64,000 bases of DNA. Source: Methylomagnum ishizawai (lineage in GTDB: Bacteria; Pseudomonadota; Gammaproteobacteria; Methylococcales; Methylococcaceae). Positions within the stretch are counted from its first letter, which is position 1, and each line of letters starts with the position of its first letter. The position numbers were made by a program, and so were the translations under genes. Under the pieces are notes generated by a model. The model saw nothing but the letters and a program-made list of their open reading frames with translations. It was not told the DNA's origin and ran no database searches. The stretch is from NCBI RefSeq assembly GCF_900155475.1, contig NZ_FXAM01000001.1, positions 1,537,501 through 1,601,500 on the forward strand. The letters run 5' to 3'. Positions 1 through 64,000 of this stretch are shown in pieces.

Positions 1-1
1 G

Positions 2-2866
2 GTGAACCGCGACCGGGCGCGGGAGGACGTGGTGGGGCGGTATCGGCAGTTGTCGGCCTCGGCGTTCTACACCCAGGGCGCGGCGCGGTATTCGGCGCGG
101 TCGCTGTTCGCGTCGGTGGTGCGGTTCGAGGACCGCATCGCGGACCTCGAAACCGCGGCGCTGGAACGCAAGATCAACGACCTGGAAATGGACGCGAAGC
201 AGAAGGCCAAGATCATGGCTTCGCTGCGGAAGAGCCGGCAGTCGCTGCGGGTGCAGGGGCCGTATATCCCGCTGTCGCGGTTCGGGCGGTTCTGGGTGGC
301 CAGCAAGGAGCAGGATAGTTCGGAGTTCGATGTGCCCCTGACGCTGCAAACGCTCGGGAATGGGCGGTTGTTGGTGGCCGGGCGGGAAATGCGGGAGCAT
401 GAGGAGTGGTTGAAGTCCTTGGGCGGGAAATATAGCCGGGCGCGGGGCGGGATGCTGTTCGGGGTGCGGCGGTCGCGGGAGGTGGCGCAGCGCATCCGGG
501 AAAGCGGCCTGCTGGAAAAGACGGCGTATGTGAAGCCGGGCGCGGTGCATTACGAGCGGTTCGAGACTTCGCGGCAGGCGGACGAGCGGATCGCGGAGAT
601 CAAGGCGAACCCGGATTTGGAGTTCCTGGGGCATGGGTTGAACGTGCCGGACGAAAGCCAAATGCGCTTGATCGACCCGGCCTATGTGGCGGAGGTGGAT
701 ACGCTGCTGGCGGGTCTCGGCGAGTCGCCGGAGGTACAGGCGATCCGGGACGCGATGTACCAGGGGTTCCTGCGGCGCTTGCCGGAGGTGTCGGCGCAGA
801 AGCATTGGCTGCATCGGAAGAAGACGCCGGGGTTTTCGCGGGATGTGCTGCGGGCCTTGGCGAGCAAGGCGGTCCACGACGCCCACAATATCGCCAGGGT
901 GAAGCATGGCTATCAGGCGTCCGACGCGCTGGACGAGGCCGAGCAAGCCTTGCGGGCGGCGGGCACCTTGAACAGCTTCGGGGCGGCGGTGGCGAAGCTC
1001 GGGGCGCTGGAGACCTATCAGCGGGATTGGATGGGGGTGCCGAAACTGGATTTCGAGGTGGGCATGGACCGGGTGGAGGATGTGACCGAGCGGAAGCGCA
1101 TCCAGGAGGCCCGGCGGTTGTTCGGGAAGGATTCGGTGGCGCTGGCGCGGGCCATCGCCCGGCAGCGGCGGATTCTCGCGCAGGCGGGTTCGATCCGGGC
1201 CGGGAACAAGGAGCGGGCGGCGGCGCTGGCGCTGGGCGAGATGCGGAAAGCCTACGACGACGCGGCCAATCCGACGATCCACCCGATGGCGCTGAAGCTG
1301 AACGGGCTGGGCTTCGCGATGCACATGGGCATCAGCCCGGCGGCGGCGCTGGTGAACACCTTGCAGACGCCCATCATGACGATGCCGGTGGTGGCGGCGC
1401 GGTTCGGGTTCGGCCCGACCCACGCGGCGTTCGGCAAGGCGCTGGGGGATTTTTTCAAGGGGGCGCGGAACCGGGAGGGGGATATTTCCATCGAGACCGG
1501 CGGTTTGGACGCCATCGAGCAGCGGGCGCTGTACCGGGTGCGGCGGCGCGGGATGCTGGATAAGACCCTGGCGCACGATACCAGCGAACTTTCCAACGAT
1601 CCGGCCTTGCTGATGGCCCCGCGCCGGGCGCTGCGGCGGGTGATGGCGGGAATGTTCCACCATGCGGAGCGCTTCAACCGGGAGGTGTCGTTCGTGGCGG
1701 CGTTCCGGTTGGCGCGGGCGGCGGGGGATGGTTTCGACACCGCGTATGCCTATGCGGAGAAGGTGTTGCATGACACCCATTACGATTATGCCCAGTGGAA
1801 CCGTGCCCGTTTCATGCGCGGCGACTGGCCCAGGGTGGTGTTCCAGTTCAAGCAGTATTCCTTGGGTACCACTTGGCTGTTGACGCGGAATTTCCTGTGG
1901 ACGGTGAAGGAGTTCTTGCGGGCGGCGAAGGGGGAGCAGTCGGTGAAGGACGCCTTCCGGTCGGAAGCCTATAAGACGCTGGCGGGCATCATGGGGATGC
2001 AGATGTTGTTCGCGGGGGCGCTGGGTTTGCCGTTCGTGGGCGGGATCGCGCTGGCGGTGAATCTGGCCGCGAAGGGATTCACCGACGACGACGACGAGCC
2101 GTTCGAGTTCGAGGTGTGGTTCCGGCGCTGGGCGGCGGAGACTTTCGGGGTGGAGGCCGGGAACGCCATCAGCAAGGGGTTGTTCCCCTGGGCGGTGGGG
2201 CAGATTCCGGGGGTTCCGGCGGTGGACCTGCAAGGCAAGCTGTCGATGGCGGATTTGTGGTGGCGGGAGCCGGACCGGGAGCTTGAGGGCAACGATGCGG
2301 CGCTGTTCTGGGGGACGCAGTTCATGGGGCCGACCGCGCAACTGTTCGTGAACGCCTTCGCCACGGCCAAGCTGTGGGGCGACGGCCATCCCTGGCGGGC
2401 GGTGGAGAAGATCGTGCCGTTGAAGGCGGCGGCGGACCTGATGAAGGCTTACCGCTACGCGACCGAGGGGGCGACGACCTTGAAGGGGGACGAGTTGGTC
2501 GAGGACGTGAACGCGGCAGAGGTGTTGGCGACCGCCTTGGGGTTCGCGCCGATGCGGATCGGCGAAACCTACGCGGAGAACCACGCCTATGTGAACGCCA
2601 GCAAGGCGCTACACGAACGGCGGCAGGACATCCTGGACACGGTGGCGCGGGGGCGGATGAAGGACGACCCGGAAGCGCTGGGCCGGGGGCTGGCGGAGGC
2701 GGAAGCCTTCACGGCGAAGCATCCCGATATGGCCATCTCGGGGGGCGACGTGGCGCGGTCGGTGAAGGCGCGGTTGCGGCGGCGGGCATTGACGGAGGGC
2801 GGGCAGTATGTGCCGCCGAAGGAAAGGGAATTGCGGGATCGGTTCCGGTTCGGGGCGACGGAATAG
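2..2866 (+). CDS. PLxRFG-type large polyvalent phage/ICE protein (C-terminal part; 5' end outside window)
   Basis: The frame is open at the left edge and starts with GTG at base 2, so this is probably the C-terminal ~954 residues of a longer protein. Residues 90-95 read PLSRFG, the signature of the PLxRFG family of very long phage/plasmid proteins thought to be delivered with the DNA. Hydrophobic stretches at about residues 656-690 could be membrane-active. The tail (GFAPMRIGETYAENHAY region) resembles a large-polyvalent-protein-associated domain. Bases 474-1603 are nearly identical to 12480-13606 in the second polyvalent gene. The gene ends before a strong hairpin terminator. No enzymatic function can be assigned. 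The PLxRFG assignment rests on motif recall, not a search. Confidence 0.75.
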   Translation: MNRDRAREDVVGRYRQLSASAFYTQGAARYSARSLFASVVRFEDRIADLETAALERKINDLEMDAKQKAKIMASLRKSRQSLRVQGPYIPLSRFGRFWVASKEQDSSEFDVPLTLQTLGNGRLLVAGREMREHEEWLKSLGGKYSRARGGMLFGVRRSREVAQRIRESGLLEKTAYVKPGAVHYERFETSRQADERIAEIKANPDLEFLGHGLNVPDESQMRLIDPAYVAEVDTLLAGLGESPEVQAIRDAMYQGFLRRLPEVSAQKHWLHRKKTPGFSRDVLRALASKAVHDAHNIARVKHGYQASDALDEAEQALRAAGTLNSFGAAVAKLGALETYQRDWMGVPKLDFEVGMDRVEDVTERKRIQEARRLFGKDSVALARAIARQRRILAQAGSIRAGNKERAAALALGEMRKAYDDAANPTIHPMALKLNGLGFAMHMGISPAAALVNTLQTPIMTMPVVAARFGFGPTHAAFGKALGDFFKGARNREGDISIETGGLDAIEQRALYRVRRRGMLDKTLAHDTSELSNDPALLMAPRRALRRVMAGMFHHAERFNREVSFVAAFRLARAAGDGFDTAYAYAEKVLHDTHYDYAQWNRARFMRGDWPRVVFQFKQYSLGTTWLLTRNFLWTVKEFLRAAKGEQSVKDAFRSEAYKTLAGIMGMQMLFAGALGLPFVGGIALAVNLAAKGFTDDDDEPFEFEVWFRRWAAETFGVEAGNAISKGLFPWAVGQIPGVPAVDLQGKLSMADLWWREPDRELEGNDAALFWGTQFMGPTAQLFVNAFATAKLWGDGHPWRAVEKIVPLKAAADLMKAYRYATEGATTLKGDELVEDVNAAEVLATALGFAPMRIGETYAENHAYVNASKALHERRQDILDTVARGRMKDDPEALGRGLAEAEAFTAKHPDMAISGGDVARSVKARLRRRALTEGGQYVPPKERELRDRFRFGATE

Positions 2867-2882
2867 GGTGGGCCGGGATGGG

Positions 2883-2917
2883 AAAGGCCGGGAGGGGGAA
2901 CCTTCCCGGCCTTTTTT
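2883..2917. terminator. Bidirectional rho-independent terminator
   Basis: A G+C-rich perfect stem (AAAGGCCGGGA / TCCCGGCCTTT) with an A run on the left and a T6 run on the right lies between the converging polyvalent-protein and ProQ genes. It could terminate both. Confidence 0.8.
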
Positions 2918-2965
2918 CGTGGTTAGCGGTTGGCGGGCCTGCCGCGTCATGCGGTGTGTGGCGGC

Positions 2966-3820
2966 TTAGGGTTTGGGCTTGGGTTTCAGGCTGAGTTTTG
3001 GTTTGCCGAGCGGGGACGGGGTGGGTTGGGGCGGTTGCGCCGGGGGCTGCGGCTGCGCCGGGGCGCGGGACTTGGCGACCGTGACCACCGGGACGGGTTT
3101 GCCGGAGGTGGCCGGGGCGGGTTTTTGGTCCGGGGCGGGCGCGGGCGTGGCTTGGGGCTTGGGCCGGTTGGGCGGCTTCTTGTCCTTGACCCGGATGTGG
3201 GCCGAGTCGATCCGGGGTTCCTGGGCGTCCAGCTTGATGACGCCTTCGACCACGACCACGGGTTGCCCGGCTTCGCGGAAGGCCGCGACCGCCTTGCGGA
3301 AGCTGGTGGGGTTCAGGTGGGCGGTGAATTCGCGTCCGTTGATATCGACGGCGATGGGCACGGTGGCCGCGCCTTCGGTGGCGTGGTCCAGGCATTGGCG
3401 GAACGAGTCGTTTTGCAGGGTGATGGCGAGCTGGGTTTGGACGGCTTTCATGCGGAGGGTCTCCAGGATGCGGGCGTGGGCTTTTTTGCCGTGGCGCTGG
3501 CGGCGGCGGCGGTAGGGCTTGCCGGGGTGTTCGAGGTGGTGGGCGGCTTTGTGGCGTTCGGCGGGCGACACCGGGCCGACGGGTTGGCCGTCGAGGCCGA
3601 TGCGGGGCTGGGTGCCGTCGGCCAGGGCGCGTTGGTAGGCGGCGCTGGCGGTGTAATGGGCCAGCGCGGCGCGGACGGCTTCGAGGTCGTGGCCCTGGGC
3701 GACGAGGGTTTCGCGGATGCCGATGGCGAGGGGCAGCACGGCGTCCGGGTCGTCGGGGAAGGCCAGGGGGTATTGGCGGCGCAGGGTCGCCAGCAGGGGG
3801 GGTGGCGTGGTGGGGTCCAT
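2966..3820 (-). CDS. ProQ/FinO-domain RNA-binding protein with proline-rich tail
   Basis: This 284-residue protein starts at MDPTTPPP, chosen for the GAGGAGA ribosome site just upstream; the open frame itself extends further. The N-terminal ~110 residues have the ProQ/FinO pattern (LRRQYPLAF...PLAIGIRETL...ALAHYTASAAYQ...ALADG). FinO/ProQ proteins are RNA chaperones that stabilise sRNA-mRNA duplexes. A middle domain (about 120-200) includes FTAHLNPTSFRKAVAAFRE. The last ~80 residues are a low-complexity Pro/Lys-rich tail, probably disordered. It lies 89 bp downstream of the KilA-N gene on the same strand, and two hairpins in that gap (3848-3864 and 3874-3900) may control it. Plasmids and phages often carry such proteins to tune antisense control, which fits the adjacent c4-like RNA; that link is inference. 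Confidence 0.8.
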   Translation of the reverse strand: MDPTTPPPLLATLRRQYPLAFPDDPDAVLPLAIGIRETLVAQGHDLEAVRAALAHYTASAAYQRALADGTQPRIGLDGQPVGPVSPAERHKAAHHLEHPGKPYRRRRQRHGKKAHARILETLRMKAVQTQLAITLQNDSFRQCLDHATEGAATVPIAVDINGREFTAHLNPTSFRKAVAAFREAGQPVVVVEGVIKLDAQEPRIDSAHIRVKDKKPPNRPKPQATPAPAPDQKPAPATSGKPVPVVTVAKSRAPAQPQPPAQPPQPTPSPLGKPKLSLKPKPKP

Positions 3821-3909
3821 GGGGTTCTCCTCAAGGGTGGATCGGGCGGGGGTGGGGTGCCCCCGCGAACGAAGCACAGGGCGGTTAGACCCCCCTGTGC
3901 GGTGTTGGA

Positions 3910-4719
3910 TCAACGGGCTTGGCTCCTGCCGTACCAGGGGCGGCCGGTGCGGGCTTCGAGGGCGTGGACGGCGTCCATCGCCGCCGCGACGCCGATTTCC
4001 GCCGTGCGGACCTGGGCGCAGAGGGTGTTCAGTTCTTCTTCGGTCAGCGTGACCCACCCGGCGGTTGCCGGAGGCGCGGCCCGCGTGGTTTGGGCGGCGG
4101 CGCGGAGCAGGTAGTAGTCGCGGGGTCCGTCGCGGCCTTCGCGGCAGACGGCCTTCTTGCGGATGAAGCCGAGCCGGTGGAGCAGCTTGCCCATGGGGGC
4201 GTGGGCGCGGCGGTGGGGGTCGGTGTCGGGGTCGCCGAGGAACATGGCGATGAGGTCGCGCACCGAGACGTAGGCCAGCCCGGCGACGTGGGCGGCGATG
4301 CGGGTTTCCAGGTCGGGCGGGATGTCCACGAAGGGCGCGGGGGCGTCGGGGAGGTAGCGCAGGGCGTTGCGCGGTTGGGTCGCCAGCGCGTCGTAGGCAC
4401 GGATGACCTTGAGGTGGAAGGCCGGGCTGATCCACATAGCGTAGCTGTAGACCAGTTCCTTGACGACGAAGGTGCCGCCGTACCTACCAGCTTTGGACTC
4501 GATGGGTTTAATTCCGGGAATTCCCGGAATTAGATTTTCAGCTGAATCCATGTGTTCGCGCTCAAGCTCAGCAATCAAATCCTGAGTTTGTTGGATGCGT
4601 AACCAGTCCGATGGCTGATGCTTTTTCTTGCCGCCGCTGGCCTTGTGAAGATCGTTGAGGGAGTAACGCCCTTCGGCGTCTTGATGGATGCGGGTGTCCG
4701 CGATGATGAGGTTAGCCAT
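3910..4719 (-). CDS. KilA-N domain protein, phage antirepressor-like
   Basis: The 269-residue protein starts at MANLIIADTRI after an AGGAGG site. The N-terminal ~105 residues match the KilA-N DNA-binding domain (GRYSLNDLHKASGG, KHQPSDWLR, GGTFVVKELVYSYAMWISP, FHLKVIRAYDAL). The C-terminal part (VRDLIAMFLGDPDTDPHRR, LLHRLGF) looks like a winged-helix-type region. KilA-N proteins are typically phage antirepressors or lethality functions. The leader carries a c4-like antisense RNA system. The frame is open for 52 further codons upstream (to 4875), and that extension (APVRVAGFLSPGF...SSKRKVTASNP) resembles small Icd/Ash-type phage leader peptides, so an in-frame leader peptide or longer form is possible. 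Confidence 0.82.
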   Translation of the reverse strand: MANLIIADTRIHQDAEGRYSLNDLHKASGGKKKHQPSDWLRIQQTQDLIAELEREHMDSAENLIPGIPGIKPIESKAGRYGGTFVVKELVYSYAMWISPAFHLKVIRAYDALATQPRNALRYLPDAPAPFVDIPPDLETRIAAHVAGLAYVSVRDLIAMFLGDPDTDPHRRAHAPMGKLLHRLGFIRKKAVCREGRDGPRDYYLLRAAAQTTRAAPPATAGWVTLTEEELNTLCAQVRTAEIGVAAAMDAVHALEARTGRPWYGRSQAR

Positions 4720-4782
4720 GATGGCCTCCTGAGCTGGGTTTGAGGCCGTCACTTTTCTTTTCGACGAGAATTTGGTGACGGA

Positions 4783-4846
4783 CGATGCGTGGGGTCGAAA
4801 ACCAGGGCTCAGGAACCCGGCCACCCTTACAGGTGCCCACGCATCG
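4783..4846 (-). promoter_or_regulatory. Target hairpin of c4-like antisense RNA in KilA-N leader
   Basis: On the minus strand, CGATGCGTGG (4846-4837) can pair with CCACGCATCG (4792-4783). The loop contains CCTGAG (4813-4808) and CCTGGTTTTCGACCC (4806-4792). These are complementary to CTCAGG (4918-4913) and GGGTGTCGAAACC (4940-4928) in the upstream RNA, allowing one-base bulges. This two-block complementarity is the a/b versus a'/b' layout known for c4 RNAs of phages P1 and P7. Confidence 0.7.
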
Positions 4847-4860
4847 CCGTCATGACTCGG

Positions 4861-4960
4861 GCGCATCGCGGACATGAAAAATGCCCGATGCGCGGAATTT
4901 GGGGGCTATGCGCCTGAGCTAAGTCCAGGTTTCGACACCCGGCCCCGGATGCGTCCGGGG
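4861..4960 (-). ncRNA. c4-type antisense RNA of a phage antirepressor operon
   Basis: Starting about 7 nt after a good promoter, the minus-strand transcript has a CCCCGGAC/ATCCGGGG hairpin. Two blocks follow (GGGTGTCGAAACC and CTCAGG) that are complementary to the KilA-N leader 110-130 nt downstream in the same transcript. A hairpin with stem GCGCATCG/CGATGCGC (4893-4861) comes next. This is the architecture of c4 antisense RNA, which is processed from the leader and blocks antirepressor translation by pairing near its translation start. The exact ends are inferred. Confidence 0.72.
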
Positions 4961-4966
4961 TTCAAC

Positions 4967-4996
4967 AGCGTAGGCGCGTTTTTGGGCGGTTGTCAA
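4967..4996 (-). promoter_or_regulatory. Sigma-70 promoter of c4-like RNA / KilA-N transcript
   Basis: On the minus strand a perfect TTGACA (4996-4991) is followed after 18 bp by TACGCT (4972-4967). Initiation would fall near 4960, just before the first c4 hairpin. Confidence 0.65.
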
Positions 4997-5123
4997 TGGT
5001 GAATATTTACGTTGACGGGGAGGATGGGGGTGTTGAAGGATTGGTGGGCGGCATAAAGCCCTAGATTGATGGGGTATGCTGGAAAAAATTAATAATCGCC
5101 AATATAATATTATTGGATTCTCT

Positions 5124-6860
5124 ATGAAAATTCAGCAAATTATTATTCATAACTTTCGATCTGTGCTTGATGCTGACATTGAGGTGCATGATTACATGTT
5201 ATTGGTTGGAGCGAACAATGCTGGTAAAAGCACTATTTTGAATGCATTGCGAGTTTTTTATGATGATATAAAATGGTCAACAGAAGACTTCCCAAAAACG
5301 GAAACGCTTGATAACGAGTCATGGGTACAGCTCAAATTTAAATTAGATGATGAGGAATGGGTTGGACTTGCAGATGAATATAAAAGAGGGGTAACCAGCC
5401 AATGCTTAACAGTTCGTCGCTATTTTAAATCTGATGAAAAAGGTAGAGTTCAAAAGGAGCAAAGTAATATTTATGGTTTCGTAAATGGAGAAATCAGCAA
5501 AGAGCTATTCTATGGCGCAAAAAATGTCGGAACAGCTAAGGTCGGTCAGGTTCTATATGTGCCAGCGCTAGCTAACCCTACCGATCAAACAAAAATGAGC
5601 GGTCCATCACCTCTTCGCAACATGCTCAACTTTTTATTAAAAAAAGTCGTCTCTAAAAGCGAAGCTTTTAAAGAGGTTACTGCTGCCTTTGAAAAACTTA
5701 ACGAAGAGGCCAGAAAGGAAAATGGTTTTTTAACAGAAATATCAAATCCGCTTAACGTCGCAATCGAAGCGTGGGGCATTAAAATTGATCTCTCGGTCGA
5801 CTCTGTCGCGCCAGAAGATATTTCAAAATCATTGGTTAGATTTGCATTTTTAGATGCATCGTTAGGTGATACTGGTTTTGATCTTGATCGCTACGGACAT
5901 GGGTTTCAACGTTCTGTAATTTATGAGCTAATTCGGTTGGCACCGACATTCAAAGATGAGAAAAAAACCAGTAAAAAGGAGTTTAATCCATTATACAATC
6001 TAGTGCTTTTTGAAGAGCCAGAGGCATTTTTGCATCCAAGCCAGCAGGAAAGCATGGCTTATCACTTGCGCCGTCTAAGTGCAGAAAGTGGACAACAGGT
6101 ATTTATCACTACCCACTCACCGATCTTTGCTGGCAAAGCTGCTCAGCAAATTGGTCAGATTATCCGTGTTCAACGCAGTAATGGCGTGACCAAAATTTTC
6201 CAACCTAAAGGAACACAGATAAATGAAGTATTCGATCAAGGTGGTGAATTGCTTATAGCCCTACAGGCATTCGTTGCAAATAAAACCATACATGACAATA
6301 AAAAAAGTCGTGCACGTAAAATGATTGAAAACCCACCTGAAGCTGATATTGCTATTCAAGAGGAACGCTTTCGCTTTCAACTTTGGCTGGATAGTGAGCG
6401 GTCTTCCTTGTTTTTTGCGGACAAAGTGCTTTTAGTGGAAGGTGCGACAGAGCGAGCTTTATTTAACTATCTTCTCGCCAATGATTGGCATGATCTTAGT
6501 ACGCAACGCATCTGTATTGTTGATGCTCTTGGGAAATTTAATTTCCATCGATTTATGGCGTTATTTAAAGTTTATGGCATCCCTCACGGTGTCATGCTGG
6601 ATGATGACAACAACAATGGAAAAGATGCCGCTTTCCATGGTGCTATAAATGATTTAGTTGGAGCGTCGGCTAATTTGCATACGCTCGCCACACCAGTAAT
6701 GTTTCCTATATGCCTGGAAAATTTTTTAGGATTACAAACACCAGATAGAGATGATAAAAAACCCTTGGAAATACTGAAAGTAATTGCATCTGGACAAGTC
6801 GCAACTAACAGTCTCTTGGCGCTTCGAGAGAAGTTTTGTGAGGCACTTGCAATTGCTTAA
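5124..6860 (+). CDS. OLD-family ATP-dependent nuclease (AAA ATPase + TOPRIM)
   Basis: A 578-residue protein from ATG 5124 (MKIQQIIIHNFRS), the normal beginning of the family; an in-frame ATG at 5076 would add 16 residues. Visible elements are Walker A GANNAGKST, the Walker B/signature region LVLFEEPEAFLHPSQQ, the H-loop ITTHSPIFAGKA, and C-terminal TOPRIM motifs (VLLVEGATERAL; DALGKFNFHRF; MLDDDNNNG). OLD proteins are nucleases often found in phage defence, alone (class 1) or with a UvrD-like helicase as in Gabija. No helicase gene lies nearby, so class 1 is favoured. The gene is strikingly AT-rich against G+C-rich neighbours, which indicates recent acquisition. Confidence 0.85.
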   Translation: MKIQQIIIHNFRSVLDADIEVHDYMLLVGANNAGKSTILNALRVFYDDIKWSTEDFPKTETLDNESWVQLKFKLDDEEWVGLADEYKRGVTSQCLTVRRYFKSDEKGRVQKEQSNIYGFVNGEISKELFYGAKNVGTAKVGQVLYVPALANPTDQTKMSGPSPLRNMLNFLLKKVVSKSEAFKEVTAAFEKLNEEARKENGFLTEISNPLNVAIEAWGIKIDLSVDSVAPEDISKSLVRFAFLDASLGDTGFDLDRYGHGFQRSVIYELIRLAPTFKDEKKTSKKEFNPLYNLVLFEEPEAFLHPSQQESMAYHLRRLSAESGQQVFITTHSPIFAGKAAQQIGQIIRVQRSNGVTKIFQPKGTQINEVFDQGGELLIALQAFVANKTIHDNKKSRARKMIENPPEADIAIQEERFRFQLWLDSERSSLFFADKVLLVEGATERALFNYLLANDWHDLSTQRICIVDALGKFNFHRFMALFKVYGIPHGVMLDDDNNNGKDAAFHGAINDLVGASANLHTLATPVMFPICLENFLGLQTPDRDDKKPLEILKVIASGQVATNSLLALREKFCEALAIA

Positions 6861-6910
6861 AGCTGAAGCAAAAGTGTGAACGGCCCGCGCAACCAGCATG
6901 ACGGGATAAC

Positions 6911-6958
6911 AGCCGGGCGGGCCAGTATTCCCGGCCCACCGGGGTGTTCTACCCGACT
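6911..6958. repeat. REP-like palindrome, copy 1 (first hairpin only)
   Basis: Contains GGGCCAGTATTCCCGGCCC followed by ACCGGGGTGTT, the first module of the repeat also seen at 7516, 8241, 8410 and (variant) 43160. It lies between the OLD nuclease and a secreted protein gene. Confidence 0.6.
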
Positions 6959-7003
6959 GCCTGAAGGTAAAACTCGGAACATGTCATCGATGGATAAACC
7001 CAG

Positions 7004-7387
7004 ATGAAGGCATCAAGCGTATTTCTGCTCAGTATTTTCATGGGTTTAACCCCGTCACTGGCGCTTTCCATTTGTCCTTCAACACAGAAAAAATGCCTGG
7101 GTAAAGGTGGGTTTTGGGCAGAGACTTTTGACGGGTTGCATTATTGCGAAGCATCTATAAGTGATGGAAAGCGTTGTACTGGTAGCAATGACTGTGATAA
7201 TGCATCCTGTATTTACTACAGACCCTATCCAAAGAATATCGGGCAACCGCTACTAGGTTTTTGCCTTGGGACAGAAAAGCCGGGAGACGGGCTGATGGGG
7301 TGCGAGGTACATCCCGGCTGTAGCGGGCGGATTGAAAATGCGCACCTGCTTCATCCTGATGGGATGAGATGTATGGTTCTGGATTAG
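7004..7387 (+). CDS. Small secreted Cys-rich protein of unknown function
   Basis: A 127-residue protein with a clear signal peptide (MKASSVFLLSIFMGLTPSLALS). The mature part contains ten cysteines in small clusters (ICPSTQKKC, HYCEAS, KRCTGSNDCDNASC, GFCLG, GCEVHPGC, RCM), suggesting a disulfide-rich extracytoplasmic protein. I do not recognise the family. No strong ribosome site is visible. It lies between the OLD nuclease and two toxin-antitoxin pairs with REP-like repeats on both sides. Base composition is intermediate between the OLD gene and the host. Confidence 0.6.
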   Translation: MKASSVFLLSIFMGLTPSLALSICPSTQKKCLGKGGFWAETFDGLHYCEASISDGKRCTGSNDCDNASCIYYRPYPKNIGQPLLGFCLGTEKPGDGLMGCEVHPGCSGRIENAHLLHPDGMRCMVLD

Positions 7388-7515
7388 CCGGGTAGCCCGT
7401 GTAGGGTGAAATAGCCGGTACTCTGGCGTATTCCGCCGCATGGATGGGGGCTCCGCATCCGGCGCAATACGGGAGTACCCTATTGCGCCCTACGCGCTCA
7501 TGAAAATCACAATTA

Positions 7516-7588
7516 GGTGGGGTGGGCCGATATTCCCAGCCCGCCGTGATATTCGGAGGCGGTGGGCATGAGTACATGCCCACCCTAC
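7516..7588. repeat. REP-like bipartite palindrome, copy 2
   Basis: Two consecutive hairpin modules: GGGTGGGCCGATATTCCCAGCCC, then GGTGGGCATGAGTACATGCCC. It lies just upstream of the antitoxin gene at 7636. Confidence 0.65.
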
Positions 7589-7635
7589 ATATACGGCCCG
7601 ACCGGCCAACCCTGCCCCTTTTTGGAGAACCCGAA

Positions 7636-7887
7636 ATGCACATCGAAACCGAACTGGACGACATCCACGCCGCCCGCCTGCTGGAACTGCAAAAACACTC
7701 GGATCAACCCTTGGCGGAAATCGTCGCCCAACTCCTGGCCCAAGCCCTGGACGAACCCCCCCCGCCTCTGGAAACCGAAGGCGGCAAGGTGCTACGCATC
7801 CTGGAACAACGCGGGTTGCTCGGCTGCATGGAGGGCGATGGACAACTTGCCGTCGATTACAAGAACCATCTCTGGGGCAAGCCGTGA
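7636..7887 (+). CDS. Antitoxin of a PIN-domain toxin-antitoxin pair
   Basis: The 83-residue protein starts at ATG 7636 after GGAGAAC. It opens MHIETELDDIHAARLLELQK and continues QPLAEIVAQLLAQAL, a ribbon-helix-helix-like N-terminus followed by a C-terminal tail that would wrap the toxin. Its stop overlaps the toxin's GTG start by four bases, the usual antitoxin-then-toxin layout with translational coupling. The exact antitoxin family was not identified. Confidence 0.72.
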   Translation: MHIETELDDIHAARLLELQKHSDQPLAEIVAQLLAQALDEPPPPLETEGGKVLRILEQRGLLGCMEGDGQLAVDYKNHLWGKP

Positions 7888-8414
7888 TTATCGCCGACAC
7901 CGGGTTTTGGGTGGCCTTGCTCGACCGGCGCGATAACCTACACGCCCGCGTGAGGGCCAAAGCGGCCCGACTCACCGAACCGCTCATCACCACCGTGCCC
8001 GTCGTCACCGAAGTTTGCTATTTGTTGCAAACCCGCCGTGGCCCGGAAGTGTCCGCGCAATTCCCGCTCGCGCAACAGGATGGCCTGTTCCGGCTTTTCA
8101 GCATCGAAGAAAGCCATCTGCCACGCATGGCGGAACTCATGCGGCAATATGCCAACCTGCCCATGGATTTCGCCGACGCATCCCTGGTCATCCTGGCCGA
8201 ATACCTGGGGCATGGGCGCATTGTTTCCATCGACCAGCCGGGTAGGGTGGGCCGGTATTCCCGGCCCACCGGGGTGTTTGGAATGGTGGGCATGAAGTAC
8301 ATGCCCACCCTACTTCGGTTGCCGTGCTGCCGGAATCCCGGCGGTTTCATTCACAAGCTCAACGGGACGGTATGGGACAGGCGGATCACGGCGGGGTGTC
8401 GCGCAGCCGGGTAG
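7884..8414 (+). CDS. PIN-domain (VapC-like) toxin with C-terminus replaced by repeat DNA
   Basis: The first ~118 residues are a PIN RNase: IIADTGFWVALLD (first acid), TTVPVVTEVCYLL (Glu), LPMDFADASLVILAE (Asp) and GRIVSID (last Asp). VapC-like proteins usually end ~20 residues later. Here the frame runs directly into a REP-like repeat (from about base 8235), giving an unrelated tail of about 58 residues (GRVGRYSRPTG...). All four acidic positions survive, so RNase function may remain, but the terminal helix/strand is lost. The GTG start overlaps the antitoxin stop. It may be attenuated or dead. Confidence 0.72.
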   Translation: MIIADTGFWVALLDRRDNLHARVRAKAARLTEPLITTVPVVTEVCYLLQTRRGPEVSAQFPLAQQDGLFRLFSIEESHLPRMAELMRQYANLPMDFADASLVILAEYLGHGRIVSIDQPGRVGRYSRPTGVFGMVGMKYMPTLLRLPCCRNPGGFIHKLNGTVWDRRITAGCRAAG

Positions 8415-8574
8415 GGTGGGCTGGTATTCCCGGTCCACCGGGATGTTTGGAGGTGGTGGGCATGAAGTACATGCCCACCCTACTTCGGTTGCCGTGCTGC
8501 CGGAATCCCGGCGGTTTCATTCACAAGCGCAACGGGACGGTATGGGACAGGCGGATCACGGCGGGGCGTCGCGC
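8235..8574. repeat. Tandem ~170-bp duplication carrying REP-like copies 3 and 4
   Basis: Bases 8235-8403 and 8404-8574 are near-identical direct repeats differing at a handful of bases and one indel. Each holds the bipartite REP-like palindrome (8241-8313 and 8410-8483) and ~90 bp that ends with the 3' end of the higA-like gene. The left unit therefore duplicates the end of that gene and abuts the truncated PIN toxin. Confidence 0.85.
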
Positions 8575-8918
8575 AGGACTTCGGGATGCCGGGCGACGAT
8601 GCCGAGCAACACGCGGGCCGCGCCGGAGGGCCGCTTACGGCCCTGCTCCCATTCCTGCAAGGTGCGCTTGGAGACGCCCAGGCTCTTGGCGAACTCGGCC
8701 TGGGACAGCCCGGCCTTGGCGCGGGCGTTCAAGGCCGCCCAGCGCTCGGCGGGAATGACGCCGTCCTCCTCGACCGTGCCATCGGCGCGGGTGACGATGC
8801 GCCGCGCCGACCCGTCCGGCTGCTCGACGTACTCGGTCTTGCAAGCCCAGGTTGCGGTTTTCATCTCGCGGACCGATTGCAGCAGGTCTCCGCAGAACCT
8901 CTCCATTTCCTCATCCAT
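8556..8918 (-). CDS. HigA/NadS-like XRE-family antitoxin
   Basis: A 120-residue protein with a C-terminal Cro/C1-type helix-turn-helix (AGLSQAEFAKSLGVSKRTLQEWEQGRKRPSGAA). It overlaps the preceding toxin gene by eight bases in the toxin-first order typical of higBA-type modules. The N-terminal half (ETEY-like region with VTRADGTVEEDG) is the usual variable, toxin-facing segment. Its 3' end lies inside the tandem repeat. Confidence 0.8.
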   Translation of the reverse strand: MDEEMERFCGDLLQSVREMKTATWACKTEYVEQPDGSARRIVTRADGTVEEDGVIPAERWAALNARAKAGLSQAEFAKSLGVSKRTLQEWEQGRKRPSGAARVLLGIVARHPEVLRDAPP

Positions 8919-9225
8919 CGCTGGCTTCCCCTCTCAGTTGGTTAAGGACCGCCGTGGGCAGGTTGTCGAACTTGGCCTTGGTGTAGACGATCAGCAGCAC
9001 GATCAGCCCGTTGTCCAGTGGGTTGAAATAAATGATCCTCGCGCCCCCGCGCTTGCCCATGCCTTGGCGCGCCCAGCGTACCTTGCGCAGCCCGCCGGTG
9101 CCGGGGATGACCGCGCCCGCCTCGGGATGCGCGGCGATCCAGTCGATGAATTCCTCGCGCTCCGCGCCGGTCCACACCGTGGCGGCGTATCTTTGGAAAG
9201 TGGGGGTTTCGACGACCGTGTACAT
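8911..9225 (-). CDS. HigB/RelE-like toxin
   Basis: A 104-residue protein from ATG 9225 (MYTVVETPTFQRYAATVWT); an open frame continues 12 codons upstream but would run through the promoter. The RelE/ParE-fold pattern is clear: EREEFIDWIAAHPEAGAVIPGTGGLRKVRWA, GKRGGARIIYFN, IVLLIVYTKAKFDNL. Such toxins are ribosome-dependent mRNA endonucleases. No Shine-Dalgarno precedes the start, and the promoter places +1 almost at the ATG, so the message may be leaderless. It forms an operon with the overlapping antitoxin gene. Confidence 0.8.
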   Translation of the reverse strand: MYTVVETPTFQRYAATVWTGAEREEFIDWIAAHPEAGAVIPGTGGLRKVRWARQGMGKRGGARIIYFNPLDNGLIVLLIVYTKAKFDNLPTAVLNQLRGEASDG

Positions 9226-9232
9226 GGACGGG

Positions 9233-9261
9233 ATTGTACGCCCTTGGCGTATATCCGCCAA
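9233..9261 (-). promoter_or_regulatory. higBA-like promoter with palindromic operator
   Basis: Minus strand: -35 TTGGCG (9261-9256), 17-bp spacer, -10 TACAAT (9238-9233). The perfect inverted repeat TTGGCG-N6-CGCCAA (9244-9261) covers the -35, a natural binding site for the XRE antitoxin (autorepression). Confidence 0.7.
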
Positions 9262-9328
9262 CGCGGGCGGCTATGGGCGGTGCCCGTGGCCTCCGCTTCC
9301 GCTCCTTGACCCTTGAGGTGCCCCGCCT

Positions 9329-12300
9329 ATGAATTGCCTGGAAAAACACTTGGACGCCATGGTTGCCCAGTCCCGCATTGCCCCACAGGACCGGGACGCC
9401 CTGTTGCAAGCCGCCGAAGCCCACCGGGCGGGCGGGATGGTCTGGGCCGAAGCCCAGGTCCGGGCCATCGATGATCGGCTGGAAGCGTTGCGGGCGGAGC
9501 GGGCGCGGGCCGGGGTGGCGGCGGGGTCCGCCGACGCGGGTGAGCATCCGGCGATGGCGCGGGGGGAAGGCAAAACCGGCGAGGCTTCGCGCCACAGGTT
9601 TTCCTGGGAGGCCAGCCAGGGCGGCGGCACGCCCGAATCCATCCGCGCCGAGTTGGTCCGCCGTTTCGGGGGCCGATTGATCCGGCGGCTGGAGCGGGCG
9701 AAGCGGCTCCACATCCTGGATGCCTGGCAGGCGCTGCGCCGGTTCGCGCCCGAGGCAGGACCTAACGACAAGGCGCTGTTCAAGGAGGGCCGGGTGTACT
9801 TGGTCGCGCCGAATATCCGGCCCGGCGATGCCGTTGGGGTGTTCCTGCACGAGACCGGGGTCCATGGCGGGCTGGTGGACTGGCTGGGCGGGCGCTTCCC
9901 GGAATTCGCGGCGCGGTTCCATGAACTGGTCGGGGCCGGGGACGCGGCGGCGGTGCGGGCCGAGGCGCAGGTGCAACGGTTATTGCGCGACAACGCGCTT
10001 AACCCCGCCGATGCCGACGAAGAGCGCATCGCCTATCTGGTCGAATACGTGACCCGGTTGGACGGCAAGGGCAAGGCCAAGCTGTCGGCGCGGGTGCGGG
10101 CCTGGGCACGGGAGGTGGTGGCGGCCTTGCGGGCGGCGCTGTATGCCTCGCCGTTCGGGCAATGGCTGCAACGGCGCGGGTTCGAGTTGACGGCGCGGGA
10201 TTTCGCGGCCTTGGCGCGGGCGGCGGTGCGGCGGGATGCGGCTTCAATCTCCACGGATTCGCGGAGATTGGCTAGCCAGTTCAACCTCGCGCCGATGTTC
10301 TACTCGGCGTTGACCCGCGCCGTGCAGGCCATGAAGCAGCCGAAGGCACCGGGTAGCCAGTGGGCGGCGATGCTCGACAAGGCTCCCGGCGTGAAGGTGG
10401 AGGAAGTCGAGTGGTCGGGGGTGAAGGAATGGCTGGCCGGGCGCGGGGGTTCGGTGGGCAAGGCGGAATTGTTGGATTTCCTGGCGCAGAACGAGATCAG
10501 GGTGGAGGAGGTTCAATCGCCGGAAAACGCCTCTATCGGGACCATGGATTTTCGGAAATACCAAGTGCCGGGCGGCGGCGGGTATCGGGAAGTGTTGTTG
10601 ACCTTGCCGCCCAAGATGCGGGATGCGTGGGAGGTTTTCGATCCCCGTTCGGGTGAAGTGGTGGATACCTTTTCGACCGAGGCATCGGCCAGGGATCATG
10701 TGGATGATCAGAACCGGCGCGGGGCCACCTTGGATTATGGCCGTATCCAAGTGCCCGATATTGCGCTGTCCTATCGCTCCGGCCATTGGCGGGAACCCAA
10801 TATCCTGGCCCATATCAGGTTGAACGAACGGGCGGACGCCGAGGGGCGGCGGGTGTTGTTCCTGGAAGAGGTGCAGAGCGATTGGCATCAAGAGGGGCGG
10901 AAGCGGGGGTATAAGCCGAGCATTCAGGCTTTTCGGGTTGAGCGGAAGGATGATGGCGATAGTTTCGGGGAGTGGGCCGTTATCGGGCCGGATGGCGAAT
11001 ATGGGCGCTATATGCGTGAGCAGGACGCGCAGCGCAGGGTAGATGCCGATAATTCGAGGCACATACAAAAGTTCGTACCCGATGCGCCGTTCAAGCAATC
11101 GTGGGCGCTGTTGGCGATGAAGCGCATGATCCGCTACGCCGCCGAAAACGGCTTCGACCGGATCGCGTGGGCACCGGGGGCGGTGCAGACGGAACGGTAT
11201 GAGCTGAACCGGCAGGTGGACAGCATCCTCGTGAACGCCGACCCGGATGGCGGGCGGAGGCTGGACATCGATATGGTTGGGCGGCGGGAGTACGAGGCGC
11301 TGGTGAGTTTGACGGTCGGCCCGGACGGGAAGGTGTTGGCCGGGGATATGGCCGAGGCGGTCGGGAAGCCGCTGGACGAGGTGGTCGGCAAGGAGATGGC
11401 CGAGCGGGTGATGGCGGTCGAGGGGGTGAAAACCTTCGAGGGCGACGGGTTGCGCGTCGGCGGCGAGGGGATGAAAGGGTTCTACGACAGGATTCTGCCC
11501 GCCGAGGTGAACAAGTACGTCAAGAAGTGGGGGGTGAAGGTGGTGCCGGTGGAGTTGGGCCGGGAGGTCCGCCCGGAACCTTGGGAACTGGACGACGATG
11601 AGGCAACTCCCGCGCCGCGCTATGGGCGAACCCTGGTCGCGCAGGGCGTGGACATCACGCCCGCGATGAAGCTGGCGGCGCTGGAGGAAGGACAACCGTT
11701 GTTCAGCCGCTCCGCGATGAAGGACATCGACGCCAACATCCGCAGGGGGCGGGACGCCCTGGCGAAGGCCGTCTTGGAGAAAACCTCCGTGCATCGCGCC
11801 ATGTTCCGCAATGGCCTGGGATGGGTCGATTTCGTGTGGGGCAAAACCGGGCGGGTGAAGCCTTCGGGCAAAACAGTCGGCGGCATGGGGTTGGCCCATA
11901 TCCTGGAAGCCAGGGGGCGCAAGGATGGAATGGCAGAGGCGGAGGCGTTGCGCCTGTTCGATCATTTGATCGAAACGATTGCCGCCGGTACGGAAATCCG
12001 TAGGAACGAAACCGGCGGTTCTATCAGGGCTGTGATCGCCAAGGGCGGCTACGAGGCCGTGCTGGTCCGTAACCGTGGAAGCAATGCGTGGGTTTTGAGC
12101 GGGTGGCGGGTGAATCCCGGTGCATCCGTGGAGGCCAATGACACCGACGGCGCTACGCATATCGCGGCTGACTCTAGCGACCATAATATGGGCGCGGGAT
12201 TCGATTCAACTATAGGCCCGCATGATGGGATTGACAATATCCGTTTCAGCCGGGCCGATCAGGAACCCGACCCCGCCGCAGTCCAGTCTTCCGCACGGGA

Positions 12301-13606
12301 AATGGGCCGCGCTGCGCGGATCATGCGGCGGGCAGGGCGGGATGTCGTGGATGGCTTCGATGGGATGGCCGACGACGCCAAGGCCGTGGCGCTGGGCGGC
12401 TTCACGGTGCGGATGAACGCGGAACTGGCCCAGGGATACCTGCCGGTGCTGGAACAGCGCTTCGTACCGGCGATGGCGGCGCGGGAGGTGGCGCAGCGCA
12501 TCCGGGAAAGCGGCCTGCTGGAAAAGACGGCGTATGTGAAGCCGGGCGCGGTGCATTACGAGCGGTTCGAGACTTCGCGGCAGGCGGACGAGCGGATCGC
12601 GGAGATCAAGGCGAACCCGGATTTGGAGTTCCTGGGGCATGGGTTGAACGTGCCGGACGAAAGCCAAATGCGCTTGATCGACCCGGCCTATGTGGCGGAG
12701 GTGGATACGCTGCTGGCGGGTCTCGGCGAGTCGCCGGAGGTACAGGCGATCCGGGACGCGATGTACCAGGGGTTCCTGCGGCGCTTGCCGGAGGTGTCGG
12801 CGCAGAAGCATTGGCTGCACCGCAAGAAGACGCCGGGGTTTTCGCGGGATGTGCTGCGGGCCTTGGCGAGCAAGGCGGTCCACGACGCCCACAATATCGC
12901 CAGGGTGAAGCATGGCTATCAGGCGTCCGACGCGCTGGAAGAGGGCGAACAGGCGCTGAAGGCGGCGGGCACCACCCATGGCATGAAGGCGGCGGTGGCG
13001 CGGCTGGCGGCGCTGGAAACCTATCAGCGGGATTGGCAGGCGGCGTCGAAGTTGGACTTCGACGTGGGGATGGACGCCCTGGAGGACGCCGGGCAGCGGA
13101 AGTTGATCCGGGAGGCGCGGCGGTTGTTCGGGAAGGATTCGGTGGCGCTGGCGCGGGCCATCGCCCGGCAGCGGCGGATTCTCGCGCAGGCGGGTTCGAT
13201 TCGGGCCGGGAATAAGGAGCGGGCGGCGGCGTTGGCGCTGGGCGAAATGCGGCGGGCCTACGACGACGCGGCCAATCCGACCATCCATCCCCTGGCCTTG
13301 AAGCTGAACGGGTTGGGTTTCGCGATGCACATGGGGATTTCCCCGGCGGCGGCGCTGGTGAACACCTTGCAGACGCCCATCATGACGATGCCGGTGGTGG
13401 CGGCACGGTTCGGGTTCGGCCCGACCCACGCGGCGTTCGGCAAGGCGCTGGGGGATTTTTTCAAGGGGGCGCGGAACCGGGAGGGGGATATTTCCATCGA
13501 GACCGGCGGTTTGGACGCCATCGAGCAGCGGGCGCTGTACCGGGTGCGGCGGCGCGGGATGCTGGATAAGACCCTGGCGCACGATACCAGTGAGCTTTCC
13601 AACGAT
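9329..13606 (+). pseudogene. Second large polyvalent protein, 3' end removed at an IS66 junction
   Basis: The start ATG 9329 follows GAGG. About 1426 genuine residues precede the junction; after that the frame reads antisense IS66 sequence to 14446. In order: a zincin-like HETGVH motif at residues 174-179 (FLHETGVHGG); a phage domain with LFLEEVQSDWHQEG at ~511-523, a WAPGAVQTERY region at ~611 and FYDRILPAEVNKYVKKWG at ~717; a region at ~815-915 (GWVDFVWG, GMGLAHILEARG, AWVLSGWRVNP) resembling phage Barnase/EndoU/ColicinE5-type nuclease modules; then residues ~1051-1426, shared with the first polyvalent gene. Such multi-domain proteins are proposed to enter a recipient with the DNA. Domain names are from pattern memory. 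Confidence 0.75.
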
Positions 13607-14993
13607 TCTTTTTCCCGACGGCGATGGGGCGGATGGCGTTCTCCACTGGATTGTTATCCACGGGCAAATCGCCGGTCTCGGCATAGCGGACGAGGGCGGG
13701 CCAGCGTTTCAGGGTGTAGTCCAGCGCCTTGGCGGCCCCGGTGCCCGGGGCGGTGCGGGCGCGGGTCTCGGCCAGCCAGGCGCGCAGGGACTCCAGTTCC
13801 GGCAGGGCGCGTTCGGCCCGCAGCCGCTGGCGGGCCGGGATGTCCAGCGACCGGGCCTCGGCTTCGACGGCGTAGAGCTGGCCGATGCGCCGCAACGCCT
13901 CCCCGGCCATGGGGCTTTGGTTGGCTTGGTGGAGTTCGAAGAACTTGCGCCGCGCATGGGCCCAGCAGCCCAGTTCGACGCAGGGCGGGGCCGCTTCCCG
14001 TTCCGGGGCGAACAGCGCCTTGTACCCGGCATAGTCGTCGACCCGCAGGTGGCCTTGCCAGGTGCCGAGGAACGCCCGCGCGTGCCCGCCGCCCCGGCCC
14101 GGCCGGTAGTCGAACACGACGATGCGGGGTCCCGGTTCCAGGTCGTTGCTGCGGTAGGCCCAGAGGTAGGCCTTCTTGGCCTTGCCGCTGCCGGGGTCGA
14201 GTTGCGCCACCGGGGTTTCGTCGGCGTGGAGCATGCCGCCCCGGCGCAGGTGCCAGGCGAGCCGGTCCGCCAGGGGTTGCAGGGCCACGCCGAGGCGGCC
14301 CACCCAGTCGGCCAGGGTCGAGCGCGACAGGACCACCCCGTCGCGGGCGGCGATCTGTTCCAGGCGGTACAGGGGGAGGTGGTCGACGTGCTTGCCGATC
14401 AGCACCCAGGCCAGCAAGCCCACCGCCGCCAGGCCGCCGTCGATGACGGCGGGCGGCACCGGGGCGGCGGCGACGGTTTCGCAGGGGCGGCAGGCATATT
14501 GGGGCCGGATGTGGCGGTGGACGAAGAACCGGGCCGGTTCGACGTCCAGTTGCTCGGTGACGTCCTCGCCGATCAGGACCAGGTCGGTGTTGCCGCAACG
14601 GGGACATTGGCAGGCCTCCGGTTCGTGGCGGTGCTCGATCCTCGGCAGGGGGTCCGGCAACGGCTGGCGTCCGGCCCTCGCGCGCTTCGGCTTGGCGGCG
14701 GCGGGGGCCGCCGCGCCGTCGGCCAGGCGCTCGATCTCCGCCTCCACCGCCGCCGAGTCCTCGTTCCAGGTGTCCTGGAACAGGTTGCGCTGGGTCTGGG
14801 GCAGGGCTTCGCTTTTGACCCCGAAGCGGATCCGCCGCAAATGGGCGAGTTCCAGGGTGAGCGCCTGGATCTTGAGGTCCTTGGCTGCCGACGCCCTTTG
14901 CAACGCCGCGATCATCGCCGCCAATCGGGTTCTGGCGGACGGTTCCAGGTTCAGCAGGTCGAGTTGGGCCAGCGCTTCCATAGCCCCGATCAT
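13607..14993 (-). pseudogene. tnpC: IS66 transposase TnpC, C-terminus missing
   Basis: About 462 genuine residues from ATG 14993. The N-terminal coiled coil (LAAMIAALQRASAAKDLKIQAL), the zinc-finger region (CQCPRCGN) and the DDE core (LHADETPVAQLDPG; DDYAGYKALF; GCWAHARRKFFEL; DNNPVENAIRPIAVGKKN) are all recognisable. The protein ends just after the catalytic Glu region, lacking the usual ~50 C-terminal residues, and the frame then reads through antisense polyvalent-gene sequence to 13461. It is probably inactive. Confidence 0.85.
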
Positions 14994-15059
14994 ACCCCCG
15001 CCCGACCCCCCGGAACCCTTGGAAACACTGGGTTCCGGGGGAATGCTCCGTCCCCGTCC

Positions 15060-15401
15060 TCAGGCTTGCCAATCCACCGGCGGCGTGGCCGACAGGCGTC
15101 GCCAGTCCACCCCCGCCACCAACCATTCCCTCTGCGCCGGCGTCAGCGCGAACACCGCCTCGCCCAGCGCGGGCCACGCGAACCCGCCCCGGTGCAGCCG
15201 ACGCTGGCACAGCCACGCCCCGTTCCCGTCCCACACCAGCAGCTTCAGCCGTGTGCCCGCCTTGTTCCGGAAGATGAACCCCGCGCCGGAACACGGCGAC
15301 CGGCCCAGCCGGTGCTGGACATGGGCCGACAGCCCATCGATGCCCCGCCTCATGTCCACCGGCTCGACCACCAACCACAGATGCTCCGGACGCCGGATCA
15401 C
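15060..15401 (-). CDS. tnpB: IS66 accessory protein TnpB
   Basis: A 113-residue IS66 Orf2 protein starting at a GTG whose bases overlap the tnpA stop (GTGA), a translational-coupling arrangement. It shows the conserved region VDMRRGIDGLSAHVQ...FIFRNKAGTRLKLLVWDGNG and length typical of the family. Full length. Confidence 0.9.
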   Translation of the reverse strand: MIRRPEHLWLVVEPVDMRRGIDGLSAHVQHRLGRSPCSGAGFIFRNKAGTRLKLLVWDGNGAWLCQRRLHRGGFAWPALGEAVFALTPAQREWLVAGVDWRRLSATPPVDWQA

Positions 15402-15700
15402 GCCAAGCCCCTCAGCAATTCCGCCACCCAGCGCGCCGGTACCGTCGCGGGAATATCCAACCGGACACCCGGGGCCAGCCGCAGCACCAAAGCCGGCCCC
15501 TCCTCGGCGGCGACCGGGGCCGGGGCCACCCGGACCGGAATCAATCCAAGGCCGGCCAACCCCCCGGCGGCGGGTTCCCGCTTCACCCAGCCCGAGAAGG
15601 TCTTGGGGTTCACTCCCCGTTGACGGCAATACTCGGCCTGGCTCAACCCGCTCTTCCTCCACGCCTCGACGTGGACCTCCGGCAAATCCCGCTTCTTCAT
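15398..15700 (-). CDS. tnpA: IS66 accessory protein TnpA
   Basis: A 100-residue protein from ATG 15700, preceded by GGAGGAG. It has an N-terminal helix-turn-helix (EAWRKSGLSQAEYCRQRGVNPKTFSGWVKR) typical of IS66 Orf1. It is the first gene of the tnpABC order, overlaps tnpB by four bases, and appears intact. Confidence 0.88.
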   Translation of the reverse strand: MKKRDLPEVHVEAWRKSGLSQAEYCRQRGVNPKTFSGWVKREPAAGGLAGLGLIPVRVAPAPVAAEEGPALVLRLAPGVRLDIPATVPARWVAELLRGLA

Positions 15701-15740
15701 CCCGCTCCTCCAACAAAAGGCCCAAGGGTGTCGCGGTTTA

Positions 15741-16672
15741 GAGGACATCCGGCACATCTTGTGCTTTTCGCGGCGAGCGTTTAAAAGCCCCGTTTTTTGC
15801 AAGGCGGGAAGCGAAGGAGAGTCGTGAGTTGCTTGGAAATCTCGGATCGACTGTGGGAGCGGGTAGCGTCGTTGTTGGAGCCGTTCAAGCGGCGCAGGCC
15901 GGGCGGTTCCAAGCCGCTGGGGTTCCGGACGGTCATGAATGGGATTTTGTACGTGCTCAAAACTGGTTGCCAATGGAATTGCCTGCCGCCCTGCTATGGC
16001 TCGAAGAGCGCGGTCCACGAACACTTCCAGCGATGGGCCGCTGCGGGCGTGTTCACGGAGATGTTCCGCTGGTCGGCGGCGGATTATGAGGAGCTTGAGG
16101 GTTTTGAACTGGCCTGGCAGTCGATGGACGGCAGCCTGGTGCAGGCCCCGGTGCGCCAAGCCCACTGCCGGAAGGACGAGGGGTTGGGGCGCAATCCCAC
16201 GGATCGCGGGCGTAGTGGCGGCAAGATCCACCTCCAGGTGGATGGGAAAGGGATGCCCTTTGCCGTCGTGCAAGCCGGGGCCAACGTACACGACAGCCGC
16301 TTGGTGACTGTCACGGTCGAGGCGGCCGTGATCGCGGCACCCGCCGGCACCCAGCAAGGACCCCGGCATCTTTGCCTGGACAAGGGTTATGGGTACGAGC
16401 GGGTTGAGCGGGAGGTTGCGGGATTGGGCTACGTTCCCCACATTCGCAAGATCGGCGAGGAAAAACGCCCCGGCTCCGCGGAAACACACCCCGCTCGGCG
16501 GTGGGTGGTGGAGCGGACATTCGCTTGGCTCAAGGGCTTCCGGGCCATCCGAACCCGCTACACCTGCCGTGGAGCCAATTATTTGGCCCTTCTTCAATTC
16601 GCCTGCGCCCTAATCCTTGAAAGACGGATCAAGGCCAACTCCGCGTAAGCAGCTTATGTGCCGGATATCCTC
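15741..16672 (+). mobile_element. Complete IS5-family insertion sequence
   Basis: A 932-bp element with 17-bp terminal inverted repeats GAGGACATCCGGCACAT (15741-15757) and its partner at 16656-16672, one mismatch. It is flanked by TTA direct repeats (15738-15740 and 16673-16675), a TNA-type target duplication usual for IS5/IS427-like elements. It inserted at the outer edge of the IS66 element. Confidence 0.88.
15824..16648 (+). CDS. IS5-family transposase
   Basis: A 274-residue DDE transposase. GTG 15824 is chosen because GAAGGAG lies just upstream; the open frame extends to TTG 15797. It shows the N-terminal DUF4096-like domain (LWERVASLLEP...FRTVMNGILYVLKTGCQW), the DDE residues SMDGS and LDKGYGYE, and the C-terminal RRWVVERTFAWLKGFRAIRTRY containing the catalytic Glu. 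The element ends are intact, so it may be mobile. Confidence 0.88.
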   Translation: MSCLEISDRLWERVASLLEPFKRRRPGGSKPLGFRTVMNGILYVLKTGCQWNCLPPCYGSKSAVHEHFQRWAAAGVFTEMFRWSAADYEELEGFELAWQSMDGSLVQAPVRQAHCRKDEGLGRNPTDRGRSGGKIHLQVDGKGMPFAVVQAGANVHDSRLVTVTVEAAVIAAPAGTQQGPRHLCLDKGYGYERVEREVAGLGYVPHIRKIGEEKRPGSAETHPARRWVVERTFAWLKGFRAIRTRYTCRGANYLALLQFACALILERRIKANSA

Positions 16673-16708
16673 TTAGCCAGGGCGTCCATGTGGGAGGGTT
16701 GGAGGCTT

Positions 16709-17010
16709 ACAGTGGAAACCCTGTTCGGCGCTTTGAAATCCAGGGGCTTCAACTTGGAGGATACCCACCTCACCGACCCCAAGCGCCTCGCCAAGCTCAT
16801 GGGCCTGCTTGCCCTGGCCTTCGCCTGGTCCTACCGCACCGGCGAACTGCTCCACGACGGCCCCAGCCCCGTCCGTCAAAAAAAACGCTGTCGCGCCCCC
16901 TCAAGTCCCTCTTCCGCCACGGACTCGACTTCCTTCGCAACACCGTCCTGAACCCAACCGAGAAGTCCGATGAGTTCGCCTGGGCATTGCGGGTTTTGTC
17001 CTGTACATAG
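16709..17010 (+). mobile_element. IS4-type element remnant (3' end)
   Basis: Nearly identical to the 3' part of the decayed IS4-type transposase at 49468-50182 (reverse) plus its downstream end at 47726-47858. It encodes the last transposase residues (VETLFGALKSRGFNLEDTH...) and ends with TTTTGTCCTGTACATAG. The 5' part is absent. A short unrelated stretch (16676-16708) separates it from the IS5 element. Confidence 0.8.
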
Positions 17011-17065
17011 GGCAACTGGATTCATAATGCGGGTGTCGCAGGTTCAAGTCCCGCCGTTGCTACCA
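17011..17065 (+). repeat. tRNA-Met 3'-half-like repeat A (candidate attachment-site remnant)
   Basis: This 55-bp block reads like the 3' half of elongator tRNA-Met: a CAT anticodon (TTCATAA), a T-arm (GCAGGTTCAAGTCCCGC) and the end GTTGCTACCA. The first six bases GGCAAC can pair with GTTGCT, but no D-arm is present, so it is not a normal tRNA. The same block occurs at 19103-19157 with a few differences. Confidence 0.65.
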
Positions 17066-17075
17066 ATGAATTCAA

Positions 17076-17106
17076 AGGCTTAGGGCGTCAGCCCTGAGCC
17101 TTTTTT
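17076..17106 (+). terminator. Terminator behind tRNA-like repeat A
   Basis: The stem GGCTTAGGGC/GCCCTGAGCC with a GTCA loop is followed by T6. Confidence 0.8.
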
Positions 17107-17333
17107 GTTGCCTGGGTAAATCCGTTCACCGTGCCACCGCAACGTAAGCGTCCGGCCACCGCCCGAGTGCGCTATTCGATGGACGGCGGTTGCTGGAGTT
17201 ATTAGACGGGTGTAGGATTGTATCGTGTCTCGATGGTTTGTCATAATACCCAGTTGTCCGCAAATTAAACCCTAGGAATTCATAAATTTTTTACTAGGGT
17301 ATAAAACACAACAAAATTTCAAGAGAAACCCTC

Positions 17334-18782
17334 ATGAAAAAAGCAAATGCAGTTGCCAATAAGGTAGTCATAATCCTACTTGCCTGTTTGGCCTCAATAT
17401 CAAACGCCGAAAGCGCTGCGCCAGAGTGTCTGAATACTATGGCCCCGCCGAAAAATAGCTTCGACCTCACTCAGACCGCTTATTTGTTCAATTTTATCGC
17501 GAATGCCGACGCCTCGATTCGCGGCAACCCGCAAAATCTCGCTGACTTTGTTTTTGCTGCGGTTACCAATGGCAACGAAAACAGGCCTTATGTATTTGTC
17601 GATAAAACGGGCAATGCGAGTTTCAAGTCGGTAGCCCCCGGATTGATTAAAACATTAGGTCCAAGGCTAGCCGGTGGAGATTGGGAGCTTGTTTGGGGGC
17701 CTGGTGTATATGAGTTATCAGACAGTAACGGCGAATCCGATAACGCTGCCTTTGTGGTTCATAGCGCCTCCCAAGATGCTTACATTCTCGCTATTGCTGG
17801 CACCAATCCCAGCGCGAACTTGGATTGGTTGCTGGAGGATTTCAAGGTCGGCCCGGACTATCTTGTCAAATGGCCGCTGTCTTTCGATTATCCGCCGACA
17901 ACCATTCCTCGCGATCAAGTGGTTAACTCGGACCAGATGATTTCAACGGGAACCGCCAAGGGCGTTTATTATCTTTTGACCAGCCTCGTCCAATCGCGAT
18001 ACGCACCATCGGTGAGGCTCACGTTACAAGCCTTTTTATCGCGATTATCACAAAGTTCAAGCGGCAATACTAAGCTTATCGTGACCGGGCACAGCTTGGG
18101 CGGCGCACTTTCTCCAACGGTTGCGAACTGGGCGCAGGACACACTCACCGCTATTGATTCAAGATGGGCGGGACATGTCTTTGCCATGCCAACCGCTGGC
18201 CCCACGCCCGGCAATGCCGCCTATGCCCGTAGCTGGAATGTTAAGTTCCAGCCATGCACCGTACCAGTTAACGACGGCAACATTGTCAAATCCCTGAATT
18301 CATTGGTTTATAGCCAATGGGATATTGTTCCCCATGCCTGGGACCGCATCTTTAAACCATTGGCTACACAAGAGGAAAATTATTACTTATGGGATCCGCA
18401 TCCCATCGGTAAACGCTATGGTATCAATACCCAGCTTGGTGAACTTTCCCTACCCTCGAATAAAACCTCCAAAGCGTTTGGTGCAGCTGTTGTCGCGGCC
18501 CAACGCTTAGGAGACGAGGCTGGCATGACATCACAAAGAAGCAAAATAGAAATCAAGGATAATAATGCCAGGCCACCTTATGCGGCTTGGCCGGTTCTCA
18601 CTTTGGATACTGGCAATTTCAATCAAGTTGTGCCTTATTATATGCCAGACTCACCAATACAAGATCTTGGTACGTTTTTTGATGCTATTGGTAATATTCA
18701 CACTTGGGGATATACATCCGCATTCGGCATACAAATCCAAGATATACAAGATATATTCCCGCTTACGCAACGTATCAAATAA
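17334..18782 (+). CDS. Secreted class 3-type lipase
   Basis: A 482-residue protein with a signal peptide (about residues 1-26: KKANAVANKVVIILLACLAS...). It has the lipase nucleophile elbow VTGHSLGGAL (residues ~250). The class 3 context is visible: an oxyanion-side segment AYILAIAGTNPSANLDWLLED and an Asp/His region SQWDIVPHAWD. The substrate is unknown; triacylglycerol or phospholipid hydrolysis is expected from the family. It is the only gene between two tRNA-Met-like repeats and is more AT-rich than the surrounding core genes, so it is probably imported. It is preceded by an AT-rich promoter region. Confidence 0.8.
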   Translation: MKKANAVANKVVIILLACLASISNAESAAPECLNTMAPPKNSFDLTQTAYLFNFIANADASIRGNPQNLADFVFAAVTNGNENRPYVFVDKTGNASFKSVAPGLIKTLGPRLAGGDWELVWGPGVYELSDSNGESDNAAFVVHSASQDAYILAIAGTNPSANLDWLLEDFKVGPDYLVKWPLSFDYPPTTIPRDQVVNSDQMISTGTAKGVYYLLTSLVQSRYAPSVRLTLQAFLSRLSQSSSGNTKLIVTGHSLGGALSPTVANWAQDTLTAIDSRWAGHVFAMPTAGPTPGNAAYARSWNVKFQPCTVPVNDGNIVKSLNSLVYSQWDIVPHAWDRIFKPLATQEENYYLWDPHPIGKRYGINTQLGELSLPSNKTSKAFGAAVVAAQRLGDEAGMTSQRSKIEIKDNNARPPYAAWPVLTLDTGNFNQVVPYYMPDSPIQDLGTFFDAIGNIHTWGYTSAFGIQIQDIQDIFPLTQRIK

Positions 18783-19102
18783 AACGGGAGCGCTAAATTG
18801 CAAGGTGTGAGTCGAATTTTAAGCGCCGCCTGGTAAAATACCTACGAGTTCGAGACTGACGAGGTGATCGACTTCGTATTCCTTCGGTTGGCGATGCCCT
18901 AGTTCCGTCCGATGAAATTGATCTTTCAGCATTTGGGGGACGGCACGCACGGTCTTGATATAGCCGGGCGCAGAGCGTGCCCTTGTCGGTGGTCAGGACC
19001 GGCACCGCCTTGGCGGGCTAGGCGGGGCGAATCCTGTCAAAACGAGGCGGGGATGCACGGGGAAATGTTTCTAAGTTATTGATGCGATTTCCATTTTTAT
19101 GT
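18783..19102. other. Intergenic stretch without recognisable gene
   Basis: These 320 bases between the lipase and tRNA-like repeat B contain no convincing coding frame; a short minus-strand frame (18793-19005) has no family resemblance. It may be debris of an integrated element. Confidence 0.5.
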
Positions 19103-19157
19103 GGCAACTGGTTTCATAACGCGGGTGTCGCAGGTTCGGGTCACGCCGTTGCTACCA
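19103..19157 (+). repeat. tRNA-Met 3'-half-like repeat B
   Basis: Same 55-bp block as at 17011, with the same CAT loop and ...CGCCGTTGCTACCA end but a more degenerate T-arm (TTCGGGTCACGC). Confidence 0.65.
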
Positions 19158-19165
19158 GATAAATC

Positions 19166-19196
19166 AAGCCCTTGCGCGTAAGCCAAGGGCTTTTTT
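19166..19196 (+). terminator. Terminator behind tRNA-like repeat B
   Basis: The stem AAGCCCTT/AAGGGCTT is followed by a T run. It may also serve the converging response-regulator gene. Confidence 0.75.
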
Positions 19197-19227
19197 GTTG
19201 CCCGTGGACCAGCACAGGGCCAACCCC

Positions 19228-19845
19228 TCAGCTTTCCGGCAAGGACTCGAACAAACCCAGGGCTTCGACCTTGCGGATCAACTGCACCACGTTGTTCACG
19301 CCCAGCTTGCGCAGGATATTCTCGCGGTGCTTGTCCACGGTGCGGGTCGATAGGGCAAAGCGCTCGGCGATGGCCGGGTTGGCCCAGCCCGCGCAGATCA
19401 GGTGCAAGACCTGGAATTCACGCGCCGTCAGGTTCAAATCGGCTTGGTCGATCCGCTCCCGCACGTTGTTGGGGATCAGCCTGCCGCCGCCGCCCACGGT
19501 ACGGACGGCGGCGAGCAGGGCTTCCGCCGAACCTTCCTTCAAGAAAATGCCGTCGGCTCCGCTATCCGCCAGATGCTTGAGCAACGCCCCGGAGCGCTCG
19601 GCAGTCAGCATCAGCACCCGCAGTTCCGGGTGGCGCTGCTTGAGATAGGCCAGCGTTTCGCCCACATCCCCACCCGGCATGTTGTAATCCAGGATCAAAA
19701 GCTCGGGTCCGTGTTCGCGGACCAGGGCTTTCAGCGTTTCCGCCGTGCCGGTCTCGGCCACGATCCGGCATTCCGGGCACTGGCCGAGCAGCAGCTTGAG
19801 TCCTTCCCGAAAGATCATGTGGTCGTCCGCTATGATGATGCGCAT
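19228..19845 (-). CDS. NarL/LuxR-type response regulator
   Basis: A 205-residue protein from MRIIIADDHMIF (an in-frame ATG 3 codons upstream is also possible). The receiver domain has the acidic pair DD at 7-8, the phospho-acceptor D53 in LLILDYNMPGG, a conserved Thr in LMLTAE and Lys in FLKEG. The C-terminal LuxR HTH (LTAREFQVLHLICAGWANPAIAERF...STRTVDKHRENIL) binds DNA. It is divergent from and separated by only 24 bp from a histidine kinase gene, its likely partner. The target genes are unknown. Confidence 0.9.
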   Translation of the reverse strand: MRIIIADDHMIFREGLKLLLGQCPECRIVAETGTAETLKALVREHGPELLILDYNMPGGDVGETLAYLKQRHPELRVLMLTAERSGALLKHLADSGADGIFLKEGSAEALLAAVRTVGGGGRLIPNNVRERIDQADLNLTAREFQVLHLICAGWANPAIAERFALSTRTVDKHRENILRKLGVNNVVQLIRKVEALGLFESLPES

Positions 19846-19869
19846 CGCTGTCATCCGCCGCTGTGAAAA

Positions 19870-21798
19870 ATGGTTTCAATCCCGCGATCCCGCCGTGCCC
19901 TGTTGTACATCTTGTTATGGCCGCTGGCGATGTTTTCGTCCGCCGCCGGGGGGGGCGGCGATGCCCTGGTGGTGACGCCCGCCGTCGAGCGGGTCGCGGC
20001 GCGGTCCTATGCGGGGTTCCTGGATGATCCGGGCCAAACCCTGACCCTGGCCGAAGTGCTGGCCGACCCAGGGCGTTTCTCCCCCGCCGGACGCTATCAG
20101 TCCCGCTTGGGTGGCGTGGCGATGCGCTGGGCGCGGCTGCCGCTGCTCAATGCCGGGGCCACGACCGGCCATTGGTTGCTGGCCCTGGGTGTGCCCGACG
20201 CCGAAGTCTTGGAGGTCTACCGGGTGGCGGACGGCCACACGGCCATCCTGGCCCGGCTTGGGCCGGATGCGGATTTCGCCGCCCGGCCCGTGCCGTCCCG
20301 GATGTTGGCGGTGCCGGTGGCGTTGGCGGCGGGGCAGCGGGTCGAACTTTATCTGCGCTACCGCACCCATGCCAACACCCCCCTGAGCCTGGAATTATTA
20401 TCCCCGCAACGGTTCCAGCGCGATTTGGCCGAGGGCGATTTCTTCAACGGCTTGGTGGTCGGCTTGTTGTTGGCCCTGACCGTGTTCGCGCTGCTGCAAT
20501 ATCTGGCGCTGGGCCGGGCGGCGTTCCTGGCCTATATGGTCCTGGCCTTGCTGATGGCGGTCTTCGTGTTGGAATTCGAGGGTTACGGTTTCCAATACTT
20601 GTGGCCGGGCCGGGGGGCCTGGAACCAGGACGTGCCGTTCTATCTGACCATGGGCGTCCAGGTCGGCCATGCCCTGTTCGCGGTGCTGTTGTTCGACCTG
20701 CGCCGCGAGTCGCCCCGCTTGTGCCGGGCCTATCTCGCCTATCTCCCCGTGCCGCTGTTGTGTTTCCTGGCCTACCGCCTGGGCTATTGGACCTGGCCCA
20801 CCTTGTTGGCGATGCTGATTTACGGCGGCTTGGTATGCGCCACGGGCGTCCTGTGCCTGCGCCGGAGGTTCCCGGCGGCGGCGTGGTTCCTGGCCGGTGC
20901 CCTGGGTTATGTCCTGTTCATCAATCTTCTGTTCGGGTTGAGTGTGTGCGGGTTCGCCCCCGAAGGGTTGAATCCTTTCGTGTTGCCCAAGCTCGGTTAT
21001 GTCTGGGAGGCGGTGTGCTTCGCCACCGCCTTGGCGCGGCAAGTCCAGGCTTTGCGGCGGCGTTTGGAGGACGGCCTGCGCCGCCATCTGGCCGAGGCCG
21101 AGCAATTGGCGCGGGTCGAGGCCGAGAAGAACCGCGCCCTGCTGGCCGCCCAGGCCCAGCAATTGCAATGGGCGGCGGCCGGCCACGACTTGGCCCAGCC
21201 CTTGGCCTCGATCCGGTTCGGGCTGGCGGTACTCCGCGCCCAGGCCGGGAGCGAGGCCGCCACCCGCCATCTCGACCAAGCCCTGGATTACACCGAGGGT
21301 TTGCTGCGGGCCTTGATCGACGAGGCCAAGCGTGGCTATGCGGCGGGACAGCGGGCGCTGGACCTGGAAGACCTCCTGGCCGAGGCCCACCAGCGCCATC
21401 TTTCCGCCGCTCGGCGCAAGGGCTTGGAATTGCGTTACAGCCCCACGGGCCAGCGTATCCAAGGTTCGGCCCTGGTGCTGGGGCGCATCCTCGATAACCT
21501 GATCGGCAACGCCATCCGCTATACCGAACGGGGCCGCGTCCTGGTCGGGGTACGCCGCCGCGCCGATGGCCTGGAAATCCAGGTGTGCGACACCGGCCCT
21601 GGCTTCGATACCGCCCGCCGCGAGCGTTTGCTGACGCCCTTCGCCCAAAGCGGTGCCCTGGTGGCCGAGCGGCTGGGCCATGGCCTGGGGCTGCATATCG
21701 TCCACGCCCTTTGCGCCCAATCCGGTTATCGCTTCCATATCGCGGCCAAGCCGGGCCGGGGCAGCGTGTTCGGGGTGGTGGTGCCGTTCCCCCGGTGA
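19870..21798 (+). CDS. 7TM-DISM sensor histidine kinase
   Basis: A 642-residue membrane kinase. A signal/TM segment (~9-28) is followed by a periplasmic 7TMR-DISM extracellular-type beta domain (about 40-180). Seven hydrophobic helices span ~190-395, then a coiled-coil linker (VQALRRRLEDGLRRHLAEAEQ) leads to the kinase core with phospho-acceptor His439 (GHDLAQPLASIRFGL). The ATPase boxes are ILDNLIGNAIRY (N), DTGPGF (G1) and LGHGLGLHIV (G2). The His box starting GHDLAQPL is an atypical form seen in this class. The divergent regulator at 19228 is the probable cognate. The periplasmic ligand is unknown, perhaps a carbohydrate-like compound by family. Confidence 0.88.
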   Translation: MVSIPRSRRALLYILLWPLAMFSSAAGGGGDALVVTPAVERVAARSYAGFLDDPGQTLTLAEVLADPGRFSPAGRYQSRLGGVAMRWARLPLLNAGATTGHWLLALGVPDAEVLEVYRVADGHTAILARLGPDADFAARPVPSRMLAVPVALAAGQRVELYLRYRTHANTPLSLELLSPQRFQRDLAEGDFFNGLVVGLLLALTVFALLQYLALGRAAFLAYMVLALLMAVFVLEFEGYGFQYLWPGRGAWNQDVPFYLTMGVQVGHALFAVLLFDLRRESPRLCRAYLAYLPVPLLCFLAYRLGYWTWPTLLAMLIYGGLVCATGVLCLRRRFPAAAWFLAGALGYVLFINLLFGLSVCGFAPEGLNPFVLPKLGYVWEAVCFATALARQVQALRRRLEDGLRRHLAEAEQLARVEAEKNRALLAAQAQQLQWAAAGHDLAQPLASIRFGLAVLRAQAGSEAATRHLDQALDYTEGLLRALIDEAKRGYAAGQRALDLEDLLAEAHQRHLSAARRKGLELRYSPTGQRIQGSALVLGRILDNLIGNAIRYTERGRVLVGVRRRADGLEIQVCDTGPGFDTARRERLLTPFAQSGALVAERLGHGLGLHIVHALCAQSGYRFHIAAKPGRGSVFGVVVPFPR

Positions 21799-21936
21799 AC
21801 GGCGGCTATGCGGTACGGACCCTGCGGCCCAGGGCTTTGAACCGGCGCGGCCCGATAGAGGGTGGTTCCGGGGCCGTGCCGATGGCGTGGCGCGGGGGCC
21901 GGCCCCGTCCGGGGCGGTGGTCCCGGTGCCGGAATG

Positions 21937-22293
21937 GCCGGTTTCCCAGGGGCTGCCGAAATAGATATAGCCAGCTGCCGCCGGGCCGTCGGTGTCGATT
22001 TCCAAGACCGGGGGAGGGCGGAGGGTGGCACCGTCGCAGCCGTCCATGGCATCGGTCCGCAGGTACAGCCCCGGAGGGTCGGCGGGATGGTCCAGCCAAG
22101 CCTTGACGATGTGGGTCACGTCCACCGTCACCCATCGCCGCGCCGCCGCGACCCACAGCGACAGGGTGGCCTTGCTGACCAAGCCGCTGCCGAATGGGTC
22201 CGGCAGGCTGGAGAGGTCGAAGTGCAGCAGGCGGGCGCTGCCGCCGCTGGATAGGGCGCGGAGTCCGGGCGCGGCCAGTGGGGAAGGTCTCAT
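21937..22293 (-). CDS. DNRLRE-like domain fragment, downstream of PEP-CTERM gene
   Basis: From ATG 22293, 22 bp after the PEP-CTERM gene stop, the frame encodes a short DNRLRE-like domain (RLLHFDLSSLPD, VSKATLSLWV, WVTVDVTHIVKAWLDHP, GLYLRTD, PVLEIDTDG). This domain is usual in secreted cell-surface proteins. The usual middle segment is missing. After about residue 119 the recognisable part stops, but the frame has no stop until 20398, running antisense through the kinase gene. The 3' boundary here is the end of recognisable sequence, not a stop codon. It is probably a degraded or truncated gene. Confidence 0.4.
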
Positions 22294-22315
22294 GGGAGAA
22301 GGGTCCGCCCGGCGT

Positions 22316-23059
22316 TCAGGACTTGTGGCCGGGCCGGGTCCGCCACAGGGCGGCGAGGCCCAAGGCGGCGAGGGTCGCTGTGCCCGGTTCTGGCACCGGC
22401 ACCGGGCCGCTGGCGATATCCAGCGCCCAGCCGCCGCCGCGCTCGGTGGAGTCCGGGGTCCAGAACGGGCTGTCGCCGGAGCCATTGCCCCAGTCCCAAT
22501 AGGTGAAGTTGTCGATACCGATTTCCGCGACGCTGTTGTACTGGAGGTAGTCGTCGGTATAGGGGCTGGCGGCGACCAGATGTTGGGGCAGGGTGCCGGG
22601 GTCGGCGTTGGCGTAGACGGCGACCACCGCGTAATAAAGACCGGCTTCGAGGATGAGCTGGAAAGCGATATCGTGGTCCCCGCCGGAACCGCCGTCATGG
22701 CTGGCGAGGGTCTGGAAGTCGTCGGCCCGGCCATTGCCCCCCGCGAACACCGACACCACCGGGATGAAGCCGCCCGCCGCGACGCTGGCGCCCGCGCCAT
22801 TGCTACCGCCGTCGGCACCGAAGCTGATGAAATCCACCACGCCCGGAGCGCCCAGGCTGAACGCGATGACTTGGTATTCATCGTCCTGGGTGAAGCTGCC
22901 GCTGTAGGACATGCCGCCAGCATAGCCGGTGCCGGTGAGACCGGTGTGGACGATAGGGGCGGACGTTGCCGGGTCCGCCAGGGCCAGGAGCGCCAGCACG
23001 GCGCAGGAAAGCCAAGAGTGGCTCCCGCAGGCGGGGGGGAACCGGGAATCGGAGCGCAT
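22316..23059 (-). CDS. PEP-CTERM-anchored secreted protein (pre-peptidase-like domain)
   Basis: A 247-residue protein from ATG 23059 with GAGG upstream. It has an N-terminal signal peptide (WLSCAVLALLALADPATS), a beta-rich body with bacterial pre-peptidase C-type features (DDEYQVIAFSL...DHDIAFQLILEAGLYYAVVAVY) and a C-terminal sorting signal VPEPGTATLAALGLAALWRTRPGHK: VPEP motif, hydrophobic helix, basic end. EpsH/exosortase systems process such proteins for export into the extracellular matrix; no exosortase lies in this window. The long in-frame extension upstream is ignored because it precedes the signal peptide. Confidence 0.85.
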   Translation of the reverse strand: MRSDSRFPPACGSHSWLSCAVLALLALADPATSAPIVHTGLTGTGYAGGMSYSGSFTQDDEYQVIAFSLGAPGVVDFISFGADGGSNGAGASVAAGGFIPVVSVFAGGNGRADDFQTLASHDGGSGGDHDIAFQLILEAGLYYAVVAVYANADPGTLPQHLVAASPYTDDYLQYNSVAEIGIDNFTYWDWGNGSGDSPFWTPDSTERGGGWALDIASGPVPVPEPGTATLAALGLAALWRTRPGHKS

Positions 23060-23208
23060 GGACGACCTCGTTCTAATTTTTATCCGGGAAACGCCACCGA
23101 CGGCTGTGGGCGGCGGCGTGGATGTTAGGGAGGGTGTCAATACGGATAAATACGCGAACCCGCGTAATTGCAGGGGCGGTTGCCGTGGCCGGGAAACGCC
23201 TGGATGGG

Positions 23209-23236
23209 AGGGCTTCCCTAATCGAGGGGAAGCCCT
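23209..23236. repeat. Perfect hairpin upstream of histidine kinase
   Basis: AGGGCTTCCC (23209-23218) pairs with GGGAAGCCCT (23227-23236) around an 8-base loop. It lies in the divergent gap between the PEP-CTERM and kinase genes. There is no T run, so it may be an operator or a leader hairpin. Confidence 0.45.
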
Positions 23237-23274
23237 AAGCTTAGGCCAAGTGGTCTCAAGCGGGTTTATCGACA

Positions 23275-25950
23275 ATGGGCAGTAGGCAGGTTGGCCTGGG
23301 GTTCCGTGTTTTCATTATCGCCATGGCCGCGGCCATTTACCTGGGCCTGGGGGCGCTGGGACTTTGGTTCGCGATCCCGCCGGGCTATGCCAGCCCCATT
23401 TTTCCGGCTTCGGGCTTCGCGGTGGCGGTCGTGCTGTGGTCGAAAGGCCGGGCTTGGCCTGGGATATGGCTGGGTTCTTACGCCCTCAACCTCGGTGTGG
23501 CCTGGCTACACCAAGACCTCGGCGGACGGGCGGTGCTGAGCGCCTTGGGCATCGCTTGCGGGTCCACCTTGCAGAGCGTCGCCGCCGGATGGCTGCTGGC
23601 GCGTGGCGTGCGCAACAGCTGGCAAACCTTGGTGGTGGAGCGCGATATCATCCGCTGCATGGTGCTGGGCGGCCCGGTGGCCTGCCTGGTTTCCGCCAGC
23701 GTGGGCATGGCGGTTTTGTTCGGGGCTGGCGTCTTGTCCTGGGCCGAGTTGCCCTACGGTTGGTGGAACTGGTGGTCGGGCGACACCCTGGGGGTTTTGG
23801 TGTTGTTGCCGCTCAGCCTCGCCGTGCTTTACCACCACCGCCCGCTCTGGCGTGGCCGGTTGACGACCTTGGTCTTGCCGATGCTGATCGCGCTGGGTTT
23901 GGTGGGCAGCGCCTTTTTCGCGGTGTCGGAATGGGAGGTGCGCCAGCAAACACAGGTCGTCCAGGGCTACGGGGAGAAATTGACCCAGCTCCTGAGCCAG
24001 CGCTTCGTCGCCCACCAGGAAGCCTTGTCGGCCCTGCGCCGGTTGCAGGAAATCCTGCCCGACATGGGCTACGAGCAATTCGATTATTTCACCCGCATCA
24101 CCCTCGAAGACAATCCCGATATTTTCGCCTTCAGCATCAATCCTTCCGTGCCCTTGGCGCGGCGGGCGGCGTTCGAGCGGACGATGGCCCTCAAGACCGG
24201 GGCCGCCGGTTTTGAAATCAAGGAGCGCGATGGCCAGGGCCGCTTGGTACGGGCGGCGGATCGCCCGGACTATGTCGCCGTGGCCTATATCGCGCCCCTG
24301 GAAAAGAACCGTCCGGCCCTGGGCTACGATATCGATTCGGAACCCGTCCGCCATGAGGCCATCGAACGCGCCAGGGCGCTGGGGACGCCCGTTGTGACCG
24401 CGCCCATCCATTTGGTGCAGGAGAACCAGGAGCGGATCGGCGTCCTGCTGCTGCATCCCGTCCGCTCGTTGCGCCCGGCCTCCGTTTCCGATCCTGGGTT
24501 GGCGGGTTTCGTGGTCGGGGTCGTCAAGATGGACGAGATGGTCAGGATCGCCCTGGGGGCGGCGCTGCCGGAGGGGCTGGCGCTGCGGATCGAGGATGCC
24601 CAGGCCCCGGCGGGCCGGTCCCTGCTGTACCGTTCCGGCGAGGTGCTGGCCGATGCCCAGGCTTGGCGCAAATCCATCGCCATGGCGGACCGGACCTGGA
24701 ATTTCAGCTTGGCCCCGACACCCGCTTTCCTGGGCAGCCAAAGCCATTGGATGGCTTTGGCGGTGGGTTCGGGCGGGTTGGCGTTGGCGGTGTTGCTGCA
24801 AATCCTGCTGCTGGTCACCACGGGCCGCACCGCCGTGGTGGAGGGTATCGTCTGGGAGCGCACCATGGAACTCCATGCCAAAAGCGAGGCGCTCCAGGAC
24901 CGTCATGCCGAATTGGACGCCTTGTTCCGGCTCAGCCCGGATGGTTTCGTGGCCTTCGGCCCGGATAACCGCATCAAATTCGCCAATCCCGCGTTTCGGA
25001 AAATGCTCGGCCTCGGGGACGAAGGCCCGGCGGACATGGCCGGACTGGACCGGCTGTTGCGGACCCGGTGCGAGGGGGCCGGGCCGTGCGGGATTGCCGA
25101 TTTCTTCGAGGGCGAGGCCGGACACAAGATTTTGACGCTGAAAGCCCCGCGCCCCGCCGTCCTCTACCTCCTGGGTGTGGTCAGCGGGTCGCTCAGCGTC
25201 CCGCGCATCCTCTATCTGCGCGATATTACCCGTGAAACCGAAGTGGACCGCATGAAGAGCGAGTTCCTATCCCATGCGGCCCATGAACTGCGCACGCCCA
25301 TGACCAGCATCTTCGGCTTCACCGAGGTGTTGCTCAATATGGAAGTGGACGCGGCGACCCGCCGGGAGTTGCTGCAAATCATCCACCGCCAGACCCAATG
25401 GCTGATCGATATCGTCAACGAGTTACTGGACTTGGCGAAAATCGACGCCGGGCGCGGCAAGGATATTCGGATCGAGGTGTTCGATCTGGTCGCCTTGGTA
25501 CGCGCCACCGTGGCCGATATCGCGGCGGAGGCGCAACAGCGGCCCTGGTTGCTGGATTTGCCCGGCGATGAAAGACCGGCCCTGGCCGATGTTTCCATGT
25601 TGCGCCAAGCATTGTTGAACGTCCTCAGCAATGCCCGCAAATTTTCGGGACCGGATGCCGCGATCCACATCGCCTTGTTGGAGGAAGGCGATAGGCTTGG
25701 TGTGGCGGTGACCGATCATGGGGTCGGCATGACACCGGAGGAGCTTGAGCATTTGGGCGAGCGGTTTTGGCGGGCCGATCCCTCGGGGCAAATCCCCGGC
25801 ACCGGCTTGGGCATCGCCATTGTCATGGAGGCGATGAAAATGCAGGGTGGGCGTATGGAGGTGCGTTCGGAGAAGAACCGGGGAACGACGGTGACTTTGT
25901 GGGTGCCGGGGCAGGGGCGGGGGGAGGTTGCCGGGGATGTGGCTGTATAG
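23275..25950 (+). CDS. MASE1-CHASE-PAS hybrid-less sensor histidine kinase
   Basis: An 891-residue kinase. It has an N-terminal MASE1-type integral membrane domain (~10-225, e.g. SPIFPASGFAVAVVLW, WWNWWSGDTLGVLVLLPL) and a periplasmic CHASE-like domain (~235-480, FDYFTRITLEDNPDIFAFSINP, GYDIDSEPVRHEAI). A TM helix lies at ~500-525, a PAS domain at ~545-640 (LFRLSPDGFVAFGPDNRIKFANPAF), and HisKA has phospho-acceptor His670 (HAAHELRTPMTSIFGF). The ATPase has N box LLNVLSNARKFS, G1 DHGVGM and G2 GTGLGIAIV. No receiver domain or adjacent regulator is present (orphan). No clear Shine-Dalgarno precedes ATG 23275. Confidence 0.87.
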   Translation: MGSRQVGLGFRVFIIAMAAAIYLGLGALGLWFAIPPGYASPIFPASGFAVAVVLWSKGRAWPGIWLGSYALNLGVAWLHQDLGGRAVLSALGIACGSTLQSVAAGWLLARGVRNSWQTLVVERDIIRCMVLGGPVACLVSASVGMAVLFGAGVLSWAELPYGWWNWWSGDTLGVLVLLPLSLAVLYHHRPLWRGRLTTLVLPMLIALGLVGSAFFAVSEWEVRQQTQVVQGYGEKLTQLLSQRFVAHQEALSALRRLQEILPDMGYEQFDYFTRITLEDNPDIFAFSINPSVPLARRAAFERTMALKTGAAGFEIKERDGQGRLVRAADRPDYVAVAYIAPLEKNRPALGYDIDSEPVRHEAIERARALGTPVVTAPIHLVQENQERIGVLLLHPVRSLRPASVSDPGLAGFVVGVVKMDEMVRIALGAALPEGLALRIEDAQAPAGRSLLYRSGEVLADAQAWRKSIAMADRTWNFSLAPTPAFLGSQSHWMALAVGSGGLALAVLLQILLLVTTGRTAVVEGIVWERTMELHAKSEALQDRHAELDALFRLSPDGFVAFGPDNRIKFANPAFRKMLGLGDEGPADMAGLDRLLRTRCEGAGPCGIADFFEGEAGHKILTLKAPRPAVLYLLGVVSGSLSVPRILYLRDITRETEVDRMKSEFLSHAAHELRTPMTSIFGFTEVLLNMEVDAATRRELLQIIHRQTQWLIDIVNELLDLAKIDAGRGKDIRIEVFDLVALVRATVADIAAEAQQRPWLLDLPGDERPALADVSMLRQALLNVLSNARKFSGPDAAIHIALLEEGDRLGVAVTDHGVGMTPEELEHLGERFWRADPSGQIPGTGLGIAIVMEAMKMQGGRMEVRSEKNRGTTVTLWVPGQGRGEVAGDVAV

Positions 25951-25987
25951 GCAGGGTGGGATTGAGCCTCCGCCCGCCCCGCGCCTT

Positions 25988-25996
25988 TGCTAAAAT
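25988..25996 (+). promoter_or_regulatory. Extended -10 promoter element before the ABC-rfb operon
   Basis: TGCTAAAAT (extended -10) lies 34 bp before ATG 26031. No matching -35 at normal spacing is obvious; TTGAGC at 25962 is too far. Confidence 0.4.
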
Positions 25997-26030
25997 CGCC
26001 CCCCACCGTCCCCGCAACCCGCCCCACAGC

Positions 26031-26783
26031 ATGAAACCCCAAAACCCCAGCCCCGCCGCCCTGTCCATCTCCGACCTGTCCTACGCCTACGGCAAGAAAA
26101 AAGCCCTCGACCAAGTCGGCTTCGAGGTCGAACCCGGCCACTGCGCCATCCTGTTGGGACCGAACGGCGCGGGCAAGACCACGCTGTTTTCCCTCATCAC
26201 CCGGCTCTACGACAGCCGCGAAGGCTCCATCCGCATCGCCGGGTTCGAGGTCCGCGCCGAATCCACCCGCGCCCTGGCCCGGCTTGGCGTGGTGTTCCAA
26301 CAGCCCACCCTCGACCTCGATCTCAGCGTGATGCAGAACCTCCGCTACCATGCCGCCCTGCACGGCCTGTCCCGCCGCCACGCCGAAACCCGCATCCAAG
26401 CCGAATTGGAACGCCAGGGCATGTACGACCGCCGCCAGGAAAAGGCCCGCGACCTCAACGGCGGCCACCGCCGCCGGGTCGAAATCGCCCGCGCCTTGCT
26501 GCACGAACCCAGCCTCCTGCTGCTGGACGAACCCACGGTCGGGCTGGACGTGCCGAGCCGCCGTGCCATTGTCGATTATGTCCACGAACTGGCGGGTTCG
26601 GGCCGGGTGGCGGTGTTGTGGGCTACCCATCTGATCGATGAAATCCACCCCAGCGACCGGCTGGTGGTGCTGCATCAAGGCCGGGTGCGGGCGCTCGGGA
26701 CCGTGCCCGAAGTGCTGGCGGCGACCGCCGCCGCCGATATCGGCGCGGCTTTCAACCAACTGACCCAGGGGGGCAAACCCTGA
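26031..26783 (+). CDS. ABC exporter ATP-binding protein (PQQ-alcohol-dehydrogenase-associated type)
   Basis: A 250-residue ATPase with Walker A GPNGAGKTT, Q-loop VVFQQPT, an altered signature LNGGHRRRVEIARALL (LNGGH instead of LSGGQ), Walker B LLLLDEPTVGLD and the H-loop ATHLIDE. The stretch RLGVVFQQPTLDLDLSV together with LNGGHRRR is what I recall as diagnostic of the family described with PQQ-dependent alcohol dehydrogenase systems; the transported substrate is unknown. Its stop overlaps the permease start (TGATG). Downstream coupling to rfb genes would also allow a role in polysaccharide export, but there is no glycan-binding C-terminal domain. Confidence 0.87.
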   Translation: MKPQNPSPAALSISDLSYAYGKKKALDQVGFEVEPGHCAILLGPNGAGKTTLFSLITRLYDSREGSIRIAGFEVRAESTRALARLGVVFQQPTLDLDLSVMQNLRYHAALHGLSRRHAETRIQAELERQGMYDRRQEKARDLNGGHRRRVEIARALLHEPSLLLLDEPTVGLDVPSRRAIVDYVHELAGSGRVAVLWATHLIDEIHPSDRLVVLHQGRVRALGTVPEVLAATAAADIGAAFNQLTQGGKP

Positions 26784-27583
26784 TGCGCTATCTCCGCGCC
26801 CTCATCGGCATCATGGCCCGCGAGCTATTCCGCTTCGTGCATCAGCGCGAGCGCTTCGTGTCGGCCCTGGTCCGGCCTTTGATGTGGCTGTTCATCTTCG
26901 CCGCCGGGTTCCGCTCGACGTTGGGCGTCGCCATCATCCCGCCCTACGAGACCTATATCCTGTACGAGGTCTACATCACGCCCGGCCTGTTGGGCATGGT
27001 GCAATTGTTCAACGGGATGCAAAGCTCTCTGTCCATGGTCTACGACCGCGAAATGGGCAGCATGAAAACCCTCTTGGTCAGCCCCTTGCCGCGCTGGTAT
27101 CTGCTGGTCTCGAAGCTGTTGGCCGGGGTGTTGGTGTCGGTGCTGCAAGCCTATACCTTCCTCGCCATCGCCTACGCCTATGGCATCGAAGCCCCGCCCA
27201 TCGGCTATCTTGACGTCTTGCCCGCCTTGGTGTTGTCGGGGCTGATGCTGGGGGCCTTGGGGCTGCTGTTGTCGTCCTTCGTCAAGCAGTTGGAGAACTT
27301 CGCCGGGGTGATGAATTTCGTGATCTTCCCCATGTTCTTCCTGTCCACCGCGCTCTATCCCCTGTGGAAAATCCAGGAATCCAGCGAATTCCTCTACACC
27401 TTGTCCAGCTACAACCCGTTTTCCCAGGCGGTGGAATTGATCCGCTTCGCCCTTTACGGGCAGTTCAATCTTGCCGCCTGTATTTATACGGGGGTGTCCT
27501 TGCTGGCTTTCCTGCTATTCGCCATCATCGGCTACAATCCCTCGCGCGGCATGATGCAACACAAAGGTAGACCCACAGCATGA
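26783..27583 (+). CDS. ABC-2 type exporter permease
   Basis: A 266-residue membrane protein with about six hydrophobic helices ([88 protein letters not shown]). The ABC-2 loop [24 protein letters not shown] is present. It forms one transporter with the preceding ATPase. Its stop overlaps the rfbB start codon (ATGA), so translation of the rhamnose genes is coupled to it. Confidence 0.88.
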
Positions 27584-28647
27584 GCGAACTGAAAACTATC
27601 CTGGTCACGGGCGGCGCCGGTTTCATCGGCGGCAATTTCGTACTGCGGCAGATCGCGCGCGGCGGCATCCACGTCGTCAACCTCGACGCCCTGACCTACG
27701 CGGGCAACCTCGACACCCTGGAAAGCGTCAAGGACGATCCCCGCCATACCTTCGCCTTGGGTTCCATCGGCGATAGGAATTTGGTGGATTACCTCCTCGA
27801 CCGCCACCAGCCCGCGGCTATCGTCAACTTCGCGGCGGAAAGCCATGTGGACCGTTCCATCGATTCGCCCGAAGCCTTCGTCCAAACCAACCTTTTAGGC
27901 ACCTTCCAACTGCTGGAAGCGGCCCGCAAATACTGGCGGCGCTTGTCCGGCGAAGCCCATGACAATTTCCGGTTCCTGCATGTTTCCACCGACGAGGTTT
28001 ACGGTACCCTGGGCGAAACCGGCTTCTTCACCGAGGACAGCCCCTACCAGCCCAATTCGCCGTATTCAGCCTCGAAAGCCGGTTCCGACCATCTGGTCCG
28101 GGCCTATTTCCATACCTACGGGATGCCGGTGCTGACCACCAATTGTTCCAACAATTACGGTCCCTACCAGTTCCCCGAGAAGCTTATTCCCTTGGTCACC
28201 CAGAACGCCATGCACGGGAAACCCCTGCCGGTCTACGGCACCGGGTCCAATATCCGCGACTGGTTGTATGTGGAGGATCATTGCCGGGCCATCGAGCGGG
28301 TGCTGGAAGCGGGTATACCGGGCGAGGTCTATAACGTCGGCGGCAACAACGAAAAGACCAACCTGGACGTGGTCCACACCATTTGCGACCTGTTGGACGA
28401 GATGCTGCCGGATTCGCCCCATCGCCCACACCGCCAACTCATCACCTTCGTCGCCGACCGTCCCGGCCACGACCAGCGCTACGCCATCGACGCTGGCAAG
28501 ATGCGCCGCGAACTGGGCTGGGAACCCCTGGAAACCTTCGAGACCGGCCTGCGCAAAACCGTCCGCTGGTATCTGGATAACCAGACCTGGTGCGGGCGGG
28601 TGATGGATGGCAGCTATCGCGGCGAACGCCTGGGCCTGGAGCGATAA
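27580..28647 (+). CDS. rfbB: dTDP-glucose 4,6-dehydratase
   Basis: A 355-residue extended SDR enzyme that converts dTDP-glucose to dTDP-4-keto-6-deoxyglucose in dTDP-L-rhamnose synthesis. NAD-binding motif [12 protein letters not shown] near the N-terminus, STDEVYG with catalytic Asp/Glu, and the YSASKAGSD Tyr-Lys pair are visible; length is normal. It starts inside the permease stop and is followed after 40 bp by rfbA. The product feeds O-antigen or exopolysaccharide assembly. Confidence 0.95.
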
Positions 28648-28687
28648 GCCCTGCCCGTATCCTACGAACCTTAGATAGATACTCCCG

Positions 28688-29578
28688 ATGAGCAAACCGA
28701 TTAAAGGTATTATCCTGGCCGGGGGTTCCGGCACCCGGCTGCATCCCTTGACCCACGTGGTCAGCAAGCAATTGCTGCCGGTCTACGACAAACCGATGAT
28801 CTACTATCCCCTGTCTGTGCTGATGCTGGCCGAGATCAGGGATATCCTCATCATCACCACCCCGCACGACGCGCCGATGTTCCGCCACCTGTTGGGCGAC
28901 GGCCAGCAATGGGGCATCAACCTCCAATACGCCGAGCAGCCGCGCCCCGAAGGCTTGGCCCAGGCGTTCATCATCGGCAAGGACTTCGTCGGCAACGACC
29001 GTTCCAGCCTGATCCTGGGCGATAACATCTTCTACGGCCACGGCTTGCAGCAGGTGCTGCGCAATGCCGCCGAGCGCGAAGCCGGGGCCACCGTGTTCGG
29101 CTACTGGGTGAAAGACCCCGAGCGCTACGGCGTGGCCGAATTCGACCCGGAAGGCCGGGTCATCGGCTTGGTCGAGAAACCCAAGCATCCCAAATCCAAT
29201 TACGCCGTTACCGGACTCTATTTCTACGATAACCAAGTCGTGGACATGGCCGCCGAGTTGAAGCCTTCCCATCGCGGCGAATTGGAAATCACCGATATCA
29301 ACAAGATTTATCTGGAGAAGAACCAGATCAGCGTCGAGAAACTCGGGCGCGGCACCGCTTGGCTCGACACCGGCACCCATGATTCCCTGCTGCAGGCCTC
29401 GAACTTCATCCAGACCATCGAGGAACGCCAGGGACTCAAGATTTGCTGCCCCGAGGAAATCGCCTGGAATCACGGCTGGATCGGCGTGGACGAGCTGGAA
29501 CGCCAAGCCGGGTTGCTGAGCAAGAACAGCTATGGCGAATACTTGTTGAGACTGCTGCAAAGGGACATTACCCCATGA
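28688..29578 (+). CDS. rfbA: Glucose-1-phosphate thymidylyltransferase
   Basis: A 296-residue RmlA-type nucleotidyltransferase making dTDP-glucose. N-terminal signature [16 protein letters not shown], then [39 protein letters not shown] and [12 protein letters not shown] are all present. It ends in an ATGA overlap with rfbC. First committed step of the rhamnose pathway. Confidence 0.95.
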
Positions 29579-30132
29579 TGATCGAAACCACCACGCTGCC
29601 GGGCGTGCTGTTGATTAAACCGGATGTGTTCGGCGACGCCCGCGGTTTCTTCCTGGAAACCTGGAACCGTCAACGCTATGCCGAGGCTGGCTTGGACAAG
29701 GACTTCGTGCAGGACAATGTGTCGCAATCGCGGCAGGGTATTTTGCGCGGCCTGCATTTCCAGAACCCCAGGCCGCAGGGGAAATTGGTGCAGGCGCTCA
29801 AGGGTGTCGTGTTCGATGTGGCGGTGGATATCCGGGTGGGTTCGCCGACCTTCGGCCAGTGGTACGGCGTCACCCTGTCGGAAGAAAACCACTGGCAACT
29901 CTACGTGCCGGAGAATTTCGCCCACGGCTTCTGCGTGCTGAGCGAAACCGCCTTGTTCGCCTACAAATGCACCGATACCTATAATCCGTCCGCCGAGTTC
30001 TCGCTGCGCTGGGACGATCCCGATGTCGGCATCCAATGGCCCATCGACAGCCCGCAACTCTCGGCCAAGGACCAAGCCGGGAAACTCCTGAAGGAATTCC
30101 CCACCGAAGCCTTGCCGGTATACCAGCCATGA
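29575..30132 (+). CDS. rfbC: dTDP-4-dehydrorhamnose 3,5-epimerase
   Basis: A 185-residue cupin-fold epimerase starting at a double ATG (29575/29578) overlapping the rfbA stop. It has the family motifs [30 protein letters not shown] with the catalytic His, and [13 protein letters not shown]. It epimerises C3 and C5 of dTDP-4-keto-6-deoxyglucose. It overlaps rfbD by four bases. Confidence 0.95.
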
Positions 30133-31031
30133 AAATCCTGTTGATTGGGCGGCAAGGTCAAGTCGCCTACGAACTGCGCCGTACCCTGGCTTGTTTGGGC
30201 GAGGTGGTGGCCCTGGACCGCCAGACTTCGATCCGGGCCGACTTGGCCGATTTGCAATCGCTGCGGGATGCGGTGAACCAAATCCAGCCCGAGTTGATCG
30301 TCAACGCCGGTGCCTATACCGCCGTGGACAAGGCCGAGCAAGACACCGAACTGGCGTTCCGGGTCAACGGCGAGGCACCGGGCGTGCTGGCCGAGGCGGC
30401 GCGGGCGGTGGATGCGGGTTTGATCCATTATTCCACCGACTATGTGTTTCCCGGCGACGCCGACACGGCCTATGTGGAAACCGACGTGGTCGGTCCCTTG
30501 AGCGTTTATGGCAAGAGCAAACTGGCGGGCGAGGAGGCCATCCGGCAGGTGGGCGTGCCGCATCTGATCCTGCGGACGGCCTGGGTCTACGGGCGGCGCG
30601 GCCAGAATTTCCTGCTGACCATGCTGCGTCTGATGCGGGAGCGGGAGTCGCTACGGGTGGTCGCCGACCAGTACGGTGCGCCGACCTGGAGCCGCATGAT
30701 CGCCGAGGCCACGGCTTTACTGGTCGCCCGCACCACCTATGAGGGCCGGTTCGAGCCTGCCGAGAGCGGTGGCACCTACCATCTCACTTGCGGTGGTCGC
30801 ACCACTTGGCACGGGTTCGCCGCCAAAATCCGCGAACTGGGCCTCGCCCAGGGCTTGCTCCCCGAGACCTGCGCCAAGCTGGAAGCCATCCCGACCTCCG
30901 GCTATCCCACCCCGGCGCACCGGCCCGCGTTCTCGGTGCTGTCCAATGAGAAGCTCCTGGACGAGTTCGAGCTGGCCTTGCCGGATTGGGAGGACGGTTT
31001 GGCTCTGTGCCTGGAGGAAATGCGCGGCTGA
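30129..31031 (+). CDS. rfbD: dTDP-4-dehydrorhamnose reductase
   Basis: A 300-residue SDR reductase finishing dTDP-L-rhamnose synthesis. It shows the nucleotide-binding start LLIGRQGQVAYELRR, NAGAYTAVDKAE, YSTDYVFPG, the YGKSKLAGE Tyr-x3-Lys pair, and LRTAWVYG. Last gene of the coupled operon; a palindrome follows at 31059. Confidence 0.95.
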   Translation: MKILLIGRQGQVAYELRRTLACLGEVVALDRQTSIRADLADLQSLRDAVNQIQPELIVNAGAYTAVDKAEQDTELAFRVNGEAPGVLAEAARAVDAGLIHYSTDYVFPGDADTAYVETDVVGPLSVYGKSKLAGEEAIRQVGVPHLILRTAWVYGRRGQNFLLTMLRLMRERESLRVVADQYGAPTWSRMIAEATALLVARTTYEGRFEPAESGGTYHLTCGGRTTWHGFAAKIRELGLAQGLLPETCAKLEAIPTSGYPTPAHRPAFSVLSNEKLLDEFELALPDWEDGLALCLEEMRG

Positions 31032-31058
31032 TTTTCCGCCCGGACCCACGGCGAACTT

Positions 31059-31084
31059 GTAGGGGCGAATTCATTCGCCCCTAC
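31059..31084. repeat. Palindromic repeat after rfbD
   Basis: GTAGGGGCGAAT and ATTCGCCCCTAC form a near-perfect 12-bp stem with a 2-base loop. It sits between rfbD and dnaE and resembles dispersed intergenic palindromes; it could act as a terminator hairpin without a T run. Confidence 0.6.
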
Positions 31085-31177
31085 GTCGTTTTGGGCCTTG
31101 AAACATTTGCAGCCCGCCCAGCCCCGCCGATAATTTTTTGATCGATCCCGTCACGATTCCCCTTCCAACGAAACCCC

Positions 31178-34100
31178 ATGGCCGACCAACTCCCCGAACC
31201 CCGCTTCATCCACCTCCGCCTCCACACCGAATATTCCCTGGTCGATGGCCTCGTCGATGTGAAACCCCTGGTCAAGCGCTGCGCCAAACTGGGGATGCCA
31301 GCAGTAGCTGTGACCGACCAGATGAATCTATTCGCCCTGGTCAAGTTCTACAAGGCCGCGCAGGGCGCGGGCCTGAAACCCATTGCCGGGGCCGATCTCC
31401 TGATCCAAAACGAATCCGACCCGGCCACGCCCTATCTCATGCCGCTGTTCGTGCAGGACGAACAGGGCTACCGCACCCTCACCGAACTCATTTCCCGTGG
31501 CTACCGCGAGAACCAGCACCAAGGCGTGCCCCAGGTCATGGCCGCGTGGCTGGCGGAAAAGAACGCGGGGCTGATCGCCCTTTCGGGTGCCCGCCAGGGC
31601 CAGATTGGTCGGGCGCTGCTGTCGGGCAACCGCGACGAGGCCCGGCGCATCCTGGAACATTGGCTGGGCGTGTTCGGCGACCGCTTCTATCTGGAGTTGC
31701 AGCGCACCGGCCGTCCCGGCGAAGACGACTATATCGAAGGGGCGCTGGCCCTCGCCGTCGAATGCGATGTGCCGGTGGTCGCCACCAACGATGTGCGGTT
31801 CCTCGATGCCAGCGATTTCGAGGCCCACGAGGCGCGGGTCTGCATCAACCAGGGCCGGGTCTTGGACGACCCGCGCCGTCCCCGCGACTACACCGACCAG
31901 CAATACCTAAAAAGCCCGGCGGAAATGGCGGCGCTGTTCGCCGATCTGCCCGAGGCGCTGGAAAACACCGTGGAAATCGCCAAGCGCTGCAATATCCGCC
32001 TGACGCTGGGCAAGAATTTCCTGCCGCAATTCCCGGTGCCGGAGGGCATGACCACCGCCGACTTCTTCGCCGAGGAATCGCGCAAAGGCTTACGGGAGCG
32101 CCTCGCCGTGCGCCCGCCCACCGGCCAGGGCACGCTGGCCCAGCGCACCAAAGCCTACGAAGAGCGGCTCGAACTCGAAATCGGCGTCATTAACCAGATG
32201 GATTTCCCCGGCTACTTCCTGATCGTGGCCGACTTCATCCAATGGGCCAAGCAAAATGGGATTCCGGTCGGGCCGGGGCGTGGTTCGGGCGCGGGTTCCC
32301 TGGTGGCCTATTCGCTCAAAATCACCGACCTCGACCCCATCGAATTCGAGTTGCTGTTCGAGCGCTTCCTGAATCCCGAGCGCGTGTCCATGCCCGATTT
32401 CGACGTGGATTTCTGCATGGACCGGCGCGACGAGGTGATCGCCTATGTCGCCGAGAAATATGGCCGCGACCGGGTCTCGCAGATCATCACCTATGGTTCC
32501 ATGGCGGCCAAGGCGGTGGTGCGCGACGTGGGCCGGGTGTTGGGGCATCCGTATGGTTTCGTGGACCGCATCGCCAAGCTGATCCCGTTCGAGCTGGGCA
32601 TGACCCTGGAAAAAGCCTTGCAGGACAGCGAGGACTTGAAAAAGCTCTACGACGCCGACGAGGAAGTGAAGGCGCTGATCGATCTGGCGCAGTCACTGGA
32701 AGGCTTGACCCGCAACGCCGGCAAGCATGCCGGGGGCGTGGTGATCGCGCCTTCGCAGTTGATCGATTTCAGCCCGCTCTATTGCGAACAGGGCGGCGAT
32801 AGCCTCGTGACCCAGTTCGACAAGGACGACGTGGAAGCGGTCGGCTTGGTCAAGTTCGATTTCCTGGGGCTGCGTACCCTGACCATCATCGATTGGGCGC
32901 TGGAAACCATCAACCAGCAGCGGGCCGCGCAAAAATTGCCGCCAGTCGATATCACCCAAATCCCGCTCGACGACCCCGACACCTACAAACTCCTGAAAAG
33001 CTGCCAAACCACGGCGGTATTCCAGCTCGAATCCCGCGGCATGAAGGATTTGATCCGGCGCTTGCTGCCCGATAATTTCGATGACATCGTGGCCTTGGTG
33101 GCGCTGTTCCGGCCCGGGCCTTTGCAATCGGGGATGGTGGACGACTATATCAACGTCAAGCACGGCAAGCAGAAAGCCGAGTATCCCCATCCCATCCTCG
33201 AACCCATTTTGCAGCCGACCAATGGGGTGATCCTGTACCAGGAGCAGGTGATGCGGATTGCCCAGGATATGTCGGGGTATACGCTGGGCGGGGCGGACCT
33301 ACTTAGGCGCGCCATGGGAAAGAAGAAGGCCGAGGAAATGGCGAAGCAGCGTGATACTTTTGTAGTGGGTGCTGAAAAGAATGGAGTAAACAAGGATATC
33401 GCCAATTTTATATTCGATTTGGTGGACAAATTTTCAGGGTATGGTTTCAATAAGTGCATTATTGGTGACACAGTTATTGTAGAGGCTAATACCGGAGAAA
33501 AAATCACAGTTGAAACGCTTTTTGAAAAACCCAAGAGATTCGCTATACACGCGCTCGATGAAGTCGGAAAATTACGGGTAAGGCCCGTATCCCGCGTGAT
33601 GTGGAATGGACCGAAGCCAGTATTTGAATTGACGACCGCCTTGGGCAAGCGGATTACCGCGACGGGCAATCACCCATTCCGCACCTTGAACGGCTGGACC
33701 CACCTTGAAAACTTGAATGTCGGCGACCGCATCGCCGTGCCCCGTAAACTCCAGGTCGCGGCGGAAAAATCCTGGCCCCGGCATGAGTTGATTACCTTGG
33801 CGGGCCTACTATCGGAAGGCAACACCTGCCACCCCACTTGCCTATATTTTTATGGCAACGAACCCACGTTGGTCGAGGATTTCGCGACCGCCGCCGCACA
33901 ATTCCCGGATTCGGTGGCCCGCGTCTATCCACGCCTCAATAATCGGCTTGAGGTCTGCGTCAGTACCGGGCGGGACACCCGGTTCAAAACGGGGCAGATG
34001 CCTTGGAATGCAAGCCAACCCCAGGTGTCTGGGTGTTTGGCGCTGGTTGCGGAATCCGAGCCGCCACCCAGCAGGAGCGGGGCTTTCCTGTGGGCGGAAA

Positions 34101-36076
34101 GCCTGGGTATTTTGGGCCTAAAAGCCACGCAAAAAGCTATTCCGGCGCAAGTATTCCAACTGTGCGATGCTGATTTGAAGCTGTTTATAGGCCGATTATG
34201 GGCGGGCGATGGTTTTATCGCCACCGAATCCCAAGCGATACCGCCCTATTATGCGACTTCTTCCAGGACTTTGGCCGAAGATGTGCAAACTTTGTTATTA
34301 AGGCTGGGAATCATCAGTCGTATAGAATCCAAGCAATTCAAATATCGCGGCGGCTTGAAGCCGGGATTTGCCGTTTGGTTGCTGGGGGAAAATAGCTTGG
34401 ATGTTTTCGCCAAGGATGTTGTGCCCCATATTGTAGGACGCGATGCCCAGGTCGAGTTATTGCGCGGGCGCTTGGCGGCTACGCAACCCGGCATGACCAG
34501 CAAGGATATTATTCCTGCGGAAGTCCGCGCCTGGGTTGCCGCCGAGCGCATACGGACGGGATTGACTTGGAAGGAATTGGCAGAACGCTCGGGCGTCTCT
34601 ATGAAAGAATTCTTGGGCAAGGGATCGGCGAAGAAGCAGGGATTTCGGCGCTTCACGATAGCGCGTCTGGCCCGGTTTTTAGGGTCGGAGCGGCTCGCGT
34701 CCTTGGCTGGTTCCGATATATTCTGGGACCGTGTGGTATCCATCGAACCCAAGGGAGTTATCAATACCTATGATCTGACGGTCGAAGAGGACCATAATTT
34801 TGTCGCCAACGGGATTATAGTCCATAATTCCCATTCCGCCGCATATGCTTTAGTTTCCTACCAAACCGCCTGGCTCAAAACCCATTATCCCGCCGCCTTC
34901 ATGGCCGCGGTGTTATCCTCCGATATGGACAAGACCGACAAGGTCGTCGTGTTCATCGAGGAATGCCGCCAAATGCGGCTGACCCTGTTGCCGCCCGATA
35001 TCAACCGCTCCGAATTCCGCTTCACCGTGCTGCCCGGCGGCGCGATCCAATACGGCCTCGGGGCCATCAAGGGCGTGGGCGAGAACGCCATCGGCGATAT
35101 CCTGGAAGAGCGCCGCCGCAACGGCCCTTATCAAGACCTCTACGACTTCTGTCAGCGCATCGACCTCAGGAAGGCCAACCGCCGGGTGCTGGAAGCCTTG
35201 ATCCGGGGCGGGGCGCTGGATTCGTTCGACGCCAACCGCGCCCGCCATCTGGCCGAATTGCCCGACGCCCTCAAGGCCGCCGAGCAACACGGGGCCATGG
35301 CCGATTCCGGGCAGGACGATTTGTTCGGCCTGTTGGGCGGCGGCGCGGTCGAGGCGGTGGAAAAGCCGACCCGGCCCGTGGTCCAGGTCGAGCCTTGGAG
35401 CGAGGCCGAGCGGCTCGAACATGAAAAAAACACTTTGGGGCTTTATCTCACCGGCCATCCCATCAGCCCCTACGAGGCGGACATTGTCCAATTCGTCACC
35501 GACCGCCTGGGACCGCTGGCCGAGAAGCACGATAGGAGTCCCGCCACCCCGAGTTGGCAACGCCAGGAAACCAAGATCGTGGTGGCCGGGCTGGTGGTGG
35601 AACTCCGCACCAAGCAGAACAAATCCGGCAAGCGCATGGGTTTCGCGACCCTGGACGACCGCACCGGGCGGCTGGAGGTCGCGGTGTTTTCCGAGGCGTT
35701 CGAGAAATACCGGGATTATCTGGAAAAGGACAGCTTGTTGGTGGCTGTGGGCAACCTGGGCTTTGACGATTTCGCCGGGCAATTGCGGCTGAGCGCCGAG
35801 CGGTTGCTGCGTATCGAGGAAGCGCGGGCCGAATTCGCCAAGCGCCTGACCATCGCCTGGCCGGGACCGGAGACGGCGCTGGCGGTGGACGAATTGCGGG
35901 AATTGCTCGCGCCGCACCGGGGCGGGGCGTGCCCGGTCCTGGTCGAATACCGGGGCCGTTCGGCCCAGGGCTTGATCCAACTGGGGCAGGCGTGGCGGGT
36001 GGTGCCGGGAGCCGAATTGCTGGCCCGGCTGGAAAAGCGGATCGGGGCGGAGCGGGTGAAACTGCTTTATCAATGA
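31178..36076 (+). CDS. dnaE: DNA polymerase III alpha subunit with in-frame intein
   Basis: The 1632-codon frame splits into ~1174 residues of DnaE (E. coli ~1160) and a 458-residue intein at residues 760-1217. The PHP domain (FIHLRLHTEYSLVDGL), catalytic aspartates in MPDFDVDFCMDRRDEV, the polymerase core, tandem HhH region, and OB fold (VVAGLVVELRTKQNKSGKRMGF) are all present. This is the replicative polymerase. The intein is inserted between FNK and SHSAAYALVSY, four residues downstream of the site used by the cyanobacterial split DnaE intein (site memory, not checked). Splicing is required for a functional polymerase. Confidence 0.95.
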   Translation: MADQLPEPRFIHLRLHTEYSLVDGLVDVKPLVKRCAKLGMPAVAVTDQMNLFALVKFYKAAQGAGLKPIAGADLLIQNESDPATPYLMPLFVQDEQGYRTLTELISRGYRENQHQGVPQVMAAWLAEKNAGLIALSGARQGQIGRALLSGNRDEARRILEHWLGVFGDRFYLELQRTGRPGEDDYIEGALALAVECDVPVVATNDVRFLDASDFEAHEARVCINQGRVLDDPRRPRDYTDQQYLKSPAEMAALFADLPEALENTVEIAKRCNIRLTLGKNFLPQFPVPEGMTTADFFAEESRKGLRERLAVRPPTGQGTLAQRTKAYEERLELEIGVINQMDFPGYFLIVADFIQWAKQNGIPVGPGRGSGAGSLVAYSLKITDLDPIEFELLFERFLNPERVSMPDFDVDFCMDRRDEVIAYVAEKYGRDRVSQIITYGSMAAKAVVRDVGRVLGHPYGFVDRIAKLIPFELGMTLEKALQDSEDLKKLYDADEEVKALIDLAQSLEGLTRNAGKHAGGVVIAPSQLIDFSPLYCEQGGDSLVTQFDKDDVEAVGLVKFDFLGLRTLTIIDWALETINQQRAAQKLPPVDITQIPLDDPDTYKLLKSCQTTAVFQLESRGMKDLIRRLLPDNFDDIVALVALFRPGPLQSGMVDDYINVKHGKQKAEYPHPILEPILQPTNGVILYQEQVMRIAQDMSGYTLGGADLLRRAMGKKKAEEMAKQRDTFVVGAEKNGVNKDIANFIFDLVDKFSGYGFNKCIIGDTVIVEANTGEKITVETLFEKPKRFAIHALDEVGKLRVRPVSRVMWNGPKPVFELTTALGKRITATGNHPFRTLNGWTHLENLNVGDRIAVPRKLQVAAEKSWPRHELITLAGLLSEGNTCHPTCLYFYGNEPTLVEDFATAAAQFPDSVARVYPRLNNRLEVCVSTGRDTRFKTGQMPWNASQPQVSGCLALVAESEPPPSRSGAFLWAESLGILGLKATQKAIPAQVFQLCDADLKLFIGRLWAGDGFIATESQAIPPYYATSSRTLAEDVQTLLLRLGIISRIESKQFKYRGGLKPGFAVWLLGENSLDVFAKDVVPHIVGRDAQVELLRGRLAATQPGMTSKDIIPAEVRAWVAAERIRTGLTWKELAERSGVSMKEFLGKGSAKKQGFRRFTIARLARFLGSERLASLAGSDIFWDRVVSIEPKGVINTYDLTVEEDHNFVANGIIVHNSHSAAYALVSYQTAWLKTHYPAAFMAAVLSSDMDKTDKVVVFIEECRQMRLTLLPPDINRSEFRFTVLPGGAIQYGLGAIKGVGENAIGDILEERRRNGPYQDLYDFCQRIDLRKANRRVLEALIRGGALDSFDANRARHLAELPDALKAAEQHGAMADSGQDDLFGLLGGGAVEAVEKPTRPVVQVEPWSEAERLEHEKNTLGLYLTGHPISPYEADIVQFVTDRLGPLAEKHDRSPATPSWQRQETKIVVAGLVVELRTKQNKSGKRMGFATLDDRTGRLEVAVFSEAFEKYRDYLEKDSLLVAVGNLGFDDFAGQLRLSAERLLRIEEARAEFAKRLTIAWPGPETALAVDELRELLAPHRGGACPVLVEYRGRSAQGLIQLGQAWRVVPGAELLARLEKRIGAERVKLLYQ
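33455..34828 (+). other. DnaE intein with LAGLIDADG homing endonuclease
   Basis: It starts with the nucleophile Cys (CIIGDTVIVEANTGEK) and ends VANGIIVHN before the +1 Ser of SHSAAY. Block B is ATGNHPFRT (TxxH-type) and block F is INTYDLTVEEDHNF. Between the splicing halves are two dodecapeptide-like motifs, LAGLLSEGN and IGRLWAGDGFI, both with an acidic residue, so the endonuclease may be active. A helix-turn-helix-like stretch (TWKELAERSGVSMKEFLGKG) lies near the end. Its lower G+C than the flanking exteins indicates horizontal entry. Confidence 0.93.
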
Positions 36077-36464
36077 AGCGCCCCGCCCCTGGGGCGCGGT
36101 TCGCGGGTTGCGCGGATGCATGGGATGGCGATGCCCGCCGCCGGGATGGACATTGATTAGCACGGTACGGATGCGTTGTTGCCGGCGTGGAGCGGTATGG
36201 CAAACTTTGGCGCGTTCCCAACCGATGGCACCGTCGGGTGTCGGCCCGGCGATCCTGTCCAACCGATACCCGCCCCGAGGGACATGTTGCGCTTGCGTGT
36301 ACGGCCCAGGCCCGGATGATAGACCGCTTGCCTCTGATAACGTTACGTTGTACGGTAATCGCCGATGCTTGAGTATAAGCGTCTACATAATAAATAGGCC
36401 GGGAGATTAACGCAAACAGGGAGAGTAGGCTCGGCGGGATGTTTTTAAACATAGAGGCACAACC
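36077..36464. other. Intergenic region after dnaE
   Basis: These 388 bases hold a G+C hairpin right after the dnaE stop (GCGCCCC/GGGGCGC, 36079-36098, no T run) and a more AT-rich second half near 36340-36420 that probably carries the promoter of the DUF3604 operon. No coding frame is convincing. Confidence 0.5.
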
Positions 36465-38696
36465 ATGAAAAAAAGGTATATCTTGTTAACGGGTTTGCTG
36501 ATGGCCGACTTCGTTTCGGCAAAACCCAAGCCGCCATTCGAAGTGACCGAACCCGAAACCTCCCGCCCACGGTGTGCCGATTATGATGTGAATCGAAAAC
36601 CCTATTTCGGCGAAACCCACTTGCATACCGGATTGTCCTTCGATGCCAGCACCCGCTTCGTCAATACCCGGCCCAACCAAGCCTATGATTTCGCCAAGGC
36701 CAAAGGCTCCTTGACTTTGCCCGATGCCAACGGTGCCCAAACCGTGAACGTGGTTATCGACCGGGCTTTGGATTGGGGGGCGGTCACCGATCATTCCGAG
36801 TTTTTCGGTGAAATGGGCGTCTGCAAGGACTATATCAATAGCAAACCCGAGGCCAGATACTCGCTCGAATGCCAGTTGCTCAACGGCGATAACTGGACAT
36901 TCGCGGCGATACCCAACAACGATACCCAGTATGAGTTTTCCGGGCTGGGTTTCCAGATGCTGGTATCCCAAGGCTTGGGGCCGGCTTCCTTCAACAAGCA
37001 TTTGCCGGTCTGTACCAGCAGTGCCGATAACCGGGAACAATGCGATGCCGCCGAGGCGGCGGTGTGGGGGGAAATACGCCAGGCCGCCGAAGATGCCTAT
37101 GACCGCACGCCGAATTGCACCTTTACTTCTTTCAATGCCTACGAAGTGACTTCGACCCCTTCGGGCACCACTTGGCATCGCAATGTGATTTTCCGCAATG
37201 ATAAGGTGGTCGCGAAACCCATTACCGCCATCGATATGGCGGTTGAATCCAACCCCGATGTGCAAAAAGCGCCCGCCATTTTCTGGACGTTCGATAGTAA
37301 TGGCAATTCCGTACCTCCCAAGCCGGAAAACCTTTGGAATGGTTTGGATTGGTCTTGTCTGCAAGGCCACGATACCACACCCGGTACGGCGACCCGCTGC
37401 GATGTATTAACCATCCCCCATAACACTAATATCGGGGGCGGCGTGAAAGCCCCGAATGGAATGGTCCTGATTCCCCCGTCGTTTTATCCGCCGGGAAATA
37501 CGGCGCTGGCCGAACAGCGTGCGAATTGGGAACCCTTGGTGGAAATATTCCAGGTCAAGGGCAGTAGCGAATGCCGCTTCGATCCCCGCGCCCAAGCCGG
37601 TGTGCTGACGACCGATGAGTTTTGTAATTTTGAATTATTGGATGGGCTAGGGGCACCCAGCGCCGGGGTGAACGGGAGTACCGCACCATCGCCCAGCGAT
37701 TTCAGCCCCAATGCCTTTGTGCGCAATGTTTGGAAAGATGGTTTGAGCCTCGCCGATAGCTATAAAGACGCCGCGCATCCCAAAGGGATTAATCCTTTCA
37801 AAATGGGGGTGGTTTCTGGTTCGGATGCCCATACTGGCGTGTTGGGTTGGCACCCAGAAAATAGGACTTGGCCGGGACATGCGGGCTATGACGATGCCAT
37901 TCCGACCCGCGCTGGTTCGGCGATAGAAAATAATACCGGCGGTTATACGGTCGCCTGGGCGGAGGAAAACTCTCGCGATGCTATTTTTTCCGCCCTGAAA
38001 AGAAAGGAAACTTATGGCACCAGTGGTACACGGCCCATCGTGCGGTTTTTCGCGGGTTGGGATGCCAATATGCCTAGCGACCTGTGCGCGAAGAATTTCG
38101 TGCCATACGCCTATCAAAATGGCGTGCCCATGGGCGGGGAATTGGACGCTTTGCCGAAACCCACCAATGCCAAGAAGCCCAGGTTTATCGTCGCGGCCTG
38201 GAAGGACGATATGATTAATACCCCTTTGCAGCAAATCCAGATCATTAAAGGCTGGGTAGACCCCGCCACCCAGCAAGCCTACGAGGAAGTTGTCCATGTC
38301 GCGGGTGACGACGCGGTCGCGGGCGATGCCCCCGGTGGGGTCGATACCCAATGCCGTAAGCTCGCGACCGGGTATGACCAACTCTGCAAGGTCTGGACGG
38401 ATAAGAATTTCAATCCCAAGCAACGCGCATTTTATTATGCGCGGGTTTTGGAAACCCCGGTTTGCCGCTGGAGTACGGATATGTGCCAAGCCAATTATGG
38501 TTTGAATCCATTGAAGCCGGCCCAGTGCAAGAATACCTTGAATCAACTACGCGCATCCGATAACCCGGAAGATCGGCAGAAAGCGGTCAATGGCGCGGCT
38601 TGCTGTAATAACGAAACCACCAAGTTTAATATCGTGCAGCCGGTTATTCAGGAGCGAGCATGGACTTCCCCAATATGGTACGAACCCGCACAATGA
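36465..38696 (+). CDS. DUF3604 domain protein (PHP-like, secreted)
   Basis: A 743-residue protein with a short signal peptide (KKRYILLTGLLMADFVSA). DUF3604 is recognised by YFGETHLHTGLSFDA and DWGAVTDHSEFFGE, which are PHP-type metal-binding motifs, plus VSGSDAHTGVLG and EENSRDAIFSALKRKETYGTSGTR. The enzymatic activity of this family is unknown; a metal-dependent hydrolase is the structural expectation. It heads an overlapping operon with a PpiC-type isomerase and a HupE-like protein. The C-terminus has many cysteines (CRKLATGYDQLCK, CRWSTDMCQ), suggesting disulfides in the periplasm. Confidence 0.87.
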   Translation: MKKRYILLTGLLMADFVSAKPKPPFEVTEPETSRPRCADYDVNRKPYFGETHLHTGLSFDASTRFVNTRPNQAYDFAKAKGSLTLPDANGAQTVNVVIDRALDWGAVTDHSEFFGEMGVCKDYINSKPEARYSLECQLLNGDNWTFAAIPNNDTQYEFSGLGFQMLVSQGLGPASFNKHLPVCTSSADNREQCDAAEAAVWGEIRQAAEDAYDRTPNCTFTSFNAYEVTSTPSGTTWHRNVIFRNDKVVAKPITAIDMAVESNPDVQKAPAIFWTFDSNGNSVPPKPENLWNGLDWSCLQGHDTTPGTATRCDVLTIPHNTNIGGGVKAPNGMVLIPPSFYPPGNTALAEQRANWEPLVEIFQVKGSSECRFDPRAQAGVLTTDEFCNFELLDGLGAPSAGVNGSTAPSPSDFSPNAFVRNVWKDGLSLADSYKDAAHPKGINPFKMGVVSGSDAHTGVLGWHPENRTWPGHAGYDDAIPTRAGSAIENNTGGYTVAWAEENSRDAIFSALKRKETYGTSGTRPIVRFFAGWDANMPSDLCAKNFVPYAYQNGVPMGGELDALPKPTNAKKPRFIVAAWKDDMINTPLQQIQIIKGWVDPATQQAYEEVVHVAGDDAVAGDAPGGVDTQCRKLATGYDQLCKVWTDKNFNPKQRAFYYARVLETPVCRWSTDMCQANYGLNPLKPAQCKNTLNQLRASDNPEDRQKAVNGAACCNNETTKFNIVQPVIQERAWTSPIWYEPAQ

Positions 38697-39652
38697 TCGC
38701 GGAGGCGCTGCGTAAACCCGCCTTGCATTTTTTAATACTGGGTACATTCCTTTATGGTGGAGAGGCTTATTATAAAACACGGGTTTATCCAGGCCCTGGA
38801 TCGCCGAAGCAAGTCGTGATTCCTCATTATGAGATAGAAAAAGCGCGGCAAGAGTTTTTCGCGGTCAACAACCGCTTGCCCGATACGCGGGAACAAGAGG
38901 CGATGAATAGCGCCTTGGTGGATAACGAGGTGCTTTATCAATATGCCTTATATCTGGGGTTGAATAGCCAGCCTGTCGTACAAAGGCGGCTGGCCCAGAT
39001 CGCGGCTTTTGTCGAGGAAAACCCGGACGAGGCGAAATCCATGGAGACCTTGGCCTCGCAGGCGCAGCGGATCGGCTTGCAGGAAGGGGATTTGGTAGTT
39101 CGCAGGATGATGATCGATGGTGCCCGGCGCCTCATCCGCGCCGGGATTTTGGCACGCCTGCCAGACGATGAGTTATTACAGGCTTATTTGAAGGAGAATC
39201 CAGGCCAGTTCCAGCGGCCTGGAAAAACCCGTTTGGTACAACTTACTTTCAACGCTTTCGCGCATGGTAAGAATGCCGAGGCCAAAGCCAACGAGGTTTT
39301 GTCGAAGATTAGGAAAAACGCTTTGTCGCCCGAGCAGGCGGTGCGATTGGGTGATGATTTTTGGATCGATTCTTCCATACCCTTGGCCACGGACCAGGAA
39401 TTGATGCGGGATTTCGATCAAGGTTTCGCCCTGGCGATCAAGGCGATTCCGCTGAATCTCTGGTCCGGCCCGGTGAAATCACGTTATGGGCAACATTTGG
39501 TTTTGATCCAAGAACGCACCAGCCCTTATGTTCCTGCTTTGGACGAGATACGCAAGGAAGTCAAACAACGCTTATTGCAAAAACTGGCGGATGAATGGTT
39601 AGCTTTGCGGTTACAGCAATTGAAGCAGGAATTCAAGGTGAGGGTGCAATGA
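38660..39652 (+). CDS. PpiC-type peptidyl-prolyl cis-trans isomerase, membrane-anchored
   Basis: A 330-residue protein. ATG 38660 has GGAG upstream and overlaps the DUF3604 gene; ATG 38693 (MIAEALRKPALHF) overlaps its stop as ATGA and is an alternative. One N-terminal hydrophobic helix (ALHFLILGTFLYGG) anchors it. A SurA/PpiC-like N-region (YEIEKARQEFFAVNN) precedes a parvulin domain (TRLVQLTFNAFAHG...WSGPVKSRYGQHLVLI). It probably folds exported partners encoded in the same operon. The next gene overlaps by four bases. Confidence 0.85.
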   Translation: MDFPNMVRTRTMIAEALRKPALHFLILGTFLYGGEAYYKTRVYPGPGSPKQVVIPHYEIEKARQEFFAVNNRLPDTREQEAMNSALVDNEVLYQYALYLGLNSQPVVQRRLAQIAAFVEENPDEAKSMETLASQAQRIGLQEGDLVVRRMMIDGARRLIRAGILARLPDDELLQAYLKENPGQFQRPGKTRLVQLTFNAFAHGKNAEAKANEVLSKIRKNALSPEQAVRLGDDFWIDSSIPLATDQELMRDFDQGFALAIKAIPLNLWSGPVKSRYGQHLVLIQERTSPYVPALDEIRKEVKQRLLQKLADEWLALRLQQLKQEFKVRVQ

Positions 39653-40614
39653 TACGTTTACTGTTATGGCTCGCCTTGTTGAATCTATTCAGTATGCCTG
39701 GATATGCCCATCAATTCGCTCCGGCCTTATTGGAACTGCAAGAATTAAATGGCGATCAGGTTGGGGTACGCTGGAAAGAGCCGCTCATCAGGGTGCTAGG
39801 AAGCCAATTGCAGCCGGCATTGCCCGTGGATTGCGCGGCGCTGGATACGCCTACGGTCAGCGAGGAAAATACCGGGCGGGTGTCGAAATGGACCCTGCGC
39901 TGCCAAGGTGGTTTGGTTGGGAAAAAGCTGGAAGTGGCGAATATCGCCAGCAGCGGTGCCAATGTATTATTAAGAGTCAGGTTTTTGGATGGTCATGTTT
40001 TGCGCCAAATATTAAGCCCGGCGGAGCCGGGTATCACTATTCCAGATATTGAGGATCGATGGGCGGTATTCTGGAATTATGCCAAGCTAGGCATCGAGCA
40101 TATTATGAGCGGGATCGACCATTTGCTGTTTGTATTGGGCTTGACCCTGTTGGTGCCCGGCAAACGGTTATTGGCAACGGTCACGGCATTTACCGTAGGG
40201 CATAGTATAACCTTGGCTTTGGCGGCGCTGGGCTGGATTCATGTATCGACCACGGCGATAGAAACTGGGATCGCCTTGAGTATTTACATGCTGGCGGTGG
40301 AACTTGCCGGTCGCGATAGGCGCGGGTTCTTAGGCCGCTATCCTTGGGGGATGGCGGGAGCGTTCGGGTTATTGCATGGACTGGGATTTGCCGGAGCCTT
40401 GTCGCAGGTGGGCTTGCCGGATGGGGAAATCCCATTGGCTTTGTTTGCATTTAATATCGGCATAGAATGTGGGCAAGTGGCATTTATCGCCGTGGTATTG
40501 CTAATATGGAGTGGCTTGAGGAGGGTGCCCTATCGCTGGCCGGAATATATACGGCTAATCCCGGCCTATTCAATCGGCTCGCTTTCGGTATTTTGGTTCT
40601 TTCAGCGTATCTAA
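39649..40614 (+). CDS. HupE/UreJ-family membrane protein
   Basis: A 321-residue protein from ATG 39649 overlapping the isomerase stop. It has a signal peptide (RLLLWLALLNLFSMPGYA), a periplasmic beta domain of ~120 residues, and a C-terminal HupE/UreJ-type membrane domain (HIMSGIDHLLFVLGLTLLVPG, TAFTVGHSITLALAALG, GLLHGLGFAGAL) with conserved His residues suited to metal ions. HupE members are linked to nickel supply, but this long secreted-domain type is uncharacterised. Its stop overlaps that of the converging radical SAM gene (CTAA). Confidence 0.85.
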   Translation: MIRLLLWLALLNLFSMPGYAHQFAPALLELQELNGDQVGVRWKEPLIRVLGSQLQPALPVDCAALDTPTVSEENTGRVSKWTLRCQGGLVGKKLEVANIASSGANVLLRVRFLDGHVLRQILSPAEPGITIPDIEDRWAVFWNYAKLGIEHIMSGIDHLLFVLGLTLLVPGKRLLATVTAFTVGHSITLALAALGWIHVSTTAIETGIALSIYMLAVELAGRDRRGFLGRYPWGMAGAFGLLHGLGFAGALSQVGLPDGEIPLALFAFNIGIECGQVAFIAVVLLIWSGLRRVPYRWPEYIRLIPAYSIGSLSVFWFFQRI

Positions 40615-41714
40615 GCCGTCGCCCGCCGATTCAAGCCCACCGGCACCCGCTTCGCTCCCCATTCCCCAGGCCGCGCCTCGAATACCCCCGCACAAGCCGT
40701 ACCGCAGCGATTACATTTTCCTTCCGCCGTCAGGTTCCAATCCGAAAGCTGGTACCAATCGCGCCCGATCAATAATTGTCCACACTGGTGGCAATAGGTG
40801 CTGGACCCGGATTTGTGATGCACATTGCCGACATAGACATACCTAAGGCCATTCTTCAGCGCGATGTCCCGCGCCCGGACCAAGGTTTCCGGCGGGGTCG
40901 GGGGGATGTCGCGCATCTTCCAATCGGGATGGAAAGCCGAGAAATGCAAGGGCACGGCCGGTCCCAGCTTATCCGCTATCCAGGCGCTCAAGCTTTCCAA
41001 TTCCTGGTCGGAGTCGTTTTCCCCTGGAATCAGCAAGGTGGTGATTTCCAGCCATACTGGGGTTTGGTGATGGATATATTCCAGGGTTTCCAGCACCGGG
41101 GCCAGATGCCCGCCGCAAACCTTGTGGTAAAAGCGGTCGCTGAAGGCTTTCAAATCGATATTGGCCGCGTCCATATGCCGGTAGAACTCGGCCCGTGGCT
41201 CGGCGCACGTATACCCCGCCGAAACCGCCACCGATTGTATTTCGAGTTTCCGGCATTCCTCGGCCACGTCGATGGCGTATTCATGGAAAATCACCGGGTC
41301 GTTATAGGTATAAGCCACGCTGCGGCAGCCCAATTGCCGGGCGGCTTCGGCGATCAAGGCCGGGCTGGCTTGGTCCAATAGAGCATCCTGTTCGTGGGAT
41401 TTACTGATATCCCAATTCTGGCAGAATTTACAAGCCAGATTGCAGCCCGCTGTGCCGAAGGAAAATACCGGCGTGCCTGGCAAAAAATGGTTGAGGGGTT
41501 TTTTCTCGATGGGGTCGATACAGAATCCGCTCGACCGGCCATAGGATAACAGCACGATTTTCCCGCCCCGGTTGCCGCGCACAAAACACAGGCCGCGCTG
41601 GCCTGGGTGCAGCTTGCAAAACCTGGGGCACAACGTGCATTCGACGCGGCCATCGTCCAAAGACCGCCAGTAACGGGTGGGGAACCCCGAGGATGAATCG
41701 AAATCCAGGTCCAT
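40611..41714 (-). CDS. amrS: AmmeMemoRadiSam system radical SAM enzyme
   Basis: A 367-residue protein from MDLDFDSSSGF; an upstream ATG at 41798 would overlap the divergent gene's start codon. It has an N-terminal Cys cluster (CTLCPRFCKLHPGQRGLC), the radical SAM motif CNLACKFC, and a C-terminal zinc-ribbon-like part (CHQCG...CNRCG). The family belongs to the AMMECR1-Memo-radical SAM trio, function unknown. The genes encoding the other two proteins are adjacent, divergently transcribed. Confidence 0.92.
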   Translation of the reverse strand: MDLDFDSSSGFPTRYWRSLDDGRVECTLCPRFCKLHPGQRGLCFVRGNRGGKIVLLSYGRSSGFCIDPIEKKPLNHFLPGTPVFSFGTAGCNLACKFCQNWDISKSHEQDALLDQASPALIAEAARQLGCRSVAYTYNDPVIFHEYAIDVAEECRKLEIQSVAVSAGYTCAEPRAEFYRHMDAANIDLKAFSDRFYHKVCGGHLAPVLETLEYIHHQTPVWLEITTLLIPGENDSDQELESLSAWIADKLGPAVPLHFSAFHPDWKMRDIPPTPPETLVRARDIALKNGLRYVYVGNVHHKSGSSTYCHQCGQLLIGRDWYQLSDWNLTAEGKCNRCGTACAGVFEARPGEWGAKRVPVGLNRRATA

Positions 41715-41796
41715 GGCACACCTATTGATATGGGTTTGCGAACAGGTTTGTAATAGGGCGTCCACCGATTCCGGTGTTACTACGAGGCCATCAGTC

Positions 41797-42582
41797 ATGA
41801 CTACTTTCCGTAGACCCGCCGTCGCCGGAGCGTTCTATCCCGCCGACGCCCGCCCACTCCACGACATGGTCCAGGGCTTCCTGTCGGGGTCCACGGCGGT
41901 GGGGAATCCGCCCAAGGCCATCATCGCCCCGCACGCCGGTTATGTCTATTCCGGTCCCATCGCCGCCAATGCCTATGTTTTGCTCGCGCCTAACCGGGGC
42001 ACAATCCGGCGGGTGGTTTTGATGGGTCCGTCGCACCGGGTGGGTTTTCAGGGCATCGCCGCCACCCAGGCCGACGCCTACACCACGCCGTTGGGGGATA
42101 TTCCGATAGACCGGGCGGCTATCGCAAAGATTCTGTCCTTGCCGTTCGTGGGTTATCTCGACCAGGCCCATGCCCAGGAGCATAGCCTGGAGGTGCATTT
42201 GCCATTCTTGCAAGAGATATTGGGTGAATTCCAAATGGTGCCCCTGGTGGCGGGGAATGCCACACCTGAACAGGTGGCGGCGGTATTGGATTTATTATGG
42301 GGTGGGCCGGAAACCTTGCTGGTCATTAGTTCCGACCTCAGCCATTACCATGATTACGCCACCGCCCAAAAGTTGGACCAAGCCGCTTCCCAGGCCATCG
42401 AAAACCTGGATTGGGCGGCTTTGGATCATGAATCGGCCTGTGGCCGGGTGCCGGTCAGCGGTTTGTTATACGCGGCCCGCCGCCGGGGTATGCGGGTGCG
42501 GACCGTCGATTTACGCAACTCCGGCGATACCGCCGGTGGTAAAGATCGTGTTGTGGGGTATGGTGCCTATGTCTTCGAATAA
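41797..42582 (+). CDS. amrB: AmmeMemoRadiSam system protein B (Memo family)
   Basis: A 261-residue Memo-like protein of the class III dioxygenase fold: RRPAVAGAFYPAD, IAPHAGYVYSGPIAANAYVLL, VLMGPSHRVGF, HSLEVHLPFL and ISSDLSHYHDYATA with conserved His/Asp residues. Bacterial function is unknown; it travels with AMMECR1 and a radical SAM enzyme. It overlaps amrA by 14 bases. Confidence 0.92.
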   Translation: MTTFRRPAVAGAFYPADARPLHDMVQGFLSGSTAVGNPPKAIIAPHAGYVYSGPIAANAYVLLAPNRGTIRRVVLMGPSHRVGFQGIAATQADAYTTPLGDIPIDRAAIAKILSLPFVGYLDQAHAQEHSLEVHLPFLQEILGEFQMVPLVAGNATPEQVAAVLDLLWGGPETLLVISSDLSHYHDYATAQKLDQAASQAIENLDWAALDHESACGRVPVSGLLYAARRRGMRVRTVDLRNSGDTAGGKDRVVGYGAYVFE

Positions 42583-43141
42583 ATGTGCGCTGCCGGAGAA
42601 TCTGCAAAAAGTGGTGTTGAATCTCGCCCAAACCTCGATCAAGGTCGGGCTGGCCAACCAAGCGGCTCCCAAGGTCGATGTGCAGGCGTTCCCGCCCGAA
42701 CTCCGGGAACTACGCGCTACATTCGTGACTTTAGAGTTGGACGGGCATTTGCGGGGCTGTATTGGTTCTTTGAGCGCGAGCCGACCCTTGGTGGAAGACG
42801 TGGTGGAAAACGCCTTCGCTGCCGCGTTCCGCGACCCGCGGTTTCCGCCGGTGACGGAGGTGGAACGGGCGCGGCTGGCTATCCATGTGTCGCTGTTGAC
42901 GCCCGCCGAGCCGATGAGTTTCCGGTCGGAAGAGGATTTGCTGGGGCAGATCGTGCCGGGGGTGGATGGTTTGATTTTGGAGGACGCGGGACGGCGCGGG
43001 ACGTTTTTACCCGCGGTGTGGGAGTCCTTGCCCGAGCCTTGGCAATTCCTCATGCATTTGAAGCGCAAGGCCGGGTTGTCCGAGCATCATTGGTCGGACA
43101 CGGTGAAGGTTTGGCGGTATCGGACGGAAGTGGTGGGTTAG
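42569..43141 (+). CDS. amrA: AmmeMemoRadiSam system protein A (AMMECR1 domain)
   Basis: A 190-residue protein from MSSNKCALPEN (ATG 42560 is also in frame). The AMMECR1 hallmark LRGCIGSL is present, followed by AFRDPRFPPVTEVE and ISLLTPAEP-like VSLLTPAEPM. It completes the AmmeMemoRadiSam trio with the overlapping Memo gene and divergent radical SAM gene. The biochemical activity is not known. Confidence 0.92.
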   Translation: MSSNKCALPENLQKVVLNLAQTSIKVGLANQAAPKVDVQAFPPELRELRATFVTLELDGHLRGCIGSLSASRPLVEDVVENAFAAAFRDPRFPPVTEVERARLAIHVSLLTPAEPMSFRSEEDLLGQIVPGVDGLILEDAGRRGTFLPAVWESLPEPWQFLMHLKRKAGLSEHHWSDTVKVWRYRTEVVG

Positions 43142-43159
43142 GGGGTTTTCATAGTTTCT

Positions 43160-43199
43160 GTAGGGTGGGCACGTATTCCGTGCCCACCGCTGAGCCTAC
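43160..43199. repeat. REP-like palindrome, copy 5
   Basis: GTAGGGTGGGCACG-TATTC-CGTGCCCACC is the same outline as the repeats near 7-8.5 kb but with CACG in the stem. Located behind amrA. Confidence 0.55.
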
Positions 43200-43273
43200 A
43201 CCCAAACCGGAAACGTCCCAGGGCATGTCCTAAGGCGCTGTCCGCTTCGGGGGATGTTTCCGCGGATCGGGGA

Positions 43274-44161
43274 TCACCAATAGCCCGTCAAGCCCACGAA
43301 GGGGCCGTTGAGGGTGGCGTTGGTCTGGATCGGGCCGCCCTTGTCGATGTTGTAGCGCAGTGCCTTATAGCCCAGTTCGATGGAGGTGGGCATGTCCAGG
43401 ATCGTGGTGCGGTAGCCCACGGTGCCCAACAGGGAGCCGGTGAACTGCACCCCGCCCGCGCCGAAGCCGCCGAAATTCCCATCCACCAAGACGAACCATT
43501 CCGGGGAAAAGCCGACCATGAACCGCGCCCCCAGCACCGGGCTGGTGAACGACTTGCTGGCCGAGAAACTGCGCGGGCCGTTCAATGGATTGCCGAACGG
43601 GGTCTTGAAGTCGACGCTGTTGTCGAGCCAGAGCGTGCGCGCCCCGGCGTAGGCTTCCAACCAGTTGGCGTTGCCCTTGTTCGCCAGGGTGGCGGGCAAC
43701 TCCGCCGCCGAGGGACCGAGTACGCGATAGGCCAAGCCGTAATCCATCACGCCCAGGTCGCTGTCGATGCCATTGCTGATATCGCCGAACTTGGGCTTGA
43801 ACCGCAGGCTCATGTAGTTGCCATCGAGATAGAAACCGAAACGCCCGTAATGGGCGCCGAAGCGGCCCATGAAGCCCAGCGGGAATTGCCGCGACTTGTT
43901 GTTGATGTCGATGAAACTGGCATCCACCGACTGGCTGGTCGGTCCCGCGCTGAAATTGCCCTTCACCCCGGATGTCCAGAGGTAGGCGGTGAGGTTGAAG
44001 GCCCAGGGGTTTTCCGGCGCGGCCATGGCCGGAGCCGCCGATCCGGCCTGGACCCAGGAGGTGAATGCCAGGGTCGCCAGCCCCGCCCAGCGCGGACTGT
44101 GGCGGACTCGGGTTCGCGGCGTTTGCTGGGCCGATGGCTGCGATATCTCCAAAAAACTCAT
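43274..44161 (-). CDS. Outer-membrane beta-barrel protein
   Basis: A 295-residue protein from ATG 44161 with GAGAGA upstream. A long basic N-terminus leads into a signal-like stretch (WAGLATLAFTSWVQAGSAAPAMA). The body consists of alternating amphipathic strands (AFNLTAYLWTSGVKGNFS, YLDGNYMSLRFKP, WLEAYAGARTLW, FMVGFSPEWFVLVDGNFGG, SIELGYKALRYN) ending ...FVGLTGYW, with a terminal aromatic residue typical for BAM recognition. Specific function is not recognisable. It follows the DUF1254 gene on the same strand, 113 bp downstream. Confidence 0.72.
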   Translation of the reverse strand: MSFLEISQPSAQQTPRTRVRHSPRWAGLATLAFTSWVQAGSAAPAMAAPENPWAFNLTAYLWTSGVKGNFSAGPTSQSVDASFIDINNKSRQFPLGFMGRFGAHYGRFGFYLDGNYMSLRFKPKFGDISNGIDSDLGVMDYGLAYRVLGPSAAELPATLANKGNANWLEAYAGARTLWLDNSVDFKTPFGNPLNGPRSFSASKSFTSPVLGARFMVGFSPEWFVLVDGNFGGFGAGGVQFTGSLLGTVGYRTTILDMPTSIELGYKALRYNIDKGGPIQTNATLNGPFVGLTGYW

Positions 44162-44274
44162 GTCTTGATCTCTCCCCAAGGTTGTTAAATCCGGTTGGAA
44201 TGGGGTTGGCACGGTCCGTCGGCGGGTGTTGCCGGTTTCGCCCTGGGCCGCGCCGAAAGCGTGTGGTCGATCCT

Positions 44275-45726
44275 TCATGGGACTGGCTTGAGCGCGGGCG
44301 GCTTCCAGGTCCCGTCCAGCACCGAGGGGGTTTGGTCGTTGGGCCAGTACATGCGCATCGTCAGATTGAATTCGCCCTTGGGGGCGGGCAGCCAGTTCGC
44401 CGCCTGCGCCTGGCCGGGTGGGTCGGCCTGGATGAAGAGGTCGAGCGAGCCGTCGGCATTGCGCTTGAACGGCATCCAACTGCTCACGGCGTAGCGGTTG
44501 GCCGGGTTGGGGACGAAGAACGAGCCGGGGTCGTACATCGTCACCGACCAGAAGGCGCGGACCGGCGGTTCCTCGCCCTTGGCGAAATGCAGGACGTAGC
44601 GGTGGGCCCCGTTGAGCGGTTGGCCTTCGCCATCGACATAGGCCGATGGATATACGGCGTCCGCGGCCAAATTCGCCCCGAGCCCGATCAGCGCGACCAC
44701 CGCCCGCGTCCCGTAGTCCGTGCCGAAGTCGGCCAGTTGCATCGACGGAATCCGCCAACCGTTGACGGGGGCGCCGGCCTGCTTGGAAGCGGCCGTCAGT
44801 TTTTCCAGCGCGGCCGGCAGCGCCTGCTCCAATCCCTTCGCCAAGGCCGGATCGAGCTTGGCGGGATCGAAGGGCTGTCCTGGCACGATGCCGATCTTGG
44901 CGAGCTTGGCCAGTACCGGCGCATCCGCCGGGGGCGGGGGGTTGTCCTGCATCAGGGCGGTCAGCGTATTGAAGAAGGCCGCGCTGCCCATCTTGGCAAC
45001 GGCTTCGACCGGTGCCAACCGCATATCGACCGTCGGGTCCACCGCCGCCGGGGGCGGGGTGTAGGGTTTCCCGAACGCCGACAGGGGCGTGAGTTGGTAT
45101 TGCCGCTGGACCGCATGCACGGCGGCGTAGTCTTTCGGGCCATTGGTCTGCGTGCGCCCGATGATCCAGACCAGGTTGGTCGGCGACTTCAGTGGTTTCA
45201 CGTCGGCGGGTAGATTGCCGGTCCAGCCCGGCCCGGTGATCGCGTAATGTCCTGGCCGGGTTCCGGTGGTGCGCTTGCCGGGGGAGGCGAAGATATTGGT
45301 CCAGGCGTCGAGCATCGGCATCAGGTAGTAGCGGCCATGGGTGTCGGGCACCGACAGCACGATGGGTTCCTTGGACAGGTCTAGCCACGCCGTCGAATAA
45401 AGGGTATCGACATTGGCGCGTACCACGTCCTTGAACGAAGCATCCGGGAATTGCGGCATGTGCGAAAACTGGTTGACGGGAGCCGCTGTGGGTCCGGCCA
45501 TCGCCACGTTCGACATCTTCTTGCGGGTGGCGTCCATGATGACCAGCGGAAAACCATAGACGACCGCTTCGATGCCGGCTTGGAGGCCTTCCTGCTCCTT
45601 GGCCGCGTCCGTGGCGGCTTGGCCTGGGGGGGCCGTTGGCGTGACCGCTTTCCAACCGCATGCCGCAGGGGCGATGGCGGCCAGTAGCATGAGGGTGGTC
45701 TGTGCGTTGATGTTTTTTTTCTTCAT
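44275..45726 (-). CDS. DUF1254/DUF1214 domain lipoprotein
   Basis: A 483-residue protein with a lipobox-like signal (LLAAIAPAACGW, Cys23). The DUF1254 domain covers the first half (GIEAVVYGFPLVIMD..., DVVRANVDTLYSTAWLDLSKEPIVLSVPD, YYLMPMLDAWTNIF) and DUF1214 the second (HRYVLHFAKGEEPPVRAFWSVTMYD, NADGSLDLFIQADPPG, FNLTMRMYWP). Members are envelope proteins of unknown biochemical role. Probably transcribed with the downstream barrel gene. Confidence 0.88.
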   Translation of the reverse strand: MKKKNINAQTTLMLLAAIAPAACGWKAVTPTAPPGQAATDAAKEQEGLQAGIEAVVYGFPLVIMDATRKKMSNVAMAGPTAAPVNQFSHMPQFPDASFKDVVRANVDTLYSTAWLDLSKEPIVLSVPDTHGRYYLMPMLDAWTNIFASPGKRTTGTRPGHYAITGPGWTGNLPADVKPLKSPTNLVWIIGRTQTNGPKDYAAVHAVQRQYQLTPLSAFGKPYTPPPAAVDPTVDMRLAPVEAVAKMGSAAFFNTLTALMQDNPPPPADAPVLAKLAKIGIVPGQPFDPAKLDPALAKGLEQALPAALEKLTAASKQAGAPVNGWRIPSMQLADFGTDYGTRAVVALIGLGANLAADAVYPSAYVDGEGQPLNGAHRYVLHFAKGEEPPVRAFWSVTMYDPGSFFVPNPANRYAVSSWMPFKRNADGSLDLFIQADPPGQAQAANWLPAPKGEFNLTMRMYWPNDQTPSVLDGTWKPPALKPVP

Positions 45727-45864
45727 GCGATCCTCTGTGGCGAAGGTCCAGGTCCAAACCTTGGACTGCTAAAACCGCCCGTCGGGCGGGCGGAAACCCG
45801 CGCGATTATACGCATCCATTCGCATGTATATGCATCGCGCGGGAAGGCGGCGGGCCGGATTGCT

Positions 45865-46374
45865 TCAGGGTTGCGCCTGTTTCCCCTGGCCCAGGAATAA
45901 GGAGACGAATTCCCGCTTGCCGATGACCCGGATGAGTTCCCTGAGGGCGCAATACACGAAGAACAGCACGATCAGCCACATCTGGATCAGCCAGAAACGC
46001 GGCCAGACGACTTCCTCGAGCAAATGCCGGTGGGCTTCCGCCAAGTGGCCGTATTGCTTGAAAAAGGGCAGCAGGTGTTCCGCGTACCGGACCAAGAAGG
46101 TGGCGGTCAGGTAGATGCCGGTTTTCCACAACACGTTGTAGATCAGGGGTTTGCCGGGGAAGCGGTTGACGAAGGGGAGGGTATCGACCACCAGTACGAC
46201 CTTGCCGACGATCAAGGCGCCGATCAGGGCACCGCCGAAATTCGCGAGGGGTATGCCGTATTCCTGGTCGATCAACCTTTGGGTGATGACCAGCAGGCAG
46301 AACGTCAGGAAAAAGAAAACCGTGGGTGGAATCACCGCCAGGAATTCGTGTTTCAGGGTTTTCAGCAACTTCAC
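45865..46374 (-). CDS. Small integral membrane protein, unknown
   Basis: A 169-residue protein from GTG 46374, behind GAGGAGCG. Four hydrophobic helices: FLAVIPPTVFFFLTFCLLVI, NFGGALIGALIVGKVVLVV, VLWKTGIYLTATFLVRYAEHL and FWLIQMWLIVLFFVYCALREL. I recall similar conserved hypothetical proteins in proteobacteria but no function. Single gene; a terminator and tRNA fragment lie upstream. Confidence 0.72.
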   Translation of the reverse strand: MKLLKTLKHEFLAVIPPTVFFFLTFCLLVITQRLIDQEYGIPLANFGGALIGALIVGKVVLVVDTLPFVNRFPGKPLIYNVLWKTGIYLTATFLVRYAEHLLPFFKQYGHLAEAHRHLLEEVVWPRFWLIQMWLIVLFFVYCALRELIRVIGKREFVSLFLGQGKQAQP

Positions 46375-46574
46375 GTTCCGCTCCTCTTTCTTGGTGTTCT
46401 AAAACGGTTTCGGTATCGGCGGGGTCCACCCGAAGCATGCCGCAAGGCGCATAGGATTGCCTCCCCCGTACCCGGCTGGGCAACGAGGCCGGGTGCCGGG
46501 CACCGGGCGCTTTCGTCTCCGACCCATGCGGTTTCCTGGGGGATGTCAACGGAACCTGGCATGGCGTGAAACAA

Positions 46575-46609
46575 CAAAAAACCCGCAAGTCCTTGAACTA
46601 CGCGGGTTT
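46575..46609 (-). terminator. Terminator left of the tRNA-Ala island
   Basis: On the minus strand AAACCCGC...GCGGGTTTTTTG forms a stem followed by a T run. It directly follows the tRNA-Ala 3' fragment at 46644-46691, so it was probably the original terminator of the tRNA before the island inserted. Confidence 0.7.
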
Positions 46610-46643
46610 CTGGTGTGTTGTGGGGTTCCGTGAAACCCCAAAA

Positions 46644-46691
46644 TGGTGGAGAAGAAGGGGATCGAACCCTCGACCTTCGCATTGCGAACGC
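46644..46691 (-). repeat. Duplicated 3' end of tRNA-Ala (att site)
   Basis: 48 bp identical to the last 48 nt of the intact tRNA-Ala at 51871-51918, from the anticodon stem to CCA. After it the sequences diverge completely. Together the two copies bracket ~5.2 kb, the layout left by integration of an element at a tRNA 3' end. Confidence 0.9.
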
Positions 46692-46802
46692 CCGGTAACC
46701 CTGCCGAGCCATTTTAAATCAACAACTTGCGGAGCCTTGCCGTTGCACGTATCCGGACTTCGCAAATCGTTGTGAATAGTATCAGACACAAAGCTGGCAC
46801 AG

Positions 46803-47725
46803 CTACCCGCCCACCGTAGCCATCTGTGGCCCCACCCAGTCCGACGTGGACCCGTCCGGCTCGACCTCCGACACCCAGGCGAACCACGTCCCGGCGGGCA
46901 GGAACTCCCTGTGGCTCTCGGCTGTCCCCGTCTCGATGGCGTAGGCATCGGGGTGGTCCATGCTGTTGGTGGGCGATACCAGCAACTCGAACGTGTTCCC
47001 GGCGGACCCGCCGCGGTCCCAGGCCCAGGTCGCCGACGAGGGGCCCTCCCATTGCACGTGCAGGTTGGTCGGTTCCGGTACGTCGTCCGGGTCGTCGTCC
47101 ACGGTGAAGTCCCGCGACACGGTCCACATGTGGTATTGCCCGGAGAGGCTCCCCAGCCGGCGCGACCACAGCTTGATGGTGATCGAATTGTTCAGCCGCC
47201 CCAGGCCGGAGTTGGCCTTCTCCTTCCGCCATACGAACTTGGTGCCGCGCTTGTTTTTCACGGTACGGACCAGTACGCCGTTTTCGTTGTATAGCTCGAT
47301 CAAGTAGCTGACCTTGCCTTCCGGGCCTATGTTACCCTCGTCCTGGCGCACGATATATGCCGTCTGCTGCGCCCGGCTCCGGTGCGCCCAGGACAGGCGG
47401 AGCCGCCCGGAGATGGTGGCCGGGTAGAGTTCATCGTTGATCTTGAAATTACCGGGAGGGTAGGGCAGGTAGGCCCTGCCGATGGTGGTGATCGACAACG
47501 GATAGGTGTCCTCCTGGGGCAGCACACCCAGCATGGAGGCGGGCAGCACATAGGCTTGCACGGTTTCGCCAGGGGAATACTCCACCCAGTCTATGGCGCG
47601 GAGGGCGCTATAAATGAACAACCTGGCCCCTGAGTTATGGGTGGACGGCACGGTGTCCAGGATGCCCCGGTAGACGGTGAGGGTCTTGGCGGAAGTGTCG
47701 ATAAGCCAGGCCGAGTATTGCCGTC
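46803..47725 (-). pseudogene. Phage tail protein, 5' end removed by an IS4-type element
   Basis: Reading starts inside the gene at the IS boundary (GRQYSAWLIDTSAKTLTVYRG...) and continues for ~307 residues to a proper stop. Conserved phage tail features: YRGILDTVPSTHNSGARLFIY, IDWVEYSPGETV, GRAYLPYPPGNFKIN and a C-terminal fibronectin-like half (FTVDDDPDDVPEPTNLHVQWEG). It is a remnant of a prophage that probably occupied this tRNA-Ala site. The missing start makes expression unlikely. Confidence 0.78.
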
Positions 47726-47858
47726 CTATGTACAGGACAAAACCCGCAATGCCCAGGCGAACTCATCAGACTTCTCGGTTGGGTTCAGGACGGTGTTGCG
47801 AAGGAAGTCGAGTCCGTGGCGGAAGAGGGACTTGAGGGGGCGCGACAGCGTTTTTTTT

Positions 47859-49465
47859 CTTGGATAGCAAGCGCGACTACTCCCTTGCCGACCAAAGAAC
47901 GCCTAGCCTCAAGATCGAAGGTTGCCATTAAATTCAATGGTTTGCATAAAAAAGCGATTGGGTGTTCTTTCGCTTTGAAGGGAGTAAAGGGTCTAACCCA
48001 GTATCGGCATGAAGTTGCCGAACCGAGGAGAACCGCCATGGCTAGGACCACACCCCGCCCGCCTGCGACCCAAACCTTGGTCTTGCGCTGCCTCGACCCG
48101 CCGTGTCCGGTCTGCGGCAGGCTGCGTTGGTTCTCGTACGAGGATTATCGGAAAGCCACCACCCTGGACGCCGTGCTGGGGTTGACCTTGCAGGTCCGGC
48201 GCTGCGTGAACCCGGATTGCGCGCTTTACCACCAAGCTTACCGTCCCGAGGAGGAAGGCCGGCTGGCGCTGCCGCACCACGAGTTCGGGCTGGACGTGAT
48301 CGCGTGGATCGGCGCGTGCCGGTACCGGGAATCCCGCAGCCTGCCGGAGATCCACCGGGGGTTGGTGGAGCGCGGGGTCCAGGTGGCGGCGCGCACGGTC
48401 GATGGACTGCTCCATCGCTACGAGGAACTGGTGAGTGTGGCGCTCGGGGAGCCGGCCCGGCGGCGGTTGCGCGGACAAGGGCGGTTGATCCTGGCGTTGG
48501 ACGGCTTGCAGCCGGACAAGGGCCACGAGGTGCTATGGGTGGTGCGGGAGGTTTTGTCGGGTGAAATCCTGGCGGCGCGCAGCCTGCTGAGCTCTTGCCG
48601 GGAGGAACTGGCCGGCCTGCTCCGCGAATCCCTGGCGGGGGTGCCGCACCAACCCTGCCAGTTCCACTATCTGCGGGAGGCGGGCCGTCCGGACCGCCAC
48701 GCCCGGAAGGAACTGGGCAAGCGGGTGCGGGACGGGTGCGGGACGTGCGCGCCATCGAGCGCCAGGCCGAGGACCGCGCCGATCCCGAAGCCGACATCGT
48801 CCTGGGTTATTGCGCGGCGGTTCGCGGCGCGTTCGGCGACGGTGGCCAGCCGCCGCTGCGGCCCGGCGGCCTGCTGTTGCGGGAGCGCCTCGGCGCCATC
48901 GAGGCCAGCCTGGACCGGGCGGCCCCAAAAGTCGCCCAAGGCTGGCTGGAAGAGGCGGCGGCCATCCTGGCCAACCCCGACGGTACCGACAGCGCCGGGG
49001 TGCGGACCCGGTACGACCGGTTGTTGACCGATATCCGGGACGAGGCCTCGCCCACGCTCCCCCCTGCGGCAGATGGCCGCGCAATTCATCAAGGTCACGG
49101 CCAGCTACGGCGCGCAGATCTTCGCCTGCTACGACGTGCCGGGCTTGCCCCGCACCGACAACGACCTCGAGCAACTCTTCGGCGGGGTCCGCCATCAACT
49201 CCGAAGAACCACCGGCCAGAAGAACGCTCCGGCCAGCCTGGTTGTCCGGGGTGCCGCGCGCCTGCCCGCCGCCGTCGCCAGCCGGGAGCGGCCCTTCACC
49301 GCCACCGACCTGGCAGGGGTCGATACCAAACGCTGGCGGAAACAGCGGGCCTTGCTGAAGCAGCGCCACCTTCCGCGCCTCCTCGGGCGGCGCTTCCGGC
49401 GAAATCCCCAGGTCTACCTCCAAAAACTCGAAGAGCAATTGGTCAAGCTGAGTTTGCCACCCTAG
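47859..49465 (+). mobile_element. Nested insertion sequence in the poly-T tract of the IS4-type element
   Basis: A 1607-bp insertion bounded by T8 (47851-47858) and T7 (49466-49472); the uninterrupted copy near 16878 has a single run of eight A on the other strand. The ends are imperfect inverted repeats, CTTGGATAGCAAGC at the left versus CTAGGGTGGCAAAC read inward from the right. Confidence 0.75.
48038..49465 (+). pseudogene. Frameshifted transposase of the nested IS
   Basis: ATG 48038 follows GAGGAG. The N-terminus has a zinc-binding-like pattern (CPVCGR, CVNPDC) and a DDE-like first strand LILALDGLQPDKGHEVLWV. The frame breaks at 48723-48744, where an 11-bp unit (GGGTGCGGGAC) is tandemly duplicated, and again near 49070, so three frames are needed to reach ...LEEQLVKLSLPP. 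A part around 48640-48680 looks internally shortened. I do not place the IS family with confidence. Confidence 0.75.
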
Positions 49466-49467
49466 TT

Positions 49468-50182
49468 TTTTTGACGGACGGGGCTGGGGCCGTCGTGGAG
49501 CAGTTCGCCGGTGCGGTAGGACCAGGCGAAGGCCAGGGCAAGCAGGCCCATGAGCTTGGCGAGGCGCTTGGGGTCGGTGAGGTGGGTATCCTCCAAGTTA
49601 AAGCCCCTGGATTTCAAAGCGCCGAACAGGGTTTCCACTTGCCAGCGGTCGGCGTAGGCGTCGATGGCCCCGGCCTGTGGGGTGCCGGAGGAGGCGATGA
49701 ACAGGAAGCCGCCGTCGTCGAGGCGCAGCGGCACCGAAGACCTTCAGGAAGCGCTCCATCAACGCGATGCGCTCGACGGTGTCGGAGTTCCCCGCTTTGC
49801 CGAGGACGCTCCAGAACACCGGCACGGCCATCCCCCGGTGGGCGATCCCCAGGACCAGGAAGTTGATCTCGGCCAGGCCGAACTTCCAGTTCGTGCGGTC
49901 CAGGGTCAGCCGCCAGGGGCCGTCGCCGACCGGGACCAGCCGCACCAACAGGCGGGCGAGGACGTCCTGGTCCAACTCGAACGCGCGGAAGAAGCGCTGG
50001 AGCCGCTTGTAGTGGGACTCCACCTTGGCCGGACCGCCGAAGCCGGTGGCGAGTTCCGCCAGGTTGACGCTGCGCACCTTGAGCAGGGCCAGCAGGAAAT
50101 GCGCGAGGAAGCCGATCCGGGCCCCGTGCCACGGCAGGTGCTCGGACAGGACGGCCTTGAGGTCTTGATGAGGGTCAGCCAT
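49468..50182 (-). pseudogene. IS4-type transposase remnant
   Basis: From ATG 50182: MADPHQDLKAVLSEHLP, KVRSVNLAELATGF, YKRLQRFFRAF, and the first DDE region WRLTLDRTNWKFG are clear. After ERFLKVFG (~49740) the frame shifts and a middle segment is missing. It resumes as LRLDDGGFLFIASSG...DRWQVETLFGALKSRGFNLEDTH with the Glu region. The gene is dead. Confidence 0.82.
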
Positions 50183-50475
50183 CGGAGGTAAAAGCCGGAT
50201 AGTTTACGCCTTTGGCAATCAAGCAGTTAGGTTTTTGTCCTGTACTTAGCAACCAAGGACTCCATGGAAGTGCGGAGATAAAGAAATTCACACATCCCGG
50301 CTTCAGGCATTGGATGCAATTCACCGTCTCCTTGGCGACCATCGGTCGCGTTTGCTCCCCATCCACATCATCTATTCACCTAAGCCAATGTGAATTTCTA
50401 TAAGTCATTGTTCTAAATGAGGTAAATTACGGCTATCATCTACAATAATCTATTCATAATTTATTCAACACTGGC

Positions 50476-51777
50476 ATGGCTTCGATCATCGAGGTTCTTG
50501 AGCGCCTAGGAGTAGCCAGCAGGCAGCGCATCGCCGAGGAACTCGGCGTCAGTCAGCCGACATTCTCGCGCTTGTTCCAAGCCCACAGCGACCAATTAGT
50601 CCAATTGGGGCGGGGCCGTTCGGTACGCTACACCTTGCGGAAACCACTAAGCCGGGTCAAATCTCCCATTCCCGTATGGCGGGTTTCACCCGGGGGTCTG
50701 GTCCGGCCCTTCGGCGAACTCGAGCCTGTGGTCCACAGCAAGTTCCTGTTCGATAGCCAATTGTTCGACGACCTGCCTTGGTTCCTATGGGACATGCGGC
50801 CCCAAGGTTTCATGGGTAGGGCGTTCGCACGCCGGGAAACCGGCCTGGGGTTGCCCCAGAACCTGTTGAACTGGTCCAGCGAGGACATTTTGGTGGCGCT
50901 GACATGGCGCGGGGAAGATTGCCCAGGGGATTTGATCGCCGGACACGAATCATTAGAACGGTATCTGAGTGGGCGCTTGGTGGCACCCAGGGTGTCCCGA
51001 GCGGATTATCCCGAATTGGCCAATGCGGCTTTAGAAGGGGGAGAAGCCGGATCTTCCGCCGGGGGTGAACAGCCCAAATTCGCAGTGACCCTCGCCCCGG
51101 ATGGGGAAAACGCCATAGTGAAATTCTCCCCGCCGGTCCATGAATCCGCTGCGGCGCGACGCTGGGGCGACTTGCTCGTGTGCGAGCACATCGCGTTGAC
51201 GGTCATGCGCGACCATGGCCAAGAAGTCGCCCCGACCATGCTCATCGAAGGGGGGGGACGGATTATGCTGGAATCCGCGCGGTTCGACCGGACGCCGGAG
51301 GGACGGCGGGCAATGCTGTCCGGCACCGCAATCGACATGCAGTTCGCCGGGGTGGGCGAGGACTGGGCCAAATTAGGGGAAGCCTTGCTGAAAGCCCACG
51401 TTATCCCGACCGACGTGGCGGAAACCCTTGGACTATGGAGCGCGTTCGGAAGGCTAATAGGGAATTCAGACATGCACCTAGGCAATGTTTCCTTCCTTAC
51501 CGAGGATTATCGCCAGTTCACGCTGGCCCCGGCCTACGACATGTTGCCCATGCGTTGGGCACCATCGACAAATGGAGAGATCGTCGAAAGGGAACTGGAT
51601 ATCCCCGTGCGTTTCCTGGTTCCGTGTGCTTTCGGTTTGGCCGCAGATATGGCAGAGGACTTCTGGACCAGGGTGCGGAGTTGTGAATGGTTGGAAGGGC
51701 GTTGGTCCGGAATTGCGGAGACCGCATCGATGGCCGTGGCGCAGGCCAGGGAAAAAATGAGGTTACTCCGTGGTTGA
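50476..51777 (+). CDS. yjjJ: HipA-family kinase, YjjJ type
   Basis: A 433-residue protein. The N-terminal winged-helix/HTH (VLERLGVASRQRIAEELGVSQPTFSRLF) replaces the separate HipB antitoxin of hipBA. The HipA kinase core follows: SSAGGEQPKFAVTL (P-loop-like), NAIVKFSPP, the catalytic segment LIGNSDMHLGNVSF, and APAYDMLPM as the metal-binding Asp. Length matches E. coli YjjJ (~443). HipA kinases inhibit growth by phosphorylating translation factors; the substrate here is unknown. It is the only intact gene of the tRNA-Ala island and has an AT-rich upstream region. Confidence 0.87.
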   Translation: MASIIEVLERLGVASRQRIAEELGVSQPTFSRLFQAHSDQLVQLGRGRSVRYTLRKPLSRVKSPIPVWRVSPGGLVRPFGELEPVVHSKFLFDSQLFDDLPWFLWDMRPQGFMGRAFARRETGLGLPQNLLNWSSEDILVALTWRGEDCPGDLIAGHESLERYLSGRLVAPRVSRADYPELANAALEGGEAGSSAGGEQPKFAVTLAPDGENAIVKFSPPVHESAAARRWGDLLVCEHIALTVMRDHGQEVAPTMLIEGGGRIMLESARFDRTPEGRRAMLSGTAIDMQFAGVGEDWAKLGEALLKAHVIPTDVAETLGLWSAFGRLIGNSDMHLGNVSFLTEDYRQFTLAPAYDMLPMRWAPSTNGEIVERELDIPVRFLVPCAFGLAADMAEDFWTRVRSCEWLEGRWSGIAETASMAVAQAREKMRLLRG

Positions 51778-51828
51778 GGCGGGTTGTGGTCTGCTGTAAC
51801 CAGATTCACTTGGGCAGGAAATTGACAC

Positions 51829-51857
51829 AAAGAAAAGGCCCTCAAAAATGAGGGCCT
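51829..51857 (-). terminator. Terminator of tRNA-Ala
   Basis: On the minus strand AGGCCCTC-ATTTT-GAGGGCCT is followed by TTTCTTT, 14 nt after the tRNA CCA end. It could also stop yjjJ transcription from the other side. Confidence 0.8.
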
Positions 51858-51870
51858 AAGTCTTTGATTT

Positions 51871-51946
<76 letters not shown>

Positions 51947-51960
51947 GAAAACGAGGCGCA

Positions 51961-51989
51961 ATCCTAGACCATTTCCGCGCCCATCTCAA
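51961..51989 (-). promoter_or_regulatory. Promoter of tRNA-Ala
   Basis: On the minus strand -35 TTGAGA (51989-51984), 17-bp spacer, -10 TAGGAT (51966-51961), 15 bp before the tRNA 5' end. Confidence 0.65.
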
Positions 51990-52028
51990 GGCCCGCCGTT
52001 GCAAAACGCCGGGCCGGGGCGATGGCGA

Positions 52029-52649
52029 TCACAGCGGCGGTGGGGCGGGCGGACGGCCACCCAGTCCCAGGCGGCGGGCGTTTTCCTTGAAGGATTCGAG
52101 TTCGCGCTGGGCCTCGGCTTTGGAGGCATGCGGTCCCTTGAGCCCTTCGCGGGCGATGAAAAACCATTCGATATCGCCCTTGCCGGGATTCCATTGCTGC
52201 AAGAGCCGGTCCGGGGAATAGAGATGCCAGGTGCGCTGGATATTCTTGGGGCCGGGTTGGGCTGGGGGCGGGGGCTCCCTGCCCCCGGTGAGGTTCAGCT
52301 TGTTGGAGATGTTCTTGAACAGGTTGAGTTCGTACAAGGCCCGTTCCTTGGATTCGTATGGGCCTTTGATGCCTTCCCTGGCGTTGAAAAACCATTCCGG
52401 CAAGCCCGTGGCCATGTTGGTTTGCATGAAAACCCGGTGGGTGCTGAATTTGGCGGGGGCGGCGGGTTCGTCGGACCGGCCCCCGGTCAGGTTCAGCCGT
52501 TGCGCGGCGATCTTGAAGACATTCAACTCGTAGAGGGCTTGTTCCCTGGAGTGGTGCGGGCCTTTGATGCCTTCCCTGGCGGTGAAGAACCATTCTTGCA
52601 GCCCGGTGTTCGTGTTGGTTCGTTCAAAAATACGGGTACTGTTGAACAT
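52029..52649 (-). CDS. Protein of three repeated WFF-AREG domains
   Basis: A 206-residue protein with three copies (about 1-58, 68-125, 136-200) of a ~60-residue unit: ...EWFFxAREGxKGPxxS...A..EL..FK..A..LxLxGG, separated by proline-rich linkers (DEPAAPAKF; EPPPPAQPGP). There is no signal peptide or membrane segment. The unit resembles small DUF6316-type domains of gammaproteobacteria, but I am not certain. Function unknown. It is upstream of tRNA-Ala on the same strand. Confidence 0.65.
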   Translation of the reverse strand: MFNSTRIFERTNTNTGLQEWFFTAREGIKGPHHSREQALYELNVFKIAAQRLNLTGGRSDEPAAPAKFSTHRVFMQTNMATGLPEWFFNAREGIKGPYESKERALYELNLFKNISNKLNLTGGREPPPPAQPGPKNIQRTWHLYSPDRLLQQWNPGKGDIEWFFIAREGLKGPHASKAEAQRELESFKENARRLGLGGRPPAPPPL

Positions 52650-52824
52650 CGGACGGCCTCTGCACAGCGTGTGATATAGGAAAGTTAAATATATCCTTGG
52701 ATCGCATCCGGGGAAAGTTACCCACCGGGGGACAGCCTTGGGGTCGTCGCGACGACCGGACCCGGCACGCAGTATAGGCTGGGGAGCGGTGCGTGTGGTT
52801 CCGTGTTTCTACGGATGTCCCGGT

Positions 52825-53304
52825 TCAATAGGCCGTGCCGTCCTTGTGGAAAAAGCCGTAGCCGCCACGCACGGCGCGGGCTTCGAGGTCGGCGTCGGGA
52901 TAGTGCGCCTGGTCGCCGGGCAGGCGGTCGCCGACTTCGAGATAGACCGCGACCGCTCCGCCCCGGTTGACGAAGTGGTGGCCGTCAGGCTGGCCGGCCG
53001 GGAAGCCCGCGCAGTGGCCGGGGTGTAGGCATTGCTCGCCGGACTCGGTGACGAGGGTCAGTTCGCCTTCCAGCACGTAGATGAATTCGTCTTGGCGGGT
53101 ATGCCAATGGCGCAGGGCCGACATCGCGCCCGGTTCCAGCCGCACCAGGTTGACGCCGAAGTTCTGTAGGCCCAGCGCGTCGCCCAGGGCGTGTTTGGCG
53201 CGGCCTTGGGCGGCGCGGCGGAATGCTTCGGTGGGATAGGTGGAGCCGGTCCGGGCCGGTACCGAGTCGGGGTCGAGGGCGGGCGGGATCGGGGTGGGTC
53301 GCAT
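52825..53304 (-). CDS. Cupin-domain protein
   Basis: A 159-residue single-domain cupin: motif 1 LRHWHTRQDEFIYVLEGELTL with metal-binding His, His and Glu, and motif 2 HPGHCAGFPAGQPDGHHFVN. Proteins of this kind bind a metal and a small, often sugar- or acid-like ligand. The C-terminal YGFFHKDGTAY is typical of the subgroup. No pathway is evident from the neighbours (PilZ and PanE-like genes upstream). Confidence 0.85.
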   Translation of the reverse strand: MRPTPIPPALDPDSVPARTGSTYPTEAFRRAAQGRAKHALGDALGLQNFGVNLVRLEPGAMSALRHWHTRQDEFIYVLEGELTLVTESGEQCLHPGHCAGFPAGQPDGHHFVNRGGAVAVYLEVGDRLPGDQAHYPDADLEARAVRGGYGFFHKDGTAY

Positions 53305-53369
53305 CGGTTGGTTTCCTCGTGGCGGTGTGGGTTGTTTGCCGTCGGGCGGGGGGCGAATATGGCCCTCGC

Positions 53370-53708
53370 TTATCCGCCATCTTCCGGTGGCCGGGCGATG
53401 AAGACCGAGCCGGGGTCCCAGGCATGGCGCTCGGTGAACATGAAGCCCACCAGGAAGCCTTTGCCCGGCCCTTCCTTGTCGATCCGCATGGCGCGGGCGC
53501 AGCCCTCCAGGTGCAGATCGGGCAGGCGTATCCTCACTACGTCGCCGACGCCGAAGGGCGGGACGCGCTCGAAATGGGCCTTGAAGCCCTCGACCGACAA
53601 GTCCTTGAGTCCGAATTGGAGTTCGCCCAATTCCATCAGGACGATGCCGTCGGACCGGGTTTTTTTGCGGAAGAATCCTCTGTTTTCGTTCATGGCGGGC
53701 GTTTCCAT
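53370..53708 (-). CDS. PilZ-domain protein (possible c-di-GMP receptor)
   Basis: 112 residues from ATG 53708 (or 107 from ATG 53693, MNENRGFF). It has a PilZ-like start FFRKKTRSDGIVLM (basic RxxxR-type region), LKDLSVEGFKAHF (the D/NxSxxG motif) and VRIRLPD. Such proteins bind c-di-GMP and alter motility or exopolysaccharide. The motifs support binding but the first is imperfect. Confidence 0.75.
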   Translation of the reverse strand: METPAMNENRGFFRKKTRSDGIVLMELGELQFGLKDLSVEGFKAHFERVPPFGVGDVVRIRLPDLHLEGCARAMRIDKEGPGKGFLVGFMFTERHAWDPGSVFIARPPEDGG

Positions 53709-53780
53709 GAGGCGGATGGTGATGGACCGACCGGGGCCGGGTCGCGTTGGATGCGCGGCGGTCCGGTCGGGGTTGCGGGG

Positions 53781-54707
53781 TCAGTGGGAAGCGGCGCGGG
53801 CTTCCACCAGCCGCATCAGGCCGTACAGCGTCGCAAGGTGCGGTACGTCGAGTCCGAGGCGCTGTCCGGCCCGCACCGCGTTGCCGAGGATGGCTTCGGT
53901 TTCCATGGGGCGGCCAGCCTCGTGGTCCAGCAACATGCTGGTTTTGTAGGGCGGCATTTTGCGGGTACTGGAAACCTGTTTCTCCACCATGTCGGTGGGC
54001 AGGGGATGGCCCAGAGCGTTCGAGATCAGGATCGTTTCCGCCATGATGGCCCGCACCAAAGGCTCCGCCGTGTCCAGGATGGCGTGGGTGTCCAGGCCGC
54101 CCGACAGCACCGACAGCGGGCTGAACGCCGCGTTCCACACGCATTTCTGCCACCGCGCCCCGACCACGTCCTCGCTGGTCGCGCATGGGATGCCCGAGCC
54201 TTCGAAGGCTTGGCACAGGGCCAGCGTGGCCGGGGAGACGCCCCGCGGATAATCGCCGAGGGCCAGGCGGCCATAGGCTTGGTGCCAAATCTCGCCGGGC
54301 GCGGTGCGGGTCACGCAGATGAAGGCGAGGCCGCTGATGAGGGCGTGGTCCGGGTAGGCCGCGGCGATCTCGTCCTCGATCTCGACGCCGTTGGAGACCA
54401 GCACGATGCGGGTCGCGGGGCCGAGCGCGTCCTTGAGTAGGGCGGCGCGGTCCGCGCCCGCCACCACCTTCACGCACAGCAGCACATAGTCGGGCTTTTC
54501 ATCCAGTTCCAAGGCGCTGCGGACCACGCGGGCGGGCCGGAAATGGTAGTCGCCGACCGCCGGGACGGCGCTGCGGATGTGGATGCCGTGCGCCCGCACC
54601 TGTGCATAATCGGAGCGGGCCAGCACCGAGACTGTCGCGCCTTGTTTGGCGAGTAGCGAACCATAGAAGCCGCCGATGGCTCCGGTGCCGATGATCAGTA
54701 TGTTCAT
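53781..54707 (-). CDS. panE: Ketopantoate reductase family protein (PanE/ApbA)
   Basis: A 308-residue NADP-dependent reductase: Rossmann motif IIGTGAIGGFYGSLLA at the N-terminus, PDYVLLCVKVV, VLVSNGVEIED, and a C-terminal helical domain with WQKCVWNAAFSPLSVL containing the catalytic Lys, and KTSMLLDHEAGRPMETEAI. It may reduce 2-dehydropantoate in coenzyme A synthesis, though the family includes related reductases of other 2-keto compounds. Stand-alone gene. Confidence 0.85.
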   Translation of the reverse strand: MNILIIGTGAIGGFYGSLLAKQGATVSVLARSDYAQVRAHGIHIRSAVPAVGDYHFRPARVVRSALELDEKPDYVLLCVKVVAGADRAALLKDALGPATRIVLVSNGVEIEDEIAAAYPDHALISGLAFICVTRTAPGEIWHQAYGRLALGDYPRGVSPATLALCQAFEGSGIPCATSEDVVGARWQKCVWNAAFSPLSVLSGGLDTHAILDTAEPLVRAIMAETILISNALGHPLPTDMVEKQVSSTRKMPPYKTSMLLDHEAGRPMETEAILGNAVRAGQRLGLDVPHLATLYGLMRLVEARAASH

Positions 54708-54828
54708 TGCGTTACCTTGTCGATTGGAAAGGAAGGCGCGGCGCTTGCGGTGCGGCCTGGATGAGGGTAGCCGAATCCGGGAAGACTGGGCAGCCCCCGG
54801 TGTTTGATGGCGGTCCCCATGTGCGGGA

Positions 54829-55557
54829 TTATGGCCTGTTCGGGGTGGCCCTGGCCGGTGGCGGGTCGATCCCCAGGAAGCGCTTCACGAAGGGGATGGT
54901 GAGCTTATGTTGCGCCGCCAGGCTGGCTTGGTCCAGGCGTTCCAGCAAGGCCCGCAGGGTCTGGGGATCGCGGCGGTGGTGGGTCAGTAGGAAGCGCCCG
55001 ACCTGGGGCGGCAGGTCCAGCCCCAGCGAGCGGGCGTAGAGGGCCAGGACCGCCAGCTTGTCCTCGTCGCGCAGGGCTTGCAGCCGCAGGGTCAAGCCCC
55101 AGCCGAAGCGGGTCTTGAGGTCGGGCAGGCGGATCGGCGAACGGGCCGGGGGGGCGCTGGCGGTGGCGATGAGGTCGCGGCCCAGGTCGCGCAGCCGGTT
55201 GAACAGCTCGAACAGCGCCTCTTCCCAGGCGGCGTCGCCGGCGATTTGTTCCAGGTCGTCGAGGCAGACCAAATCCATGTGTTCCAAGCCTTCCAGCATC
55301 TCCGGGCCGTAATCCCGCACCACGCCCAGGGGCAGGTAGGACACCGTGCGCTGGAGTTGGCAGGCGGTGCGGCAACAGGCGTTGAGCAAATGGGTCTTGC
55401 CGCTGCCCGGTTCGCCCCACAGGAAGATCAAGGACTCGCCCGCCCCGGTGGCGGTGCGTTGCAGATGCCGGACCTGCTCGGCGTTCACCCCGGCGTGGAA
55501 TTGCTCGAATCCGAGTTCCGGGTTGAAGGTGAACGGCAGGGGCAGTTGCTCGGGCAT
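54829..55557 (-). CDS. hda: DnaA regulatory inactivator Hda
   Basis: A 242-residue AAA+ protein homologous to DnaA domain III. It has the N-terminal clamp-binding motif QLPLPF, Walker A GEPGSGKTH, Walker B LVCLDDLEQIAG, and a sensor II region. Hda with the beta clamp stimulates ATP hydrolysis by DnaA after initiation. It is separated from wrbA by 11 bp in a minus-strand operon. Confidence 0.93.
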   Translation of the reverse strand: MPEQLPLPFTFNPELGFEQFHAGVNAEQVRHLQRTATGAGESLIFLWGEPGSGKTHLLNACCRTACQLQRTVSYLPLGVVRDYGPEMLEGLEHMDLVCLDDLEQIAGDAAWEEALFELFNRLRDLGRDLIATASAPPARSPIRLPDLKTRFGWGLTLRLQALRDEDKLAVLALYARSLGLDLPPQVGRFLLTHHRRDPQTLRALLERLDQASLAAQHKLTIPFVKRFLGIDPPPARATPNRP

Positions 55558-55568
55558 GGCGCGTGGGC

Positions 55569-56177
<609 letters not shown>

Positions 56178-56239
56178 CTAAGGCTATGAATGATAATGGA
56201 TGGCCCGCTGGGCGGGGGTGGGCCGGGGATGCCGCCGCC

Positions 56240-56587
56240 TCAAAGTATCCCGAGGATGTTTTCCGGCGGGCGGCCCAGGGCGGCCTTGCCGTTCGCGAGG
56301 ACGATGGGCCGTTCGATCAGGATCGGATGCGCCACCAGGGCGGCGATCAGGGCGGCGCGGTCCAGGTCCGGGCGGTCCAACCCGGCCTCTTGGTAGGCGG
56401 CTTCGCCCTTGCGGATCAAGGCGCGGGGTTCCAGGCCCAGAAGTTCCAGGATATGTTCCAGTTCGGCGGCGTTGGGCGGGGTTTTCAGGTATTCCACCAC
56501 GCGGGGTTCGATACCCCGCGCCCGCAGCAATTCCAACGCACCGCGCGATTTGCCGCAGCGCGGATTGTGATAGATCGTGACGCTCAT
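56240..56587 (-). CDS. arsC: Arsenate reductase (glutaredoxin type)
   Basis: A 115-residue ArsC/Spx-fold protein: catalytic Cys11 in IYHNPRCGKSRGALELL, VVEYLKTPPNAAEL, and RPIVLANGKAALGRPPENIL with the conserved RP region. It is glutaredoxin-coupled. No arsR or arsB lies nearby, so it is the housekeeping type. It overlaps the CBS-domain gene by four bases. Confidence 0.92.
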   Translation of the reverse strand: MSVTIYHNPRCGKSRGALELLRARGIEPRVVEYLKTPPNAAELEHILELLGLEPRALIRKGEAAYQEAGLDRPDLDRAALIAALVAHPILIERPIVLANGKAALGRPPENILGIL

Positions 56588-57045
56588 GGTTCCAGGCTAC
56601 CCCGCTGGGTCCGTTCCCGCGCCCGCTCCTGGTTGACGATCTTGGCCAACTGGCCCAATTCCCCGGCCAGGAGTTCCAACAGGTCGTCGCTGGCGACGAT
56701 GCCGACCAGATGGCCTTGGCCATCGACCACCGGCAAGCGCCGCACGCCCTGGGCCCGCATCCGCTGCATGATCTCCCACAGCCCTTCGTCTTCCCGCGCC
56801 ACGGCCAGTGGGTAGCTCATGATATCGCCGACGCCGACCGCGGCGGGGTCGAGCCCGGTGGCCAGGATTTCCACGACCAGGTCGCGGTCGGTCAGGATGC
56901 CGATGGGTTTCGGCCCGGTCCCGGCGTCCTCGACCACGACCACGCTACCGACATGGGATTCCCGCATCAGCTGGGCCGTCGCGGCGATGGAATCTTCCTT
57001 CCTGACGGTGACGGTATTGCGGTTGCATAGCTGTCCTATCGACAT
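56584..57045 (-). CDS. CBS-domain pair protein
   Basis: 153 residues from ATG 57045, which has GGAGG seven bases upstream; an in-frame ATG four codons earlier is less likely. Two CBS domains: TVRKEDSIAATAQLMRESHVGSVVVVED...GILTDRDLV and PLAVAREDEGLWEIMQRMRAQGVRRLPVVD...GIVASDDLLEL. They bind adenine nucleotides as an energy sensor; the partner is unknown. Overlaps arsC. Confidence 0.9.
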   Translation of the reverse strand: MSIGQLCNRNTVTVRKEDSIAATAQLMRESHVGSVVVVEDAGTGPKPIGILTDRDLVVEILATGLDPAAVGVGDIMSYPLAVAREDEGLWEIMQRMRAQGVRRLPVVDGQGHLVGIVASDDLLELLAGELGQLAKIVNQERARERTQRGSLEP

Positions 57046-57229
57046 GGCTGCCTCCATTCTGTGTAGGGCTGAACGGGGGATAGTTTAGCGCGGTTGGGAT
57101 AAACCCAGGTATGGGTATGGGATTGGGGCGGGGTTAGCCGGAGGTCTGGGCGCGGAATTGGGGAAAATATCCGGGGAATCCATTTCCCGGACGCCGTGAT
57201 CCATCCGGGCCACGGGTCCGGGAGGGGTT

Positions 57230-58267
57230 TCAGCCGTCCGAGAAATCGGTGCTGACCAATTCGCGCAACAGGGTGGTGGCGTAGGCGCCGGAAGGCAGGG
57301 CGAATTGCAGACGCAGGCTTGCCGGGTCGGGGAATTCCCAACGCAGGTCTTGGGGGCAGAGCCGGAAGGGCCGCCGCGCCGTGTCCAGGTCGAAGCGTTC
57401 CAGCCCGCGGCAGAAGTCCGCCAGCGCTTCCGCCACCGCGAGTTCCAGCGCCGCCGCTGCGCCGGTGGCGGCGGATGCGCCCTTGCCCCATAGCACGCCG
57501 CTGGGGTGGATGTCCCGGTCTGCCAGCCGTTGCAGGATTTCCGGGGTGATGGCCTCCGGTTTGAAGAAGCTCCGCGAGTCCCCGAACATGAAGGCGTCGC
57601 CCTCGACGGCTTGGTTCCAGGTGCCGTCCGTGACGCGCCGGGCCAGCAGGCGGTTGAAAATCTCGGAGCGGGCGGCGGACAGATAAAGCCCGCGCTTGTG
57701 GGGATCGATCCGGCCCAGGGTGCCCGCGAACAATTCGGCGGCGCGGGCGAGGTTCTGGCCTTCGCGGCCGAAGCGTTGCTCCCCGAAATAATTGGGCACG
57801 CCGAACTCCCCGATCTGGCGCAAGCGGGCCGAAAGCACCCCAGGGTCGCCATCGACCTGCTTCAGGGTGATGACGAAGCGGTTGCCGCTGGCCGCGCCTT
57901 GCTTGAGCTTGCGGCTGTTGCGGTGGGTTTCGAGGACGCGCAGCGAAGGCGAGGCCAGGGCGTTCCAATCGGGTCCGTCCTTGCCTGGCAGTTGCACGCT
58001 ATACCATTGCACGGTGAGTCCGTGGCGGTCCTTCAGCCCGGCGTAGCCGACCTCGCGGGAGCCGACCCCGGCGTGACGCGCCAGTTGGCGGGCGACATAC
58101 TCGGTGTTCTCGCCGCGTTTCTCGACCTTGAGGAATACATGTTCGCCCGTGCCGGAAGGCTCGAAGCCCAGGATTTCCTCGACGATGAAGTCTTCCGGGG
58201 CGGCTTTCAGGGTGGCGGTGCCGACGGGACCGCCGTGGGCGTAGGGCAGGGGGGCGGGAATATCCAT
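57230..58267 (-). CDS. truD: tRNA pseudouridine(13) synthase TruD
   Basis: A 345-residue synthase that modifies U13 in tRNA-Glu. The start ATG overlaps the ispF stop. TruD motifs: KAAPEDFIVEEI, VGYAGLKDRHGLTVQWYSV with catalytic Asp, GNRFVITLK, FGVPNYFGEQRFGREG, and LSAARSEIFNRLLARRV. Normal length and gene order for gammaproteobacteria (ispD-ispF-truD). Confidence 0.95.
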   Translation of the reverse strand: MDIPAPLPYAHGGPVGTATLKAAPEDFIVEEILGFEPSGTGEHVFLKVEKRGENTEYVARQLARHAGVGSREVGYAGLKDRHGLTVQWYSVQLPGKDGPDWNALASPSLRVLETHRNSRKLKQGAASGNRFVITLKQVDGDPGVLSARLRQIGEFGVPNYFGEQRFGREGQNLARAAELFAGTLGRIDPHKRGLYLSAARSEIFNRLLARRVTDGTWNQAVEGDAFMFGDSRSFFKPEAITPEILQRLADRDIHPSGVLWGKGASAATGAAAALELAVAEALADFCRGLERFDLDTARRPFRLCPQDLRWEFPDPASLRLQFALPSGAYATTLLRELVSTDFSDG

Positions 58268-58749
58268 CAAACAGGTACCTTGTGCAGCAGGGCCACGGCA
58301 TAGGACGAAATCCCTTCGCCCCGGCCCTCGAAACCCATGCCTTCGGTGGTGGTGGCCTTGACATTGACGGCGTCCACGCCGATTTCGAGGTCGGCGGCGA
58401 TGTGTTCGCGCATCTTGGGGATATGCGGGGCCATTTTGGGGGCTTGGGCCACCAGGGTGACATCGACATTGCCGACCGCGTAGCCCAATTCCTTGAGCTT
58501 GGCCATGACGTTGCGGACCAGGATGCGGCTGTCGATGCCTTTGTAGGCGGCGTCGGTGTCCGGGAAATGCTTGCCGATATCGCCTAGGGCCGCCGCGCCC
58601 AACAGGGCGTCGCACAGCGCGTGCAGGGCCACATCGCCGTCCGAATGCGCCGCCATGCCGTGGATGAAGGGGATTTTGACCCCGCCGATGACGATGTGGT
58701 CGCCCGCCTTGAATTTGTGGGCGTCGTAGCCCTGGCCTATTCGCAACAT
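58267..58749 (-). CDS. ispF: 2-C-methyl-D-erythritol 2,4-cyclodiphosphate synthase
   Basis: A 160-residue trimeric enzyme of the MEP isoprenoid pathway: metal-binding [37 protein letters not shown], and the C-terminal [15 protein letters not shown]. It overlaps the end of ispD and the start of truD. Confidence 0.96.
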
Positions 58750-59438
58750 TGCCGCTCCATATAAAAAACGGCCAGGGGCAAATCCTCGGGCCGGGTGATT
58801 TTGAGGTTGTCGGGCCGTCCCTCAACCAGCTTGGGACGCAAACCCTTGAGTTCGATGGCGCTGGCTTCGTCGGTGACGGCCCAGCCGTTCAGCGCCGCTT
58901 CCTCCAACGCCCCGCGTAGCGTGCCGTAGCGGAACATCTGCGGCGTCAGCGCCCGCCAGACCCGGCTGCGGTCCACGGTGCTGGTGATCTGGCCCGCGTC
59001 CACGCTTTTCAAAGTATCGCTGACCGGCAGCCCTAGGATGCCGCCGACGGGGTCGTCCTTGAGCGTCGCCATCAGTTTTTCCACATCGGTTCGGGCGAGG
59101 CAGGGCCGGGCGGCGTCGTGGACCAAGACCCAATCCTCGGGATCGGCCTCGTTTTCCAAGCTACGGAGTCCCGACAGCACCGAATCGGCGCGTTCCTTGC
59201 CGCCGGGGGCGCGGCGGATTTTGGGGTGGGTGGAACAAGGGAGGTCGGGCCAATAGCCGTCCTCAAGCCCCAGCGCGACCACGATGCCGGAAAAGGCTTC
59301 GACGCTCAATAGCCGTTCCAGGGTGTGTTGCAGGACGGGTTGGCCCAGGACTTCGAGATATTGCTTGGGCACGTCCGCGCCCATGCGCTTGCCGACACCG
59401 GCGGCGGGGACGACGGCCCAGAAACGGGGTGTGTTCAC
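58737..59438 (-). CDS. ispD: 2-C-methyl-D-erythritol 4-phosphate cytidylyltransferase
   Basis: 233 residues from GTG 59438 ([20 protein letters not shown]), matching the family length; the open frame runs 22 codons further. Nucleotide-binding [28 protein letters not shown] and VTDEASAIE are present. It makes CDP-methylerythritol in the MEP pathway. It overlaps ispF. Confidence 0.94.
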
Positions 59439-59519
59439 TCGGGGATACTCATCGCGAGGGTGGGGGAACTGCGGGACGCGATTGGATCGCGGCCTGAAGG
59501 CCATTCCTACGGGGTCGGG

Positions 59520-59855
59520 TTATCGCCCTTTGCCAGGCGGTTTGATCGCGGTGCCCGCCTTCTCCGGCGGCGGCAAGGGATGCGGCTTTTCGAACACCTG
59601 CACGAAGGTCTCGCCTTCCTTGACCATGCCCAATTCCTGGCGGGCGCGTTCCTCGACGGCGTCGGTGCCTTCCTTCAAATCGTTCACATCGGCTTCGAGA
59701 GCGGCGTTGCGCTCGTGGAGTTTGTCGCCTTCCTCCTTGAGTTGCTCGATACGGGCTTGCAGTTCGTGCAATTCGTAGATGCCGCCATCGCCGAACCACA
59801 AACGCCATTGCAGCAAGGCGATCAGCACCAGCAGAAAAATGATGAGCTTTTTCAT
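59520..59855 (-). CDS. ftsB: Cell division protein FtsB
   Basis: A 111-residue bitopic protein: short cytoplasmic start, TM helix LIIFLLVLIALLQWRLWF, then a periplasmic coiled coil (LHELQARIEQLKEEGDKL) and the conserved RARQELGMVKEGE. It forms the FtsQBL divisome complex. Between eno and ispD, the standard arrangement. Confidence 0.93.
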   Translation of the reverse strand: MKKLIIFLLVLIALLQWRLWFGDGGIYELHELQARIEQLKEEGDKLHERNAALEADVNDLKEGTDAVEERARQELGMVKEGETFVQVFEKPHPLPPPEKAGTAIKPPGKGR

Positions 59856-59878
59856 GCCGGTGCCGGCCTTATCTCAGC

Positions 59879-61264
<1,386 letters not shown>

Positions 61265-61423
61265 CTAGGTGTGCCGGTTCATGGTTTTCATTGGCACCGC
61301 CAACCCCCAGAAATTCATTCAAGACTTGTACCATTGGGGCGCATCCGGTCTTGGTTTGAATAGGGCTGGCGGAAACGCTGGGTCACGATGGACGGCATTC
61401 GTTCTTTCAATGGCTTGCAGGGC

Positions 61424-62623
61424 TCAAGGTTTCTTGAGGATGTAATGCCCCGCCGTCGGTGCCATCAAGCCCTGTTCTATGAAGAATTCATCCAGGGTCA
61501 TCAATAAATCGTATAGCGCCGTCCCCGCTTTCGATTCGTGGTATTTGCACAAACAACCCACCGGGGCGATATAGCGGACGAAACTATGGGTTTCGCTTTT
61601 TTGCACCACCTCGAAACGCTCCAGGAAAATCTTGGGTATCTCTTGTGAGCGGATGGATTCGAAAGGCGATTTCAGCGGTAGCTTGGGGCGTTTGGGGGGT
61701 TGTATCTGCTTTCGTTGCAGGCGGTTATAGGTATATTGCTCCGGGATGGCTTTGAGTAGGGCGGTGGTCAGTTCGATCAACCTATCGGGATACTGGAATT
61801 GCGAGTCGCCGATGAAATCGTTCAGCCAAACCAGCCCGCCGGGTTTCAAGGCCGCTTTCATCCGGTCGGCGACATCCTCCAGAAACAGGCAATGGTGCAG
61901 GGAGGTCGAGGCGACGATCAAGTCGTAGGTGTCGGAGGGGAGTTCCACGAAGTTCAAATCCCCCTGCGAATAAGTGCAGGCCAGACCTTCCGTGGCCGCC
62001 ATCGCCCGTGCGCTGGCGAGGGCGTCCTCGGCGATATCGACGCCGTGGAAACTGCGCACGATCCCTTTGTTCAACCACTCCCGTTCCAGCCGCCCAGCCC
62101 CGCAGCCCAAGGACAGCGCGTGGTCGAAGGTCAAGCCTTGGCTTTGGACCCAGGGCATGAAGTTGACCGAATGCCGACTCAGGCCGAGATGGAAGCCCGC
62201 CCTTCTTTCCTCGTCCAAGACGCTTAGGGACTCCTGTTGCTGCTGTTGCTTGTTGGGTAATACCTTACCCCAATGGGCCGCTTCTTTTTCGGCCATCTGG
62301 TCATAGATGACACGGTCGCTTTTAGCGGTATTGGCAATGGCGATGGCTTCTTCCTGGGAGGGTAGGAGGGGGGTTTCCTTGAAGGGTTGGGCCAGTATTT
62401 TCCTTAGTATTGCTAAAACATCACCATTGACCTGTGGGTCGTCCGCGTAGGCGGGTATTCCAGACTCGGTATCGGGGTCGGCGAGTTCGCGGGGGGCGAT
62501 GCCGCCCAGGTCCGCGGCTTTGAAGGCGGAGATACGGTTATGCTCGTATAAGAAAAAAGCCAAGGTGCGCCTGATCCCGGCGGTCGGGTCTTCGCCATCC
62601 AATAAGGGTTGCGTACTGGACAT
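61424..62623 (-). CDS. Class I SAM-dependent methyltransferase of unknown substrate
   Basis: 399 residues from MSSTQPLLDGED (the frame opens 14 codons earlier). After a ~150-residue N-terminal region with a Gln run (KQQQQQES), a Rossmann methyltransferase domain follows: LSLGCGAGRLEREW (SAM loop), GVDIAEDAL, TYDLIVASTSLHHC and LKPGGLVWLNDF. The C-terminal region resembles sugar-modifying methyltransferases, but the substrate is not predictable. It is inserted between kdsA and eno, which are usually close together. Confidence 0.85.
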   Translation of the reverse strand: MSSTQPLLDGEDPTAGIRRTLAFFLYEHNRISAFKAADLGGIAPRELADPDTESGIPAYADDPQVNGDVLAILRKILAQPFKETPLLPSQEEAIAIANTAKSDRVIYDQMAEKEAAHWGKVLPNKQQQQQESLSVLDEERRAGFHLGLSRHSVNFMPWVQSQGLTFDHALSLGCGAGRLEREWLNKGIVRSFHGVDIAEDALASARAMAATEGLACTYSQGDLNFVELPSDTYDLIVASTSLHHCLFLEDVADRMKAALKPGGLVWLNDFIGDSQFQYPDRLIELTTALLKAIPEQYTYNRLQRKQIQPPKRPKLPLKSPFESIRSQEIPKIFLERFEVVQKSETHSFVRYIAPVGCLCKYHESKAGTALYDLLMTLDEFFIEQGLMAPTAGHYILKKP

Positions 62624-62754
62624 GGAGTCAAATCCTCGATGGGTTTCGATTGATAGGAAAGCCATTGCCCTAATCTGGGTTTTGGGTGGCTTTAGCGTAG
62701 CACAGCATTGTCTATTGGTTTTTCTCGTAAACTCATCGGCGCTAGGATTTTGGT

Positions 62755-63576
62755 TTATAGGAAACCGCTTGCCTTTACGGCCTGGTCCAAAGCCAGCAAT
62801 ACTTCCAACAAACCCCGCATCTTATCCAAGGGCCAGGCGTTCGGCCCATCGCTCAAAGCCTTATCCGGGTCCGGGTGGGTTTCCATGAACAGGCCCGCGA
62901 CCCCCACCGCCACGGCGGCTTTCGCCAGGGCCGGCACGAACTCGCGCTGCCCGCCGGAACACGAACCCTGCCCGCCCGGCAATTGCACCGAATGGGTGGC
63001 GTCGAACACCACGGGACAGCCGGTGTCGCGCATCACCACCACCGAGCGCATGTCCGACACCAGGTTGTTATAGCCGAAGGATACCCCCCGTTCGCAGACC
63101 ATGATTTGCTCGTTGCCGGTGGCTTTGGCCTTGTCGGCGACGTTTTTCATGTCCCAGGGCGCAAGGAATTGGCCCTTCTTGATGTTGACCGGCTTTCCAA
63201 GGCCCGCGACCGCCTGGATGAAATTGGTCTGGCGGCAGAGGAAGGCCGGGGTTTGCAACACATCGACCACGCTGGCGACTTCGGCCAGGGGTGTATCTTC
63301 GTGGACATCGGTCAGTACCGGCACGCCGATGGTTTGCTGGACCTGTTCCAGGATACGCAAGCCCGCTTCCATCCCCAAGCCGCGGAAACTCTGGTGGGAG
63401 GAGCGGTTGGCCTTGTCGAAGGAGGATTTGTAGATGAAGGGGATGCCGAGGGCTTGGGTGAGTTCTTTGAGGGTGCCGGCGGTGTCGAGGGCGAGTTGTT
63501 CGCTCTCGATCACGCAGGGACCGGCGATCAGGAAAAAAGGAAGGTGGAGGTCGGTGTCGAAGCCGCAAAGTCGCAT
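62755..63576 (-). CDS. kdsA: 3-deoxy-8-phosphooctulonate synthase (KDO-8-P synthase)
   Basis: 273 residues from MRLCGFDTD. Motifs: [57 protein letters not shown] and [12 protein letters not shown]. It joins PEP and arabinose-5-phosphate to make KDO-8-P for lipopolysaccharide. It lies directly after pyrG, as in other gammaproteobacteria. Confidence 0.96.
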
Positions 63577-63636
63577 GGAGGGTCCTGGCCTAAGCCCCCT
63601 CCGCAAGGGAGGGAGAAGTGGAAGCGCGGAACCGCA

Positions 63637-64000
63637 TCAGCCGTTCCGGTGGGCGCGGTATTCGCCCGCCGCGCGGACGAAGCCGGTGAACAAGGCGTGG
63701 CCGCCGCGGGGGGTGGAAGTGAATTCCGGGTGGAATTGGCAGGCCAGGAACCAGGGATGGTCGGGGATTTCGATGGCCTCGACCAAGCGCCCGTCCAGGG
63801 ATTTGCCGCAGACTTTCATCCCGGCTTCTTCCAACGCCTTGAGGTAGTTGTTGTTGAACTCGTAGCGGTGGCGGTGGCGCTCGGTGATGACATCCTTGCC
63901 ATAGACCCGGTGGGCCAGGCTGCCCGTGACCAAGCGGCATTTCTGCCCGCCCAGCCGCATACTGCCGCCCAGGTCGGAATGGGGGCCACGCTGTTCGATC
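63637..64000 (-). CDS. pyrG: CTP synthase, C-terminal part (continues beyond window)
   Basis: About 120 C-terminal residues of the glutamine amidotransferase domain, open at the right edge. [25 protein letters not shown], and [21 protein letters not shown] with the catalytic His-Glu pair (HPE) are diagnostic. The enzyme aminates UTP to CTP. It is followed by kdsA 60 bp downstream. Confidence 0.95.

What the first reader, a model, noticed from the sequence alone, without database searches (positions are those of the whole stretch)
4719..4996. c4-type antisense RNA circuit controlling a KilA-N antirepressor-like gene
The KilA-N leader carries a strong promoter and a short structured RNA with two blocks complementary to a downstream hairpin in the same transcript (GGGTGTCGAAACC and CTCAGG versus CCTGGTTTTCGACCC and CCTGAG). 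That is the P1/P7 c4 layout. Here it sits in a G+C-rich, probably methanotroph genome beside a ProQ/FinO RNA chaperone gene on the same strand, which might modulate this antisense pairing.
Basis: partly seen in the sequence, partly recalled or inferred. Interest (0 to 1): 0.72.

Follow-up and report, generated by a model that had tools for sequence, protein, structure and literature searches.

The report
C4 RNA switch silencing KilA-N gene
A prophage gene in a methane-eating bacterium sits behind an RNA off-switch of the kind known from phage P1; the genome holds at least 13 such switches, nearly all with their own pairing code, and close copies change that code at three places in step.

Summary
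Rfam's C4 antisense RNA model hits window 4857..4771 (minus strand) at 59.1 bits against a cut-off of 45. It missed the downstream a2/b2 sites, which put b2 on the KilA-N Shine-Dalgarno.

The layout matches annotated P1 immI site by site. Best reading: C4 pairs with a2/b2 and blocks KilA-N translation, probably also the ProQ-like gene behind it.

Three results go further. (1) The genome has 13 C4 cassettes before KilA-N, Bro-N, AntA, Rha and unassigned genes. (2) Near-identical cassettes differ at the b 'address' in b1, b' and b2 together, including this cassette and its closest homologue found. (3) Rfam sRNA-Xcc1, treated in papers read here as a Xanthomonas virulence or integron sRNA, shows the same layout and pairing, including before symE.

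ProQ is linked only here and in one sister genome, so a general ProQ role is unsupported. No expression data were available.

The parts
4967..4996 (-). sigma70-type promoter TTGACA-18-TACGCT; predicted start near 4960
   Evidence: promoter-like sites enriched in this stretch of 190 homologous leaders
4925..4960 (-). leader hairpins; a1 (GTCGAAA, 4936-4930) sits in the loop of the second one
   Evidence: fold; a1 complementary to C4 a'
4913..4919 (-). b1 decoy site GCTCAGG, complementary to C4 b'
4876..4907 (-). candidate attenuator: AGCCC ... GGGCA followed by TTTTT, between b1 and C4
   Evidence: sequence; T-run at this place in 68% of 190 cassettes vs 4% of shuffles
4861..4893 (-). hairpin across the T-run that would form after read-through
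   Evidence: fold
4771..4857 (-). C4 antisense RNA; b' loop CCTGAGC 4813-4807, a' TTTTCGAC within 4802-4791
   Evidence: Rfam RF01695 59.1 bits
4757..4765 (-). a2 target site GTCGAAAAG
4746..4781 (-). possible competing stem CCGTCAC (4781-4775) with GTGACGG (4752-4746), enclosing a2 and using the base of the C4 outer stem
   Evidence: cognate >=7-nt complementarity in 37% of 190 cassettes vs 8% non-cognate; control arm 2% vs 2%
4725..4734 (-). b2 target site GCTCAGGA overlapping the Shine-Dalgarno AGGAGG
3910..4719 (-). KilA-N antirepressor-like gene (269 aa)
   Evidence: Pfam PF04383 E=7e-23; PHROG 129 transcriptional regulator, PHROG 2127 anti-repressor
2966..3820 (-). ProQ/FinO-domain gene, same strand, about 90 nt behind KilA-N
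   Evidence: Pfam PF04352 E=2e-18

Best explanation
This is a C4-type antisense module of a prophage or prophage remnant. One promoter near 4996 reads a leader with decoy sites a1/b1, an attenuator, the C4 RNA, target sites a2/b2 and then kilA-N and the proQ-like gene. C4, processed from this transcript as in P1 (inferred), pairs through a' and b' with a2 and b2. The b2 site lies on the kilA-N Shine-Dalgarno, so pairing blocks translation, and by polarity probably expression of the proQ-like gene too (inferred). The terminated a1/b1 RNA would act as a decoy for C4, as proposed for IsrK (inferred). When C4 is absent or titrated, KilA-N is made and counteracts a prophage repressor (inferred from family). 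Specificity is set by the short a and b addresses: nearly all co-resident C4 modules carry different b addresses and should mostly ignore each other.
For: Rfam C4 above cut-off. All four pairing sites in P1 order. Cognate versus non-cognate test over 190 cassettes from the same family, order and class, exact matches of at least 7 nt: b'/b2 83% vs 6%, b'/b1 70% vs 10%, a'/a2 82% vs 5%, a'/a1 89% vs 10%. Among the 13 C4s of this genome the cognate a1/b1 is the strongest target for 13 of 13 and the cognate a2/b2 for 9 of 13; no permutation of 20000 reached either total. The closest homologue of this cassette in the sister genome (85% identical over 267 nt) differs in b1, b' and b2 at once while both keep complementarity.
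Against: No transcript, processing or repression data. The leader is below the isrK and c4-a1b1 cut-offs. There is no icd-like first gene as in P1. Antirepressor function of this KilA-N protein is inferred from family only. Predicted a2/b2 energies rank the cognate first for only 9 of 13 C4s.
Confidence: 0.9

Rival explanations
1. IsrK-like activation: the short a1/b1 RNA is the main trans-acting regulator and opens the inactive read-through mRNA, with the C4 region mainly a structural partner.
For: The leader scores 24.6 bits against isrK and ends in an attenuator. IsrK of Gifsy-1 was reported to activate the AnrP antirepressor this way (PMC4825925).
Against: isrK score is below its cut-off of 50. 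The a2/b2 sites lie on the start region, which fits direct repression by C4, and cognate complementarity is as strong at a2/b2 as at a1/b1 over 190 cassettes.
Confidence: 0.2
2. The module is a decayed relic: the RNA structure persists but kilA-N is no longer regulated or functional.
For: The locus lies at a mosaic place with a transposase, a DarB-like frame and a GC drop nearby. The sister genome has a truncated KilA start behind another C4.
Against: All four pairing sites, promoter, attenuator and an intact 269-aa reading frame are kept. The address changed in step at three sites relative to the sister copy, which points to selection.
Confidence: 0.1
3. A C4-like RNA taken over to regulate host genes in trans, as suggested for Acinetobacter Group 1 sRNAs.
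For: Many copies per genome, variable loops (PMC5320573).
Against: In 83% of 190 cassettes b' has a 7-nt or longer match at the start region of the gene directly downstream. The two C4 loci read from one Acinetobacter genome also show adjacent target sites.
Confidence: 0.05

Closest known systems
C4 antisense RNA and immI of phages P1/P7 (Rfam RF01695)
   Same: Same order promoter, a1, b1, C4, a2, b2 on the ribosome binding site, antirepressor-type gene; P1 scores 68.8 bits and this locus 59.1. Differences of about 4 nt between P1 and P7 are reported to restrict cross-reactivity (PMC5320573).
   Different: No icd; KilA-N follows directly and a ProQ-like gene follows it. At least 13 modules share one genome. 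In near-identical relatives it is b that differs, whereas the Acinetobacter paper stresses a'.
IsrK / AnrP of Gifsy-1 (Rfam RF01394)
   Same: Leader RNA ending in an attenuator before a C4-like region and an antirepressor gene. In two Vibrio-group loci isrK and C4 both pass their cut-offs before KilA-N.
   Different: Here the isrK score is only 24.6 bits and there is no orf45.
sRNA-Xcc1 (Rfam RF02221)
   Same: Same place in front of KilA-N genes and the same a1/b1, a2/b2 complementarity.
   Different: Different sequence and fold; Rfam gives it no clan. Many Xanthomonas-family copies lack a2/b2.
sar RNA of P22-like phages (Rfam RF00262)
   Same: An antisense RNA next to a KilA-N antirepressor gene (Emek ant).
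   Different: Encoded on the opposite strand; unrelated family.
C4-like 'Group 1' sRNAs of Acinetobacter baumannii
   Same: Many C4-like RNAs in one genome (PMC5320573).
   Different: There interpreted as taken over for host targets; here each has an adjacent cognate target.

Membership tests
C4 antisense RNA (RF01695) | covariance model score above cut-off | tested here: met
   59.1 bits vs 45
C4 antisense RNA (RF01695) | a' and b' complementary to a2/b2 at the start of the downstream gene | tested here: met
   8 and 8 nt exact, b2 on the Shine-Dalgarno
C4 antisense RNA (RF01695) | second pair of sites a1/b1 upstream in the same transcript | tested here: met
   7 and 7 nt exact
C4 antisense RNA (RF01695) | antirepressor-type gene downstream | tested here: met
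   KilA-N; PHROG anti-repressor; function itself not tested
C4 antisense RNA (RF01695) | processing from the precursor, 5' end by RNase P | not testable with these tools
   needs RNA ends
isrK (RF01394) | covariance model score above cut-off | tested here: not met
   24.6 vs 50 bits
c4-a1b1 (RF03163) | covariance model score above cut-off | tested here: not met
   14.6 vs 46.7 bits, although a1/b1 complementarity is present
ProQ-dependent regulation | ProQ-like gene regularly linked to C4 modules | tested here: not met
   found at 2 of the C4 loci, which are orthologous; 2 ProQ genes in the genome

The most novel reading that the evidence does not exclude
C4 and sRNA-Xcc1 RNAs are one kind of swappable RNA switch with a fast-changing address. 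Addresses diversify at three sites in step, so that co-resident prophage modules are insulated and phages become heteroimmune. Copies that lost the target but keep a covarying decoy, common in the Xanthomonas family, act in trans against phages of the same address.
Probability: 0.3. Interest if true: 0.7.

Novelty: new member of a known kind. Interest (0 to 1): 0.5.

Why it matters
The single locus is a new member of the P1 C4 kind. The genome around it is a natural experiment: 13 C4 modules in one cell, some almost identical except for the address, which lets one ask how many bases make two RNA switches independent and how such a code changes at three sites without losing control. The link to sRNA-Xcc1 offers a concrete mechanism for an sRNA that papers read here discuss as a virulence or vesicle RNA with predicted host targets, and for its place in front of symE in integron cassettes.

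Tried and rejected
Within-genome versus between-genome cross-recognition at matched similarity: no clear difference, so I do not claim that living together selects for different addresses. Addresses vary everywhere.

ProQ as a general partner: rejected.

Close phage relatives of the leader DNA: none convincing, one 55-nt match at E=0.3. KilA-N relatives in isolated phages: six loci checked, none with C4, one with sar.

Chen et al. 2011 on sRNA-Xcc1 is not held.

I did not scan phage collections for targets of the orphan sRNA-Xcc1 addresses: with 7-nt addresses chance matches would be many.

Full report
Observation. Rfam C4 matches 4857..4771 at 59.1 bits (cut-off 45). Upstream lie a1 (GTCGAAA, 4936-4930) and b1 (GCTCAGG, 4919-4913). 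The C4 loops are b' (CCTGAGC, 4813-4807) and a' (in GTTTTCGACCCC, 4802-4791). Downstream lie a2 (GTCGAAAAG, 4765-4757) and b2 (GCTCAGGA, 4734-4727), the latter on the AGGAGG before the KilA-N start codon. Shuffling the targets never gave all four matches together in 5000 trials; single matches alone are weaker evidence.

Comparison with P1. The P1 record annotates a1, b1, C4, a2, b2 and icd in this order. My complementarity computation, applied to P1 with the same settings, returns TTGACAG for a1 and a2 and GTTAGTG(A) for b1 and b2, the annotated sites.

Generality. C4 passes its cut-off in 18 of 38 genomes of the family, 126 of 301 of the order sample and 24 of 369 of the class sample. I collected 191 cassettes; 190 could be tested. 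Exact complementarity of at least 7 nt is found in 83% (b'/b2), 70% (b'/b1), 82% (a'/a2) and 89% (a'/a1) of cognate pairs, against 6, 10, 5 and 10% of non-cognate pairs. Promoter-like sites and a T-run between b1 and C4 are likewise enriched.

One genome, many switches. This genome has 13 C4 hits above cut-off, including three in tandem within 3 kb. Ten proteins read behind them are KilA-N (one), Bro-N (three), AntA (two), Rha (two) and two without a Pfam match. Two more cassettes (B, H) carry near-copies of genes in this set, and the last (F) has only a 30-aa frame behind its b2. The cognate a1/b1 is the best target for all 13 C4s and the cognate a2/b2 for 9 of 13. By exact match, 4 of 132 ordered non-cognate pairs reach 7 nt; cassettes E and H share one address.

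Address changes in step. Cassettes A and B lie in 5.27 kb of 99.1% identity. Two positions of the address differ, each at b1, b' and b2, with pairing kept in both. Among 37 pairs of C4s whose bodies are at least 90% identical, 21 no longer recognise each other, and in 19 of those both members keep a b1 copy of their own address; the pairs are not independent. The window cassette and its closest homologue in the sister species show the same. A test of whether co-residence drives this was negative.

Modular exchange. In the sister species the KilA C-terminal part and ProQ are nearly identical, but the KilA-N gene there follows a different C4-like RNA with its own a and b sites, and a C4 cassette with a truncated KilA start lies just upstream. 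I read this as exchange of the RNA switch in front of one gene; it rests on one locus.

sRNA-Xcc1. In four viral contigs and one Oceanospirillum locus, Rfam sRNA-Xcc1 occupies the C4 place before KilA-N. Over 31 loci the cognate 7-nt rates for b'/b2, b'/b1, a'/a2 and a'/a1 are 48, 55, 52 and 45% against 7, 8, 7 and 5%. The window genome has one sRNA-Xcc1 hit above cut-off and two below; the latter two precede AntA and Bro-N genes. In the Xanthomonas family, two loci precede SymE genes (Pfam) with complete a2/b2, while most of the 30 loci read keep a covarying a1/b1 (83%) but show little a2/b2 signal. Papers read here describe this RNA without a tested mechanism. I did not find the link to C4 in them; the original 2011 paper was not available.

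What is not shown. No RNA was measured. Repression, the decoy role of a1/b1, RNase P processing, the antirepressor activity of KilA-N and any effect of ProQ are inferences.

Noticed in passing
L360, L361 (RNA next to position 1500 of each): sRNA-Xcc1 with complete a1/b1 and a2/b2 directly before SymE toxin genes (Pfam PF08845): suggests C4-type control of symE.
   Followed up: partly
L357-L359, L362-L368, L370, L372-L386: Xanthomonas-family sRNA-Xcc1 copies that mostly keep a covarying a1/b1 decoy but show little a2/b2 signal: orphan antisense RNAs of unknown role.
   Followed up: partly
L130 (G559 C9:1700-3092): Four C4 RNAs within 1.4 kb in a 1.5-Mb genome, three sharing one address, unlike the diverse addresses elsewhere.
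   Followed up: no
L113, about 860-1140 of the reverse complement: A C4-like RNA not reported by the Rfam family searches before KilA-N in the sister species, with its own a1/b1 and a2/b2.
   Followed up: partly
window 31178-36076: 1632-aa DNA polymerase III alpha-like frame with extra matches to unrelated phage families at about 759-867 and 1171-1230: possible intein(s).
   Followed up: no
window 5076-6860: OLD-like nuclease (AAA_15 plus TOPRIM) in an AT-rich patch (38-44% GC), transcribed away from the C4 promoter.
   Followed up: no
window 2-2866 and 9329-14446: Two frames share long near-identical stretches; the first matches DarB-like antirestriction families and the second overlaps a transposase gene.
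   Followed up: no
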